The position numbers and the translations under genes were made by a program. Positions 1-64,000 of a stretch of DNA of 64,000 nt are shown one piece after another. The stretch comes from Sorex araneus (taxonomy: Eukaryota > Chordata > Mammalia > Eulipotyphla > Soricidae): assembly GCF_027595985.1 (NCBI RefSeq), contig NC_073307.1:47222509-47286508 (forward strand), read 5' to 3'. The notes under the pieces were generated by a model. That model was not told the origin of the DNA, did not search any database, and saw only the letters and a program-made list of their open reading frames with translations. Position 1 is the first letter of the stretch. The number at the start of each line of letters is the position of its first letter.

Positions 1-382
1 GGGACTTCTGGGTCATCTGGAAAGTGTATGTTTAGTTTTTTAGAAAAATGCAGGTTGTTGGAGATAGTACAGCAGTTAGGTGCATACCTAGCGCCTGACC
101 TAGCCTTCACCCCTGGCACCATTTTGTCTCCTGAACATTCCTGGGTGTACCCCTGGAGGACCCCAGCGTCACAGTCTCTAAGCAGGGCTGCATCCTCTAG
201 CCTTAGCATCGACCCACCAGCCAATATGGTCGTGTTTCTCTGGGAGTGGCTCTTGGGCCCCCTGAGTGCTGCTTGGGAAACCCTGTCTCAAATAAACAAG
301 TAGAAATGAAAACCACCAGGTCCCTAAGGGTGGTTTGGTGGCATCAGGCACTTACCCAGAAAGTGCAAGGTTGTGAGTTTAA

Positions 383-562
383 TTTTTTTTTTTTGGTTTG
401 GTTATTTGGACCACACCAGTGGTGTTCATTACTTACTCCTGGCTCTGTGATCAGGAATTACTCCTGGCTGGCTCAGGGACCATATGGGGGGTCTGGAGAT
501 CCAACTCAGGCTGGCTGTATGCAAGGCAAGCGCCTTACCCACTGTACTATCCCTCCAGCCCC
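383..562 (-). mobile_element. Family A SINE
   Basis: Reverse copy from poly(T) to CCCTCCAGCCCC, moderately diverged. Target-site duplication AAGGTTGTGAGTTT / AAGGTTGTGCGTTT on either side. Confidence 0.9.
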
Positions 563-944
563 AAAGGTTGTGCGTTTCAATTCTGACTCCACCTGCTAGT
601 GCTAAAGTGATCCTTCCAGCTCTACTATTAGGGATTCCCGGTACAGAAGGACCCAGAGACGACTTAGTGGCTTAGGGAGTGAGTGTTCCAGACAAGTGCG
701 AACTCCTGGTCCTGAGCTGGGGTGGTGTGTGCATGGTAGCTCCTGGGCTCTCCGTGATCTGGTGCTCCCCTGTGAAGTAAAACTTAAAACAAAACAGTAA
801 AACTCTTTCAATGTGATCCCTGGCCCCACTAAAACCTGCCAAACTGTTTTCCAAAGTTGTATTTTTTTACACAGCAAGGTGGCAACACAGGGTCAAAGGC
901 AGCATTATGGGAGAGCTGCCCCACACAATTGAGTTGGTAGGAGT

Positions 945-1080
945 GGAGGAGTTGAAAGGGAGTAGACTTGGGGTTTTGGGGGAGGGAGATGGGTATGCTG
1001 ATGAGAGCTCTGACATTGGAATTGTGTGCCTAAAAAACTATTAATAGTAAATCACAGAATCTGAATCAATTTAAAAAATT
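945..1080 (+). mobile_element. Old L1 LINE 3' end
   Basis: GGGGGAGGGAGATGGGTATG, GACATTGGAATTGTGTGCC and AGTAAATCACAGAATCTGAA are in the order of an L1 3' UTR end, followed by a family A SINE. Confidence 0.5.
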
Positions 1081-1084
1081 TTTA

Positions 1085-1260
1085 GGGGCCGGAGCGATAG
1101 CACAGAGGGTAGGGCGTTTGCCTTGCACGAGGCCGACCCGGGTTCGATCCCCGGCATCCCATATGGTCCCCCAAGCACTGCCAGGGGTAATTCCTGAGTG
1201 CGAAGCCAGGAGTAACCCCTGAGCATTGCTGGGTGTGACCCAAAAAGCAAAAAAAAAAAA
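1085..1260 (+). mobile_element. Family A SINE
   Basis: Near-consensus copy: GGGGCCGGAGCGATAGCACA head, GGTTCGATCCCCGGCATCCC, and CAAAAAGC followed by a 12-base A tail. Confidence 0.93.
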
Positions 1261-1799
1261 TTTAATAGAAAGGTCCAATAATAGTCAAGGATCTTTCAAC
1301 ACTGGCAGAGAGGTAGTAGCTTTTACAACTGACAAAGATCATAGCTATCAACTATGATAATTCAATTAAAAATAAAATTATACAATACAATTAGAAAGGA
1401 AGAATGTCCTACATTGAAGAGAGACGTAGCATCGTATTCACTCATATCCTCCACCTCACGAATTCCACGTGGTCTCTGGAATCTTTGAAGCTGACCATTG
1501 CAGAGTGAGAAAGCTGCCTGAGAATCACTCAAAAGCAGTTAGTCTTTGAACTCTAATCTTGGGACTAAAAGTACAACTAATGCTTTGAACAGTCTCTGCG
1601 TGCCACTGGTAAAATTTTAGTTAGTCTTAGGACTAACATAGTAACTATACTCAGCTAAAACGAAGTTCCAGGGAATTATGGTTTAACTAAGCTTGCAGAA
1701 TTAATTTTTCGAATATCCAAGCCCCTCATTAAGCTGTTTTGCTGGCGGCTATCTGGTTCTCACCTGAGAAGCCTCTGTTTACTGACTTAGCCCACAAAC
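1261..1799. other. Intergenic, nothing recognised
   Basis: AT-rich unique sequence between a family A SINE and a MIR; no gene, pseudogene or named repeat could be recognised. Confidence 0.5.
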
Positions 1800-1975
1800 A
1801 CGTGGACTGCTCTGACTGTGGAAATGTGTAAAGAGACTCAGGAAATGTTAAGTTCAAATCTCAACTCTCCTGCTTTGAAGCTGAATGAGTCCAACAAGCA
1901 ATCTACCCTCTTGGGCCTCAGCTCTCCCACAGTGCAATGGGGATAATGTCAGCTCTGACATCACAGAGTCCTGAG
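1800..1975 (+). mobile_element. MIR SINE
   Basis: GTTAAGTTCAAATCTCAACT...CCTGC, then TTGGGCCTCAGCTCTCCCAC and AGTGCAATGGGGATAATGTC, follow the MIR order. Confidence 0.6.
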
Positions 1976-2132
1976 GGGCCAGAGGGAAAAGATCAGATAC
2001 GTAGAAAACCAGGCCCTTGAGCTCCGGATTTTTCTATTTGTTGAACAAGAGAAGATATATCAGGACTAAGCTCTCTTCTGGACTCATGCCAGCACTGAAT
2101 GGCCAGTTTTTCTATTTAATAATTGCACTGAG

Positions 2133-2336
2133 ATTATTATTATTATTATTATTATTATTATTGTTATTTTGCTTTTTGGGTCACATCCTGCGAAGCTCAG
2201 GGGTTACTCCTGGCTCTGCATCTCAGAAATTGCTCCTGGCGGTGCTCAGGGGACCCTATGGGATGCTGGGAATCGAACCCGGGTTGGCCACGTGCAAGGC
2301 AAACACCCTACCCACTGTGCTATTGCTCCAGCCTCC
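2133..2336 (-). mobile_element. Family A SINE with (ATT)n tail
   Basis: Reverse copy whose poly(A) has become an (ATT)n array (2133-2165). The tRNA head ends GCTATTGCTCCAGCCTCC. An AGATTATT string occurs on both sides. Confidence 0.92.
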
Positions 2337-2473
2337 AAGATTATTTTTATAAAGATTGAACTGAAGAAAAATTTAGTAGGGAATCTTCACTCAGAAAATT
2401 AAAACCCAAATATATTTTCATTTCTCTACATTTGTAAAAATTTCCCCACTTGGAAAGTGCATTAAAATAATGT

Positions 2474-2720
2474 CACTGTCACTGTCATCCTCATTGCTCA
2501 TCGATTTGCTCGAGCGGGCACCAGTAATGTCTCCATTGTGAGAATTGTTGTTACTGATTTTGGCATATCAATTACACCACGAGTAGCTTTCCAGGCTCTG
2601 TCATGTGGGCGAGATACTCTCGGTGGCTTGCCAGGCTCTTCGAGAGAGGCAGAGGAATCAAACCCGGGTTGGCCACATGCAAAGCAAACACCCTACCTGC
2701 TGTGCTATTGCTCCAGCCCC
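2474..2720 (-). mobile_element. Family B SINE (tRNA head + RTE-type tail)
   Basis: Full-length reverse copy: (tgtcac)n tail complement, GCTCATCGATTTGCTCGAGC, the ggcatat and gcgagatactctcgg blocks, then the tRNA-like head ending GCTATTGCTCCAGCCCC. Flanked by a perfect 10-base target-site duplication AAAATAATGT (2464-2473 and 2721-2730). Confidence 0.9.
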
Positions 2721-3065
2721 AAAATAATGTACTATGAAGAACCTGGCAACAACGTTGTAGAAATCCTGAAATTGTTTTAGCTTTTTTTTATTTGTTTCTA
2801 GCCTAGACACAGCATTTCAGACACTACTCTCAGCTTGGTGTGTGAGGGACATGTGATTGCAGCATTTGAACTGGATTTCTTACATATAAAGTATGCACTC
2901 CAATCTGTTGAGTTATCTCTCCAGCTTCATACAATACATGTTTTAAGTAAAATGGTTTTATTTAGAGAAATATAGAGAGGGAAGAGAAGGAGGAGAAAGA
3001 GAGTGAGGGAGAGATAGAGAGTTGTGATGTGGCTAGTAGAAAATGCATCCAAAAAGTATGTTTTA

Positions 3066-3242
3066 GGGCTGGAGTGATAGCACAGTGGGTAGGGCGTTTG
3101 ACTTGCACACATTCGCCCCGGGTTCAATTCCCAGCATCCCACACAGTACCCCGAGTACTGACAGAAGTTATTCCTGACTGCAGAGCCAGGAGTTAACCCT
3201 TGTGCATTGCCGGGTATGACCCAAAAAGAAAAAAAAAAAAAA
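3066..3242 (+). mobile_element. Family A SINE
   Basis: GGGCTGGAGTGATAGCACAG head, B box GGTTCAATTCC, GTATGACCCAAAAAG and a poly(A) tail. Confidence 0.92.
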
Positions 3243-3365
3243 GAGTTCAACCTCCAGGTGAGAAAGGCAGCAGGAAAAAAAAAACAATAAGAAGGAATAT
3301 GCAAAAAGTACGTTTTAATATAAAGCCAGCACCCAACTACTCCAAGAGTTTCTTCACATGCATAC

Positions 3366-3903
3366 TTCCCATGCTCAAGGCTACTCTCCATACATTTGGA
3401 TGAGCCTCACACATGAAGGAACCGGCAGAGGAACCCAGGTGTGTGGGACCCAGGGCTGAGATCGTCAAGGCTGCTCAGATTGGGACTGAGCCCCTTCCAC
3501 CCATATTTCCCATTTTCCAGTAGTTAGGCAGTCACACCCAGAAACTGCCCCCGGCACCATGTAATCCCATCAACGGCCAACATCCAGAGACTATAAAACC
3601 AAGCTCCCAGAATATCTGATAGCCTAGTTCTCCCTCTTAGAGAACTGGCAAGCTACCAAGAGTTTACTGCCCGCACGAGGGAGAGCCTAGCAAGCTTCCC
3701 ATGGTGTATTTATATGCCAAATACAGTAACAAAGATGGGTCTCATTCCCCTGACCCTGAAGAGCCTCTAATGTGGTATCATTGGGAAGGACGAGTAAAGA
3801 GAGGCTTCTAAAATCTCAGGACTAGGATGAATAGAGACGTTACTGGGCCCACTTGAACAAATTGATGATAAATGGGATGACAGTGATACAGTGATACAGT
3901 GAC
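3366..3903 (+). mobile_element. Family C composite retroelement, copy 1 (5'-truncated)
   Basis: Shares with copies at 10797 and 17845 the blocks CATGAAGGAACCGGCAGAGG, 'ccaacatccagagactataa', 'gggtctcattcccctgaccc', 'gaaaggacgagtaaagagag' and a 3' end with AATTGATGATAAATGGGATG followed by (atacagtg)n. The 3' half resembles the body of family B SINEs; the extreme 3' end resembles the RTE fragment at 18596-19043. No tRNA-like head. Confidence 0.8.
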
Positions 3904-3957
3904 ACATTAGGATCAGAATAATTCTTTTTCTGCTGCTCTTTAAAATCAGAAACAAAC

Positions 3958-4752
3958 ATGGAGTCCATATTCCATGAAAAATAAGAAGGCTCACTTTGTG
4001 CTCAACATTGCTTGACTAATCTACTGCAAGATTAATTTAGCTCTGTGGAATTGTCTTTGATTGCACATCAGCTAGATGAAGAAGGGAGAAAAGGAAGGCA
4101 GAGGGAGGAGTTTCTAGTGAAGATTATTGTACATTTTTATAGAGGCCTTCTGGAAATATGGATCACAGTGTCTTTTCTTCATTCAACTCATAAGCAGTGC
4201 CTTGAAAACATGGGGTTAACAACTAATCCTACTCAACAGTCCAGAGCATCAGAGGCTCAGGATGGATTCTGTATGAAAAATAATTTACATGCAATTATAA
4301 AGAACATTGTTTTATAGTTAGAACATTAGGAAAACAGTTCAGCTTAAATGCACTCTTTGCGGGTCCAGAACAAATCTCAGATGTATAATTTGTACTTTTC
4401 TGGGCTCAGTCATACCAGCAGGTTATCCTACATTTGTTCTTAAGTATGAACTGCCAGAATGTGAGGGTGACTTGGTACAGATGATAGGGGCCAACAGGTG
4501 CCTTGACCAAAACTTTCTGGAGAAGAATTAATGCAACTGAAATAACAGAGCCCAGAAGGCAGAACTGGAGTGAGTTTTAGGCATGCATGATAAGTCTGCA
4601 GTGTTAGATATGATGAAGATTTTCCAACAGCTCTGGGACAAAGATGCCAAGGAATTGACCTGGAAGATGAAGAAGCAAAGCTCCATAAAGCTATTCAGCT
4701 CAGTATGCCAGGTAGTTTAAGAAATTATCTCAAGATATTCCTGACCTGAGGG
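3958..4752 (+). pseudogene. ATXN3 pseudogene: ATXN3 (ataxin-3) processed pseudogene, 3'-truncated
   Basis: An intronless, degenerate copy of the ATXN3 coding sequence. It opens with codons for MESIFHEK, a stop in place of Gln9, then EGSLCAQHCL, which includes the Josephin catalytic Cys14 codon. HQLDEE (about 4066-4083), a KEH-containing stretch near 4297, and the second ubiquitin-interacting motif DLEDEEAKLHKAIQLSM (4657-4707) follow in the right order. Stops at codons 9 and 26 and several indels break every frame, so no deubiquitinase can be made. The copy spans several parental exons without introns, so it arose by retrotransposition of mRNA. It stops just after UIM2, before the polyglutamine tract, where an old SINE begins; no poly(A) is left. 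The parent is recognised from memory of ATXN3, without an alignment. Confidence 0.88.
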
Positions 4753-4919
4753 GAAGGAGAGATAGAACAGCAGGCAGAGCATTTGCATGCGGCTAATCCA
4801 AGTTTGATCCTTGGCACCTTACATGGTCTTCTAAGTAGAGAAGTGACCCCTGAGTGCAGAGCTAGGAGTACAACTTGAGCACAGCTGCTTGTGGCTCCCA
4901 GACAAGAACAAACAAAAAC
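4753..4919 (+). mobile_element. Old family A SINE
   Basis: GGAGAGATAGAACAGCAGGC head, GTTTGATCCTTGGCACC and GACCCCTGAGTGCAGAGC are recognisable, ending in a (CAAA)-type tail. It directly follows the ATXN3 pseudogene. A further partial copy lies at about 4960-5035. Confidence 0.7.
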
Positions 4920-5288
4920 TAAATGAAACAGAGATTCCTGATGTAGACTAGAGAGACCCTACGGTGCATATGGTCTCCAGAGTACTGCCAAGAGCAAACC
5001 CCAAGCACAGCTAGGTGTGACTGCCCTCCCTCAAATATACCTATATTCCTAATGTACACATCAGGTACACACCTTACTGCAGGAGAAAAACCTACTTTGA
5101 AAAATAGCAGCAGCAAATGACAGTGGCAACTGGATCTGTGGAGAAACCATCCCCACGTGTGAAAGGCTGAGCACAAGTTCAGGAGCACTCTGCAGTGATC
5201 AAACTGACACTGTGAGTGAAGACATGCGTCAGGCAACTGTGATCATGTTTTTGGAAACTGTTGGAAGTAATTTTAAAACAGAAGAAAC

Positions 5289-5478
5289 TTTTTTTTTCTT
5301 TTTCTCTTTTCTATGTGTGTAACATCTACATCTGGCAATGCTCGGGGGTTACTCCTGGCTCTGCACTCAGGAATTACCCCTGGCGATGCTTGGGGGACCA
5401 TATGGGATGCTGGGAATCGAACCCGGGTCAGTCGAATGCAAGGCAAACACCCTACCCTCCGTGCAATCGCTCCAGCTC
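5289..5478 (-). mobile_element. Family A SINE
   Basis: Reverse copy with a T-rich start, CTGGCTCTGCACTCAGGAAT, ATGGGATGCTGGGAATCGAA and GCAATCGCTCCAGCTC. Confidence 0.92.
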
Positions 5479-5506
5479 AGAGGAAGCGAAGAACAGAAGA
5501 AACTTG

Positions 5507-5607
5507 TAGGGGCTGTAGAGATAGGGCAACAGGATGAGTGCATGCCTTATACTCAGGAGGACTGGATTCGATTCTGAGCATCCCTGGATATGGCCAATCC
5601 CCACCGA
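5507..5607 (+). mobile_element. Old family A SINE, 5' half
   Basis: TAGGGGCTGTAGAGATAGGG head and B box-like GATTCGATTCTGAGCATCCC; the rest is short and degenerate. Confidence 0.6.
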
Positions 5608-6110
5608 ATCCCCAAATCATTTAGATGTTTATATTTCCCACCATTCTCCTGCATGATTACAGCATCAGCCCACTTTAGTAATATGTTAAAGAGAACAATA
5701 CTCAGACAAGGAAGTTAGTTTGGCTTTTTTTTAAAAAAAAAAGAAAGCAGGATAAAGGCAAAAGGGGCTACTCTTGTGAGTGGCACCCATAGGGGCGGTT
5801 GGGCTGTTCTACATGTGGAATTGACATCAAGAGGTTTCAGAAGCAGAGCGCACGGCCACATTTGTGGCTCTGGGACATTTGTGGCTGCACAACATGTCCA
5901 AACTCTACAACACTGACATCTGAGTAGTAACGCAAAAGCCAACCAATGTCAACTAACAAAGACAATAACACAGAAGACTTAACTTGCAACAGCAGCTTAG
6001 TAAAACCTCAGACAAGGACTTAATGTCCCCATGATGAGATGCTATAATTTTCACGAACGTTTTTTCCTATGGAGATAATTTTTTGATTTCTCTGTTAGCC
6101 ACTTAATGCT
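5608..6110. other. Intergenic, nothing recognised
   Basis: Unique-looking sequence with a short T/A run near 5727-5743. No frame or repeat could be identified. Confidence 0.5.
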
Positions 6111-6282
6111 ACAGTAGCACTGTAACACTGTTGTCCCGATGTTCAACGATTTGCTCCAGCAGGCACCAGTAACATCTCCATTGTGAGACTTGCTGTTACT
6201 GTTTTTGGCATATCGAATACGCCACGGGGAGCTTGCGAGGCTCTGCTGTGCGGGCGGGATACTCTCAGTAGCTTATCCAGCC
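6111..6282 (-). mobile_element. Family B SINE, lacking its tRNA head
   Basis: Reverse copy with tail complement, AACGATTTGCTCCAGCAGGC, TTTTTGGCATATCGAATACG and GCGGGCGGGATACTCTCAGT. It breaks off after 'gtagcttatccag', so the tRNA-like head is missing, and L1 3' UTR-like sequence follows. Confidence 0.85.
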
Positions 6283-6462
6283 TGTAACAAGCAATATAAA
6301 ATAAGCTATTGTGGGCCTGCTACAGGATCAAGTTCAAGGGGTGGTTGGGAAAATGGAGACAGTGGTGGTAAGATTGGTATTGAGATATTGAATGCCTGTA
6401 ACAAATCATCATGAACATCTTTGTAAACCACACTGTTTTTAAAAAGTGGGATTAAAAGAGAG
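6283..6462 (+). mobile_element. Old L1 LINE 3' end
   Basis: ATCATCATGAACATCTTTGT with AAACCACACTGTTTTTAAAA resembles the terminal block of the two L1 3' UTRs at 42190 and 45672. Diverged. Confidence 0.55.
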
Positions 6463-6469
6463 AGATTTC

Positions 6470-6617
6470 AGAAGTGAGTCAGAGAGATAGCATAGTAGGT
6501 AAGCACCTGTTGACATTCAGCCAATCCAGATTCAATCTCTAGCCTCCCATAAGTTCCCCTGAGCCTCTCCAGGTGTGATCCCTAAGCCAAGAGCCTTGCT
6601 CATCACCAGGTATCTCC
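6470..6617 (+). mobile_element. Old family A SINE with (CA)n tail
   Basis: AGTCAGAGAGATAGCATAGT head, ATTCAATCTCTAGCCTCCCA, and TCATCACCAGGTATCTCCAA running into a CA microsatellite (6619-6654). Confidence 0.65.
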
Positions 6618-6618
6618 A

Positions 6619-6654
6619 ACACACACACACACATACACACACACACACACACAC
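6619..6654. repeat. (CA)n microsatellite
   Basis: CA array with one AT interruption, grown from an old SINE tail. Confidence 0.93.
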
Positions 6655-6762
6655 ATTTTGGAATTGCAATTTTTTTGTAAACTGTGCAGTTGGTGACCTC
6701 TAGTCCTGGAACACCTATCATATTAGTAAAGAGAGTTGGTGTACACTTCAGAAGGGAAAAAA

Positions 6763-6868
6763 AAGAGGGCCCAGAGAAATAGTATAGTGGCTGACTTGGG
6801 TTCAATTTTTGGCACCTCAATTTTGGTCTCTTGAGCACCACCAGGAATGATCCCTGAACACCCTCAAA
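6763..6868 (+). mobile_element. Old family A SINE, partial
   Basis: GGGCCCAGAGAAATAGTATA head, GGGTTCAATTTTTGGCACCT, CACCACCAGGAATGATCCCT. Confidence 0.6.
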
Positions 6869-6943
6869 ATACTAGCTGAAAAGCATTCTGAAATTAATAA
6901 AATTGAAAATTGAGTTCAAATTACTTAAAAGTTTGCAAATTAT

Positions 6944-7120
6944 GGGGCTGGAGCAATAGCACAGTGGGTAGGGCGTTTGCCTTGCACGCGGCCAACCCGG
7001 GTTCGATTCCCAGCATCCCATATGGTCCCCTGAGCACCGCCAGGAGTTATTCCTGAGTGCAGAGCCAGGAGTAAACCCTGTGCATCGCCAGGTGTGACCC
7101 AAAAAGCAAAAAAAAAAAAA
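6944..7120 (+). mobile_element. Family A (SOR-type) SINE, near-consensus reference copy
   Basis: Starts GGGGCTGGAGCAATAGCACA. It has a Pol III A box TAGCACAGTGGG at 6957-6968 and a B box GGTTCGATTCC at 7000-7010, then CATCCCATATGGTCCCCTGA, a GAGTGCAGAGCCAGGAGTAA block, GTGTGACCCAAAAAGC and poly(A). The target-site duplication is GTTTGCAAATTA / GTTTACAAATTA. The A-rich tail and 12-17 base duplications point to L1 mobilisation. This sequence type is characteristic of Sorex shrews. Confidence 0.95.
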
Positions 7121-7289
7121 GTTTACAAATTACATGTAAACTTAGACATGACATGTACTAAAATTGAATTGATACAGAGATACCCAGCACAGCCCCAGAG
7201 CAACATGAATCTCTAAAGCATTTCATATTTGGGCCTGTTCATCCTTTGCTAATTAGTTCTGAGGAAATGGTCCGAGCCAAAGCATAAAG

Positions 7290-7452
7290 TCTGGGGGCCA
7301 GATAGATAATACGAGGATAGGGCATTTGTATTGCATGTATTTGACCTAGGTTTGATTCCCAGCTTGATCCTGGCTTGGCCCTTGAGCCCACCAGGGATGA
7401 GCACAGAAGCAGGAGTAAGCTGAACACTGCTGGGTAGGACCCTCCACCCCCA
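7290..7452 (+). mobile_element. Old family A SINE
   Basis: GGGGGCCAGATAGATAATAC head, GGTTTGATTCCCAGCTTGAT and ACACTGCTGGGTAGGACC, in the right order. Confidence 0.65.
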
Positions 7453-8805
7453 CCCCCAGAAGCGAGGCACTCAATAGTGGAGGTACAACTTTTCACATTA
7501 AAAATATTCAGGGAAGGGGATCGATGAATCTCGCTCACCCTGCAGACCCTTTGTCTCCACATGGTCTTTCCTGCAGGTGAGCTAAACCCCTTGTCCCAGA
7601 GCCCGTGCCTAGGAGCTCCCAGCCAGTTTGCTCAGCTGCCCTAGAGCTGGCCTATCCTCTACTCTGACACATTCCCCCAATCCAGGCAAGTCACAAGACC
7701 CGTCCAGAATCAAGTTGGAGAACAGACTCACCTAGCATGGGGCTGGGTGTATCAGTGGCATCTTGATGATACCCATCTTACTCCTGGCTCCACACTTAGC
7801 CTACCCGCCTCCTTCCCACCTCAGTGAGCACTTTTGCCTGGCTACTAGCCCTTTCTTCTCTTTTCACTCAGTTTTTGGGTAAGTTTCAGGGAGATTTGAC
7901 CAAAGGTCAGGCACCAGGCTGGCTTTCTGCTGAGACAAGCATCTGGAGAGCAAAGTGAGTTCACACACTTCTATCTTCACCGTGGTGCTTAAGTTGTCCC
8001 TTCTCCTTATATATTTTTTCTTATTCTATCAATGTGCCTCTGTGGACTGAGGAGATTTGGGCGCTTGCTACGGAGAACCACCTTGGGATTTCAGGGTGAT
8101 GGTTAAGTCAGCAAAGACTCATGAAGATCAGTTGCTCCTCAGGGCTACAGAGTGTCCCCCCTGGGGCCCGGGACACATGGAGAAAGCCACAAGCTGACCT
8201 TGACTTTTCACAGACTGGAGACATAGCATAGAACTGAACGCGGCCAGAGCTAATCTCCTGTCCTGAAGGGTGACCAGGTGACCAGCTCAAACCTGTCCGC
8301 CCATGTTCTCTCCAGCTGAATGTTTTTCTGGGAAAAACACTCCCAATGTGGAGGACAACATAAGTGCTCTCTCAAACTGCCGCAGAAACACAGCCAAGTT
8401 ATTCCTTTTCCTTGAACCTGAACTTCCTCATTGGTATGAGAGGTCCTGCTGCCAAGTTCACAGATAGTGGGACACCTCTCATTTAATAGCAGCATCCTGC
8501 AAGGGGACAAAGCCTATCCCAGACTCTTAGGGAAATTGTAGGATTGTGGAGACAGTTCCTGTTCTCCCGCTGGCTTGCCTTATAAGCAATGTTATTTCAA
8601 AGATTATACCCATGGATGAGGGAGGGCCTCCCTAAGATGGAAGAGCAGATCACAAAGGGAATTGAAGGTAGAGCACTTTGGGTCAAGAGAACACTAAGTG
8701 AAAGCCCCCAAGGCAGAAGGTACTCCTTGGAGCAGAATGAAACTCGTGAGTAAGATCATCTCTATAAACTAAAGAGCCCAGCGTTAGACTAAAACACTCT
8801 CAGGA
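7453..8805. other. Intergenic, repeat-poor, nothing recognised
   Basis: The longest stretch free of recognised repeats upstream of PPARGC1B. Minus-strand frames of 60-86 codons show no family resemblance. Could hold distal regulatory DNA, but nothing specific supports it. Confidence 0.45.
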
Positions 8806-8978
8806 GGGGCCAGAGCAATAGCTCTGGGAAGGGGGTTTGCCTTGCATGCAGCCGACCTGGGTTCGATCCCCAGTATTCCCTATGGTTCCTCAAGCACCAC
8901 CAAAGCAATTTCTGAGTACAGAGTCAGGGGTAACCCCTGAGCATCACCAGGTGTGATCCCCAAACAAAACGAAACAAA
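8806..8978 (+). mobile_element. Family A SINE
   Basis: GGGGCCAGAGCAATAGCTCT head, GGTTCGATCCCCAGTATTCC, GTGTGATCCCCAAACAAAAC tail. Confidence 0.88.
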
Positions 8979-8993
8979 GTCTCACAAAGGGGA

Positions 8994-9137
8994 TGGGGAG
9001 AGGAGATAGTTCAAAGGGATAGGGTTCATTCTTTGCGTGTGGGAGCTCTGGATTTGATCCCTGGCACCACGATTCCTCAAATACTGCCAACAGGAATGCC
9101 CAAGCACCAGTGGGTATGGCCCTAAACAATAAAAAAC
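8994..9137 (+). mobile_element. Old family A SINE
   Basis: GGGGAGAGGAGATAGTTCAA head, GGATTTGATCCCTGGCACCA, CACCAGTGGGTATGGCCCTA. Follows the younger copy at 8806. Confidence 0.65.
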
Positions 9138-9394
9138 CTGCTCACATCTTTTGTCTTAGATGATCCTTAAAGTAATTTCAAAAGGAAAGAAAGGCAGAGC
9201 AAAGGAATGTTGTTAACCTTATTTTGTGGAATAAGGCATACTTATAAATTGTCTTCGCATATTTTCCCAAAATGGTCCCACTATACTTGCCTGCTTAAAT
9301 TTAATTCCATGTATCACCATTATCTTTTATTGCTTTTGATGATGAGATTCTTTTGGGAACTAGAGACATCTTTATACATCTTTTTCTGTTAGAA

Positions 9395-10325
9395 TATTGA
9401 ATTTTGTGGTTAAGTCCTTCTGTGTACTGTTACTGAATTTATATTCATAAGAGATACCGGTGTGTGATTTTTTCTTTCCGTAGCCTCTTAGTCTGGTTTG
9501 GCTATGAGTGTAAGACTGGTCTCAAGAATGAAAGTTGAGAAATACACCTTCCTCTTCAATTTTTGGAAGACTTCGTGAAGAATTGGTGTGGATGTTTCTT
9601 TAAATATTTAGTAGGATTAATCATTGAAGACATATGAGCTGTTCTCTATTTAGCACTGTTGTAGCACTGTTGTCCCATTGTTCATTAATTTGCTTGAGTG
9701 GGCACCAGTAACATCTCCATAGTGAGACTTGTTCTTATTGTTTTTGGCATATCGAATACACCATGGGGAACTTCTGGCTCTGCCTCGCGGGCGGGATACT
9801 CTCAGTAGCTTGCCGGGCTCTCCGAGGGGGATGGAGGAATTGAACCCAGGTTGGCTGTGTGCAAAGCAAACGTCCTATCCACTGTGCTATCGCTCCAGCC
9901 CGTTCTCAATGTATAGTTTTTATTTTTAATTACTTCAATCACTTTACTTGTTTCTGCCTTAGATGTTCTGCTTCTTATTGACATAGTTTTGACCATTTGT
10001 GTCTCTTAGGAACATGACCCTTTCACCTGAGTATTGTAATGTCCTGGCATACAGCCATTCGTGTTATCTTACAATCCCTCTTACTTCGGTAAGCTTGTAA
10101 TGTTCCCTCTTTCATTTCTTGATTTACTAAATTGAGCCTTCTTTCTTTTTCCCCTCGGTTATCTAGCTTAAAGGCACATCAATTCTGTTTATCCTTTCAA
10201 AGAATCAATCACTGATTTTTATTGACTTTATTCTATCTTGTTCATGTTAGTTTGGGTCTTTATTATTTTCTTCGACTTGCATTAAGCTTAGTTTATTATT
10301 CTTTCTCCAATGTTTTAAGATAGTG
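9395..10325 (-). mobile_element. Ancient L1 LINE ORF2 fragment, antisense, split by a SINE
   Basis: The plus strand reads like a reversed L1 ORF2: GAGATACCGGTGTGTGATTT, TTCAATTTTTGGAAGACTTC and GAATTGGTGTGGATGTTTCT before 9650. After the family B insertion come TCTTTCATTTCTTGATTTAC and CTGTTTATCCTTTCAAAGAA. No long reading frame remains. Confidence 0.8.
9651..9901 (-). mobile_element. Family B SINE inserted in an antisense L1
   Basis: Full-length reverse copy, ending GCTATCGCTCCAGCCC. Flanks carry GTTCTCTAT (from 9641) and GTTCTCAAT (from 9903), a likely short target-site duplication. The L1 ORF2-like sequence continues on both sides. Confidence 0.9.
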
Positions 10326-10796
10326 GGGCATATCGATCTGAGATTTAAAAATAGAGACATTTAAGACAGTATGCTTCCTTGTATCGTGCGGATTGTTGTC
10401 TAATTTCAGAGCCCTGATTACCATCACACCTCCTAACCCACCCTCAGAAGTAACCAGAGCCTTCACTGGGTCCTGAGACTCAGAGCAGTGGCCTTGGCTA
10501 AACCCTTTCTCTCTAGGGTCTCGGTTACTTCTCTGTAAAAGGGAGGGGGGAGCGCTCAGCATCTCCAGGGACCATGTAGCCCAACTGTCTGGAGGGCAAG
10601 CTCACAGCTTCTCACCTGCATGTCCCTTCAGGGTGAACATCTGTTGTTTCTGCCCACTCAGCATCTCTTCTGCTCTGGCAAAGGCACCTAAAACTTCCCT
10701 TTGGGGAGACATCCTTCTCCCACATCATGTCCAGGCCATTTTTTTGGCGTGCTATGGACCCCTTTATTCTTATTTTATTCTCTATTCTTGTTTTAT

Positions 10797-11561
10797 TTAA
10801 AAAACTTTATTTTAGGCACTGTGGCTAACAATAGGGTTCATGAGACAGTTTTATGCATAACACAACCCCTCAACATACCCTCTCCCAAAATGACCACCTT
10901 TTCAAATTTAGGGCGTTTAGCCCACATACTGGCTGTCTTCATTGGGGCCTTTCAGAGGGGATGACTCTAGTTTCCCTCCCTGCCCCGAGCAGAGCCCCCG
11001 CAGCCAAAGACCTCTGGAACCCAGCCACAGCCATGCTCAAGGCCCCTCTCCACACATTTGGACGAGCCTCACGCATGAAGGAACCGGCAGAGGAACCCAG
11101 GTGTGTGGGACCTGGGGTTGAGATCTCCAAGCCTGCTCAGATTGGACTGGGCCTCTTCTGCCCAGATCCCCCATATTCCAGAGGGTCACATGCAGAAACT
11201 GCCCCCGGCGCCATGTAATCCCATCAATGGCCAACATCCAGAGACTATAAAACCAAGCTCCTAGAAGCGCATGGCACTGACATCTTATAGCCTAGTTCTC
11301 CCTCTCGGAGAATATGACAAGCTACCGAGCGTTTCCTGCCCGCATGGGAGAGCCTGGCAAACTCCCTGTGGCATAGTCATATGCCAAGACCAGTAACAAT
11401 AATGGGTCTCATTTCCCTGACCCTGAAAGAGCCTCCAATGCGGCACCATTGGAAAGGACGAGTAAAGAGAGGCTTCTAAAATCTCAGAGCTAGGACAAAT
11501 GGAGACTTACTGAGACCGCTTGAGAAAATCAACGATCAATGGGATGATAATGGTGATGATG
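10797..11561 (+). mobile_element. Family C composite retroelement, copy 2 (longest)
   Basis: About 765 bases, starting near AAAAACTTTATTTTAGGCAC and ending with a degenerate GATAATGGTGATGATGAA tail. The 5' half has no similarity to the SINEs. The 3' half carries the CTACCGAG...GCCCGCATGGGAGAGCCTGG and TATGCCAAGACCAGTAACAA blocks found in family B. A frame on the + strand stays open from 10853 to 11218, and about 65 of its codons are also open in copy 3. Probably a non-autonomous RTE derivative. Confidence 0.8.
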
Positions 11562-11679
11562 AATTAATACCTAGCCCATTAAAAGGGATTAATTATCCTG
11601 AAACAGTTATCAAATGATTAAAGAAACCAATACATGACATAGTAATTTATAATTTTTGTGCATGTGTCCTCTTCTTTTT

Positions 11680-11775
11680 GACAGGGGGGATGTAGGAGGC
11701 AATACCCAGTGGTGCTCAAGGGCTATTCACAACTCTGTGCTTAGGGGTTCTTTTGTGGTCCATATTTTTTTGGTA
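11680..11775 (-). mobile_element. Old family A SINE, partial
   Basis: Reverse 3' part only: GCAATACCCAGTGGTGCTCA, then CTCTGTGCTTAGGGGTTC. Confidence 0.5.
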
Positions 11776-12229
11776 ATATGTCAAATAAGATCCTGTTGGT
11801 CTAATAGCTCCCATAATTTCAAAACGGTGTAGATGTTTATGACAATTGTGATGACATAAACTGTTTCTCATGAAGATAAATTTGAGTACTTTTAATACTG
11901 CTGTAGACTTATGTTATATTCATAAGCAAAGAAAGTACCTATCCACTGGAATTTGGTAAGACGAGAGATGTAGTTGTTTCCCACTTAATTGAACGTCTTT
12001 ATATTGGGTCTTTAAATGATGCAACTTTATGTCTGGATTCAGAGGGAGACAGGTGACCCATACTGGCCCGCTGTGCAGGGCTTGGTGATGGATGTCATTT
12101 GTGTCAAACAGATACAGGGTGAATCTTGGACTTCTGCTGGACAACTAGGAGAGCTCCTTCTGTGGACTTGCTAAGAGGATTGGGTTTGAGCTTAATCATC
12201 ACCAGGTACAAACCTAACTCAATATAATT
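11776..12229. other. Intergenic, nothing recognised
   Basis: Unique sequence with a 74-codon minus-strand frame at 11920-12144 lacking recognisable homology; it could be an old pseudogene or untranslated sequence, but this is unsupported. Confidence 0.4.
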
Positions 12230-12410
12230 AGGGGACAGAGAGATAGTACATCAGGTAGAGCGCTTGCCTTGGACACAGTTGACCCAGGTTTGATCCCCAG
12301 CATTCCATATACTCTCCTGGGCATCACAGGAGTAATTCCTGAGTGCAGAGCCAGGAGTAACCCCTGAGCAATGCTGGGTGTGGCCCAAAAGCAATAATAA
12401 TAATAATAAT
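12230..12410 (+). mobile_element. Family A SINE with (AAT)n tail
   Basis: GGGGACAGAGAGATAGTACA head, GAGTGCAGAGCCAGGAGTAA, GTGTGGCCCAAAAGC then (AAT)6. A family B SINE follows without a gap. Confidence 0.9.
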
Positions 12411-12668
12411 AGGAGCGATAGCACAGCAGTAGGGCATTCGCCTTTCATGCGGCCGACCGGACCCGTGTTCGATTCCTCCACCCCTCTTGGAGAGCCCGGC
12501 AAGCTACCGAGAGTATCTCGCCCGCCCGGCAGAGCCTGTCAAGCTACCCGTGGTGTATTGGATATGCCAAAAACAGTAACAAGAAGTCTCTCAATGAGAG
12601 ATGTTACTGGTGCCTGCTCGAGCAAATCGATGAGCAATAGGATTCAGATATAATAATATAATAATAAT
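12411..12668 (+). mobile_element. Family B SINE, left arm of an inverted pair
   Basis: AGGAGCGATAGCACAGCAGT head, CTACCGAGAGTATCTCGCCC, and the unusual AACAAGAAGTCTCTCAATGA variant. RTE-type CTCGAGCAAATCGATGAGCA is followed by an AT-rich tail. It begins directly after the (AAT)n tail of a family A SINE. Its central ~125 bases are virtually identical to the inverted copy next door. Confidence 0.9.
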
Positions 12669-12906
12669 CACTGTCATCCCGTTGTTCATCGAGTTGTTCG
12701 AGCGGGCACCAGTAACGTCTCTCATTGAGAGACTTCTTGTTACTGTTTTTGGCATATCCAATACACCACGGGTAGCTTGACAGGCTCTGCCGGGCGGGCG
12801 AGATACTCTCGGTAGCTTGCCGGGCTCTCCGAGAGGAGCGGAGGAATCGAATACAGGTTGGCCACGTGAAAGGCGAAAGCCCAACCATTGTGCTATTGCT
12901 CCAGCA
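12669..12906 (-). mobile_element. Family B SINE, right arm of an inverted pair
   Basis: Reverse copy starting at the tail (atcactgtcatcccgttg) and ending GCTATTGCTCCAGC. It carries the same private variants as 12411-12668 (TCTCTCATTGAGAGACTTCT; GCCGGGCGGGCGAGATACTC), but the two heads differ at many sites. Confidence 0.9.
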
Positions 12907-12913
12907 ATATTTA

Positions 12914-12964
<51 letters not shown>
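12914..12964. repeat. (AAT)n microsatellite
   Basis: About 16 AAT units directly flanking the head of the family B SINE at 12669-12906. Confidence 0.95.
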
Positions 12965-12965
<1 letters not shown>

Positions 12966-13187
12966 CTATTAAAGTCAGTATGAATAGGGCATCCAAAGCA
13001 ATGAAAATTATTACGGCATTATTAAGTTTTGCAGAGTGCCTGCTACACAGGAGCTTGCTCATTGAAGGAATGATAAGCAAATTTCAAATAAGGTGGCAAC
13101 ATGACTATGATTATTTACTAAACTCACATATGCAGGTTTAGCTTGGTTGTGTATTCAAAGATAAAGAACTACTCAAAAAACATTCTT

Positions 13188-13373
13188 GTGTGCATATGTG
13201 TGTGTGCATGTGTGTGAGTATGAGTGTGAGTGTGTGCATGTGTGTGTGTGTATATGTGAGTATATGCATGTGTATGTGTGAGTGTGAGCATGGTGTGTGT
13301 GCATCTGTGTGAGTTTTAGCATGGTGTGTGCATGCACGTGTGAGTGTTGCATGACTGGATGTATGAGCATGAG

Positions 13374-13417
<44 letters not shown>
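13188..13417. repeat. GT-rich microsatellite
   Basis: Imperfect TGTG(TGCA/TGAG)n leads into an uninterrupted (GT)21 at 13376-13417. Confidence 0.95.
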
Positions 13418-13420
<3 letters not shown>

Positions 13421-13789
13421 CTCAGGAGCAAAACCAGGGCCTCACACATATAAGGCCAGCTGGACCACTGAGCTACACACCAACCCCTGCACAGACTTTG
13501 ACTGTCTCAGCAAGTCGGGGACTCCTCCCTTGTCATTATTCTTTATCCAGTTCAGCAGATTCATCAGTTAGGACTGGGCCCACACAACCACCTGGGAAAC
13601 AGAAATCCACCAAGAGCCATAAATTAAGTTTGTGCCATACTCACGGTGGAAAGAACCAGGCAGTGCTTTATTTATTTTAAATAATTTTATTTATATTTTT
13701 GGGAGAGTGTGTAAACCCAAGCAAGCACTCAGAAGGCCTGGGGATCCCACCCGTGTTCTTGGCTAACGGGGTTCACGCACGCGCACGCG

Positions 13790-13793
<4 letters not shown>

Positions 13794-13840
<47 letters not shown>
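13794..13840. repeat. (GT)n microsatellite
   Basis: About 23 GT units directly after CACGCACGCGCACGCGT, an alternating purine-pyrimidine stretch. Confidence 0.95.
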
Positions 13841-13843
<3 letters not shown>

Positions 13844-14159
13844 GGAGTGAACAGTTCAATACAAGAGCCCAGAGATGGCATACTATGTGGATCCTTTGCT
13901 GCTGGGGATACCTGGCTTACCCCAGCTGTATCAGGGCCTTCCAGGGCCATATTGGTGGTGCTCAGGGGACCATATGGTGGCAGACATTAAGTCCTGGTTG
14001 GTGGGCTATACAAGTCCACCCCACCCCCCACCTCCAGCAGTCATTGAAAGAAATAACGGAGTTCTAAGTGCACCAATATGGAAAGTCTACCCTCTGCGCA
14101 TGATAAAGAAAACAGCTCAACAGTAAGGACACTAAGAGTCTACTTCATTCAAAAGAACA

Positions 14160-14345
14160 CCTGGCGGCAGACGGGTTGCAGAGTGAGAGTTCAGTGGGGC
14201 TTACCCTGCACGTTGCCAACCAGAGTTTGATTCTCGCCATCCTCAGTTCTCCCGAGCACTGTCAGGAATAATTCCTGAGTGCAGAGTGAGGGCTAACCCC
14301 TGAGCATTGCTGGGTGTGACTTCAAAACAAAAACTCAAACACCCT
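14160..14345 (+). mobile_element. Family A SINE, diverged
   Basis: The head is degenerate (gagagttcagtggggcttac) with B box-like GTTTGATTCTCGCCATCC, but TTCCTGAGTGCAGAG...CCCCTGAGCATTGCTGGGTG is well kept. Confidence 0.8.
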
Positions 14346-14534
14346 CCGCCTTGCAAGTGCGAGGTCGTGCCTCCAAGTTTGGGTGGCTGCACTTCAGCTG
14401 ACTGTGCCGGGCGCCAGCACCCAGCCTGCTGCACACAGTCCCCCTGCACAGAGCACCACAAGAGGCTGCATGCCTCCGCGAGAACCTGGACAGCTGCCTC
14501 AGCTAAAGGAGTGAGACCCCTCTGAGCACCACGG

Positions 14535-14535
<1 letters not shown>

Positions 14536-14575
<40 letters not shown>
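14536..14575. repeat. (GT)n microsatellite
   Basis: About 19 to 20 perfect GT units. Confidence 0.95.
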
Positions 14576-14576
<1 letters not shown>

Positions 14577-14883
14577 CCCTGGTCAACAACATCCACCAGG
14601 GGAACAGAAGGGAAAAACAATTACTAAGCAGTCGTGTGGAACGAGATGTGGAGATGTGAGCAGGGCTGAGAGCAGTTCTCTGTGCCGAGCTACCCTGGCT
14701 CCCAGGCTGACACAGTCAGTGCTCATTAAGTGGCTGTTGTCCCCAAACACTCCTGAGGACAGCTCTGGTGGCCCCCAGCACCATCAGTAATTGGCCAAAG
14801 CCTTACATCTGGGTGGAGTGTCCCCAGGAGTGGCCTTGAAGTCCTCTGAGTACTGCCTATGAAGGACCACCCCCCTCCCAGTG

Positions 14884-14884
<1 letters not shown>

Positions 14885-14938
<54 letters not shown>
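14885..14938. repeat. (CA)n microsatellite
   Basis: About 27 CA units, perfect; opposite strand phase to the GT array 0.3 kb upstream. Confidence 0.95.
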
Positions 14939-14939
<1 letters not shown>

Positions 14940-14949
14940 CATGTCACAC

Positions 14950-15092
14950 TATGAGTAGTTTCCTGCTGCAGAATCATCTAGAGCCTATTATATCCAGATT
15001 CCAGAGCCCATTAACACAGATTTACAGGCTACCGATTGTTGGCGACAAGCCCAGGTGGCCATCCTATCCTCCAGAGTTTGAGAACCATGGCC
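14950..15092 (+). mobile_element. MER5A-like (hAT-Charlie) DNA transposon remnant
   Basis: GCAGAATCATCTAGAGCC near the start and GAGTTTGAGAACCATGG at the end. The latter resembles the terminal inverted repeat (reverse of CCA.TGGTTCTCAAACT) of MER5-type elements. Ancient and diverged. Confidence 0.5.
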
Positions 15093-15596
15093 CTGGTGAC
15101 GGAATAAAGCATTCTCCTATTATCAGACAGGAGAAAGTGCTGATGTAGTTATTTTTGAGTATTTGCCGGTAGTGACCATAATATTCAAGTCAAATAGGCT
15201 CATTTTGTTGCAGACATTTCCATGGAGCCTGGAGGAATCTGGGCTTTGCAAAGGGTAATGTAGGACTCCCATGCACTAATCTTGGGAGAGGCCAATAAAG
15301 AGGCAGAAAAGATACGGTGGAGCCACATAAAGTCCAAGTTTGGCATCATTATTGCCCTCCACTTGGAGTCATAAAACAAGCAAAGGGCCACATTCCGGCT
15401 TCCTGGAGTGGCTCACCGGGCCGAGGCCTCTTCAGTCCCTTTCAAGCGTCTGTGGCTTGAACTGTGCAGAGCTGGGGGCAAGTCTAACCGCTTGGTTGCA
15501 GCTTAATCATGTTAGCCTTTTTTTTAAGTTTGATTTTCATCCATCATAAAATGGACATCACAACCCAGCCAGGAGCATTGCTGAAAACTCCCTGAG
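15093..15596. other. Intergenic, nothing recognised
   Basis: Unique sequence between a MER5A-like remnant and a family A SINE; no coding signal. Confidence 0.45.
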
Positions 15597-15784
15597 AAGG
15601 GGCAGAGCAATAGCACAGCAGGTGAGACCCTTACCTTGTATGCAGCCGACCTGGACTGGATCCCCAGCATCCCATACGATTCCCCAAGCACCGCCAGGAA
15701 TAATTGATGAATGCAAAGCCAGGGGGAACCCCTGATCATGGCTGGGTGTGGCCCCCTCCCTCCAAAAACAAAACAAAACAAAAC
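15597..15784 (+). mobile_element. Family A SINE
   Basis: GGGGCAGAGCAATAGCACAG head, ATCCCCAGCATCCCATACGA, GGCTGGGTGTGGCC, and a (CAAAA)n tail passing into (CCA)n. Confidence 0.88.
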
Positions 15785-15814
15785 CCACCACCACCACCAC
15801 CACCACCACCACCA
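15785..15814. repeat. (CCA)n microsatellite
   Basis: Nine to ten CCA/CAC units at the tail of a family A SINE. Confidence 0.95.
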
Positions 15815-16239
15815 AAAACTACCTGGGATGCCACAAACTCAGGTGTCTGGCACGGACTTGGTGCAGAAACACTGTGAAGGTTGGGCCGATGCTAGACACT
15901 GCCCTGTTGTCCCCAAAGGGACTTGGTCGAGATGCCTTTGTTTGGCCCTTTCCTAGCCAGGGAAACGTGCCCAAATGGGGAGGCACAGCGCACCACCCAC
16001 CATGGGTGCAGCTCCCCAAAGTAGGCAGAAGTGCCCTCCAGGGGCACTGGGCCCAGCTAGGGGCAGCAGGTAGCTCTGGGTGTGACTGGGGCATTTTATT
16101 ATTTGTTCATGTAAAGAAGGCAGATTTCCAAGGCATGTGCAGAGTAGTTTGTTTGCAGAGAAGAGGTGGGTAGGACAATTACATCTGGGAACCTCTGACC
16201 TCATACCCCAGGTTTCTTTTGGAGAGGGGTGTTTGGGAC
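15815..16239. other. Intergenic, nothing recognised
   Basis: GC-richer unique sequence; open frames on both strands are short and featureless. Confidence 0.45.
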
Positions 16240-16376
16240 ATATATAGCTGTGCTGGGGGCTACTCTCAGCTCTGTGCTCAAGGGTCGTCCATGCAGTGAT
16301 TGGAGACCGTGTGGTGCTGGGAATAAAACTGGGGTGAAGGCAGATGCCTTAAACCCTGCAGTATGTCTCCAGCCCT
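16240..16376 (-). mobile_element. Old family A SINE
   Basis: Reverse copy: GCTACTCTCAGCTCTGTGCT, GTGTGGTGCTGGGAATAAAA, GCAGTATGTCTCCAGCCC. Confidence 0.6.
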
Positions 16377-16379
16377 GAG

Positions 16380-16482
16380 AATTCCTCGCCTCTCCTCCGC
16401 TTCCCTCCTTCTCTCCTCCTGTTTTCTTTTCCTTTCTTCTCTTTCTCCTTCTCCTTCTCCTTCTCCTTCTTCTTCTTCTTCT
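16380..16482. repeat. Pyrimidine-rich (CTT/CTCCTT)n tract
   Basis: About 100 bases of nearly pure C/T between an old family A SINE and a family B SINE. Confidence 0.92.
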
Positions 16483-16484
16483 AT

Positions 16485-16773
16485 GGACTGGAGCAATAGC
16501 AATAGCGTTTAATGGACTGGAGCAAGAGCAAGGCAAACAGGTAGGGCGTTTGCCTTGCATGTGGCTGACCTGGGTTCGATTCCTCCACCCCTCTTGAGAG
16601 CCCGACAAGCTACCGAGAGTATCCCGCACGCATGGCAGAGCCTGGCAAGCTACCCATGGCATATTCAATATGCCAAAAACAGTAACAACAAGTCTCACAA
16701 TGGAGACGTTACTGGTGCCCGCTCAGGTAAATCGATGAGCAATGGGATGACAGTGATACAGTGATACAGTGAT
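16485..16773 (+). mobile_element. Family B SINE with duplicated head start
   Basis: GACTGGAGCAATAGCAATAG at the start is followed 30 bases later by a second GGACTGGAGCAAGAGCAAGG, then an otherwise normal head, body and tail with three GATACAGT units. Follows a pyrimidine-rich microsatellite. Confidence 0.88.
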
Positions 16774-16775
16774 CC

Positions 16776-16912
16776 ATACCCAGCAGTACTCAGAGATGAC
16801 ATCCAGCTCAGTGCTCAGAGGTTGCTTGCAGTGGTCACTGCCAGGGGATTAAACCTGGGCCTCCTGCATGAAAAGTGTGTGCTCGGCCACTGAGCTGCCT
16901 GTCCAGCCCCTC
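16776..16912 (-). mobile_element. Old family A SINE
   Basis: Reverse copy: TACCCAGCAGTACTCAGAGA, CAGTGCTCAGAGGTTGC, ACTGAGCTGCCTGTCCAGCC. Abuts the family B SINE at 16485-16773. Confidence 0.6.
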
Positions 16913-17045
16913 GTTCATGTTTGGAGGCCTTCCCGCCTCAATCATCATAGATCTCTCCTTGGACTGGAGGAGATGAGGCAGAGCCTGAGGACAGCTTGTG
17001 ATGAAGGGATCCCAGGGGTCCGAGGCTCTTTAGAAGTTCAGTATC

Positions 17046-17241
17046 GGGGCCAGAGCGATAGTCCAGTGGGGAGGGCATTTGCTTTATACACGGCCGACTT
17101 GGGTTCAATCCCCAGAATCCCATGTGGTCCCCCAAGCACCGCCAGGAGTAATTCCTGAGTGCAGAGCCTGGAGTAACCCCTGAACATTGCTGGGTGTGAC
17201 CAAAAAAGCAAAGAGCAAAACAAAACAAACAAACAAAAAAA
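17046..17241 (+). mobile_element. Family A SINE
   Basis: GGGGCCAGAGCGATAGTCCA head to a (CAAA)n tail. Target-site duplication AGTTCAGTATC (17035-17045) / AGCTCAGTATC (17243-17253). Confidence 0.92.
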
Positions 17242-17253
17242 CAGCTCAGTATC

Positions 17254-17843
17254 TCAGGTGAGTTTCCAAGGACCCAGAAGTGCATTTTGAGGACATGGTG
17301 ATCCAAGAAAAACTTGCCCTAAAGTCGACAATTGGTGACTTTTCCATGGACAATGAGTTTCAATGACCAAAGCCTCCGGGGAATGCTGTGAGGCCTACCC
17401 TGGGAGTCCGTGGCCGCACCCACTTTCCCTCCCTCCTGGGGGGTTGAAGGTAGCTCTGGGCTCTCCCAGCACAGCACAGCACAGCAGCTGTCAGGAGCAG
17501 GGCTGGTCAGATCAGGGACCCCTACAGAGTATTCAATAGGGCAGAGAAGCAGGGCCTCAGGAAAGCCTGGGTCCCCAGAGCTAAGAGGCTCCAAGAGCCA
17601 GAAGTGGCCCTTTCCTGGTGCCAGTTGAGGGCTGAGCAATTTATATTTATATGCCTTTAAAAATGAAAGCCTCATAAAATCCTTGTTTGAGGTTGAAGCT
17701 AGGCCCATGGCAAGTGAGCACCAGGCTTCAAGTCTACCTCTAGTGGAGTCTATAATAAGTAGTAGCTTGTGCATGCTGTAAGCTGTAAGAAAGGGAAGTA
17801 GATAATAGTGGTCAGTGACTTCAAGGGAAATACATACATATAT

Positions 17844-17844
<1 letters not shown>
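17254..17844. other. Intergenic, nothing recognised
   Basis: Unique sequence with a short (CAGCA)n run near 17470. The minus-strand frame across it is prolonged by the (ATC)n tail and looks spurious. Confidence 0.45.

Positions 17845-17891
<47 letters not shown>
17845..17891. repeat. (ATC)n microsatellite
   Basis: About 15 ATC units that form the 3' tail of family C copy 3. Confidence 0.95.
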
Positions 17892-17893
<2 letters not shown>

Positions 17894-18530
17894 GTTGATC
17901 GTCAAATTTCTCGAGCGGTCTCAGTAACATCTCCATTTGTCCTAGACCTGAAATTTTAGAAGCCTCTCTTTACTCATCCTTTCCAATGGTGCCACATTGG
18001 AGGCTCTTTCAGGGTCAGGGGAATGAGACCCATTATTGTTACTGTTTTTGGCATATAAATACAACACGGGGAGTTTGGGAGGCTCTCCATGTGGGCAGGA
18101 AACTCTCGGTAGATTGCCAGGCTCTCCCAGAGGGAGAGGCCATAAGATGAAGCAGCCGTGTGCTTCCAGGAGCTTGGTCTTATAGTCTCTGGATGTTGGC
18201 CATTGGTGGGATTACAAGGCGCTGGGGGCAGTCCCTGGGTGTGACTGCCTAGCTACTGGAAAATGGGGAATCTGGGCAGAAGAAGCCCAGTCCCAATCTG
18301 AGCAGGTTTGGAGGTCTCAGCCCCAGGTCCTGCACACCTGGGTTCCTCTGCTGGTTCCTTCATGCATGAGGCTCGTCCGAACATGTGGAGAGGGGCCTTG
18401 AGCATGGCTGTGGCTAGGCTCCGGAGGTCTTTGGCTGCGGGAGCTCTGCTTGGGGTAGGGAGGGAAGCTGAAGCCTCTGAGGGGCCTCGGGGAAGACAGC
18501 CAGGCAGGGGCAAGAGACTCTCTGCGTCGC
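17845..18530 (-). mobile_element. Family C composite retroelement, copy 3
   Basis: Reverse-strand copy. Its 3' tail is the (ATC)n/(GAT)n microsatellite at 17845-17891, followed by GATCGTCAAATTTCTCGAGC, then all the family C blocks in reverse order. The 5' end fades out near 18530 next to an AT microsatellite, beyond which the RTE fragment starts in the opposite orientation. Confidence 0.8.
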
Positions 18531-18537
18531 TCTCTCA

Positions 18538-18592
18538 TATATGTATACATATATAATGTATATATGTATATATATAATGTATATATATGTAT
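18538..18592. repeat. AT-rich (TATATG)n repeat
   Basis: TATATGTATA/ATGTATATAT units between family C copy 3 and the RTE fragment. Confidence 0.9.
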
Positions 18593-18595
18593 TCA

Positions 18596-19043
18596 GGTAT
18601 TCCCAAATATTCGGGTATCCCAAAGAGGAATTGAAAGAGCTATGCTTGGAGTATCACATTCCATTCAAGTGAGAGAAGGAATCCAGAGTTCTGACCTCTA
18701 TCAACAATCAAGAATCAGGGACACTGTCTTGTTTGCCAAGGTGTCAATAATCAGATAGGCCGGACACGTAATGCGATTCAAAGATGACTGCTGGACTAGA
18801 GCTATCACTGACTGGATTCCACGGGATGTCAAAAGACCATGTGGCCGCCCAACTATAAGATGGTCAGACTTCTTCACCAAGACCCTGAGCAAACAGTTTG
18901 AGGCTCTTCATGTTCCTGGAGCGAGCAGACGCCAGTGGGCTACACTAGCATGCGACAGGGATGAATGGAAACGTTACTAGCACCCACTCGAGCAAATCGA
19001 TGAATAACAGGATGACAAGTGGTACAAGTGATACACATATATA
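18596..19043 (+). mobile_element. RTE-clade LINE, 3' fragment of ORF2 plus 3' tail
   Basis: One frame (codons in phase with 18564) reads through a reverse-transcriptase C-terminal region: IERAMLGVSHSIQ, IRDTVLFAK, AGHVMRF, DCWTRAITDWIPRD, KRPCGRPTIRWSD (18831-18869), then ACDRDEWKRY. The AGH..R, PRD.KRP.GRP..RW and RDEW motifs are typical of RTE elements of nematodes. Stops lie at 18756-18758 and 18978-18980 (both TAG where TGG is expected) and 19005-19007 (TAA). The end carries CTCGAGCAAATCGATGAATA and a short-repeat tail (ggtacaagtgatacaca). It is 5'-truncated, starting after an AT-rich microsatellite. The last 60 bases are shared with the family B and C elements here. From memory, an RTE transferred between nematodes and the common shrew has been published; this is probably a copy. 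Confidence 0.82.
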
Positions 19044-19044
19044 G

Positions 19045-19198
19045 GTTCACTCCCACGGGTGCTTAGGCTCCAAGCTCCTGGCTCTGCGCTCAGGGGTGTC
19101 TCCTGGCGGTGCTTGGGGACCATATTTGGTACCAGAGATCAAACCCAGATTGGCCACATAAGGCAAGTGCTGTAACCCCTGTACTAGCTCCCTTGCCC
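19045..19198 (-). mobile_element. Old family A SINE
   Basis: Reverse copy next to the RTE fragment: CTCCTGGCTCTGCGCTCAGG, GGTGCTTGGGGACCATATTT, then a degraded head. Confidence 0.7.
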
Positions 19199-19505
19199 TG
19201 GGATAGATCATTTACCTCCAGCTTTACAGATGAGGAAACAGCCCCAGAATTTAGCATGGGCCCTATAAGGTCAGGCCCCAGGCCAAACATTTGACCTCTA
19301 TTTGCCCCTCAACCATCATATCATAAACTCCCTACAAAGTGAACAACCTAATGACTCCCATTATGTGGCGAGGCGTCCGACCTGGGTCTCCAGGTTGTGT
19401 GAGAGCTCTTACAAGCAGGCTTTTAACTTGAGCTGCCAAAAGCGGACTGGGATGAGGGCGAGCTGGGTCAGAACCCAGGACTCCTGACTCCCAGGCTCCA
19501 GGTAG
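19196..19505 (-). mobile_element. MIR SINE fragments, antisense
   Basis: CTTTACAGATGAGGAAACAG at 19223-19242 is a reversed MIR 3' block. GAACCCAGGACTCCTGACTC at 19471-19490 is a reversed MIR 5' block. The sequence between is diverged, so this may be two copies. The CTCCTGACTCC string also occurs in the 5p arm of mir-378a. Confidence 0.5.
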
Positions 19506-19924
19506 GCACTCGGTTGGAATTCATTGTTCCTTAAAAGCGTGCTGGCCCGCAGCCCAAAGAGTGAAATCACACCCCGCGGTTCTGGGAACCACGCGAGCTC
19601 TGGCAGCCGTGTTCAAGTCTGAGCAGGTGAGCGGGGGACTCTCCCGGCGCTCTCCTCTGGCTGGGTGGGGTGGGAGGAAGGCAGGAGACCGGCCTGACCA
19701 ATAGGACGGGCGCAACCTTCCCGCCTTCATGCCTTTACCCGGGCTGGGCTCTGTCTCCCGCTGGCATACCATGAGGTGACTTCAAGGCTGGCATCAGCAG
19801 GCCTGACCACTCTGACGGGGTCACTCCAAGTGTGCCTTGCCTTCAGCTGGGCCACTTCCTTATCTGCACGAGGTGTGGGACCACTACTGCAGGGTAGTAG
19901 GAAAATGCTCCAGGGTTTCCTTCT

Positions 19925-20015
19925 TGCAGTTAACACATTACTAAGTGCCTACTACACACCAGGCATGAGGGGTAACAGTGCAAAAATAGTCTGTGGGTCC
20001 TGCTTGCAAGGGTCC
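19925..20015 (+). mobile_element. L2-like fragment
   Basis: ACTAAGTGCCTACTACACAC with CAGGCATGAGGGGTAAC resembles the L2 'gagcacctactatgtgccag gcact' block. A weaker relative is at about 50945-51015. Confidence 0.45.
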
Positions 20016-20063
20016 TTCAAAAAAAAAAAGACTTCTCTGAAGTAAATGCAAAATGGCCACTAT

Positions 20064-20244
20064 GGGGGCCAGAGAGATAGTACAGTGGGTAGGGTGGCTT
20101 GCCTTGCATGCAGCCAAACCAAGAAGGTTCAACTCCCAGCACCCCATATGGTCCCTGAGCCCTCCAGGACTGATCCAGCAGCACAGAGCCAGGAGTGAGC
20201 CCTGAGCACCGCTGGGTTTGGCCTCCAAATCAAAAATAAATAAA
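20064..20244 (+). mobile_element. Family A SINE, 0.9 kb upstream of the promoter
   Basis: GGGGGCCAGAGAGATAGTAC head, CCCCATATGGTCCCTGAGCC and CGCTGGGTTTGGCC, ending AAATAAATAAAG. GGCCACT occurs on both sides. This is the repeat closest upstream to the CpG island. Confidence 0.88.
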
Positions 20245-20675
20245 GTTTTCATTTAAAAAAAAGGCCACTTTTACCTAGTTTTAAAGGAAGAGTGCTGCAG
20301 GTTACCCTACTGGTGTAGGGAGTGTAAGGGGAGAGGGGTGTGGTGCCAGGCTGGGTCAGTATCACACGGAGGGGTGTCTTTAGAGGTGCCGAGAGTGTGT
20401 GAAGACCCGCTGTGGGAAGGTTCATCTGAGAAACTGAGGCCTATGGCCCTAGAGAGCAGGCGGCAGCCAGACTGCTTCAAGGCATAGGTGGTAAGAGAAA
20501 TAATCAATTTTTGGAAGAAGGGGAGGGAGTCGGAGAATAAGGGAATGGGAAATGGGGGGTGGGGGGAGTAAAATTGAACAGAATATGGGTCAACGCATCT
20601 TTCCAGGAAAAGAAGAAAAATGCTGCCTCCTCCGAGGAGCCTTCCTTGATATCTTCGTCGTAGGCCTATGGAACT
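20245..20675. other. Sequence just upstream of the PPARGC1B CpG island
   Basis: Transition from intergenic DNA to the island, with no repeat recognised and a purine-rich GGGAGGGAGTCGGAGAATAA region. May contain proximal regulatory sites. Confidence 0.4.
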
Positions 20676-20706
20676 CCCCCCCCCGCCCCCCCCCGCCCCC
20701 ACCGCC
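20676..20706 (-). promoter_or_regulatory. C-rich / G4-capable tract upstream of PPARGC1B
   Basis: Three long C runs (9, 10 and 5 C) are separated by single G, followed by further CCACCGCC. On the minus strand this gives several G runs close together, compatible with a G-quadruplex, and on the plus strand with an i-motif. It sits about 0.5 kb before the start codon at the edge of the CpG island. Function is inferred only from composition. Confidence 0.4.
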
Positions 20707-20869
20707 ACGGCCTTGCAGTCGGGCATGAGGCTTAAGCCCCCAGGGAGGCCAGACGTGGGCGTCCACTTCCTACCCCTGGGGTTCGCCGCGGCAGGTTCCG
20801 AGGCCGTCCGCTCCCCGGGCCTCAGTTTCCCCAGCCGCGCAGAGCAGGTTGTCTCGGAGGACCCGCCCC

Positions 20870-21203
20870 GCGCTAACGCAACGTGATTCGCCGGGGCCGA
20901 GCGGGGAGGGCTGCCCGCATTGCTGCGCAGGCACCGGGCGGTCGGCGGGGGCCCGTCCGCCGGCCTGGGGCGCTCTCCTGGGGGGCGGCGGGCGAGGATC
21001 GCGCCCCCCGGCCGTGGCGCAGAGGCGCGGGCGCGACCCCCGCGGGCCCGCAGCCGGCCGCCCTGCGGCAGCCGCGCCAGCTCCGCCCCCCGCGGCCGCG
21101 CCGGCCGCTCGCGCCGCCCCCGCCGCCCGCCCGCCCGCGCGCGCGCTCCCTCCCGGGCCGGCTCGGCGCTGACTCCGCCGCACGCTGCAGCCGCGGCTGG
21201 AAG
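20870..21203 (+). promoter_or_regulatory. PPARGC1B: PPARGC1B CpG-island core promoter and 5' UTR
   Basis: Very GC- and CpG-rich sequence directly precedes the start codon. It has GC-box-like strings (for example around 21080-21120) and no evident TATA box, typical of a CpG-island promoter with dispersed starts. The transcription start cannot be fixed from sequence alone; from the usual structure of the gene the 5' UTR is expected to be short, starting within the last 100 bases or so. The GC-rich island runs on through the exon to about 23250. Confidence 0.7.
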
Positions 21204-21281
21204 ATGGCGGGGACCGACTGCGGCGCGCTGCTGGACGACGAGCTCTCCTCCTTCTTCCTCAACTATCTGGCCGACACGCAG
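21204..21281 (+). CDS. PPARGC1B: PPARGC1B exon 1 (N-terminus of PGC-1beta), partial gene
   Basis: PGC-1beta is a nuclear transcriptional coactivator for ERR, PPAR, NRF1 and SREBP-type factors that drives mitochondrial and lipid metabolism genes. The 26 codons read [20 protein letters not shown] and then YLADTQ, agreeing with the mammalian PGC-1beta N-terminus except at residues 4 (Thr for human Asn) and 12 (Asp for Glu). The start codon has A at -3 and G at +4. The exon ends CAG and is followed directly by GTACCG, a good donor, leaving the frame in phase 0 as expected before the next residues (GGGSG in human). These residues open the acidic activation domain; the LXXLL motifs and RRM are encoded by later exons outside the window. 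An intact MIR378A hairpin 2.3 kb downstream independently confirms the locus. Identification is near certain. Confidence 0.97.
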
Positions 21282-21310
21282 GTACCGGCCCGGGGTGCCC
21301 GGCTGCGGGG

Positions 21311-21330
21311 GCCGCCGCCGCCGCCGCCGC
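21311..21330 (+). repeat. (CCG)n trinucleotide repeat in start of intron 1
   Basis: Six and a half GCC/CCG units begin 30 bases after the exon 1 splice donor. Short CGG-type repeats near CpG-island starts are common and can be length-polymorphic. Confidence 0.85.
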
Positions 21331-23499
21331 AGGGACCGGGAGGCAGCGCCGGGCGCCGGGGGGATGGATCGGGGGTTCCAGGCTGCAGAGCCCCCCCTTC
21401 TTGGCGCCCTGCGCTGCGCTCCGTTACGGGGGGCTAGGGGAGTTGGAGGTTCCCCCCCGGCCCGTGCATGCCGGAGGGTTGGGGGCGCTCCGGCCGCAGG
21501 GGAGGGTCCACCAGTCTTGGCCGCCGGGAGTCTGTTCCCCCGCCAGTAGGGCTGGGGCGCGGGGGTGGGGGGGGACCGCGTTTCCTTGGGGAGGTGGGGC
21601 CCCGCCAAGGTGTGGGGGGACCCTCCGGCTGGCTTTAGGTGCCGGAGGCGCGCCCTCAGGCGCCCGGCACTTGCTGCCGTACTTTCACGTGGACTTGTGG
21701 CCCCGGCACGGGCGCCTGCCCTGGTCCCTGGAGTCTCCGGTGCTCCGGCCTCCGGTCCCCCGCGTGCTGCTGCCGGCCCCCCGCCGCTTCCCATCTGAGC
21801 CCGCAGCGCGGAGTTTCCTGCCATTGGCCGACTAAGGGCAGTCGGGGTCCGCGGGGCACGTGGACCTTCGCGGTCTCGCCCTCCGGCGGAGCCCCCCCAG
21901 AGGAAAAGCGCGTCCGGATGGGGGCGGAACGACTGTCTGGGGGCGTCTGGGTCCCCCTGCGGCGCGCGGCCCCGGTGCGCGCTCGGCGTTGCGGGGGGAA
22001 GGGAAGTCGAGGCGGCGTCCCGGGCTCTGGCTGCGCCTGGGAGCCCCACCGGCGACACGCGCGTGACAGGAGAGGGTGCTCTGGCGTGCCTAGGATGGGG
22101 GGGCTGGCGAGGGGGGGGAAGCTGGTGACTTGGAGACGGGTGGATGGGGTTGCTGCAGGAATCAGCTGCCGCCGCATCTGCCTTGCACTCGCTGTGCGCG
22201 CCCCCCGCCGCAGACCCTGTATTTTTTTCCCCCCACCCCATGCCTGTTGCAAGCGTAAAGTTTTTGCCCCGGAGTTCGGCTTTTGCGGCGGGCTCACGGC
22301 TGCGGGGAGTCGGGAGGCTGGGGGTGCGGCGGAGCCGAGAAGGAGCCCCCGGAGGCGGGCGCACGCCGGGGGCGCAGAGAGAGGGGCGGCCGGGCGGAAC
22401 CGGGCGCGGCTCGCGGGGGCCGGTTCGGTACCTGGAGTGGGAGTGCGGGTGCCGGCTGGTTTTGCATAACACTGGGAGGGAGGGGGCCGGCCGGGGGTGG
22501 GCGGTGGGAGGGGAGCGAGGGAAACTTTGCTGCCTGTTATAATCGGCCTGTCTCGGGGCGGCAGCAGCTGTCATGGGACCGGGTGGGCGGGGAGAGGCTG
22601 GCAAGCTGATCCCGGCGCGGAGACGCGACTCGGAGGGGACGCGGCGGCCGAGACGGTCTGCGCCGGGCGCGCTCGGGGCCGGCGGCTGGGGCCGGCGCGG
22701 CGCGTGGCGGGCTGTCTGTCGCGGGGAGCAGGCCCCGGGCTGCGGGGGAGCCGCGGGGCGGCGTGGCGGCGGCCGTCGCGCTCGGGTGGGTCCGCGGAGC
22801 ACGGCGAAGGCGCGGGCGGCTGCGAGCGCGCGTCCCCGGGCGCGTGGGGGCGGGGAGGGTGCGTGTGCGCCCACGGGCCGCCCGTGCACACGCCGCGCGC
22901 GCCGGGCGCGTACCTTTACCTCTGACGAAACTGCGGTGGAGCTCGCCGCCCGCGCCTGTGTCTGCGCCGGCGGCCGCGCCGGGTCCCCGGCTCCAGCCGG
23001 TGCGACCCGCCCGGGGCCGGGGTGGGGGGCGCTGGGGGCGCGCCGGCCTGGCGGTGTCGCGCCGGGAAAGGTGCGCTCCCCACCCCTCGCGCCCGCTGAA
23101 GGAGACCCGAAAGAGCCCCAGCTGCGTTTAGGGGACCCCCCCCCCACCAGCCGGATGCCTGCGCCCCGGGACCCCAGGCCAGCGTGGGGCTCCGCCGTCA
23201 GCGTACTTTGGCTCACCCATAATTAATCATTTGCCTTTTAGCCGCCCCGCGGGCCCGCCTTGCAGGGTTCACCCAAGGAAACTAGAAAATTGGGTAATCA
23301 GGTGTCAGCAGAAGCAGCGCAGTGAAAGTTAATCTGGGACGTTTGCTTTTTTTATTCAGCCACGTGACCCCCGAGGCGCTGCCGCCGATCCTCGCCGGCC
23401 CAACTTGGGAAGTTGTAACTGATAGGGGGAGCTTCGCGGTCGCCCCTACAAGGTCTCGAGTCCAGCCCGAGAGGACCTGGGCGGGCCCTGCGGGCCGCC
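21331..23499. other. CpG island continuing into intron 1
   Basis: Extremely GC-rich to about 23230, then more balanced. Long frames occur on both strands because stops are rare at this composition. No repeat is recognised apart from short G/C runs. Confidence 0.7.
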
Positions 23500-23611
23500 T
23501 TATTTTACATTTGGGGATAGAGGCTGTGAGGCGTGAGCGGCTTGGACAGGACCACGCAGCCAGCGGGTGACAGAGCCACCCAGGGCTCCTGACTCCAGGT
23601 CCTGTGTGTTA
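23500..23611 (-). mobile_element. MIR SINE, antisense, supplying the 5' arm of mir-378a
   Basis: Read on the plus strand this is a reversed MIR. TTTTACATTTGGGGATAGAG corresponds to the MIR 3' block (ttttacagatgaggaaactgag), then come a degenerate 'gaccacgcagccagcgggtgacagagcc' block and the 'ctcctgactccaggtcc' block. The last part is the 5p arm of mir-378a. Identification is by consensus memory. Confidence 0.7.
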
Positions 23612-23647
23612 CCTCGAAATAGCACTGGACTTGGAGTCAGAAGGCCT
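23582..23647 (+). ncRNA. MIR378A: mir-378a precursor microRNA
   Basis: The 66-base hairpin matches the human mir-378a precursor except for one loop change (ACCTCGAAAT here, ACCTAGAAAT in human, from memory). The 5p product maps to 23586-23607 and the 3p product to 23624-23645; both appear identical to the human mature sequences. The arms pair CTGACTCCAGGTCC with GGACTTGGAGTCAG with few mismatches. The position, intron 1 of PPARGC1B in the sense orientation about 2.3 kb after exon 1, is the conserved mammalian location. It is presumably processed from the host primary transcript. In mammals miR-378 and its star strand act on metabolic targets of the PGC-1/ERR network. Confidence 0.97.
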
Positions 23648-23760
23648 GAGTGGAGTCGCCTTCCCCACTCTCTGGCTGCGTGACCCCGGAGCAAGTCATT
23701 TTTGACCCTCCAAGCCTCTCTTCCTCCATCTGTCAAATGGGGCTGGTCTTGCCCCACTGA
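23615..23760 (+). mobile_element. MIR SINE, sense, supplying the 3' arm of mir-378a
   Basis: GGACTTGGAGTCAGAAGGCC is followed by the MIR core 'ctctggctgcgtgacc...gcaagtca' and the 3' block 'cctcttcctccatctgtcaa atgggg'. Its first 30 bases are the 3p arm of mir-378a. It lies tail-outward relative to the antisense MIR just upstream, so the two copies form the hairpin. Confidence 0.75.
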
Positions 23761-24789
23761 TGAACAGACCAGGCTGCCCCGTGGTGGTGGGAGTGAGCTT
23801 CTCTTGCATGTGAGCTGTCCCGGCATCTGCACCTCCCCCCCACCCCGCCCCGCCCCGCCCCTCCCCTATCTCCCCCATTTGGAAGGGGTGGGGAAAGTGA
23901 ATCAAAAGGTAACTTATTATAATTTAACCAAAAGACTTGGGTTATCTTTGGTGGATAATCCAGCGTGAGATAGGGGGACGACTTCTGTTTTAGGAGAATT
24001 AACTTTTACCCTTTTGGGCCAAAGTTCAGAAATTCAGTGGAACAAGGATTGGGCAAGTGTGGTGCAGAGAGGACTGTATCCGTGGAGGACGGTTGGCTGT
24101 TTGCCTGTGGCGCCCTTTCTGTCGCCCTGCCTGCACCCTCTTTTCTAAAGGCGCCCCTGCCCCCCTTACCCTGCTTTCTCTCCTGATTGCTCGCCTTTTG
24201 TTGGTTACACAACCAAGCATTTTGTATGTGAGTCCTGTGTCCCAGTAAGAGTCTAGAATTAGTTGTGTCTTTCATCTCTTTGTGTCCCTGTGGCACCTGT
24301 CAGGGTGCTGAGTGCCTCTGCTCAGCTCTTGGCTGGGCACGTGAGTTCAGCCTCAGAGGCTGCTGGGCATGAGAGCCGGAGGGTGGGGGGTGAGGTGGAG
24401 AACGCAGAGGGCTGCAGCTGTGGGCAATGCCACCCAGCCAGGCCCGCACTAAATATGGATTTAGTGTTTCCCGCGGCATCAATCATATGTCAGAGTCGTT
24501 AGGAACTCTGTAAGCCATCTAGCTCGACCCCTTATCATTTAGGAATATTTAATTATAGAACTCTTAGAAAGGATTGATTGGTTTGCATTAAGAAAAGAAT
24601 GGAAACTGTCATCTTACCCAAAGGGTAACTAACCTCTACTGCTTTGGGGGTTCTTCCTATTCTTCACAAAAATGAAGTCATTCATTGTTTATTCATTGTA
24701 ACTGGGGAATCACATTGTTGTAACTTGCTTTTTTTTTTATCGTCCAGACCAATATGCTGTTTGACCTTCTTGCCATATCAATAAATGTT
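23761..24789. other. Intron 1 after mir-378a
   Basis: Mostly unique sequence. A short GTAAGCCATCTAGCTCGACC string near 24510 recalls an ancient CR1/L3-type repeat. Nothing coding is seen. Confidence 0.45.
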
Positions 24790-25180
24790 CTACTTAAAAC
24801 CTGGGTGGTTTTATAGTATTTTATTGAGGGTTAAGCCAGAATATAACCTCGACTATCAGCCATTCACATTGTTGATGGATGTATTGGCTATCGTAAGTCA
24901 TATTGAAATGACAATCTTCGCGTATGTGTCTTCTTTCATTTGAATTCCTAGAAGGGGAATTACTCTGTCAAAGGAACTTTGCCGGCATTTGGTAAACACA
25001 TTTGTGGGTTGCCTCCTAGAAAGATTGTGATAATTTACACACTTATCACCGCTGTGTAGGAATGTTGATTCCCCATACCCAGATATCTCTTGGCATTTTT
25101 TCATTTTGCCAGTCTGTTCATCGATAAATTCTGCCATTCACGTTCTACTGCGCATTTCTTTGATTCCTTGTGAGGCTGAG
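24790..25180 (-). mobile_element. Ancient L1 LINE 3' fragment, antisense
   Basis: TTGTTGATGGATGTATTGGC, then AATTCCTAGAAGGGGAATTA with CTCTGTCAAAGG, is the reverse of the L1 block around 'tgacccagcaattccactcc'. A small related scrap lies at about 820-885 (cctgccaaactgttttccaa). Confidence 0.65.
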
Positions 25181-25864
25181 CCTTTGCCTCAGAGGGTGAT
25201 GGGCCATGGTGGTTCTCTTCGATGGAAAACCAGGTGTGTGAACTTGGCCCCTTTGCAGCAGCTGTACCCCTGAGGGTTCTGAATCTGAATCTGAGCCTCC
25301 AGGAAGGGACCCTGCCACATATGCCTCACGATGACAGTAGAGAGTGACTGGAAGTTCCAGTGTGCACTTGTGAGATCTGGAACGCTGTTGCTGAAGCCAG
25401 GACTAACTTTCCCAAGTCCAGTTCTGGGATGCAGGTCACAGCGCAGCATCTGCTGGGTGCCAGGGCCACGCTTGCCCTGTGTGAAGCCAGGGCCAGTAGG
25501 CGCACCTGAGCCCGGACAGGCCTTGGTCCCTGGTTGTGTTTCCCTGATTCTGGGCCCCATGGTTGCTGGGTTTGGGGGCTCTTTCTGGTAGCTGGGATAC
25601 CTGTGAAACCCAGGAAAAGCAATGGTCCCAGGTGTGTGTGTGGGGGGGGTTGAGGTGGGCATATTTGCCCTTCTGTGAGGAGCCGTCCCATCCCAGCTGG
25701 TGCAGGCCAGCCAGGACCCACACCACTGCCCGCGTGTAAGCCACTTCCCCCTTCTCTCTGGACTGACAGGAATTCTGATTGGAGTCAGAAATGACCTGGT
25801 GAATGGGGGCGTGGGTGTGGGTGTCCAGTGACAGCCTCGAGTGCTGCTCTGTGTGCTCTGTGGA

Positions 25865-25960
25865 GCCTTCTCCTGGCCTGACCTCCTTCCAGCCTCACCC
25901 AGCCTCCGTGGAGGCAAGTGTTCTCTTATTCATCCCATTTTATGGATGAGGTAAGAGAAC
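25865..25960 (-). mobile_element. MIR SINE 3' end, antisense
   Basis: CATCCCATTTTATGGATGAG with upstream CTTATT; short and diverged. A similar block is at 31205-31230 (CCCCATTTTATAACGGAGTA). Confidence 0.45.
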
Positions 25961-26166
25961 CCCCTGACTGCTGAAGACAGCCTCTTGTAGTACTGTCGTA
26001 AGCGGAAGAGCCAGGATTAATTCTGGTCAGTTCTGGGTTCCTGAAGGAAGGCATGTGGATAGAGAGAAGATAGAACTCCTAAGTCCTGCTGCTCTTGATC
26101 TCATTCTGAAAAAGAGTCCAAGACCGAAGGTTGGGAAGGAATGAATAAACAAGCATTAGCTTGGAA

Positions 26167-26335
26167 TTTTACATATATTACATATAATAGGATATATAAT
26201 TATAATATAGAACATATAATATAGAACATTATATATCACTATACGATAATCTATGTTTTATATAACAATATGTTATATAATATAACAATACATTATAATG
26301 TATGCTATATATCATGTGTTATATATAAGTATATG
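26167..26335. repeat. AT-rich low-complexity repeat
   Basis: Imperfect TATAATATA / TTATATAACAATA units over about 170 bases in an otherwise GC-rich intron, with several short self-complementary stretches. Confidence 0.85.
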
Positions 26336-29132
26336 AACTTCAGTTTGGAATGAGCATTTTCTTTGAACCACTTAAGTAGGACAGAATCCTATATAGAGTT
26401 AATTTCTGTCCAGGAGTTTTTTTTTTTCTTATGTTAAAAAAAAAAAAAAGGTAGGGGGAGCAGTTCTTGGTAAAGGAACGCAGTTCCTTTCCTTCCTGAA
26501 AGGAAACCAGGAAGAAGTCATTTGGAAGAGAATAAGGAAAGGTCATTACTGTCTTTCTTAGGCAGTAGAGAAAAGCCCTACCCCCACCCCCCATCCCTCC
26601 CTCCCGCACCTGCCCTGGTCCTCTCTCTTGGATGGAGTGTTTCCTTCCACAGCTGGATCCTGCAGTTCCTCCCAACCAAGGAGATCTTTGCCACACTGGA
26701 CTCTGCCCTCTCCCCCTTGCTGGGGCCCCAGGGCTGGCCAGGCTTCCAGACTGAGTCACGACCTTGGCTCACATATCACTGGCCTCCCCGGCACTTTCAC
26801 CCCAAGGCCCGGACTGACCCTCCTTCAGGTGTGTGGAGTGTCAGCCCCCCAGCCTTATCCTGAGCTACCTGTCATCCCATTGGATCCCGATGCGCCCCAG
26901 CTTGGGTCATGAATAGTCTTCCTCACAGCTCAGCCTCCTCCTGTTTCTCTCTCCTTCCCCCTATTTTCTTTCCTTACTGCACGAGGCCCAGCCTCCAGGG
27001 ATGCTTTTGTTTTATTACTATTTTGGGGTATTCTGGGGTCAGTGCTCAGAACCGTGTGGGGCTGGGAGTGGAACCCTTTGAATGGGCTCCCCGACTCTCC
27101 AGCTATGGCTTTGGTGAGGCCTTCCCTCCCCTCTGCCCAGCACATCCCTGGCTGTCAGCCTGTCCTCACTGCTGTCCGCCCACCCAGGTCCAGGGCCTGC
27201 TTCTATTACCTGCTGACGGTGAGCCCTCTTTTTGAGGCTTCGGGGGCAATGGAACCCTTTGTGCTTCCATTCCCTCATGAGTGAAGGCAAAGACCAAGCC
27301 CACATCCCCCAGCCAGTTGCTGCAGAGTTCCCGAAAATCAGCTGGTCCAATGGATCAGAGGCACCAGATGTGATGCCCGGTGTATAGTAAGCCCTGAGTA
27401 ATAGATAACATTCCTCCTAATCCCAGCTCCTTCACTGTTATTCCGGAAATCATGTGGGAAGAGGGCAAGGAGTTTTGTTGATTTCTCCCGCAGCTTGTGC
27501 CCGTCTGAGCCGAGTGGGCCACATCCTCCTGGAGCAAACCAGAATCCGAGACCCCGATAATCCTCTGGAGAGATGCTGCTGTGCGTCCTGAGAAGGGGCA
27601 CACTCGCGAAGGTCCTGTGGAATGGCCTGGAATGCCCCCATCCTCATGCCCATCTCAGGGTGCTCCCAGCTGACCTGCCTCAGAGCCCCCTCCCACCCAG
27701 CTCCTCGAGAGCTTTCTAAGCCAGCTCCGGGCCCCAGCCACCGGCCTGGCAGGGCGACTTACTGCACCGGCATCTGGTGTACTTTTATCCTGTAACCATG
27801 TTGGCAACTTCGAGAGGGGAAGAAATTGTATTTTTAGCTTGGTTCTTCCAGCCCGTGTTCTCCCTTAAACACGTATCTCACCCTCTTGTCTCGATGTTGC
27901 TTTGCTTGCGTAGTTCCACTCCGGAGAAATAACCTGTGTTCTTTCTTGAAAAAGAAGAGAGAAGCCCGTCTTCTCTCTCGGACTCCTGTTTCTCCCTTTC
28001 TGACGCCTCAGCATCTCTCTAAGTAAATTTCAATAAGAAATGATCTTGCCTTTTTTTTTAAAAAAAAAAAAAAGACATCGTATTTTTACCCTGTACTAGC
28101 ATTGTGGTTAACCAAGAAGCAGACGAGTTCTTGTGCCGGCGGATGACGAGCAGTCAGGTTCTCTGGAGGGAACTGCGTGTTGTCTCGCACACGGCACCGT
28201 GCAGTGTCAGATGCATGGCAGGGGCCTGTGGCCCAGCGAGCTCCCAGGTCTGACCTTCAGCTCTTCTCCTCTGGGGCTGCTTTGCTGAGGCCACATGAGT
28301 GTGAGGGCCTGGGTCACCCCCGCCCCCATGGGGTTGGCTCCCTCTGCCCTGTCTGTTGGTGGGACGAGATGCCCAGGGTTAGGAGAACCCCCGTGAGTCT
28401 GCTCAAAACCGTTCATTCCCACCCAGCCTGACCTGGGAGGGAGGAGGGAGGGGAGGCACTGAGAACATTGGATCTTTCCCCAGGGGTGCACTGAGGACAG
28501 GCTCCCCCCAGATGGGGAGGCCCAGGCCCCTGCTACCCAGGGTCTAGGAGGGGAGGTGGGCACGGGGCACAGACAGGGTGGCCTGGGCCTGGCTCTGACT
28601 GGGCTTCATGCTTGCTGTGGGCCAGGGGTGTATCCTTACCCCCCGGTCAGGCAGGACACGTTTCCTTTCTCTTCTCACTGTTCCTAGACCCCAGGCGCCC
28701 GCCCCCTCTTTCAGTTGACTTTGGATCTCCCCCTTAGGGGCTCAGCACCCAGTAGGGAGACAGTGTCCTGGGTCGAGCAGCCTGGGCCTGGGCCACACGA
28801 CTGGGCTGGATAAGGTTCTGCAGACTGTCTCCTGGGGGCTCCTGCCTGGTGGCTCCTGAAGTTGGAAACTCGCGGCCTCAGTCCAGACCTAGTGGACAGA
28901 GAGGGAAGGGACCATGGGAAGGCAGTTACTGCCCCACTGGGGGTCACTGTCCCCCAAAAGCCTGGAACGACAGCCTAGTAGGTGCAGAAGCAAGTAACTC
29001 CCCTCATTGGTTTAGGTGCCCGAGAAGGCTTCAGGACTAGGATTGGGCGCCACTGGGCTAAGCCTGTGGGTGTGGCACCACATTTCTTTTTCTTGGCTTT
29101 TGTGCCGTTGATATTGAACTTAGGTAAATAAT
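26336..29132. other. Intron 1, mostly unique
   Basis: GC-rich intron with (T)n/(A)n runs at 26409-26450 and 28050-28073, a MIR 3' end at 27345 and otherwise nothing recognised. Confidence 0.45.
27345..27410 (+). mobile_element. MIR SINE 3' end
   Basis: CCCGGTGTATAGTAAGCCCT with GAGTAATAGATAAC resembles the MIR end 'ggcacatagtaagcgctcaa taaat'. Confidence 0.45.
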
Positions 29133-29588
29133 TTGGAGGCACTTGGGGGTCATACCCGGCAGTGTCCAGGGGTTATTCCTGGTTCTACTGGTGGTGGGGC
29201 TCAGAGACTATGTGCAGTGCTGGAGATCGCAGCTGGGCCAGCACTCCAAGGCAGTGCCTTCCCCTCTATACTGGCTCTTCAGCTGGCCCCGTGTCATTGC
29301 TGTTGTTTGTTTGGCGGCCACTCCCGGCAGTGCTCAGGGCTTACTCCTGATTCTGTGCTCAGGGATCACTCCCGGCAGCAGTGCTCAGGGGACCGTGTGG
29401 CTGAGGACTGATCCAGGGTCAGCTTTGAGCCAGGCAGGCCCCTTAAGTCTGTCTCTCTTCAACCCTATGCTGTTTTTGTTTTTTTTTTAAATCTTGCTTT
29501 TGGGGCCACACTTGAAAGTGCTTTCCCGGTTTCTCAGGGGACCAAGGGATGCTATGGATGTAACCCAGGGCTCCTACACACAGAGCCT
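29133..29588 (-). mobile_element. Three old family A SINEs in tandem, same orientation
   Basis: Partial reverse copies at about 29133-29287, 29302-29464 and 29470-29588. Each shows the 'ggca gtgctcagg(g)...tactcctg' block, and the better two an 'aggggaccNNNtgg' block. They abut one another and the younger copy at 29591. Confidence 0.65.
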
Positions 29589-29590
29589 TA

Positions 29591-29779
29591 ATTTTTTTTT
29601 TTTTTTTTTTTTTTGCTTTTTGAGTCACACCCAGCGATGCATAGGGGTTACTCCTGGCACTGTACTCAGGAACTACCCCTGGCGGTGCTCAGGGGACCAT
29701 ATGGGATGCTGGGAATCAAACCTGGGTCGGCCGTGTGGAAGGCAAACATCCTACTTGCTGTGCTATCGCTCCAGCCCCA
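29591..29779 (-). mobile_element. Family A SINE, youngest of a four-copy cluster
   Basis: Reverse copy: 25-base poly(T), CTTTTTGAGTCACACCCAGC, and a tRNA head ending GCTATCGCTCCAGCCCC. Target-site duplication AGCCTTAATTTT / AGCCTAAATTTT. Confidence 0.93.
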
Positions 29780-32260
29780 AAGCCTAAATTTTGAGCAGTC
29801 CTTGCAGCCTTTCCCTGGCCCTGCCTTGGTCTTTTCAACCTAGGAAATGGGGCTGACAGTAGCATCATTTCAAGGGTTTTGGTGAAGACTAGTTGAGAAG
29901 GTGCCTAGCCAGTGTGCAGAAATGCTGATTTGTCAAGGCCATGGCTAACCCACAGGTGACGGGCTGGGCCGGGCCTGCAGTCCCGCCGAGCACTCTGGTC
30001 CCCATCCTGTTTAGGCCCCGAGGCTCCTCCTTCAGAGAACTTTGGTTTTTCTTTCCCTTTCACTTCTGCAGGGACAGACAGAAGAGGAATCCCCGCTAGA
30101 CTAAGCAGGTGTTGCAATACTGACTTTTAGGAAACAGAGAGAATTAGAGGCCACAGGAAGAGGAGAGGAGGTGCACCAGATTGTGGGTAGAGAAGGCTTT
30201 GGAGGGCCTCAGCTGTGGGTCAGTACTGGAGGCCTGCCACTCGCCATGCAACCTCGAGCAAGCATCTTCATCTCTCTCTCTCTCTCTCTCTCTGACCATC
30301 CCTGCTTGCCTCAGCGGCAGAATTGAGGCTGCCAGTGGCACGGCCTTCTTGCATCACCAAGGAGGATAAATAACGCTGGTAGCACTGCTTGACGTACCGG
30401 GAGAGCTCCGGAAATGGGAGCTGCGCTGATTAACAAGGGCAGTGAGACCAGTGCAAGGTTTCTGGGTGCCGGGAGAGCCTGAGCCCGTGGCACCCCGAGC
30501 CCTCGGGTCCTGGATGTTGAGCTCACCCAAGCAGAGGCAGGCCAGGGCCCCCGGGAGCTGTCTGCTTGGCCAGGCCTGGCTCTGTCGCTGGGACCAGCTC
30601 TGCTGTCTGAGGCCCTGCTGGCGGGCACTCGGCGTCGCCAGCCCTGCCTGGGTGAGATGGATGCTCCCCGGCAGCTCTGCGGCACGTTCTCGCCTTGTGC
30701 TTGCCTGGCAGAACAGTCATTTAGCAGAGGGAGAGCGGGGAGACTTAGAAGCCAGCCCTGAGCACTGCAGCAGCCCAGGAGCGGCTCCCTGATGTTGCCA
30801 TGGCAGGCAGCCTTGGCAACGTGGCTGCCAGAGCCTTTATTTCTGCTCTCCGCCTCCTGGCAGGGAAGCGCGGTACCCGGGACACTGGGACCGGGCCCTG
30901 CCCTGGCCCCAGGGGACCTAGGATGACCCAGTCTTCTTCAGGGCTCTAGTGACCCCCAGGCTACATCTGCAGTCTCACTGCGCATGACCAGCAAAGCCCA
31001 CCCTGGGGGTCTGGCCCTCAGCGGGTTGCCCATCTGCCCACCTCCCGCCACCCTGGATGGCCACCACCTGCACCCCCCAACTCCGCTGCTCCTAGCGGGC
31101 TCGAGCCTCTCCCTAGCGCTGGGAAGGGGAGTCCGAACAGATCCTGCCCTGCCAGGTCTGGCACCAGATCACTCAGATGCATCGTCACGGTGGTCTTGGA
31201 AGTCGCCCCCATTTTATAACGGAGTAGACTGAGGTCAGCCCTGCAATTTGTGGTGCTGTGGTTCCTTCCCTCAGCTACATAGCCACTAGGGCCGCTGACA
31301 TAAGGGGGGGGTCCTGTGCCCTTTCCCCTCCCCATCCACTTCTTTCAAGACCCAGGTCTGGTCTAGTGCCCCCTCCCATAATTTCCCCACCCCCAGAAGC
31401 TCCCCACCTCCTGCCCCCTTGATCCCACCCCACCCCCCAGACAGCTGAACACCCTGGCATGTTCTGTCCTTTCTCTGCTGTCACCTGGATGGACTGATAT
31501 CTGTCCCGGATTCCCCTTCCCCCCTTACCCCCGCCCCCCAGCTGAAGGGAAGATTTCTGAATATCCTGGTGAGGGGTTCGGACTTGGCAAAGTAATGAGG
31601 CAGCCCAGGGTTTTGTTGTCACCGTGAACAACCAGGAGCAGCTGACAGGACTGAAATGGCCACTGGGGCTGTGCCGGGTCCTGTGCTGGGACATTGGGGT
31701 GCATTATCTTGGACTGGGCCTCGGCTCCCTGGTGAAGTTGGTACAGTGGCAGACGAGGAGTTCGAGACTTAACTCTGCACGCCTGGGCGGGGCGTGCAAG
31801 GGCCGGGACCTGTGCCTCTGGCAGCCCGGCTGGCTGCAGAGCACCGGCCTCCTCCACTGTGGCGTTGCTCATCTTGCGGGATGCACAGCAAGGACTGGAG
31901 TGGGGGGACGAGCCACGGAGAGGGGACTTCTGCACTTGGCCCCCGCCAGGGGGCTCAGCAGAATGAGCTGGGAGAGAAGGAGCAGGTGTGGGCGGGCTCT
32001 GTGCAGTCCCTTTCCTGCCAAGGCGCGGTGCAGGAGGATTTGTAGGAGAGGGAGCGGCTGTGCTTTCAGGACCCCCCTCGTGCCAGCACCTCCTCCCTTC
32101 GCTCCCGTTCCCCAGAGCCTTGTTAAGGGCAGGGCTGGCTCCAGCCCGTGATAACCCTTGTGTATTTGCTCTGCTGTTAGCTCTGCAGGATTGGAGTTCC
32201 CGAGGAGGGACTTCATCCTGCCAGTTCACCCTCAGTGCCCCAGTGCCTCGGTAGTTCCAG
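29780..32260. other. Intron 1, mostly unique
   Basis: GC-rich, with a (TC)n run and short MIR remnants. Frames up to 255 codons occur on the minus strand without any recognisable protein features. Confidence 0.45.
30271..30293. repeat. (TC)n microsatellite
   Basis: About eleven TC units, apparently after a diverged MIR core (ccatgcaacctcgagcaagc). Confidence 0.9.
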
Positions 32261-32455
32261 CTGGGGAGAGAGCTCAAAGGGCTGGAGGACACGCCATGCC
32301 TGCCAGAACCTCGGTTTGATCCCTGGTACCGTATGGTCCCTTAAGCACTGCTATGACTGAACCCTGAGCACCAGGCTTGGAGCAACTCCTAAGCACGGCT
32401 GGGTATGGCTTGAAAAAAAAAGCCAAAAAACCAAAAACAAACAAATAAACAAAAC
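32261..32455 (+). mobile_element. Old family A SINE
   Basis: TGGGGAGAGAGCTCAAAGGG head, GGTTTGATCCCTGGTACCGT, GGCTGGGTATGGCTTG and a long A-rich tail. Confidence 0.7.
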
Positions 32456-32461
32456 CCAACT

Positions 32462-32522
32462 TGGTTCCTGGCACCCTCTTGGAATGCAATAAATATCTGT
32501 TGAGTGACTGAATGAGTGAAAA
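32462..32522 (+). mobile_element. L2/MIR-type 3' end
   Basis: AATGCAATAAATATCTGTTG with AGTGACTGAATGAGTGA is the common terminal motif of ancient L2 and MIR elements. A comparable end is at 34998-35025 (GTCGAATGCATGAATGAATG). Confidence 0.5.
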
Positions 32523-32872
32523 CATTGGATCTTCCAGAAACTTCACCACCCAGTTACCTGGCTCCTTTCTCTGAGCTGGAAGCTATGTGAAGATGTTTGG
32601 GGGGAGGGAATTGTAGGAATCCCCACAAAAGGAGACCCTCCCACCCCACCCCCCACCCCCGTAGCCCTTGTCTCCCAGATAAGCCTGGCACACAAAGGAA
32701 TCAAGCTTGCAGAAGCCCCTAGTGGAACACAGCCCTTGGGGCAGGTACGGAATGTTCCAGAGGAGGGGCTGGGGGTGTGTCTTCAGGGAGGTAACTGTCC
32801 GCGTGGACGGCTACTTTAGGCCAGAGGCAAGGGTCAGGCCAGAGAGGGGTAGGTAGAAAGGGGCACGCGGGC

Positions 32873-32998
32873 TGGCGAGCTCGAGCTAGTGCTTGCCCCT
32901 CATGGCTCAGTCCCTGGCATTGCGTGGTCCCCCAGCACAGTCGTGTGTGGCTCCCAAGCACTGCTGGCGTGGCCCCAGTACTTTTCCCCCAATAAGCA
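32873..32998 (+). mobile_element. Old family A SINE, partial
   Basis: CTCAGTCCCTGGCATTGCGT, GGTCCCCCAGCACAG and AAGCACTGCTGGCGTGGCCC; the head is poor. Confidence 0.5.
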
Positions 32999-32999
32999 G

Positions 33000-35466
33000 T
33001 AACGGAAGGGAAAGGAAAGGGGGCAGAGGGGAGCAGGGGTCACAGGCTCAGCCCAACGGCTCTGCGCCCGTGCACGTGTCTTGGCTTGGAATCTCCCCAA
33101 GACCGCGTGTTGCACAAGAGACACACATTCTTCTCCTGCATCCCTCACCCCCCGCCCCACCTTCCTACTTGGGGTTTATTTACTCTTACTTGAAGCACAA
33201 GTTTGGCAGTCCAGGCCTCTTGCGATCAGAAGCAGCAGGTCAGCTCTGGAGGGAGGGGGGAATGTGAGCCTGTGCGCATGCGTGCGTGCTTGCGGTGCGT
33301 GCGTGCGTGTCGGTCTATGCCTGCGAGTGGGCCGCAGGGACTGAGTCCCACCAGAAGCCCCTTCCTGAGTTCGCCGCTGTCTGCGGGGACAAAGCTGAGG
33401 GTCACAGGCACAGGTTGGTGGCCCCACGGAAGAGCACGTTCAGTTCAGCGATCTTGGAGGAAGGCAGGAGGAGTGAAAACACTTTCTGCTTAACTGTCTA
33501 AATTAGGAACTCTACTTGGAGAGGTTGAACATTATTGATAAGCTTTGCTTACGGCGGGCACAGAGTGCTCCTCCATTACGTTCAAGGGATGAGGAGGTCA
33601 GCTCGTTCAGCTGTCCAGTGGGAAGGTGAGCTATTGTCTGTCCTCACTCTCGACTGACAGTGTCACCTTTCGAGGCCCCAGGCTCTAGAAAGAGAAGAGT
33701 CACAAATGCTGATTAGTCCCTGGAAACTATGCAGCTCAGTTGAGAGAGCCTGGCCTCTAGGACCCAGTCCTCCGGTTCCGATCTTAGCTGCCTCATGCTG
33801 TGTGACCCAAGGAGTCAGATAGCGTCTCTGTGCTCTGGTTGGCCAGTCCCCAGTGGAGTGACAGTGGTGCAGCCTCCTTGGGTTGGCTGGACTAGTAAGG
33901 GATGCTCAGCCCCCATTGGGCGCGGGAATCAACTGTGTGGCTAAAAGACGGTGCATTCATTCCGTGGCCAGCCTCGCCTCAGGAGAAATGAGGACCTTGG
34001 CGAGCAGGTCCTTCAGTGTCCATATTTTCATTAGAATGTTTGAAATTACTTAATTGGGAGGTTAATCAGCAGTGCTCAGAGGACAGGTGGTGCTGGAGAT
34101 GAGAACTGGGGCTCTGGCAGGGACAGCAGCGCGCCGCAGACCCACTCCCCCCAGCCTCCTCCCCAGCTTCGAGCATCTGTGTTCTTAAAGAGCCCTCTCT
34201 CCTCCCCCGAGTTGCCGCCCTGCTCGGGCAATGCTACCTGCGGTTCTGTGTGGGGGATGGAATGATACAGGGGTGAGGTGACCGTCTCCTCCGCTCTGCA
34301 TGGTCGAAATGGAGTCCTCCCTCACGGCAGCCCGCTGGGGTCCTGGTGGGTAGATTGCACTTGGAGAAAGTCCGGCCTCAGCTCAGTGGTTTGCCCTGCC
34401 CAGCCACAGTCCTGCCTGCCTCACCCCTCGGACTGAGGGGCGGCCTGGGCCGCTCCCTCCCATCACCTCAGCCCTGTGCGTAGGCCGGAGGCGAGGATCA
34501 CTCGTTTCCATTCGACAGATGGGAATGATTAGATGGGACCACAGCACCGGATGTCTGACCTCTGCCTTTTCATCCCGAGCTCCGTCCCGGGGACTCTCAG
34601 TCATACTCCTGTTTGCTGGGCGTGTCAGGAGGTCGAGGAAGGTGCATGGTTATACCAAGAGTGGGGGATTCTGGAAGGAGGGGAAGGAGGAGCCTGGAGG
34701 AACGTAGCCCTTCCGGGTCAGAGAGTCCTGGTGATGGCCTGGGCCACGTGGCAACTGACAGGACTCGACCTCACTAATGCCACACAGTGCATCCTCTTGC
34801 TGCCCTGGCCCTTCTGTCTGGTACCTGTTCTCTTTCAGGAGTGGCCAGCGTTGCATGTGTGTGTCCACTCCTCAGCTTCTCCCGGGTTCTCCTGCCGCTC
34901 CCGTGGGGACAGGAAGCACCTCACAGACCGCAAGTTGCTTCTCTGGTTCCCGTGTCTCCCCAGCACCTGGCCATGCACAGGTGTGGCACCTGCAGCCTGT
35001 CTGTCGAATGCATGAATGAATGAGCCCTTAATCTGCCGGGCCTCTGCGCTGAGCTCCCTTAACTCTCCCAACAGCCGCAGGCACCGAATACTTCCACCAG
35101 CCCAGTTCTCCAGGCGAGGGAGGTGGGGAGAGAGCGTTCTTCTCATGACAGGGCACAGGGAGCCCCAGGGCCCCGGCAGGCAGGTGTGAGCAGGGCCTGC
35201 CCCAGTGCCCTGGACCTCATCACTTTCTCCAGGCTCAGAACCGCCCCACCTGGCACTGCAGGTGGATCCGCCAGGTTCCTGCTCAGCAGTGCGAGGCCTC
35301 CGGCTCTTGCTCTTTGTCCTACTGGCCAAGGAGTGGCCGCCTGGCCAGGACTTTGTTGGACCAGCCCCCAGCAGGAATGTGGCAACCTCCCTCTGCTGGA
35401 AGCCTTGCTTGGTGTCTACACCCCAGGCACTATAGCAGTGCACCTAGAGGCCAGTGGTAGTTAGTT
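33000..35466. other. Intron 1, mostly unique
   Basis: Apart from a MIR at 33720-33880, a short old SINE scrap near 34063-34125 and an L2-type end at 34998, nothing is recognised. Confidence 0.45.
33720..33880 (+). mobile_element. MIR SINE
   Basis: TCAGTTGAGAGAGCCTGGCC, TTCCGATCTTAGCTGCCTCA, then GCTGTGTGACCCAAGGAGTC, in MIR order. Confidence 0.6.
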
Positions 35467-35668
35467 GGTTTTTTTTTTTTTTTTTGGTCTGTTTTGTTTA
35501 GGGCCCACACCCAGTGGTGCTAGGGCTTGCCCCGCCTAGCTCTGTCTGTGCTCCGGACCTGGGGCATCATATGTGGATGCTGTAGATTGAACCCATCATA
35601 TGTGGATGCTGTAGATTGGCCACGTGCAAGGCAAGCACTCCGCCTCCTCTTCTATCTCTCTGGCACCC
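35467..35668 (-). mobile_element. Family A SINE with internal tandem duplication
   Basis: Reverse copy with poly(T) and CCACACCCAGTGGTGC. CATCATATGTGGATGCTGTA occurs twice in tandem (from about 35567 and 35596), so the unit of about 29 bases is duplicated. Head complement ends ATCTCTCTGGCACCC. Confidence 0.82.
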
Positions 35669-35877
35669 CAGTAATGGCATGTGAGCCCCTCTCCCCAGAG
35701 TCAGACGAGTTCCAGATGACTGATTCCATCCCAGGCAGAGGATTCCATCCCGGGCAGAGGAGGCTTCGAGAAGCAGGAGGATGAGGGGTGTTGAATCCAG
35801 GCAGATGTAGACAGGCCTCCTTCATGGGAACAGCCAGGGGATATAAACTAGCCCAATGTCTTGGGTTTAGTCTTTGT

Positions 35878-35998
35878 CTTTTTTGGGGGGGAGGGAGGGG
35901 AGAGGGTAACAGCTGATAGTGCTCAGGCACACAGAGGCCAGGGATGGAATCCAGCTTTCCTGCGTGCAAAGTATGTGCACCAGCCCTTTCTCTGGTCC
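35878..35998 (-). mobile_element. Old family A SINE, partial
   Basis: Reverse copy with ATAGTGCTCAGGCACACAGA, GGGATGGAATCCAGCTTTC, GTGCACCAGCCCTTTCTCTG. Confidence 0.5.
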
Positions 35999-36424
35999 TG
36001 GGATCTGGGGGTGAGCTGCTGGCAGGGTAGATGGGTGGGACTAGGGCCCTGGGGCAGGGGCTGCATCCTGACCCTGTCACTTGGCAGCTGAGGACCCTGG
36101 AAAGTGGGGGGGTTGGAAAGGCGGGAAGATGCAGTGTCTGTGTTGTCCTCACCAGGGGCCAAGACAGTTGGTGGCCTGGCAGTGTAGTGATGGGTTGGGG
36201 GCAGGCGCGACGGAACCATCACTCCTCTCTGAGCCAGGCGGTGACTACTGGCTGGCGGTGTAGACTGCTCCTGTCCTGGCAAGAACAGACCCCACCCCCC
36301 CCTGAGCCAGTTGGCCTTGGAGGTGCCCAGGGCAGCCTTGGTGTCCATGCAGCTCATGGAGCTGAGGAGTGTGGGCGGATGCTGGGTGAAGAACGGTCAG
36401 GACTGTCGAAGTAGTCTCCAGGAA

Positions 36425-36597
36425 GGGGCCAGACTGATTGCACTGTGGAGAGGGCACTTGCCTTGCACGTGGCACACCTGAGTGTGATCCCCGGCACCCC
36501 CTATGGTCGTCTGAGCCTGCCAGGAGTGATCTCTAAGCACCTGCCAGGAGTAAGCCTTGAGCACAGCCAAATGTGACCCCCAGACAAAACAAGAAAA
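36425..36597 (+). mobile_element. Family A SINE, diverged
   Basis: GGGGCCAGACTGATTGCACT head, GTGATCCCCGGCACCCCCTA, AGCCAAATGTGACCCCCAGA tail. Confidence 0.82.
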
Positions 36598-36864
36598 TCA
36601 CAGGTAGGACACAGCATCAAGATTTTCACAAGTGACTGGTGTGTCTGTGTGCGTGTGTGGGGTGGGGGGCGGGGAGCATGGGATGGGTGATGGACTCGGA
36701 AGGTAACTAGGTTTTTCCTGACCTCACCGCAGAATAGATGCAGCCGTGACACTCTGGTTTTGCTGCCCTGGATAAAGTGAAGGCGGGGGGCTATGCTTTC
36801 TCTCACCTGTGCTCCTTTTGAAGGGCCTATCCTGGCAGAAACGGGACATACCCCCTCTTCCCAG

Positions 36865-36960
36865 GTCCTTGAGTGACAGGGAGAAAGTTAGCAGTGCCGA
36901 GTAAGCCCTCAATAAAGTTAATGATGCTAATGATGATGACAGCCATAATAATAATAATTA
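36865..36960 (+). mobile_element. MIR SINE 3' end
   Basis: AGTAAGCCCTCAATAAAGTT with a run of ATGATG/AATAAT matches the MIR 3' terminus and its tail. A reversed MIR 3' block (CTCCATTTTGCAGAGGAAGA) lies at 37061-37080. Confidence 0.55.
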
Positions 36961-37434
36961 CTCCTATTACCACTCTGTTCCCTCTGTTGGCATTTGCCCG
37001 TGAAACACACGGGGCATTTTTATATCCAGACTGCACGTCCTTAGAAGGATTAAGGATTTTCATCTCCATTTTGCAGAGGAAGAATCTGAGACCCAGTGAC
37101 TTCGAGACATCTCCCCTCCATCCCACCCCACCCACACCGCCCCCCCCCCATCCCCACCACAGTCCCCCGGTGGGTGAAGGAGACTGGTTTTTGAAATGGG
37201 TCCCTCAAGCCATTCCTGTCTGTGTCTTGTCTAGACTGAGTTCTCAGGATTATCTTGATTCTCCTTGGAGCAATGATCCCCAATCTTTTCGGAGTTGCAA
37301 CATTGTTCTTCTGTGGGATTTTGCAACAGTTGCAATCCCCCACCCCCACCACAGAAGGCTGTAACTTCCGTTGAGCCCTCTTGAAGTTGGATTTAGGGAA
37401 GAGTCTTGCAGAGGGTGGGTAGTAAACAGAGCGA

Positions 37435-37545
37435 GCGTCCTTGTTTGGGGACAGTCAGGAAGAGGGTCTGGCAGTACCTGGCTGGGTGACCATGGCAAGT
37501 CTGGGCCCCTCTTCGGACCTGAGTTTCCCCATCTCTCCCTCTGAC
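37435..37545 (+). mobile_element. MIR SINE
   Basis: GGCTGGGTGACCATGGCAAG, CCTGAGTTTCCCCATCTCTC. Confidence 0.5.
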
Positions 37546-38514
37546 TCATTTTTCTCTCGTGGGGGCTGTCTTGATTTTGTAAGTTCTGCTTGAGGCAGAA
37601 CTGCCAGGTACTGGGTAAGGAGGGAGCTTAGTTCCTGGCGACTAAAGGGAGTAGGAAGCTTTCATCTCAGGGGACACCGCCTGTCGTGGGCTCCTGTCTC
37701 TTCGCCTGTGTCTCCTTTGCTGGTGACAGGTGGTGACTTCTCTTTGAACTGCAAGTTGGAGGAAAATTGTCACGGGATCATGCACCTTAAGTGAGTGGGT
37801 TCCGAAGGAGGAGAAGGCGGGGGAGGAAACTCCAGGCAAGAGAATCCCTGATTTCCACCCTCCCCGGTGAATCACAGAACATTTGGATAAGTCACTCATG
37901 GGGGTGGAAAGATTGGGTGAAAATCAGGAACTGAAGGCCAGATTTTTTTTTTTTCCAAATGGAACAAGTTATTCAAAATCCTCCACGGAGGATAGATCAT
38001 ATCTCACTTTCTTCCCTTTTTTTTTTTACTGACTTTTATGCATCTTAAAAATATGTGTATATGTTTAAAAAATTTCGTTATTGCCTTTCCCTCTTCTGTT
38101 TTCACCAACAAGTATTGTAATAGGGTAGGGAGGGTCTGAGTGGACCCAGAGACCCTGGGCTGCTGTCCCCTGAGGCTCTGAGAGTTAGTCTTGTGGCACC
38201 CACGTCCCGGGGACTTCCATGCAAGGCTGCTGAACCTCTCTCCCTTGAGGTCTGCAATTATTTAAAGAAAGCTCACGGCAAGTGGAAAAAGAGTGACCAG
38301 ACTCGCCATACCATGTGGCCAGGAGGCAATTCAACACCGAGCAGCCAACTAACTCCCAAGGGCTTGGCCGGCTGCAGGATTTTGCAGGGGTAGGTAGCTG
38401 AGAGGGGCCTGAAGGCAGGCCCAAGTGGGTGCCGTGGTTCCCCTCGGGCCGCCTGCCCAGCCCCAGCCGTGGAGAGGTCACTTGCTGCCCACAGAGCAGG
38501 TTCTGCCCTGAGCC

Positions 38515-38990
38515 TCACACAAGTGAAATTGGAAGCAGTTTTGTCAGGCGGTAAAGGAAGCTAAAAACAATGGGATTTGAAACAAGAATTATATATCGTT
38601 CTAACTCAGACATTTGTTTAATTGTTTTATAATTCATCATTAGCCCCCAAAGTGTTTGGGAGAAGTAACTTACTGTCTTAAATTGTATTTTGACCATTTG
38701 TTCAACAAGGAAAGACAGTTTCAGTTAATGTTAAGATTATTTTTCATGAAAGAATTTGACTAATATTTTTTAAAGTTCCAGGGCTAGGAACTAATTTTTC
38801 AGAGAAAGTCTAATCCCTTTATTTTTAAGAAACCACAAATTCTTAGTGGTTTGGTCTGTTCAAATGCCTTTCAGTTAAACATGGAATTGCCCATTTTTTT
38901 GTTTGGGTAAATATTTTTTTTCTTGTTATAAAAGTGTCAGGTATTAAATATATTGAACTAAGAGGATATTAATAGGCAAAAGAAAAAAAG
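38515..38990. other. AT-rich repeat-free island in intron 1
   Basis: About 475 bases with no recognisable repeat and much lower GC than the neighbourhood, including GTTTAATTGTTTTATAATTC. No open frame or RNA gene is seen. Possibly conserved non-coding DNA. Confidence 0.35.
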
Positions 38991-38995
38991 GCCTT

Positions 38996-39142
38996 GAGGC
39001 CAGGGAGGTAGCTCAGAGGGCTGGGCATTTGGATTCCCTGAGTATGCTGGGAACTGGGAGTGACCAGCACCCCCCCCACACACACTATGCTGGGGCTAGC
39101 CCCTGGTCGCCCCTAAAATAAAACAAAAGGAAAAAAAAAACA
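38996..39142 (+). mobile_element. Old family A SINE, partial
   Basis: GGCCAGGGAGGTAGCTCAGA head and GGGCTGGGCATTTGG, then a degenerate middle and an A-rich end. Confidence 0.5.
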
Positions 39143-39177
39143 ATACCTAGAAATGTAAGTGGACTGACTGTGTGTAC

Positions 39178-39263
39178 GTTCATGTGTGTATGTGCACACG
39201 TGTGTATGTGCACGCATGTGTGTACACACGTGTATATGTGTGTGTGCATGCATGCATGTGTGC
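39178..39263. repeat. Imperfect (GTGT/GCAC)n repeat
   Basis: Interspersed TGTGTATGTGCACACG units, alternating purine-pyrimidine. Confidence 0.88.
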
Positions 39264-39499
39264 AGCCTGCTCGATTTGGTAGATTTCACCACCAGCTGTT
39301 ATTTGTGGGCTGATTTCTGCCTGTGACCTTGAGAGGGTGAGTACCGAGACATAGCCCTTCCTGCCTACTATGGGAGTCTGTTTGCCACCAAGTGGTGTCA
39401 CTTTGCGTCTGTCCTCCTAAGAGGGAGTAATCCCTGCATTGCTACGGAAATGCTGGTCTTATGGTTGTCAGCGATGATTGCAAGTGGTAGGACTGTACA

Positions 39500-39860
39500 T
39501 GGATGTGGGGCTATTCCCTGGCATGTGCCCACCGCAGTGGCTGCTGCTGTTTGAATTCAGGCAGAATCGGGCTGGACAATCTGATTACCTCCACGCCATT
39601 CTCCTGACTGATCACCATCATTCCCCCAGGACTTAATTGCCATTGGAGCTTGGCTTTTCTCTCACACATAGTGTACTGCATCTGTCTAGATATACCCTTG
39701 CTAATATGTACAGAGCAAGGTAAATATGGTTGCTGGTAGGGAAGGCGTTCAGACCCTGATTTCCTGATTAAGAATCTATTACTCAGCCGGGCTGTTTGAA
39801 GTGTTAGCTGACCCACCTTGTGATTCAGGCTGCAGCTGGAGCTGACCCAAGGGGAAGAGA
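39500..39860. other. Repeat-free intronic segment, possible conserved element
   Basis: Balanced, complex sequence with no mobile element recognised (for example CCTGATTAAGAATCTATTAC, AAGTGTTAGCTGACCCACCT). No coding signal. Conservation is a guess from texture. Confidence 0.3.
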
Positions 39861-40458
39861 TTGGGGTGGGAGGTGGGGGGAAAAGTCCAGCTGCTCGACA
39901 AACTCATGTTGAATCTGGTTTCAACGTACAGCATCATTCTGGAGGAGAAAGACAGCAGACCTGCCTTTGCTTCTGTTTTGAACCTGCCTAAAAAGTGGAA
40001 GGAGGTATAGATGGAAGGCTTCTCTCGTGTCCGGGGTTCCGCTCACTATTCTCTCACATGTTCTTCTAGAGAGGAGCCAGGCAGGGCACATCAGCACCCC
40101 GGAGATCTGCCCTCCTACCCCCGCGTCTAACACAAAGGAGAGGAAGCTAAGAGTGCTCTCTAGCAGAAGAGTCTGTCTCGATGATCATTTCCTAGCATTA
40201 TATAAGGACTGGCTTTGGTATTGGATTGTTCCGTCTAACCTGTCCTGCTGGGTGTCGGGGTGATTCCTAACTTGATGCTGATGCTGCTTCTCTGAGACTG
40301 CCTTTGCATGTGGCAGGGTATGTGCCACGCCGGGGGCTGCCCTGTCAAAGGTAGGGTGGGGGCGGCTCAAACGGAATGAGCTCGTTAGCTTCACGCTCAC
40401 CGAGTGAATGAGATGTTTGTTGAGGCTTTCCCCGACACGGCAGGGATTAGACATTTCT

Positions 40459-40637
40459 TTTCTTCTTTTTTTTTCTTTTCGGGTCACACCCGGCGATGCA
40501 CAGGGGTTACTCCTGGCTCTGCACTCAGGAATTACTCCTGATGGTACTCGGAGGACCATAAGGGATGCTGGTAATCGAACCCAGGTTGGCCGCGTGCAAG
40601 GCAAATGCCCTCCCCGCTGTGCTACCGCTCCAGCCCC
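40459..40637 (-). mobile_element. Family A SINE
   Basis: Reverse copy, near consensus: TTTTCGGGTCACACCCGGCG, CTGGCTCTGCACTCAGGAAT, GCTACCGCTCCAGCCCC. Many CpGs survive, suggesting a fairly young insertion. Confidence 0.93.
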
Positions 40638-41034
40638 GGGACGAGACTTTTCTGATCTGTGGTTTCGATTTGGTGTCTCTTTGGAGGCTGGATGATGTGT
40701 GTGGGTGTCCTTGCTCTCCACTCACGTGTCCTCATGATTCCTCCGGTCTCGGGGGTGGGCGCCCAATGTGGGTCCTGAGTCCTGACCGTTGGGCCCTGAC
40801 TGAGGGGCAGAGTCACTTTCCCCACCTATACACCTGGCGAGGGTGTTGGCGTCCTGAGACGGTCGGGGTAAAGTTGTTTCACAGACTGTGGGAAGCTGTG
40901 ATGTCATATTGTATTCTGTTTATTTGGTTTCAGATAAGTACTGATATTTTGGATTCTTGAAACTTTTGAGTCTAGTCAACTGGCTAAATAACTGAGCTGT
41001 TTTTAAGAGGTGGGCTTTTTTTTTTTTTTAATAG

Positions 41035-41185
41035 AGGGGGCTTGAGCAATAGTAAAGTGGGTAAGGTGCTTGCCTGGCATGTGGCAGACCTGGTTTCTCG
41101 ATCCCTGGTACCCCTGAGCCCCACCAGGGGTGATCCTGAGCACAGCCAGGAAGAAGCTCTGGGCACAGACAGCGGTGGGGGGAGG
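41035..41185 (+). mobile_element. Old family A SINE
   Basis: GGGGGCTTGAGCAATAGTAA head, TTCTCGATCCCTGGTACCCC, GTGATCCTGAGCACAGCC. Confidence 0.65.
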
Positions 41186-42189
41186 GGGTAGGTTGGGTGG
41201 CACAAAAATCAAGAAGACAAAGGCCTTCAGCCTCAGGCCCAGCCCGAGGCCGCTTAGAGGGAAATGGGGGTGCTGAGCCCACTAGCATGGCCAGAGCCAC
41301 GGGCGATGTGGTTCATAGCAAACACCCCACTTCCTTGACCGCCTCAAGACGGCTCCGGGGCTGAACCCCGAGAGCTGAGTGCTTCAGAGCCGCAGCTGTC
41401 TCCTGGGGAATCCCAGTGTGGCCCCCTGCTTGGCGCCAGGCCTGGTCTCTGCTTCACCGTCCCTGTGCCCCCGGACAGTGTGCTTCTTTGCTGGGCTTGG
41501 GGGGGGGGGGCGTCCCGGCCTGGCGGTGGGGGGAGGCTCCCTCGGCCTGTCACGTCAGAGCAGCAGTTCCTGTACCAGAGGCCTGAAGAGTGAGGAGACG
41601 AGCGAGCAAGGGGGCATTTGAGGCAAGAATCGGCCCTTGAGCCATCCTGGAGGGTTGGCCCTGGGCCAGCTCAGGTGTAGATGCTGGGGATCTTGCAGGG
41701 TCCCTGGCCTCCCTCGGGTGCCCCCTCCCACTTTACGGCTGGGGGGCCCTGGACGGGGCGGCATTGTGGGGCTGCTGTCAGGCATCACGTGGGTTCTGCT
41801 GGAGCCTGTCTGGAAGCTCGGGGCCAGCCCTGCCCCTGTGGCCCAGAGGGCTTTCACAGAATTTTCTCCACGGCCCCCGGGAATTAGACTCAGCCTGAGT
41901 CTCACCTGGCGCCTTGGTGGCGAAGGTCTGCAGCTGGTGCCCCTCCAGGACTGGGCCTGAGTGTACGAGGGTCATTCTTTCTGGCTGTACCCGTTCCCTC
42001 TCATGTGCCCCATGTCTTAAACCCATTTCCTAGGAGCCAGCCGCAGTGCTGGCTTCTGGAAGACAATAGGGAGAGAGGTGCGGGGGGGGGGGGACCCACA
42101 AAATGATGTTTTCAGCTAGCGATAACTCTTGGTATGCGGATAAATAAGACAGGAAGCTCAGATGGGGGTCGGAAAACAGTATGATCCCC

Positions 42190-42532
42190 AAAATGAGGGG
42201 GGGGAGAGAATGAGGGAGGGAGGGAGTGGGAGGGAGGGAGAGAGGGGGAAAGGAAGGGAGAGGGAGGGAGAGAGGGAGAGGAAGGAGGGAGGGGGAGAGG
42301 GAGGGAGGGAGAGAGGGAGAGGAATGAGGGAGGGGGAGAGAAGGAGAGGAAGGAGGGAGGGGGAGAGAGAGGTGGGTGTGATGGCAGGGAAGTTGGGGAT
42401 ACTGGTGCTGGGAAATGTGCACTGGTGGAGGGATGGGTGTTGGAACACTGAAACCTAATCATGAACAGTTTCGTAAGGGTCTATCTCACAGTGATTCAGT
42501 TTAAAAAAAAAAGAAAGAAAGAAAAAGAAACG
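42190..42532 (+). mobile_element. L1 LINE 3' UTR with long (GGGA)n tract
   Basis: Its end, GCACTGGTGGAGGGATGGGT, then CCTAATCATGAACAGTTTCG and CTATCTCACAGTGATTCAGT with poly(A), matches the L1 end at 46140-46240. The purine tract 42193-42371 is the expanded G-rich run of that 3' UTR. Confidence 0.78.
42193..42371. repeat. Polypurine (GGGA)n / (GAGAGG)n tract
   Basis: About 180 bases of almost pure G/A on the + strand inside an L1 3' UTR. Able to form G-quadruplex or triplex structures. Confidence 0.9.
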
Positions 42533-43877
42533 AAGGCGTAGTTGGTTCTGGAACCCCTCTGAGCTGACATGTAGAGTGGCACTGGGGACGTGATGTCTTT
42601 GGCAGGGCTTATGGCGGTCTCGGTGGAGGCCTCGAATAGCAGCGCCCTCCTTCCCGGGAGGCACCAGCTACCTGGGACCCAGGGCTGTGTGTGAGGACAG
42701 CAGGGCCCCCGAGCATCTTTTCAGAGCAGCTGATGTGTTGTCACCCAGGAGAGCAGGCTCGCCCAGGGGGTCTCGCCCAGCCAACTCCGTGTGCAGCGAA
42801 TGTGCGTTGGGCCCCCCTCCCCGGCGCTCCGTGTGTCTCTGAGATAAGGCTGCGCCACGGGGTCCTTGGACAGTGCAGACCCGAGGCCTCCCGAGTGCAG
42901 CGTGGCTCTGGCTGGCTGTCCTGACCCAGGAGGGCTCTTCCCGGCTCTCCATCTGACGGTGTCAAGTCCACGGCCGCCGTCGACACAAAGTCAATTTCCA
43001 CTCTCGGATCTGTGATTTAACGCCCGGCTGCTCAGGAGAGCCGCAAAGAGTCCGGGTCAGTGGGGCTAATTGGGTTGCTTAATAAGAGGGAGCGTCTCAG
43101 AATTGGAATAGCGGGGCCCAGGGCAGGGTCAGGCTGCAGAAGAACCAGACGGGCTAGAGCCAGGGGCGAGGCTGAGTGGTCAGGCTCAGCCAGAGGGAGC
43201 CCGCGGCAATGGCGTTTCAGTGACTCAGATTGAACGGGGACACCTTGGAATCCCGCAGACGCTGCTGGCCTGGGAGGGAGGCCCGTGTCTGGGTGTCTGT
43301 GATCCAGACAAAGGCGCAGGTGGGCCGGGGGGGGGGCAGTTTCTGGCCTGGAGCAGCCTCTCCGGGGGGTGGAGACTTGTTCCCCCTGTTCCCCCCCCCC
43401 CACCCGCCCTGCTTATGCCCCCTCCTGCACAGCTCCTCCGTCTGTGGGTGGCATCTGCGTGACGGATGGCCGTGCAGGGGGGCCGGGCTCTGCTGGGGCT
43501 GGGCTGGACTCGGTAACTGTGTTGGGGCAAGTCCAGCCTTCGCCTTGTTTGAGATGAGAATTCATTTATTTAGCTGCGCATCCGTCGAGTCAATTCTACA
43601 TCCTTCTGTTTGTTCAGATTTTTTTTTCTTCACAACAAATTCCGACTCAGACTCTGCATTGCCTATTGGGGGCAAGCTCAGAGGACCCCCCCCCCCAGAG
43701 CCCTGAGGGGCAGGGGCTCATCAGGGAAAGTACTTCCTGTTTGGCTGAGGGACTTGCTCCTTCCTCCCAGGCACCGTGGCCTCTTGCGTCTCTTCTATAG
43801 GATTAGAGCCTGTCTTTTAAAATATAAATTCAAAAAAGAGCAACTAATCATAGTTTTGGGGATATTTCCCCCCACTG

Positions 43878-44317
43878 TTTTTTTTTTTCTTTTTTGAAGG
43901 GGACTGGAGCAATAGCACAGCGGGTAGGGTATTTGCCTTGCGTGTGGCCGACCCAGATTCGATTCCTCTGTCCCTCTCAAAGAGCCTGGCAAGCTATTGA
44001 GAGTATCCTGCCCGCAGGAGGCAGAGCCTGGCAAGCTACCCGTGGCGTGTTCGATATGCCAAAAACAGTAACGAGTCTCACATCACAATGGAGACATTAC
44101 TGGTGCCCGCTCAAGCAAATCAATAAACAGCGGGACCACAGTGCTACAGTGCTTTTTGAAGGTCACACCCAGCATTGCACAGGGGTCATTCCTGGCTCAT
44201 GCACTCAGGAATCACTCCTGGTGGTGCTTGGGGGACCATATGGGAAGCTGGGAATCGAACCCGGGCCAGCCATGTGCAAGGCAAATGCCCTACCTGCTGT
44301 GCTGTCACTCCAGCCCC
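43878..44317 (-). mobile_element. Family A SINE split by a family B insertion
   Basis: The poly(T) end is at 43878-43900 and the rest at 44152-44317 (GGTCACACCCAGCATTGCAC ... CTGTCACTCCAGCCCC). The family B SINE at 43901-44151 lies between the halves. Confidence 0.88.
43901..44151 (+). mobile_element. Family B SINE nested inside a family A SINE
   Basis: Full-length copy ending GACCACAGTGCTACAGTGC. Flanked by CTTTTTTGAAGG (43889-43900) and CTTTTTGAAGG (44152-44162), a target-site duplication. It interrupts the poly(T) end of an antisense family A SINE, so this B insertion is younger than that A copy. Confidence 0.9.
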
Positions 44318-44519
44318 TCCCCCACTTTTAAAGCAGATATGATTGTGCACTAATTTAATTAGGGAGTGATCTTTGTGGCGTAAGGGATCGTCGCAAGTGG
44401 TGCTTCACCTTCCAGCTGCGCCCCTGGCTTTGAGTGGCTCCTTGATGTGATCTTTACACCATTCCTCTGGCTCCTAAGGGACGGCTTCTGCGCTGTCCTT
44501 TTCATATATAACAGAAGTG

Positions 44520-44640
44520 TAGGTGCTAGAGAGAGGGTACAGCAGGTAAGCACTTGCCTTGCGTGTGGCCAGCTCTGGCTTGGTCTCCAGCACAGCCAGG
44601 GGTGAGCCGTGAGCACAGCCAGGTGTGGGCTGGGGACGAG
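44520..44640 (+). mobile_element. Old family A SINE, partial
   Basis: GGTGCTAGAGAGAGGGTACA head and CACTTGCCTTGCGTGTGGCC, then the degenerate GAGCACAGCCAGGTGTGGGC. Confidence 0.6.
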
Positions 44641-45297
44641 CCTTTTGGCCTCCTGCCTGGAGCAGCTCCCAGGAGCAGCCCTCATGGAGCAGGAGAGGAG
44701 AGGGGAGCTGGCATGGCGAGCTGGCGTGGCAAGTCCGTCACCAACTTCCTGCCCGCAGCTTGCCCTGGGCAAGGTCCCACACACCTAGGAACCCCCCCCC
44801 CCCCCCATCCCACCAGCCTTCCTTGGGTTCAGAGGCTCTGAACTGACTGCTCACCTTGCTATATTTGTGGCAGAGTTGGAATTGGAACCCAAGACTTTGC
44901 TTCCTCACCTTCCTTCCATCAGCCGCCTTCGCCCAGTTGGGAGCTTTGGGGGGCAGGCAGGAAGGGCTTGGGGCCGGCTGAAATGGCACACCGGCGTGTA
45001 CAACGTTGAGAGCCCTGGACGGAGTGAGGAAGCGTGTGTGGTCAGGCGGTGCGGGGCGGTGCCAGGCCTCGCGCGTGTGCAGTGCCCCAGGGGCAAAGCC
45101 CACGTGCCTACCCGGTAACAGCAAACTCGCAGGTTGTCGAACTCAGGCGGGTGGCAGAGAGAGGTACTTCCGGGGGCTGGGGATTTGTGTGTGGCCCGTC
45201 CCAGCCACAGTGGCCCTGAGGACAGGGGCGGGCCTGGGCACTGAGCAGTGACCCAGGGCAGGACTTTCAACTCAGACTAACCTGACCGCCGGGTCGG

Positions 45298-45380
45298 AGG
45301 AGCCTGCCGTTTCACACGCCATGTGACCTTGGACAAGTCGTTTGGATTTTCTAAGCCTCCTGTCTCGGTTGGTTTGTTCT
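45298..45380 (+). mobile_element. MIR SINE
   Basis: CCATGTGACCTTGGACAAGT and TTTCTAAGCCTCCTGTCTCG, the central MIR block. Confidence 0.6.
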
Positions 45381-45387
45381 TAATTGA

Positions 45388-45535
45388 TTGGCTTTTGGGC
45401 CACACCCAGTACTGCTCAGGGCTGATTCCTGGCTCTGCACTCAGGGATCACTCCTGGTGGGCTCTGGGGACCCTGTGGGATGCCAGGGGCCAAACCCTTT
45501 TTGGATTGAGCTCTCAGCCTCTCCTCCTGTCTCGT
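45388..45535 (-). mobile_element. Old family A SINE
   Basis: Reverse copy: CTTTTGGGCCACACCCAGTA, CTGGCTCTGCACTCAGGGAT; the tRNA head is largely lost. Confidence 0.7.
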
Positions 45536-45552
45536 TTAAAAAGTTCAAAAAT

Positions 45553-45665
45553 GAGGGTCTGGGGAGATAGCTCAAAGGACTGGAACACACACTTTGCCTC
45601 CAGTCTGCTGGAACTCTGGGTTTGATCCCCAGCCCTGTGTGGTCCCCTGAGCACCATTAAAATTG
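45553..45665 (+). mobile_element. Old family A SINE, 5' half
   Basis: GGGTCTGGGGAGATAGCTCA head, GGGTTTGATCCCCAGCCC, GGTCCCCTGAGCACCATT; an L1 3' UTR follows. Confidence 0.6.
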
Positions 45666-45671
45666 GTGCCC

Positions 45672-46273
45672 TTCTGGAGAGTATCATGCTGAGTGAAATG
45701 AGTCAGAAGGAGAGGGACAGACAGAGAGACAGATAGAGGGACAGATACAGATATGCACAAGGTTTGGCACGGCCCCTGCTTTCATTTTGGGGATATAAAA
45801 AAAATAGTATGAAACTAATACCCAAGGCCAAGAAAAACAGGGGCTAGACGGACTGGTCAGTGGTTGGAATCTACCACATGTGTGGGGGGACACAGGGTAG
45901 ATAAGGTAGAGAGGGGACCAGTGTGATGATAATAGTTGTAAATGGTTACATTGAGTGTTGAACCTCATGAGTGTTGAAAGTAGGTAAAGGGATATGCACA
46001 GTGACCATTCAGTATCTGTATTGCAAACCACAGTGCCCAAAAGGTATTGGGGGGGAGAGAGAGGAGACAGAGAGAGGAGACAGAGAGGGGCGGGGAGAGG
46101 CAGGCTGGGGTGGGGTGGGGAGGGAAACTGGGGGACACTGGTGCTGGGATATGTACACTGGTGGAGGGATGGATGTTGGGGCACTGTATGACTAAAACCC
46201 AATCACGAACAGCTTTGTAATGGGCTATCTCACAGTAATTCAATAATAATAATAATAATAATAATAATAATTT
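45672..46273 (+). mobile_element. L1 LINE 3' UTR with polypurine tract
   Basis: AGTATCATGCTGAGTGAAAT is the usual opening of the post-ORF2 region of mammalian L1s. A G-rich purine run (46049-46130) and CACTGGTGGAGGGATGGATG follow, then AACCCAATCACGAACAGCTT and an (AAT)n tail at 46241-46271. 5'-truncated and relatively young. Confidence 0.78.
46241..46271. repeat. (AAT)n microsatellite (L1 tail)
   Basis: About nine AAT units at the end of the L1 3' UTR. Confidence 0.93.
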
Positions 46274-46294
46274 AAAAAATTAAGAAATGATGCC

Positions 46295-46396
46295 TTGGCT
46301 CCCTGTTCCATGTGGCTTCCTGCGCACCTCCAGGAGTGATTCCTAGGCATTGCCAGTTGTGGGCCCCTCTCAAAATAATAATAATAAAAAAAAAAA
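46295..46396 (+). mobile_element. Family A SINE, 3' half
   Basis: CCATGTGGCTTCCTGCGCAC, CCAGGAGTGATTCCTAGGCA and an (AAT)n/poly(A) end; 5'-truncated just after an L1 tail. Confidence 0.55.
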
Positions 46397-47468
46397 GATG
46401 CTACCTCCCTCCCCATGGTTTTAGCGGTCGGCCAGAAAGCACTCTCCCCTGCACTTTGGGTTTTGGGGTGTGGTCCACAAATCCAAGAGGCAAGAGAGAA
46501 GATGGAAACGAGGCCCGGGGGCTGTGACAGCCTCTCTGCACTGCCTGTGGTTCTGGGCACCTGCGTCACTGCCCTCCTGTAGGTGGGAGGGGGTGGGGGC
46601 TGGGCAGGTGGACCGAGTCGGGGGCACCCTTGGGACAGGGCCTGATTGTCCCTGGTGGAGTGACAGGAGGAGTCGCAGTGCCACACAGAGGATGCAGACG
46701 TTGCCCTCCCGACGTCCAGCGCAGGCCTGCTGTACCCGGCGGGAGGAGCAGGGAGGCGCTGGCTCTGGAATTTGCCCCAGGAGCAGCAGGACCCACCTGA
46801 CCTGGCCCTGCACACCTGGGGCCGCGGAGCAGTGAAGGAAAGGGGGAGGGGCGCCCCGCGCCCATGCACAGGGCAGGCTGAGCGGGGCACTTTCTGGAGC
46901 CGGCTTATTTCCCGCTGCCCTAGTTATCCCAGCAGCAGGACTCTGGGCGGATTTGTTCAGGAAATGAGGCAGACTTGGATCTGGCCCCCTCTCGCCCTCC
47001 GCCGTGCGTTCCGGGGGCGTGGGGGCTAATCCTGTGTCTCTCCGCCTGACGGTGCCCCTGCTCTTCATGTCCTTGTCCCAGACGAGGGCTCCTGGGGGGG
47101 ATGGGAGAGAGGGATGGGGCGCAGGCCTCACCGAATCCCTCTGAGCCTGGCGAGTACCCTGGAGCAGAAACAAGCAGGGCCCCCCCCACTGACTTGGGCC
47201 AGGCGTGCTTCTATACGGGGGCCCTGACCTCGCCACCAGGATGGCGCTCTCGCCTCAGTGCCTTGTACCGTGAAGGCCAGGGTGCCCAGGCTGGGGGCTG
47301 GTGACCGAGGATGGCTGGGCTGCATCCAGCTCTGCGCAGGCCGGCCCTCCCCGGGCAGGCGAGCCGCCCTCCTCTCCTCACCCCCACCCCCTCTCGTGCT
47401 GCAGAGCCTCAGGCTTCCCAGCTGTGACAGCAGCAGGGCCTGGGTCCTGAGCTGACCCTCTTGGAGGT

Positions 47469-47641
47469 TTGTTTGGGGGGAGGGGGGCACACCTGGTGAT
47501 GCTCAGGGCCTCTCCTGGCCCTGCAGTCAGGAATCACTGCTGGTGGTGCTCGGGGGACCATGGGGGATGCTGGGGGGATCGAGCCTGGGTGAGCCGCTTG
47601 CAAGGCAAACCCCCTACCTGCCGTTCCATCGCTCCAGCCCC
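47469..47641 (-). mobile_element. Family A SINE
   Basis: Reverse copy: GGGCACACCTGGTGATGCTC, CAGTCAGGAATCACTGCTGG, and a head ending CCATCGCTCCAGCCCC. Confidence 0.88.
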
Positions 47642-47694
47642 CCCCACCCCCCACCCGACACTCTCTGAGCTTACTCTTACACCTTTTTCTCTCG

Positions 47695-47850
47695 TTTTGT
47701 TTGTTTGGGGCTACACCTGGCAATGCTCAGGGCTTACTCCTGACTCTGTGCTCAGGGATCACACCTGGTGCTCATCAGGGGATCACACGCAGTGCCAGGA
47801 AACGCCGGGTCAGCCGCGTGCTCGGCAGGCACCCCCCACACACACACCTG
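47695..47850 (-). mobile_element. Family A SINE, diverged
   Basis: Reverse copy: GGGGCTACACCTGGCAATGC, CTGTGCTCAGGGATCACACC, then a degraded head (gtcagccgcgtgctcggcag). Confidence 0.75.
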
Positions 47851-47961
47851 CTGGACTGCTTCTCTCCTGTTACAACTCAGTGTTTCTTTGTCTTCTAGCA
47901 TCAGGAATGTTGGGCGTGATGGGTGGAGTTCAGGGAGAAGAATGGGTATTTTGATATTTAT

Positions 47962-48150
47962 GTAATTTATTTATTTATGCCTCCCAGCCTTGCTGGGGGG
48001 GGCAGGGCCCCTCCTGGAGATACTGGCCCAGCAGGACTCGGGGGCCACCGGGGGTGTACCTGATGGTGCCTGGGAGACTGAACAGTGGCAGGGATTGAAC
48101 TCTGACCTTTGCGTGCTAGGCAGACATTCCAGCCCTCTTGGCCCAGCTCT
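47962..48150 (-). mobile_element. Old family A-like SINE, uncertain
   Basis: (TTTA)n start, CTGATGGTGCCTGGGAGACT, GGATTGAACTCTGACCTTTG and GGCAGACATTCCAGCCC fit a reversed, very diverged copy. Confidence 0.4.
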
Positions 48151-48269
48151 TATCCCGGCCCCAAGAGCGGGTGTTTTCTGTCTCACATGGAGACCCCTCA
48201 AATGAGATTAAGCACTTGACGGAGCCTAGTAATAAGTGGCTCCATTTATTTAAGGCTGTGTTAATAGGT

Positions 48270-48291
48270 TGTTGTTGTTGTTGTTGTTGTT
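48270..48291. repeat. (GTT)n microsatellite
   Basis: Seven GTT units followed by TT. Confidence 0.93.
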
Positions 48292-50447
48292 TTCCGTAAA
48301 GTGGATGCATGGAGTATTTCCTGATCACTAATCCGCATCTCCTGAGTACCTCTTACCTCTGCACCCTCAGGCAAAGCTCTGACCAGACAATCTTCATGGA
48401 CCTTGTCATCAAGAAGTCACCTGCCTCTGTCTGATAGCTTCCACCAGCAGCAGGCTCGGGCTTTGTTTTTAACTTCTGAAAAATCACTACATTATGTTCT
48501 TCATTGGGGTGATCTAAAGGCGATCAGGCAGAAAATCTACAGTCAGGTGCTTGCAGTCTCACCGGAAAGGCAAGCTAGCCCGGCTCCCGCGTGGCGGGCC
48601 CAGCGCCCGCCTGATCAGCTGGGCTGTGTGTGTGTATTTCAGAGTATGAAACTCCGTGTGACTGGGCCAGGCTCTCGTGGACACTGTGCACACCGCCCTG
48701 TAGCTAGCTCTTCAGAGTAGGCTCAGGACTGTGACCGCCAGGGGGGCTGAGCCCGGGGAGGGGAGCGCGGGGGCCCGGGGGTGTGACTGTGAAGCTTGGG
48801 TGACAGTCGGCTCCCGGATGGCTTGGATTCCAGACCTGCCAATGGGCTGTGCTCTTAGTTTCTCTGCCTTTCAGCGGGCCCAGAGGAAAAATGTATCCAG
48901 GGCCAGGGTGCAAACCCTTGGCAGAGGCTGGGGACACCATCCTTAGCTCCCTGGGCCACCCCTAGCCCCCACCAAGGCAATGTGAAGTGATGGAATTATC
49001 TCCTCCCCCATCTTCTCCTACTCCCCCGTCTCCTCCTCCTCCCTGTCCCAAATCAATCGTCGGGTCCCCCGGGTGAAGGTGGAGGTGAGTGCTCTCCGGG
49101 TGGCTCAGAGGGTAGCTGGCCGCAGCCTCCTGCCGGGGCGGGGTGAGGGTGGGGGGCGCTGGGTCTGGAACCAGCCTGGCTGGAGGTTGGGGTGTGGGGC
49201 GAGGGGCGTGGTGGGGGGGAGCAGGCTGTGAGGAGGAAACTAAACAAGTGTGGTCCTTTCCAAGTCCCTTTGGCTGGTGGAACAAGCCTGGACCTTTGTC
49301 CCTGTACAAAGCAAGCAGGGGACTGTCCTAGCAGCTGTGTGCACCCCCACACCAGCCCCCCAGGGGAAGAAGTCTGCCTGTGCCATAAACAACGTCCCCT
49401 CGGGAGACTCAGCCCCTTTCCCACGCGGGCCGCCTGCAGCTGTGGGTTTGGGGTGGTTCACCGAGGTGACTCTGGGACCTGTGCTCCCCCCCCACCACAC
49501 ACCCCTCTGCACCCCACGTGCCTCCAGCCTTTTCCTTGCTCAGGGAGATGTGCTCCGGCTGAGGCCGGCTGGAAAGATGCCTTGGTAATAAAATAATTGT
49601 TTAGAAATGATGGTTTATTCAGGGCTCCCAGGGGATGAGTTTCTTCCTGCTTTTTCTTGAGTCCCTGGAGACCACAGAGTGCTGGGCAGAGGCACTGGGG
49701 TGGCCCACGCTGGCCCCCGGGTGGGTGTCGGGCTTTCCAAAGGGGACACAGTAAGGACCTAGAAGTGCAGGGCCATCGAGAGCCCGGTTCTCTGTGTGTC
49801 TCGAATCTAGAACAAATGGGCAGCCTCTCGAATGATGGCTTTGTCCCTTTCCTCCTTGTGTAAGAACCTCAGCATCCCTGGAAAATGCTGCCCCCATTCA
49901 TTCAGCCACCAGCTTCAGGGACGGGAGGTTTCACTGGGGCATCTCATGCCCTTCGAACCCCGCACAGTCCACATGTCCCTTTTGGGGGAGTCCTCCCCGG
50001 TTCCTCTAGCACTTGTGGCAGTTGTCTACATTCTTCTGCATAACACCCCAGGGTCCCCTCCCACGTGGCAGTCAGATGGCCAGAGGGTCGAGAGGTGGCA
50101 TCTTCCTGCACCGAGGGGGCGCCTTGCTCCCCCACCCCTGGAGGGGCCAGTGGGTCCTTTCTGGGTCTCTGGGCTCTCGTCTTTCACTTTTCCATCAAAT
50201 GCAGGTTGTATCCACTTCCTGTTGCTGCGCCAACAACTCACCACAATGCAGGGGTTTTAAGCCAACCAGGTGAAATCCAAATGGCTCTTCCTTCGTTTCA
50301 ATCCAGATACTGTCTTCCTCCCTGGAGCACAAATCCGCTTCCTTGTCTTTCTCATTTCTCCAGGCGGCCCACAGTCCTTGGCTTATGGTCGCGTTGCTCT
50401 GGCCTCTCCTTCCACTTTACAGTTCTTTTGTTTATTTGTATTTATGT
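48292..50447. other. Intron 1, mostly unique
   Basis: No mobile element was recognised over about 2.1 kb; GC-rich with C-rich runs near 49490. Frames of 60-142 codons show no protein features. Confidence 0.45.
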
Positions 50448-50598
50448 TTTGATTTCTCTTGTTTGGGGGTCGCACCCAGCAGTGCTCAGGGCTTCCTTCT
50501 GGTGGAGCTCAGGGGACCATGTGGGATGCTGAGGACTGAACTCATGCTGGCTGTATGCCAGGTAAATGCTCTACCCTCCGTAGTGTCGCTCCAGCCTC
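50448..50598 (-). mobile_element. Family A SINE, diverged
   Basis: Reverse copy: GGGGTCGCACCCAGCAGTGC, AGGGGACCATGTGGGATGCT, GTGTCGCTCCAGCCTC. One internal block is deleted. Confidence 0.85.
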
Positions 50599-51271
50599 AG
50601 CTCTTTCATTTTTGACTTCATCCACCTAGCTACGGGGGCTGTATCACACCCTCCCTGTGTGATGCTCCCTGGTCGCATGGCCCTGGTTTGGGTGTCAGAA
50701 ACAAGACGTCTCCGGGCATGGTGCATGTCTGAGGACCAAGCTCCATCTCTGCTGCTCTGGGGCTGGACCTCAGCCTCCCTCCTTCTTCCTTACGTTGGCA
50801 GGACCACTTGCTTTCTTGCTGGGTCTGGCTTCCTAGTGGGGAGAGATACTAAAGTCCTGAAATTGCCTTCCCCTGCTCTGAAATTCTGTTCGTTTCCAGT
50901 GGTTGAAGTGAAAAGGCAGAATCATGGTCCTTCCAGAAACTGTCTTTCTTATGCCTGGGAGCACTACAGGTACTGAGAAATGCAAAACATTCGCCCTGTC
51001 CTCAAGAGTTGGTCCTCTGGGTTCTGGGCCTGTGGCTTGGTGGTCATGCTGCAGCCAGGCACGACTGGGTGCTCCCCTGGCACTAAGAAAGGGACGCTGT
51101 TCTAGTCAGAGACGGACTCGGCCACCGGTACCAGTCAAGGCTTGTTGCTTGAAGGCTCAGTTGGGAGACCCGTACCTCAACAGGGTATCTCTCTTTTCCT
51201 TACCTGCTTAATGGCATTATTAGTACCTTCACCCCCTACCATCCCTGCCCTTGCTTTAAGAATAAAATGAA

Positions 51272-51440
51272 GAGCCAGAGCGATAGTACAATGGGGAGGG
51301 CGTTTGCCTTGCATGCAGCCGACCAGGGTTCGATCCCCTGCATCCTATATGGTCACTCAAGCATCTCCAGGAATAACCCCTGAGCATTTCTGGGTGTGGT
51401 CCAAAAAAGCAATCGATCAAAATAAATAAAAATAAAAAGC
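51272..51440 (+). mobile_element. Family A SINE
   Basis: GAGCCAGAGCGATAGTACAA head, GGTTCGATCCCCTGCATCC, with the middle 'gtgcagagccaggagt' block missing. The tail is A-rich (aaataaataaaaat). Confidence 0.88.
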
Positions 51441-51577
51441 AGGTGTGGGAAGGCTGGCTGTGGTGTGTGTGTCGGGGGGGGGGCACTTTGCTGGGGAGAG
51501 CTCTGGGCTGTCCAGGTCTGTCCTGACCGTTCCGTGTCCTGGGCTGACTATGTTGGGGAGCTGAACTCAAAAGCTGA

Positions 51578-51748
51578 GGGGCTGGAGCGATAGCACAGCG
51601 GGTAGTGTGTTTGCCTTGCACACGGTCGACCCCGGTTTGATTCCCAGCATCCCATATGGTCCCCTGAGCACTGCCAGGAGGAATGCCTGAGTGCAAAGAC
51701 AAAAGTAACACCTGTGTATCACTGGGTATGACCCAAAAAGAAAAAAAA
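51578..51748 (+). mobile_element. Family A SINE
   Basis: GGGGCTGGAGCGATAGCACA head, CAGCATCCCATATGGTCCCC, and a GTATGACCCAAAAAG tail. GAACTCAAA is duplicated on both sides. Confidence 0.92.
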
Positions 51749-52035
51749 GAACTCAAAGGTGAGTGCCCCATTGCATGTCCAAGCCCCATCCCCTGCTACC
51801 CCGTGCTGGGACGGTGCCCGGGCCAGTCTTGGACATAGGAGTGTGCACACCTGCTGGCTCCCATCCATGCATGATACATGCAGGCAGAAGCCTGCACAGG
51901 GCCTGGACCTGGGCTCAGGGCAGTTGAGGCAGGATGTTGTGGCTCCCCAGAGGACTGCTGCTTCCCGGGGCCAGGGACTGTTGGAGGAAGTGGATCTGTG
52001 TTCTCGGTCTAAAGGGAGGAACCTAGCCTCTTTAA

Positions 52036-53125
52036 CAGTGCGGCTGGCCACATGCAAGGAAATGAATGCAGACCCTTTTCTAACACCAGGCACAAAAAAG
52101 TCAGATCAAAATGGATTAAGGACTTCCGTGTCAGACCTGCATCCGTAAGTTACATTGAGGAAAACATAGGCAGAACTCTCCATGCCATTGAAGCTAGAGG
52201 CATCTTTAAGGATTCGACACCACTGGCCAAGCAAGTGGAAATAAAGGTAAACAAATGGGACTACATTAAATTAAGAAGCTTCTGTACTTCTAAGGGAAGA
52301 AGGAACAGAATGCAGAATACAAAGACAGCCCACACACTGGGAGAAATTATTTGCCCACCACTCATCTGAGAATGGGTTAATATCCAAATTATATAAAGCA
52401 GTGGTAGAATTTTACAAGAAAAAAAAAAAAGTCCAACCCCATCAGAAACTACAGAGAAGAGAAATTTCTTCAAAGAAATAGAAATGAATGGAAATTTCTT
52501 CAAAGAAGAAATACAAATGGGCAAACGGCACATGGAGAAGTGCTCTGCATCATTAATCACCAGGGAGATGCAAATTAAAACAATGAGATAACACTTCACA
52601 CCAGAGACGCTGGCACACATCAAACAGAACAAAAACAACCAGTGCCCGCACCACTGCAGCTCGGGTGGGAAACCCTCATTCACTGCTGGTGGGATGCCAA
52701 CTGGTCCAGCTTTATGGAAAACAACATGGATATTCCTCAAACAACTAGGTATCGACCTCGCATATGTCCAGCAGTTCCACTTTCTGAAATGTACCTTAGG
52801 GCCCCAAACACATCACTGTCACTGTCATCCCGTTGCTCATCGATTTGTTCGAGTGGGCACCAGTAACATCTCACATTGTGAGACTTATTGTTACTGTTTT
52901 TTTGGCATATCCAATACGTCACAGGTAGCTTGCCAGGCTCTGCCGTGGGGGTGCGATACTCTCGGTAGCTTGCCGGGCTCTCCAAGAGGAGCGGAGGAAT
53001 TGAACACGGGTCAGCCGCATGAAAGGCGAATGCCCTACCGCTGTGCTGTCACTCCAGCCCAAAACACAACACAGAGAAGACATTTGTAACTCTTATGTTT
53101 ATTGTAGCTCTATTCACCACAGTCC
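52036..53125 (+). mobile_element. L1 LINE, 3' end of ORF2, interrupted by a SINE
   Basis: Frames read LATCKEMNADPFLTPGTKKS, then DYIKLRSFCTSKGRR, HTLGEIICPP and LIHCWWDAN, which match the end of L1 ORF2 in order. Downstream come CAAATTAAAACAATGAGATA and ATGTTTATTGTAGCTCTATT, standard 3'-terminal L1 sequence. It is 5'-truncated near 52036 and has several frameshifts. The family B SINE at 52812-53060 splits it. Confidence 0.85.
52812..53060 (-). mobile_element. Family B SINE inserted in a sense L1
   Basis: Full-length reverse copy from the (tcactg)n tail complement to CACTCCAGCCC. The L1 ORF2/3' sequence resumes after it; an approximate 8-base duplication (caaacaca / aaaacaca) flanks it. Confidence 0.9.
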
Positions 53126-54017
53126 CCGACCCCCCCAAAAAATAGGGGGAAAAAATGGGGTGAGTTGCCTGTCCCTTTCCCATCTGGCCTGGGGTGGCCC
53201 AAGACATTGTCAGCACGCAGGAGTGTGTGGGGGAGATCTAACAGCTGGCTCCCAGCAGGCCTGGGGTGGCCCCTTCTCTCACACTTGCCAGTGACACACA
53301 TTTTCATGGCGCACATTTTCTTCCTCAGCCACTTTTGTTAGCACCAGCATACGTCACGGAACCATCTCTCCACGCTGACTCCAACCTTCACTTGCTTTTT
53401 GCTCCCATCTTTCTCCTCAGAGAACCGAGGGAGGCGAAGGCCCCAGACTTCTGGGTGATGTCCTCAGACAGACTTCAGACCCGTTGTCTTCTGCCCCAGT
53501 TCGTCTTGTGCTGCAGGCGGAGGGCCCATGTGACTGAATTCAGAGGCAGTGCCTTAAAGGGGTAGTTTAGGCTCTGGAGGACGAGCGTCCATATATGGAC
53601 AGCAGAGACACCGGCAGTCCGTCCGTGTCCATGCTCTGAAAGGCCGTCTGAGGACAGAGGTGGCCGTGTGGGAGAAGAGGGACCTTTGCTGTCTCCCTTG
53701 GCACTGAGGGAGGGAGTCCTTTTGTTTAGCCCACGGTGTTTGCCGGTGGCGGCCCTGAGTGTGGCCGTCACGGAGCAGCGGGGACCAGGCGGGTGTCCCC
53801 ATTCTGCACACAGTGAGAGTGAGGACCCCCCCTCATGTCCTTCCCACTGGGCACTGCTACTGTGGCTGGCGGACCTTGGGGGTGGAGCTGGCTCCACCGG
53901 AACAAGGCCTTCAAGGCCTGGGCCTCACCCCAAAGCCACGAAAGAGTGTAGGGTCTCCTCTCCCCCTGTTCCAGGCTCAGGTTCTGCCAAGGGTTTGGCA
54001 TCAGAAGTCTGCTGTGT

Positions 54018-54019
<2 letters not shown>
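53126..54019. other. Intron 1, nothing recognised
   Basis: Unique GC-rich sequence between the L1 and a recent family A SINE. Confidence 0.45.
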
Positions 54020-54048
<29 letters not shown>

Positions 54049-54205
54049 GGGTCACACCTGGCGATGCACAGGGGTTACTCTTGGCTCTGCACTCAGGAAT
54101 TACCCCTGGCCGTGCTCAGGGGACCATATGGGATGCTGGGATTTGAACCCGGGTCGGCCGTGTGCAAGGCAAACGCCCTACCCGCTGTGCTATCTCTCCA
54201 GCCCC
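54020..54205 (-). mobile_element. Family A SINE, recent insertion
   Basis: Reverse copy with an uninterrupted 22-base poly(T), CTTTTTGGGTCACACCTGGC and GCTATCTCTCCAGCCCC. It is flanked by a perfect 16-17 base target-site duplication AAGTCTGCTGTGTTCT (54005-54020 and 54206-54221). The clean duplication and pure tail mark it as one of the youngest insertions here. Confidence 0.95.
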
Positions 54206-54775
54206 AAGTCTGCTGTGTTCTTAATGAGGAGAGCCCTTCTGAGCTTCTAGAAGCTTTCCGGGAGCGTGACTAGTGGAGACTGTGCCGGGAATAAAGGGGC
54301 TGGAGAGCACGGGCCCAACGGTGGGGGTGGGGGTGGGGGACGGGTGGGCACCGAGACAGGAAATAGGCCGCCCCATGGCACCGGGTCTGTTGTGGGACAC
54401 GTGGTGCTGTGGACCCTGTACGGTGTGGCATCAAGAACCAGGTTGGCCGGGTCAAGTGTGGCCGGGTCTTGGTGTCCCCGCCACAGTGGCCCTGATAGAG
54501 GCAATAGTGATGCAGTGCCCAGGGCTGGTCTGAGTTGGTTGCGGCAGTTCGGATGAAGAAGGCCTTGCCTGAGTCCCCCGGCTGGTGGCCGTCATGTACT
54601 GCGGTCAGGGTGCGCAGCAGGGACACTGCGCTGTGTTTGTAAGGAGGCAGGTGTCCTGCTGGCTGGTGAAAGCACGGGCTCTGTGCTCGTGAGGCTTCCC
54701 TTCATGGCCCCTCGTGTGGACAGCCATGGAGTGGCCTCAGGGTGCTGTGTCCTGGTTGCTTCCCCCCCTCCCCCA

Positions 54776-55291
54776 TGAGTGATAGAGGTCATAGGGATGA
54801 GTGATGGAGGGGGTAGAGGTGACGGAGGTGATGGTAGGGGTGAGTGATGAGGTTGTGGGGTGAGTGATGAGGTGGTAGGGGTGAGTGATGGAGGTGGTAG
54901 GGGTGAGTGGTGGAGGTGGTAGGGGTTGAGGATGGATGTGGTAGGGGTGAGTGGTGAGGTGGTAGGGGTGAGTGATGGAGGTGGTAGGGGTGAAAATGAA
55001 GGTGATAGGGGTGAGGATAGAGGTCGTAGGAATGAGTGATGGAAGTGATAGGGATGAGTGATGGAGGTGGTAGAGGTGACAGAGGTGATGGTAGGGGTGA
55101 GTGATGAGGTGGTGGGGTGAGTGATGAGGTGGTAGGTGTGAGTGATGGAGGTGGTAAGGGTGAGGATAGAGGTGGTAGGGATAAGTGGTGAGGTGGTAGG
55201 GGTGAGTGATGAGGTGGTAGGGGTGAGTGGTGAGGTGGCAGGGGTGAGTGATGGAGGTGGTAGGGGTGAGTGATGGAGGTGGCAGGGGTGG
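54776..55291. repeat. Minisatellite, GGTGAGTGATGGAGGTGGTA-type units
   Basis: About 25 units of roughly 18-22 bases built from GGTGAGTGATG(GA)GGTGGTAG, with higher-order variants (a ggtgacagaggtgatggtag segment occurs twice, near 54817 and 55074). Purine/G-rich on the + strand. All three minus frames stay open for long stretches only because the units lack stops there. Confidence 0.92.
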
Positions 55292-56982
55292 GGGGAATGC
55301 ACTTGTGCAAGGTGGCAGGACGGTGCTTTCTATGGCAGCCACACCATTGACATGGCACCGGCTAGTGAGGCGGGGCATGGTTGCTGCTCCCACTGGGCCT
55401 GGCTTGCTTTGGGGTTGACAGTACTGCCCGGGCGGTCCTTTCGGTGAGTGCCTTCTTGTGGGGGGGCAGTGACCGCTGGCCTCTGAGGAGCGGGGGCAGG
55501 TGAGTAGGGACCGTGGGGGGACTTTGGGATCAGATGAGACTTTGTGCCTCTTCCAAGCCCCAGCGGCCCGCAGAGGGAGGACAGCCACGCCTGCTCGCCC
55601 GGGGCCCCTCTGCATCCAGGCCGCGCCCCCCGGTGACCTGGTCCCGGGACCATGGAGCCAGGTCAAGCAGGGAGGACATGGCCCAGGTCAGCTCTGCCCA
55701 CCGGCGGGAAGACCCCAGCCCCGAGTCCTCTCCGGAGCCCGCTGGGGTCGAGCCGGCCCCCGCTGTGGGAGCCGTCACATTCAGCTCGGCTCGGAATGGT
55801 GCCTCCCTCCCAGGCGGGCTGCCCGCTGTCTCCATCCCACTGGTCAGTGCCACCCTCGGACAAGCAGGCATGTGGGGGTGATGTTTGCACCAACCCCGGC
55901 AAGGGTGTGTTGGGTGCGGGGTGTGGAGGGGACACAGCCCCAAATACAGTCTAACCCTGAATCACTGTCGGGGTTGGGACTGCGGGAATCACGAGGTGGC
56001 CGAGAGACAGGTGAGGGGGTGAGGCTGGGGAGCGGGTGTCTGGGGAGGGAGCCCCAGAGAGCACTGCCAAAGGGGGACTCCCCGGACTCAAGGCCTGGCC
56101 TCTGCTGCCTCCAGGTGGGGAGCCTGGGGCTCGGCCGCTGAGCCCTGCCTGCCCGGTGGGGCCCGGGGAGGAGAGCGGACGAGGCTCTTCTTCCAAGTGC
56201 CCCTTCAGGCTGCGGACAAGGCGAGGCTGGCTCAGGAGGTTTCCCCACTCTTCCCAAGGGGCGCCAGTGCTGTTCCCTGCTGTGGCCTGGGCCCCCTCCC
56301 CCACAGCGGGCTAGCAGGAGCACTCAGCCGGGCGGAGCTCCAGTGAGAAGGGGAACGGCCCCGCCCAGCCCCTTGGAAGATATCCCCTCCGGGTTCTGGT
56401 TCCACACGAGCTGCCAGGCCACTGTCACTGCGTCTCGGTTTGGGGGGGGGGGGGGTGTCTCTAAGACACGCTCCCAGCCTCGGCGTTCAGGCGCCCAGCA
56501 GGGCTTTGGGTGCCCACAGCAGTTCTCTGCCCCCTCCCCTCAGCCCTGCCCTCGCGGACTGTGCCCCTCTCTGCAGGGGCCCGCTCAGCTGAGGAGAGTG
56601 AGGGCCAGCTTGGGGGTGGTCCCGGGATGAGGTGCATCCTCAGGCTGAATTTCGTCCTTCCATCTGAGGGGGTTCTGTGGGGGCTCTGAGCCTCTAGGCC
56701 TGGACCGGGGTTTGCTCTGATCTCACTGGCTCCCAGACTAAATGGGTTTGGTGCAGGGAGGGTGGGTGGAACCTTGGCTCCAGATGACTCCGCACTGCTC
56801 TCGCTGGCCAGCAGGACATGGGTATTCCCTCCAGCCCGGCATGCCCAGGTCTGGCTGCCCCCTGACACCTGGGGCCAAGCCCCCTGAGCCCCTTTCCCCA
56901 GGTATAGGGTGCTGCTGGGGTGCTCTGGTGGGCCGACCTGCACTGACCCCTTTCTCCTGGTGGAGTGTATCCACGTGCAGCT
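55292..56982. other. Intron 1 between two minisatellites
   Basis: GC-rich unique sequence; several overlapping frames on both strands look like composition effects. Confidence 0.45.
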
Positions 56983-57820
56983 GAGGAGTGTAGGGGTGTG
57001 AGGGTGTGTAAGCATGTGTGAGGGTTGTGAGAGGGGGTGAGGGTGTATAGGGGGCTGTGAGGGCTTGTAGGGTGTGCAGGAGTATGTGAGGGGTATGTAG
57101 GGTGTTGGAGGGGTGTGTGTAGGGTATGTGTGTTTGTAGGGGTGCAAGGGTGTGTAGGGGTGTGAGGGTGTGTAGGGATGTGTGAGAGGAGTAGAGGCAT
57201 GTGTAGGGGGTATTTGAGAGGAGTGGAGGGGTGTGTAGGGGTGTGTGAAGGAGTGGAGGGATGTGGAGGGGTGTGTAGGGGCATATGAGGGAGTGGAGGG
57301 GTGTGGAGGGGCCTTTGAGAAGAATGGAGAGGTATTTAGGGGCATGTGATGGAGTGGAGGGCTGTGTAGGGGCTTGTGAGAAGAGTGGAGGGGTGTGTAG
57401 GGGCATGTGAGGAAGTGGAGGGATGTGTAGGGGCATGTGAGGAAATGGAGGAGTATGTAGAGGCGTGTGAGGGAGGGGAGGGTTTTGTAGAGGCATGTGA
57501 GGGAGTGGAGGGATGTGGGGGGGGGCGTGTGAGGGAGTGGAGAAGTATGTAGGGGCGTGTGAGGGAGTGGAGGGGCGTGTGAGGGAATAGAGAAGTATGT
57601 AGGGGCATGTGAGGGAGTGGAGGGGTGTGGAAGGGCGTGTGAGGGAGTGGAGGGGTGTGTGAGGGAGTGGACGGGCGTGGAGGGGAGTAGAGGGGTATGT
57701 AGGGGCGCGTGAGGGAGTGGAGGAGTATGTAGGGGCGTGTGAGGCAGTGGAGGGGTGTGTAGGGGCGTGTGAGGGAGTGGAGTGGTGTGGAGGGGCGTGT
57801 GAGGGAGTGGAGGGGTGTGG
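56983..57820. repeat. 30-base minisatellite (GGAGTGGAGGGGTGTGTAGG core)
   Basis: About 28 units of mostly 30 bases, consensus like gtgtgtaggggcgtgtgagg plus gagtggaggg, more degenerate at the 5' end (56983-57180). Because 30 is a multiple of three and the unit lacks minus-strand stops, the minus strand shows repeated decapeptides (LPHTPLHTPP). No coding function is inferred. Confidence 0.93.
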
Positions 57821-58460
57821 CGGGCAGCTCCTTGCCTCCTGCTGTCTTCCCTGAGAGCTGTGTGTGGGCAAGGTGGCACCCGGTTTCCACCAGTTTTCAC
57901 TGCTGGTTTGCCCTGCCCCCCGCACCCCGCTTGCTTCCTTGCCCTGCCCCTGCCTGCCGGGCCCTGGCAGGATGCAGAAGACAAAGCAGAGGCTTCCTGG
58001 AAGGGGGAGCCTTGCCAGACAGTGGCACGGGAGACTCAGAGTGCCCGTTCAGCACCGTGGCAGACAGGAATGATCCATCAGCACACTTTCCTCGGAACCC
58101 TTTGCCAGTCGGGCTGCGGGCAGAGCCCCACTCTCGCTGGAGCTGGCCCAGGGCTCCGGACAGGCTGACTGGTCTGCAGCTGGCCTCAATGGCTCAGCGG
58201 CGCCGCCCAGCCCCTCGCTGCCCTCGGATGGGAGCCAGGAAGGAAGCCCTTGGGCTCAGGATCCTCTGTGCTTCCAAGCCGCACCGCCTTCCATCTCGCC
58301 TTCCCCCTCACGCAGCTCCAGAGCGCGTGGCCCTGCAGGACAGGGAATCAAAACGGAGGGCCAGGGAGAGGGGACCCAGCGTCATAGGCCCCAGCCGGCG
58401 CCCCTCCCCTCCGTCAGCAACTCGCCTTCTTCCCAGGCAACTAAACTGTCTGAGGCCAAC

Positions 58461-58480
58461 ACTGGCCCCTAGTGGTCAGC
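58461..58480 (-). promoter_or_regulatory. Candidate CTCF-binding site
   Basis: On the minus strand GCTGACCACTAGGGGCCAGT fits the CTCF core (CCAC.AGGGGGC) with one core mismatch. It lies in repeat-free intron 80 bases from a family B SINE. Occupancy cannot be judged from sequence. Confidence 0.35.
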
Positions 58481-58557
58481 CCGTAGACGCTCCGGTTGTC
58501 ACTCTCTTCCCCCCTATGCTCTGACCCCACCTTTTTCCCATCACTATAAATAGCTTT

Positions 58558-58802
58558 GAGCTGGAGTGATGGTAGCACAGCGGGTAGGGCATTTGCCTTT
58601 CACACGACCAACCCGGGTTCGATTCCTCCGTCCCTCTGGAGAGCCCGGCAAGCTACCGAGAGTATCCCGCCCGCACGGCAGAGCCTGGCAAGCTCCCCGT
58701 GGCATATTCGATATGCCAAAAACAGTAACAAGTCTCACAAGGGAGACGTTACTGGTGCCCGCTCGAGCAAATCGATGAACGACGAGATGACGGTGCAATA
58801 TG
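58558..58802 (+). mobile_element. Family B SINE
   Basis: Full-length copy with a TRGC-type A box, GGTTCGATTCC B box, CTACCGAGAGTATCCCGCCC and CTCGAGCAAATCGATGAACG. The target-site duplication is AATAGCTTT (58549-58557 and 58803-58811). Confidence 0.92.
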
Positions 58803-58869
58803 AATAGCTTTCACATTCACATACCGGGCTGTTTCTCTCGGACCCCCTTCTGCACTCTGTTCTGGTGAT

Positions 58870-59020
58870 ACCAGGCATCGTAGAGAAGGCAGCAGAGTGC
58901 GTACAAGAGCAGTCAGGAGCACTGGACTGGGAGTGGGAGCTGAAATACCATCTCATCTCCACTGCTGGCCTCCTCTGTGACCACAGGCAAATGCCTTTCT
59001 CTCCCTGCACTTTTAGTTCT
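58870..59020 (+). mobile_element. MIR SINE
   Basis: GTCAGGAGCACTGGACTGGG, CCTCTGTGACCACAGGCAAA, CCTTTCTCTCCCTGC. The 'gcactggact' string is the same MIR block used in the 3p arm of mir-378a. Confidence 0.6.
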
Positions 59021-59794
59021 CCCGTACGGACAACCAAAAGTCTCCCTGTGTTCAGTGTTGCCCGAAGGGGCTGCCAGAAGCCTTTCCGACTGCTCGACTC
59101 CCTGGGGTCTGGACTGCGGATGCAGATGGGACATTAACTTGCATTCCAGCCTCCGAACGGGATCGTTGTGCCAGCCTGGAGCTCTCGGTGCACACCCCCC
59201 TGCCCCCCCAGCTATGGCATGGTCATGGCCCTCTGTGACACGGACGGAGGCTTGTTTGGGGGAGTCCTGGGGCGAGGGAGGCTGTTGGTGCCTGTGGCAG
59301 AGTCGCTGTTCTGCCTTCTTCATTCCGGGGCACTGGGAGGCTGAGCAGTTTGTCCCAGGACCAAACCCTGGCCCGGACGCTTGCTGGCTCGGAGTCTCCT
59401 GACGAGCCTGAGCAGGCTGGTGTCTGTCCCAGCCCAGGAGGGGACTATCTCAGTAACCTTTTCCCTTTGGCAGCGGCCCGGGTGCGGCCTGTGGGCCGCC
59501 CTCTGCACCAACACGTGGGCACACGGCCTGTGCCCCGCCGGCCGCCGGGCCAGTCTGTCTGTGTGCTTGCAGGAGGGAGGCCATGCTTCCCGCCCCCCCC
59601 TCCCCCGGGCACTCGCCAGGCCCCGGGCTCGGGGGGCTGACGTGACCTGTCTTCATTCATCACAAGATGGGCCCATACGCAGCCCGAGTCCACTTCGCCG
59701 TGGTCCTCGTTGCCAAAGTAGTTCTCTGGGTTTGTTTTTTAACGTCGATCGAGCGAGCACTTAGGATGGGCCCAGCTTTAGAGTCATGTCCTCA

Positions 59795-59890
59795 GTGGAC
59801 CTCACGCTCTCCCTCTCTCCCCACTTTACAGATGTGGAAATTTCTCTCGTACGAGAAGTCTTGCAGCACCTGCCAAGTTCCCTGCGGGCC
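59795..59890 (-). mobile_element. MIR SINE, antisense
   Basis: CCCCACTTTACAGATGTGGA followed by TCTTGCAGCACCTGCCAAG is a reversed MIR 3' half. Confidence 0.5.
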
Positions 59891-61029
59891 GACCCAGCCA
59901 GGCCCCCCGGGCCATCCTGTCCCCAGAGCCTGGCCCCGCTCCATCCACTCTGCTCCCCACTCCAGTACCCTCCTGCCTCCTCCCAGGAGCCCACCAGGCC
60001 CTGGGACCCACCCCCAAGAGCCAGGAGTGTGGGAGGGGGCTGCCCGGGCTCTGTGCCCTGGAATGTGCTAGAAAATTCCATTCCCCTCCCACACAGGCAG
60101 GAAAGAGTTAAGTGGCTGCCTTGTCCCTTTGCACATCCCCGAGGCCTCTCTCTCCTTTTACAGCCTGGGTCCCTCAGGAAACCGCCCTGCCGGCTCCCAC
60201 CCCCACCCCGCACGCTAGCTTCTTGCCTTCTTTGGTCCTCTCTCCCCGGGACGCGGGCCCCGTGCCCTCCCGCTGCCCGGCCTCCCCGCCGAGGAGCTGC
60301 CTGGGAAGGAAGGCTGCCGTCACACGCTCTCCTCACACACCGAGCCCCGTGCCCTCTGGGGGCCCCGGCAGATCTCCCTTTCCTGTGCTCCCAGGGCTGG
60401 AGGAGGCCCCAGCAGTTCTACACCCGCCTCGAGCTCGCAGGAAGGGGCAGGCGTGGCAGGGCCTCCGTGGTCAGGCTGGAGGCTTCGAGCCAGCCTCCGC
60501 TCTCAGGCTCCCGGGCTAACTCCAGGCTCTCTGGGAAGTTCAGCACCTGCCCCAGAGTGTGGGCACCGCCGCCATCCCAGCGCCCACGCTGCCAGGCGGC
60601 CCCAGGGCTGCTCCCACGGCACCGTGCTCCCTGGGGGGATGCCAGGTCCTCCCAGAGAGAAGCGGGTCTCAGTCTACCGCACCCCCTTCCTCCAGGCCCT
60701 CACCCCCATCCCAGGGGGCCCGGCCTGTATCTCCCTACCTGCAGCAGGGGGGAGGGCGTGTGGGGGGGTACAGCCTGCTTTCTTGCTCAAGACAAGTCTG
60801 ATGACAGCATGCTGTCAGAACACCCTGCCCCTGCTTGGTCTCCATGCTTCTGAACAGCGAGAGCATCTGGAAGGTTCCAGAAGCATCTCTCAGGGGAGTC
60901 GACCTGTGCCCCGAGACTGTCTGACAGGAAGCTCCTTGTGGACAGTCTTTTAGGGTGCCCTTGGGCGGTCTGTTGCGGAGTCCCATACTGGAACCACGTG
61001 ACTAAGCTCCTGGGTTCCACCCTCAGAGG

Positions 61030-61037
61030 TGACGTCA
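61030..61037. promoter_or_regulatory. Full palindromic CRE (TGACGTCA)
   Basis: A perfect 8-base cAMP-response element in GAGGTGACGTCACTGGCG, intron 1. CpG depletion makes such a site rarer than chance in bulk DNA, but there is no other support. Confidence 0.3.
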
Positions 61038-61125
61038 CTGGCGCTGCCATGGACACGGTCTGGCCTGCAGCCGTGTTATCAGGAGTATTAGGGAACGAGG
61101 AGGAGGTTAGTTCTCCAGGTGAATC

Positions 61126-61272
61126 GGGCCAGAGTGATGGTACAGCAGATAGGACACTCGCCTTGCATGCGGCTGGCCCAGGTTCTGACTCCAGCGTTCC
61201 ATACGGTCCCCCGAGCCCGCCAAGAGTGACCCCTGAGTGCAGAGCCCCTGGCCCCAAACCAGATAAACAAAC
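61126..61272 (+). mobile_element. Family A SINE, internally shortened
   Basis: GGGCCAGAGTGATGGTACAG head, CATACGGTCCCCCGAGCCC, GACCCCTGAGTGCAGAGCCC, then an abrupt end with CCCCAAACCAGATAAACAAA. Confidence 0.82.
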
Positions 61273-61570
61273 TCCTCCAGGTAATTCCAGTATGGTCCGT
61301 GGGTGTAGAAGGTGGGGAACTCCTTCCTGAGAGCGGGTCTCCGCCAAGGCTGGAAGGCTGCTTAGACGGCCGCGGTCTGCTCGCCGGGCAGTGTCCACTC
61401 CCTCACACAGCGGGCATGGACGTGGATGCTCCCGGGGCTCCCTCTGGGGAGCTGTGCAGACACAGGGCAGGGAGGGCCACAAGGAGAAAGAGTGTGACCA
61501 GTGGTGGTCCGCAAAGGAGGACAGCTGTCTGGGAAGGCTTATTCCAGGATCGAGTGGGGGGTTTTGGGTG

Positions 61571-61665
61571 GTTTTTTTTTTTTTTGCTTTTGGGGTCACA
61601 ACAGTCCTTGGGGCTACTCCTGCCTCTGCTCAGTAGTGACCCCTGGCAGTGCCTGGGTCCCGGGA
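61571..61665 (-). mobile_element. Old family A SINE, partial
   Basis: Reverse 3' part: poly(T), GCTTTTGGGGTCACAACAGT and CTCTGCTCAGTAGTGACCCC; the head is missing. Confidence 0.6.
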
Positions 61666-63219
61666 TCTTGCAAGGCCAGGGCTTCCCTCTGTATTGGGGA
61701 CACCTTGGGGTGTTTCAGAGAGCCCGGGGGCTGTTGAGGGATGCCAGCGAGCTTTGTGATGACATCCTGCCTCTCAGCCGCACGTGTGCTGGGACTTGGG
61801 GGCCGGGGGTCTCCAGGGGCTGCCCTCCCCGTGAGGCACTCACTGTTTGGAGGTATTTCTAGCCCCTGTGGCTGGCACCTTCCCCATGCACAGAGTGCAG
61901 AGCAGGGAGCAAGGACAAGGGTTTGCATCCTCGGGAGGGGGAGGGGAAGAGGTGCCGTGGGTACCCTTGGCGGGTGGGGCCCCATCATGGGCTCTCAAGT
62001 GAAAACTGGTCCAGGAAGGGGGTGGACAGCACCGTGTGACCTAGCTCCCTGGGGCTCAGTTCACCCCTGAGTCTGAGCAGTCCTCAGCCTGACCCAGGCT
62101 GGCTCGCCAACTTCTGGTGAAGTACTTGGGGGTAGAATCCCAACCTGGGACAGGACTTTTGGGTTGGCCTGGTCCTCCACTGGCCACCGCAGAACCTAAG
62201 GCAACGTGTCCTCCTGCCCCATTTGTGCAGTGAGAGGCTTGGATTAGGGTCGCTCAGTCCACCTGATCCCACAGTCTATTACTTGAGTTTATCCTGTTCT
62301 GTGGGCCTTGCGTGAGAGGGTGATTTGCGGGTAGGGGCTATGCAGTGGTGAGCGCGATGGATCTCGGCACAGCAGGAGAAGGCCCGAGCGCTTGACTGGG
62401 CTGAAAGATGTCTGCAGTCTGAAGCGAGGGGAGAGAGGGCTCTGCCACTGTAGAGAAGCAGACCCCTCCCGGGGGGAAAGAACGGGACTCTAAATCAGTT
62501 GTTCCCCAGGTGGCCGCCGGGACTGTGGACATCAGCATCCTGGTGATTAGCTCCCATCATGAGAACCGTCTCTGAGCAGGGCCGGCAGCTGCCTGCACAC
62601 GTTTGAGCGGGTGGTGGCGTGAGCAAGGCCACAGGAGAGCCCAGCTCGCGCTCTGGGAGAAGGGGCTTCTTCTGTTAGGGGCGGGAGCGGGCGGGCGGGC
62701 CTGTCCATCCCCCCTCAGGCTGTGTGTCCTTCATTCTTTGAGGCCCTGGGCCGATGGCTCTTGCTGCCCTTCTGGGTCCTGCCAACCTTGTAGGGCAACT
62801 CTGGGTGGCAGCCTCCATGTGCTGCCTCGGTTTCCCCCTGGCTCGTTGTCCGGATTAGCAGAGGTAGTCACAGTGGTGTCCTTTGTATGGTTCCACCGCA
62901 ACCATGAGCAAAGAAAACTTACTTTCCGCTCTCTGCGTGGCTCCAGGCCTGCCACATGGCGGGGGAGGAGCAGGAGTGGGGGGTGGGAGGCGAAACCCTT
63001 TCCTGGTCTCCCACCTGGAGCTGACTGAGGTCAGGGCTGAGCGCCTGCCTGAAGGAACTTAGCTCTCGAGGCCACTGAGCGAGGCGCGAGTGCTGAAGGA
63101 GGGCTGGCCAAACCCGGGCTGAGTGCTGATCAGCCGGCCAGGGCAGGCATCGCTAATCGAACACTTGCCCTGCCCCTCTGGGACGAGGCCTCATGCTCCC
63201 GACCCCCACGAGGTGGCAG

Positions 63220-63345
63220 CTATTTCTGCTCGGATCTGACCTATGAGCTAGACTCCGCTTGCTCCCCTAAATAAAGGGAAATAATTACCCGCGCCGTTTT
63301 TGGTTCCCGTCAAGCCAGTGACTCAGTGAATGCGTTTCGGGGAGC
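63220..63345. promoter_or_regulatory. Candidate intronic enhancer with AP-1 motif
   Basis: A repeat-free stretch with balanced composition, containing AATAAAGGGAAATAATTACC and a perfect AP-1 motif TGACTCA at 63319-63325. Its appearance suggests a conserved non-coding element, but conservation was not tested. Confidence 0.3.
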
Positions 63346-63885
63346 GTGAGTGCCGGAGCTGATTGGGGGTCGGCACAGCTGTGTGGGGGGCGGAGTCGGT
63401 GGGGGGGGGCCGGCTTCTCGGCGACCGTGGGCACGGGCTCAGCCCCTACATACAGCAGGGGTGAGTGAGCGAGGAATGGAGAGGTCAGAAGGTCCGAGCA
63501 CTCCAGGCATTGGCGGGGCCGATGCAGGAGCCCAAGTGGCAGGCGTGGGGCTCACCGCCAAGCTGGAGTGAACCCTGACCCGGGGCCTGGAGCCTGCTCA
63601 GACACTTCTTTATTGTGTGATCGTAAGTCGAGTCGTTGCCTTTCTGGAAGGCCAGCGGTAAGGCTTATTGGTCTGTGAAGCACCAGAGGAAATCTTTTCC
63701 GAAATTCTGCAAACGCCAGCGTTTCTCTGCCCCCCTCCCCACTTTCCCCCTCGCCTCCCCCTCCCCCAGGCCCCCTCCTCCCCGGATTCATAATGAAAGC
63801 CTTGTTGGTGGCAGCGTATTCAGGTGCAGTCCAGATGACTCAGAAACCCGGGGGCTGGAAGCAGTAGCGACACCAAGATAGTTAC

Positions 63886-63903
63886 TGGGGGGGGGGGGGG
63901 GGG
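63886..63903. repeat. Poly(G) run
   Basis: About 18 consecutive G. Shorter G or C runs of 9-14 occur at 41500, 42082, 43330, 43390, 44790 and 56440. Confidence 0.95.
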
Positions 63904-64000
63904 AAGCTGCAAGATGTGGGCTGAGCCAGCCTGGACGCGGCCCCTCCCAGGGTGCCTGAGGATGGAGCGTTTTCCCTGAGGTCAGCAGAAGCTGCGGGTC

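Follow-up and report, generated by a model that had tools for sequence, protein, structure and literature searches.

A tRNA-headed SINE family of Sorex araneus with a bipartite RTE-derived body, most likely driven by RTE

SINEs mobilised by AviRTE in birds carry varied promoter heads on a bipartite tail composed of the RTE 5' and 3' UTRs, and AviRTE itself is common to birds and nematodes through horizontal transfer, according to the available text of PMC4844689 (Nat Commun 2016). In the hagfish, SINE1-1_EBu and its relatives join a segment of an RTE 5' UTR to an RTE 3' end, and the accessible sections of the report on them (PMC7245038, Mob DNA 2020) describe non-autonomous bipartite RTEs as common, with heads sometimes gained. 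For mammals, Table 1 of PMC3747384 pairs Bov-tA and Bov-A2 with BovB in ruminants and also lists RTESINE1 and MAR4 in marsupials; Bov-tA has a tRNA head, and Bov-A2, RTESINE1 and MAR4 have a 5' RTE end. The main text of that paper never mentions the shrew or Sorex. For RTE1_Sar, an RTE abundant in Sorex araneus, horizontal transfer involving strongylid nematodes and the shrew has been reported (PMC6542046, Mob DNA 2019), in an article whose available text never mentions a SINE. As far as the accessible parts of these sources extend, SINEs with such a two-part RTE body have been described from birds, hagfish and mammals other than the shrew, and the family described here, family B, is a further case, in the shrew. 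The shrew pairing of B with its RTE, the common head and the headless relative were not found in the accessible parts of the literature searched; Kojima 2018, reportedly on LINE-derived SINE bodies, Repbase or SINEBase may list them.

The window, that is, the whole stretch of 64,000 bases analysed here (GC 0.54), contains nine family B copies, the number given in an initial annotation; eight carry a head and one does not (Table 1). The copy at 58558 is bounded by a 13-nt target-site duplication with one mismatch, and the element therefore spans positions 58558–58798. In the frame translated by the initial annotation it reads GRRYWCPLEQIDERRDD, as claimed there. Family B is tripartite, consisting of a tRNA-type head, approximately 110 nt of RTE 5' leader, and approximately 55 nt of RTE 3' end with a short tail. 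The initial annotation had described B as consisting of a tRNA head and the RTE 3' end; both parts stand, but the description is incomplete as anatomy because the leader of about 110 nt lies between them. Taking all the evidence presented below, we are highly confident in describing B as a SINE that combines the tRNA-type head of family A with a bipartite body of RTE origin, most likely driven by RTE and preceded by a headless stage designated RTE-N.

Table 1. Coordinates of the family B copy at 58558 and of related elements in the window
Position	Strand	Feature	Remark
58545..58557	+	5' target-site duplication TATAAATAGCTTT	Pairs with 58799–58811, one mismatch
58558..58624	+	tRNA-type pol III head, A box TAGCACAGCGGG, B box GGTTCGATTCC; common to family A	A/B consensus heads 62/63 nt
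58625..58737	+	RTE 5'-leader segment (directly upstream of RTE ORF), end near GTCTCA	Aligned in 20/20 RTE 5' loci; consensus 106/111 nt
58739..58798	+	RTE 3' end (last ORF codons) and short tail	Consensus 55/57 nt and one gap
58799..58811	+	3' target-site duplication TATGAATAGCTTT	
2480..2709	-	Family B copy	Target-site duplication ACATTATTTT
6141..6274	-	Headless family B copy	
9664..9901	-	Family B copy	
12413..12643	+	Family B copy, subgroup B2	
12669..12900	-	Family B copy, subgroup B2	Inverted beside the 12413..12643 copy
16530..16755	+	Family B copy	
43902..44144	+	Family B copy	Target-site duplication TTTTTGAAGG
52820..53060	-	Family B copy, subgroup B2	
3369..3885	+	Family C copy, 5' part missing	
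10929..11560	+	Family C: head of about 370 nt, RTE leader, RTE 3' end	
17874..18503	-	Family C copy	
18608..19035 (ends approximate)	+	5'-truncated RTE copy: C-terminal ORF fragment and native 3' end	B-matching from 18964

The consensus heads of families A and B are identical at 62 of 63 nt, with one base different. Scored against the pol III box consensuses, the A box had at most one mismatch in 34 of 38 B copies (exact in 22) and the B box at most one mismatch in 31 of 38 (exact in 15); neither TTTT nor AATAAA occurs in the B1 consensus. Family A, probably SOR, has a different body without RTE sequence and an A-rich tail, and B has only the head in common with it. The published Soricidae SINE probe and reverse primer show 2 and 0 mismatches to the A consensus, against 7 and 7 to that of B, a fit that by itself makes a shrew the most likely host; the available text of their source (PMC8608897) lists the Soricidae SINE as SA_Ba-325L16, with which we equate family A. 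The assignment of B to the SOR-type (family A) SINEs was rejected, as B is without the family A body and A-rich tail and does not fit the probe and primer. Family A would have donated its head to B, rather than the reverse. A-tailed family A SINEs also sit within RTE copies at L011, L016, L017 and L020, and those insertions consequently postdate the RTE copies that contain them. Scanning the window for tRNAs gave no gene.

For the RTE 5' region, a search was conducted from a second RTE piece with an ORF start, which L017 carries on the opposite strand, and 20 loci were sampled from 40 listed places, the known one included. As the query contained only approximately the last 18 bases of the B leader segment, retrieval was independent of that segment. 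In all 20 loci (partially in L061, L063 and L070), segment 68–174 of B aligned immediately upstream of the RTE ORF, and the leader consensuses of B and RTE agreed at 106 of 111 nt (alignment score 197; 200 shuffles of B reached at most 26). At the other end of the element, the B and RTE consensuses agreed at 55 of 57 nt with one gap (alignment score 99; the 200 shuffles of B reached at most 25). The RTE protein matched the reverse-transcriptase domain RVT_1 (PF00078) with an E value of 1.4e-14; the match to the endonuclease Exo_endo_phos (PF03372; E 1.4e-4, 22.1 bits) fell short of the curated cut-off, 24.5, and no Pfam family was matched by two more C-terminal pieces of the RTE. On its motifs and on the naming in the initial annotation, the partner LINE probably belongs to the RTE clade. 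In L054 and L066 the RTE 3' end follows the ORF start after only about 1.6 and 1.1 kb, respectively, so that these two copies are probably internally deleted.

A joined query of leader and 3' end returned 41 listed places, of which nine were examined: eight matched the query nearly over its full length (85–92% identity) and the ninth from nt 60 onwards. Eight of the nine examined places had the junction of B with the RTE 5' UTR replacing the tRNA head; in L097 only the last 50 nt or so of this UTR were present, and in L091 and L093 it extended far upstream. The headless copies also had 8-nt tail units. These elements would fit an internal deletion that was followed by head capture. The most likely sequence of events would begin with an RTE losing its middle to yield a headless element of 5' and 3' parts, RTE-N, which would then gain a SINE head through template switching or recombination. 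The resulting B element is predicted to be transcribed by pol III from its head; the RTE protein would recognise the B 3' end, nick the target DNA and copy the RNA by reverse transcription, and insertion driven in this way would be expected to leave duplications of approximately 9–15 nt and no A-tail. The SINE lineage would in this manner have switched its driver, from L1 in family A to RTE in family B.

Alternatively, B could have been born in one step through template switching between SINE and RTE RNAs, in which case RTE-N would not be its parent and the headless copies would be later recombinants between B and RTE. This possibility weighs against the preferred order, since L060 shows the reverse arrangement: at positions 1372–1640, a tRNA-type head without a B box is fused to an RTE leader running into the RTE ORF, which shows that head–RTE junctions do form and leaves the direction from RTE-N to B unproved. 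Moreover, because the headless copies and B have a common junction and tail, the direction cannot be read from them. However, the junction of B recurs in at least eight headless places, some of them with the long RTE 5' UTR of L091 and L093, which is more than single accidents would be expected to leave, and we consider a one-step origin unlikely, though it is the strongest competitor of deletion followed by head capture. A family of head-bearing, ORF-carrying RTEs was considered and dropped, as L060 itself was the only one among 40 listed places to cover the head.

The other body and A-rich tail of family A made it possible to compare its insertions with those of B. The comparison covered 285,826 bases with 38 full B copies, seven of which had been retrieved through matching B; L051 was excluded from the family A count because it repeats the DNA of L017. 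A duplication score of at least 9 was obtained in 16 of the 38 B copies and in none of the mismatched pairings, and in 41 of 102 family A copies at a mismatch rate of about 1%. For RTE, the 20 of 30 loci with a placeable 5' end yielded five such duplications with a mismatch control of about 5%, a weak signature from a sample too small to fix it by itself; this, and the fact that only 16 of 38 B copies show a clear duplication, speak against our explanation. Duplications started with AA in 25 of 41 cases in family A vs 2 of 16 in B (Fisher p 0.0011) and in 0 of 5 in RTE, and their mean length was 14.7 nt in A vs 11.75 nt in B (p 0.00024), the five RTE duplications measuring 9–14 nt. Furthermore, an A-run of at least 6 came after 48 of 102 copies in family A, compared with 1 of 38 in B.

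From the AA starts and A-runs of A as against B, family A looks L1-driven and B does not, and we infer that L1 is the driver of family A. B, in turn, was most likely moved by the RTE whose 3' end it carries. The opposing view, in which L1 moves B just as it moves family A and the RTE pieces are mere passengers, is favoured by the head common to the two families but conflicts with the near absence of A-runs after B copies and with duplications that are shorter and rarely start with AA; in addition, other RTE derivatives (family C and L095) retain a nearly identical 3' piece without the B head. We therefore regard transport of B by L1 as very improbable.

The RTE fragment reported by the initial annotation is real, with stop codons where they had been marked (Table 1). 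Using this fragment as a query, 30 loci (L009–L038, including the window copy) were sampled from 40 listed places; the query comprised 366 nt, of which the final 42 lie inside the end common to B, an overlap that counts against our explanation. All 30 loci had one common 3' end followed by unrelated flank. A profile built from the window B copies found this RTE 3' end in 29 of 29 non-window loci, in each case with the ORF upstream and unrelated flank downstream, and neither head nor leader lay directly before it. The end is thus native to RTE. Hence the notion that a B SINE inserted near the 3' end of one RTE copy created the likeness, suggested by the abundance of B and by the single RTE copy that the window offers, can practically be discarded in view of 29 other loci that have this end at this position. 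The initial annotation had anticipated a common 3' end of about 60 bases, of which about 55 nt were found, and had named as the contrary outcome an RTE consensus ending unlike B, which did not occur. Its proposal that RTE is the probable mobiliser of B is supported by these native ends, as a partnership read from sequence.

The RTE ORF extends to the tail (...RRYWRPLEQIDEQRDDK before the stop), with its TGA stop within the first tail unit and an earlier TAA in many copies. As the ORF reaches the tail, its last codons contain the recognition end, and B "keeps codons" because the two are the same bases. Folding of the 3' end into a special RNA structure was considered and dropped, as the predicted folds were no better than those of shuffles (z -0.75 for B, +0.74 for RTE). 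The initial annotation had emphasised that about 20 LINE codons are kept in frame; no function was shown for them, and they are inherited sequence, frameshifted in 14 of 42 B copies and carrying an in-frame stop in 8. Changes in B fell at codon positions 1, 2 and 3 in 82, 49 and 97 cases (p 0.0003), and this shortage at second positions would favour use of the codons, with B encoding, or being selected for, an RTE C-terminal peptide. However, the dead RTE and C ends show the same minimum at second positions (109, 63 and 93 changes; p 0.0006; n=39, with 7 frameshifted and 24 with a stop), so that composition suffices as an explanation, and the head gives no reading frame; we give such a coding role next to no credence.

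Among the 32 distinct RTE ends first examined (L051 excluded), 30 carried a 9-nt tail unit, ACAAGTGAT or a variant of it, while two had an 8-nt unit, which argues against our explanation since the B unit has 8 nt; the 38 B tails had ACAGTGCT in 16 copies, ACAGTGAT in 11, ACAGTGACAG in 5 and other units in 6. A targeted search from one 8-nt RTE copy covered 12 of 40 listed places and yielded the 8-nt unit ACAGTGAT in eight, a 9-nt unit in two, one unclear and one incomplete end. All eight 8-nt ends had the earlier TAA, as did the query and both 9-nt copies. ACAGTGCT, the commoner unit of B, was not seen among the ORF-bearing RTE ends examined. Consequently, the microsatellite that the initial annotation expected to be the same in both was found in part, as ACAGTGAT occurs in B and in a subgroup of RTE, but most of the RTE ends first examined have the 9-nt unit and ACAGTGCT was not seen there. 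The base by which the 9-nt RTE unit forms its TGA stop is missing from the B tail unit. The 9-nt period may hold the stop codon in frame, and the unit could shrink once the stop shifts upstream or coding is lost.

By median non-CpG K2P, B and RTE are of similar age: 0.076 for B1 (n=30), 0.052 for B2 (n=8) and 0.070 for the RTE 3' end (n=30), in samples ranked by similarity, which biases these divergences. The corresponding value for family A was 0.147 (n=102), including badly aligned copies with K2P up to 0.54. In a first look at the genome, B had 5431 candidate matches and the RTE 3' end had 8067, figures that are not copy numbers. Subgroup B2 (n=8) comprises the window copies at 12413, 12669 and 52820 together with L003, L007, L012, L042 and L047. 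The B2 copies show an altered stem at the junction of leader and 3' end (GTCTC..AATGAGAGAC and variants), which is longer in some of them; eight copies are too few for a covariation test. In the inverted pair at 12413–12900, leader and tail are alike (152/159 columns) but the heads are not (45/62), and sequence may have been exchanged there through gene conversion. The window also contains long G-rich minisatellites at 54776–55290 and 56988–57819, with a period of 21 (about 24 copies) and periods of 10, 30 and 60.

Family C has a head of approximately 370 nt, followed by approximately 190 nt of leader and then the RTE 3' end. Its head (window 10929–11298; loci L082–L088) contains GACTATAAAACC, and its source was not found here. 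The C head retrieved seven loci, and in six of them the leader comes immediately after it; the copy in L087 breaks off first, and the second C copy of that locus has the leader. The 3' end was detected at the match threshold in three of those six loci and in the second L087 copy, and the RTE ORF start followed the C head in 0 of 7 loci. Compared with the 20 RTE 5' copies, one C copy showed 72–82% identity and one B copy 79–96%, from which B is unlikely to descend from C. L095 represents a further, single headless RTE derivative, with a junction unlike that of B and the tail ACAGTGAT. By eye, the 3' pieces of B, C and L095 begin within approximately 10 bases of one another, and this nearly fixed start may be the edge of a minimal recognition element.

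Since the head of family A sits on an RTE-derived body, the lineage would have changed its driver from L1 to RTE. In the broadest reading, the head of an L1-driven shrew SINE joined a deletion derivative of an RTE from a parasitic nematode, the hybrid multiplied and the headless intermediate persists, with the 3' starts of B/RTE-N, C and L095, all within about 10 bases, marking the minimal RTE-recognised element inside the last codons. We favour this reading with moderate confidence only, because L095 stands for a single copy and a single-copy comparison underlies the separateness of C. A nearly fixed start of the 3' piece would imply a short, defined RNA element for template recognition by RTE that overlaps coding sequence, and the recurrence of the design of 5' leader plus 3' end bears on why RTE SINEs retain a 5' piece. 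Furthermore, as the genome retains the ORF-bearing RTE, the headless derivative and the headed SINE, the order of their birth is testable. The case is of moderate interest for the probable change of driver and for the possible nematode origin of the new one.

Compared with the systems described in the accessible parts of the literature, B differs from SA_Ba-325L16 (family A), which has the same head but another body, an A-rich tail and L1-type insertion marks. Bov-tA, Bov-A2, RTESINE1 and MAR4 are likewise mammalian members of SINE/RTE pairs, but their RTEs are different. The hagfish SINEs have 7SL or UCON3/tRNA heads and involve other RTEs, whereas the shrew also has headless copies in which the junction is that of the SINE itself. 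On the grounds of host and abundance, the RTE analysed here is probably RTE1_Sar, both being abundant RTEs of a shrew genome. If the two are the same, family B would be a mammalian parallel to the AviRTE SINEs of birds, in which a LINE in common with nematodes yields a SINE in its new host, here with the head of a resident A-tailed SINE. The AviRTE SINEs resemble B in their bipartite body of RTE 5' and 3' parts, but they belong to another RTE family and to birds, whereas B combines the head of an A-tailed SINE of the same genome with a 3' piece that is coding.
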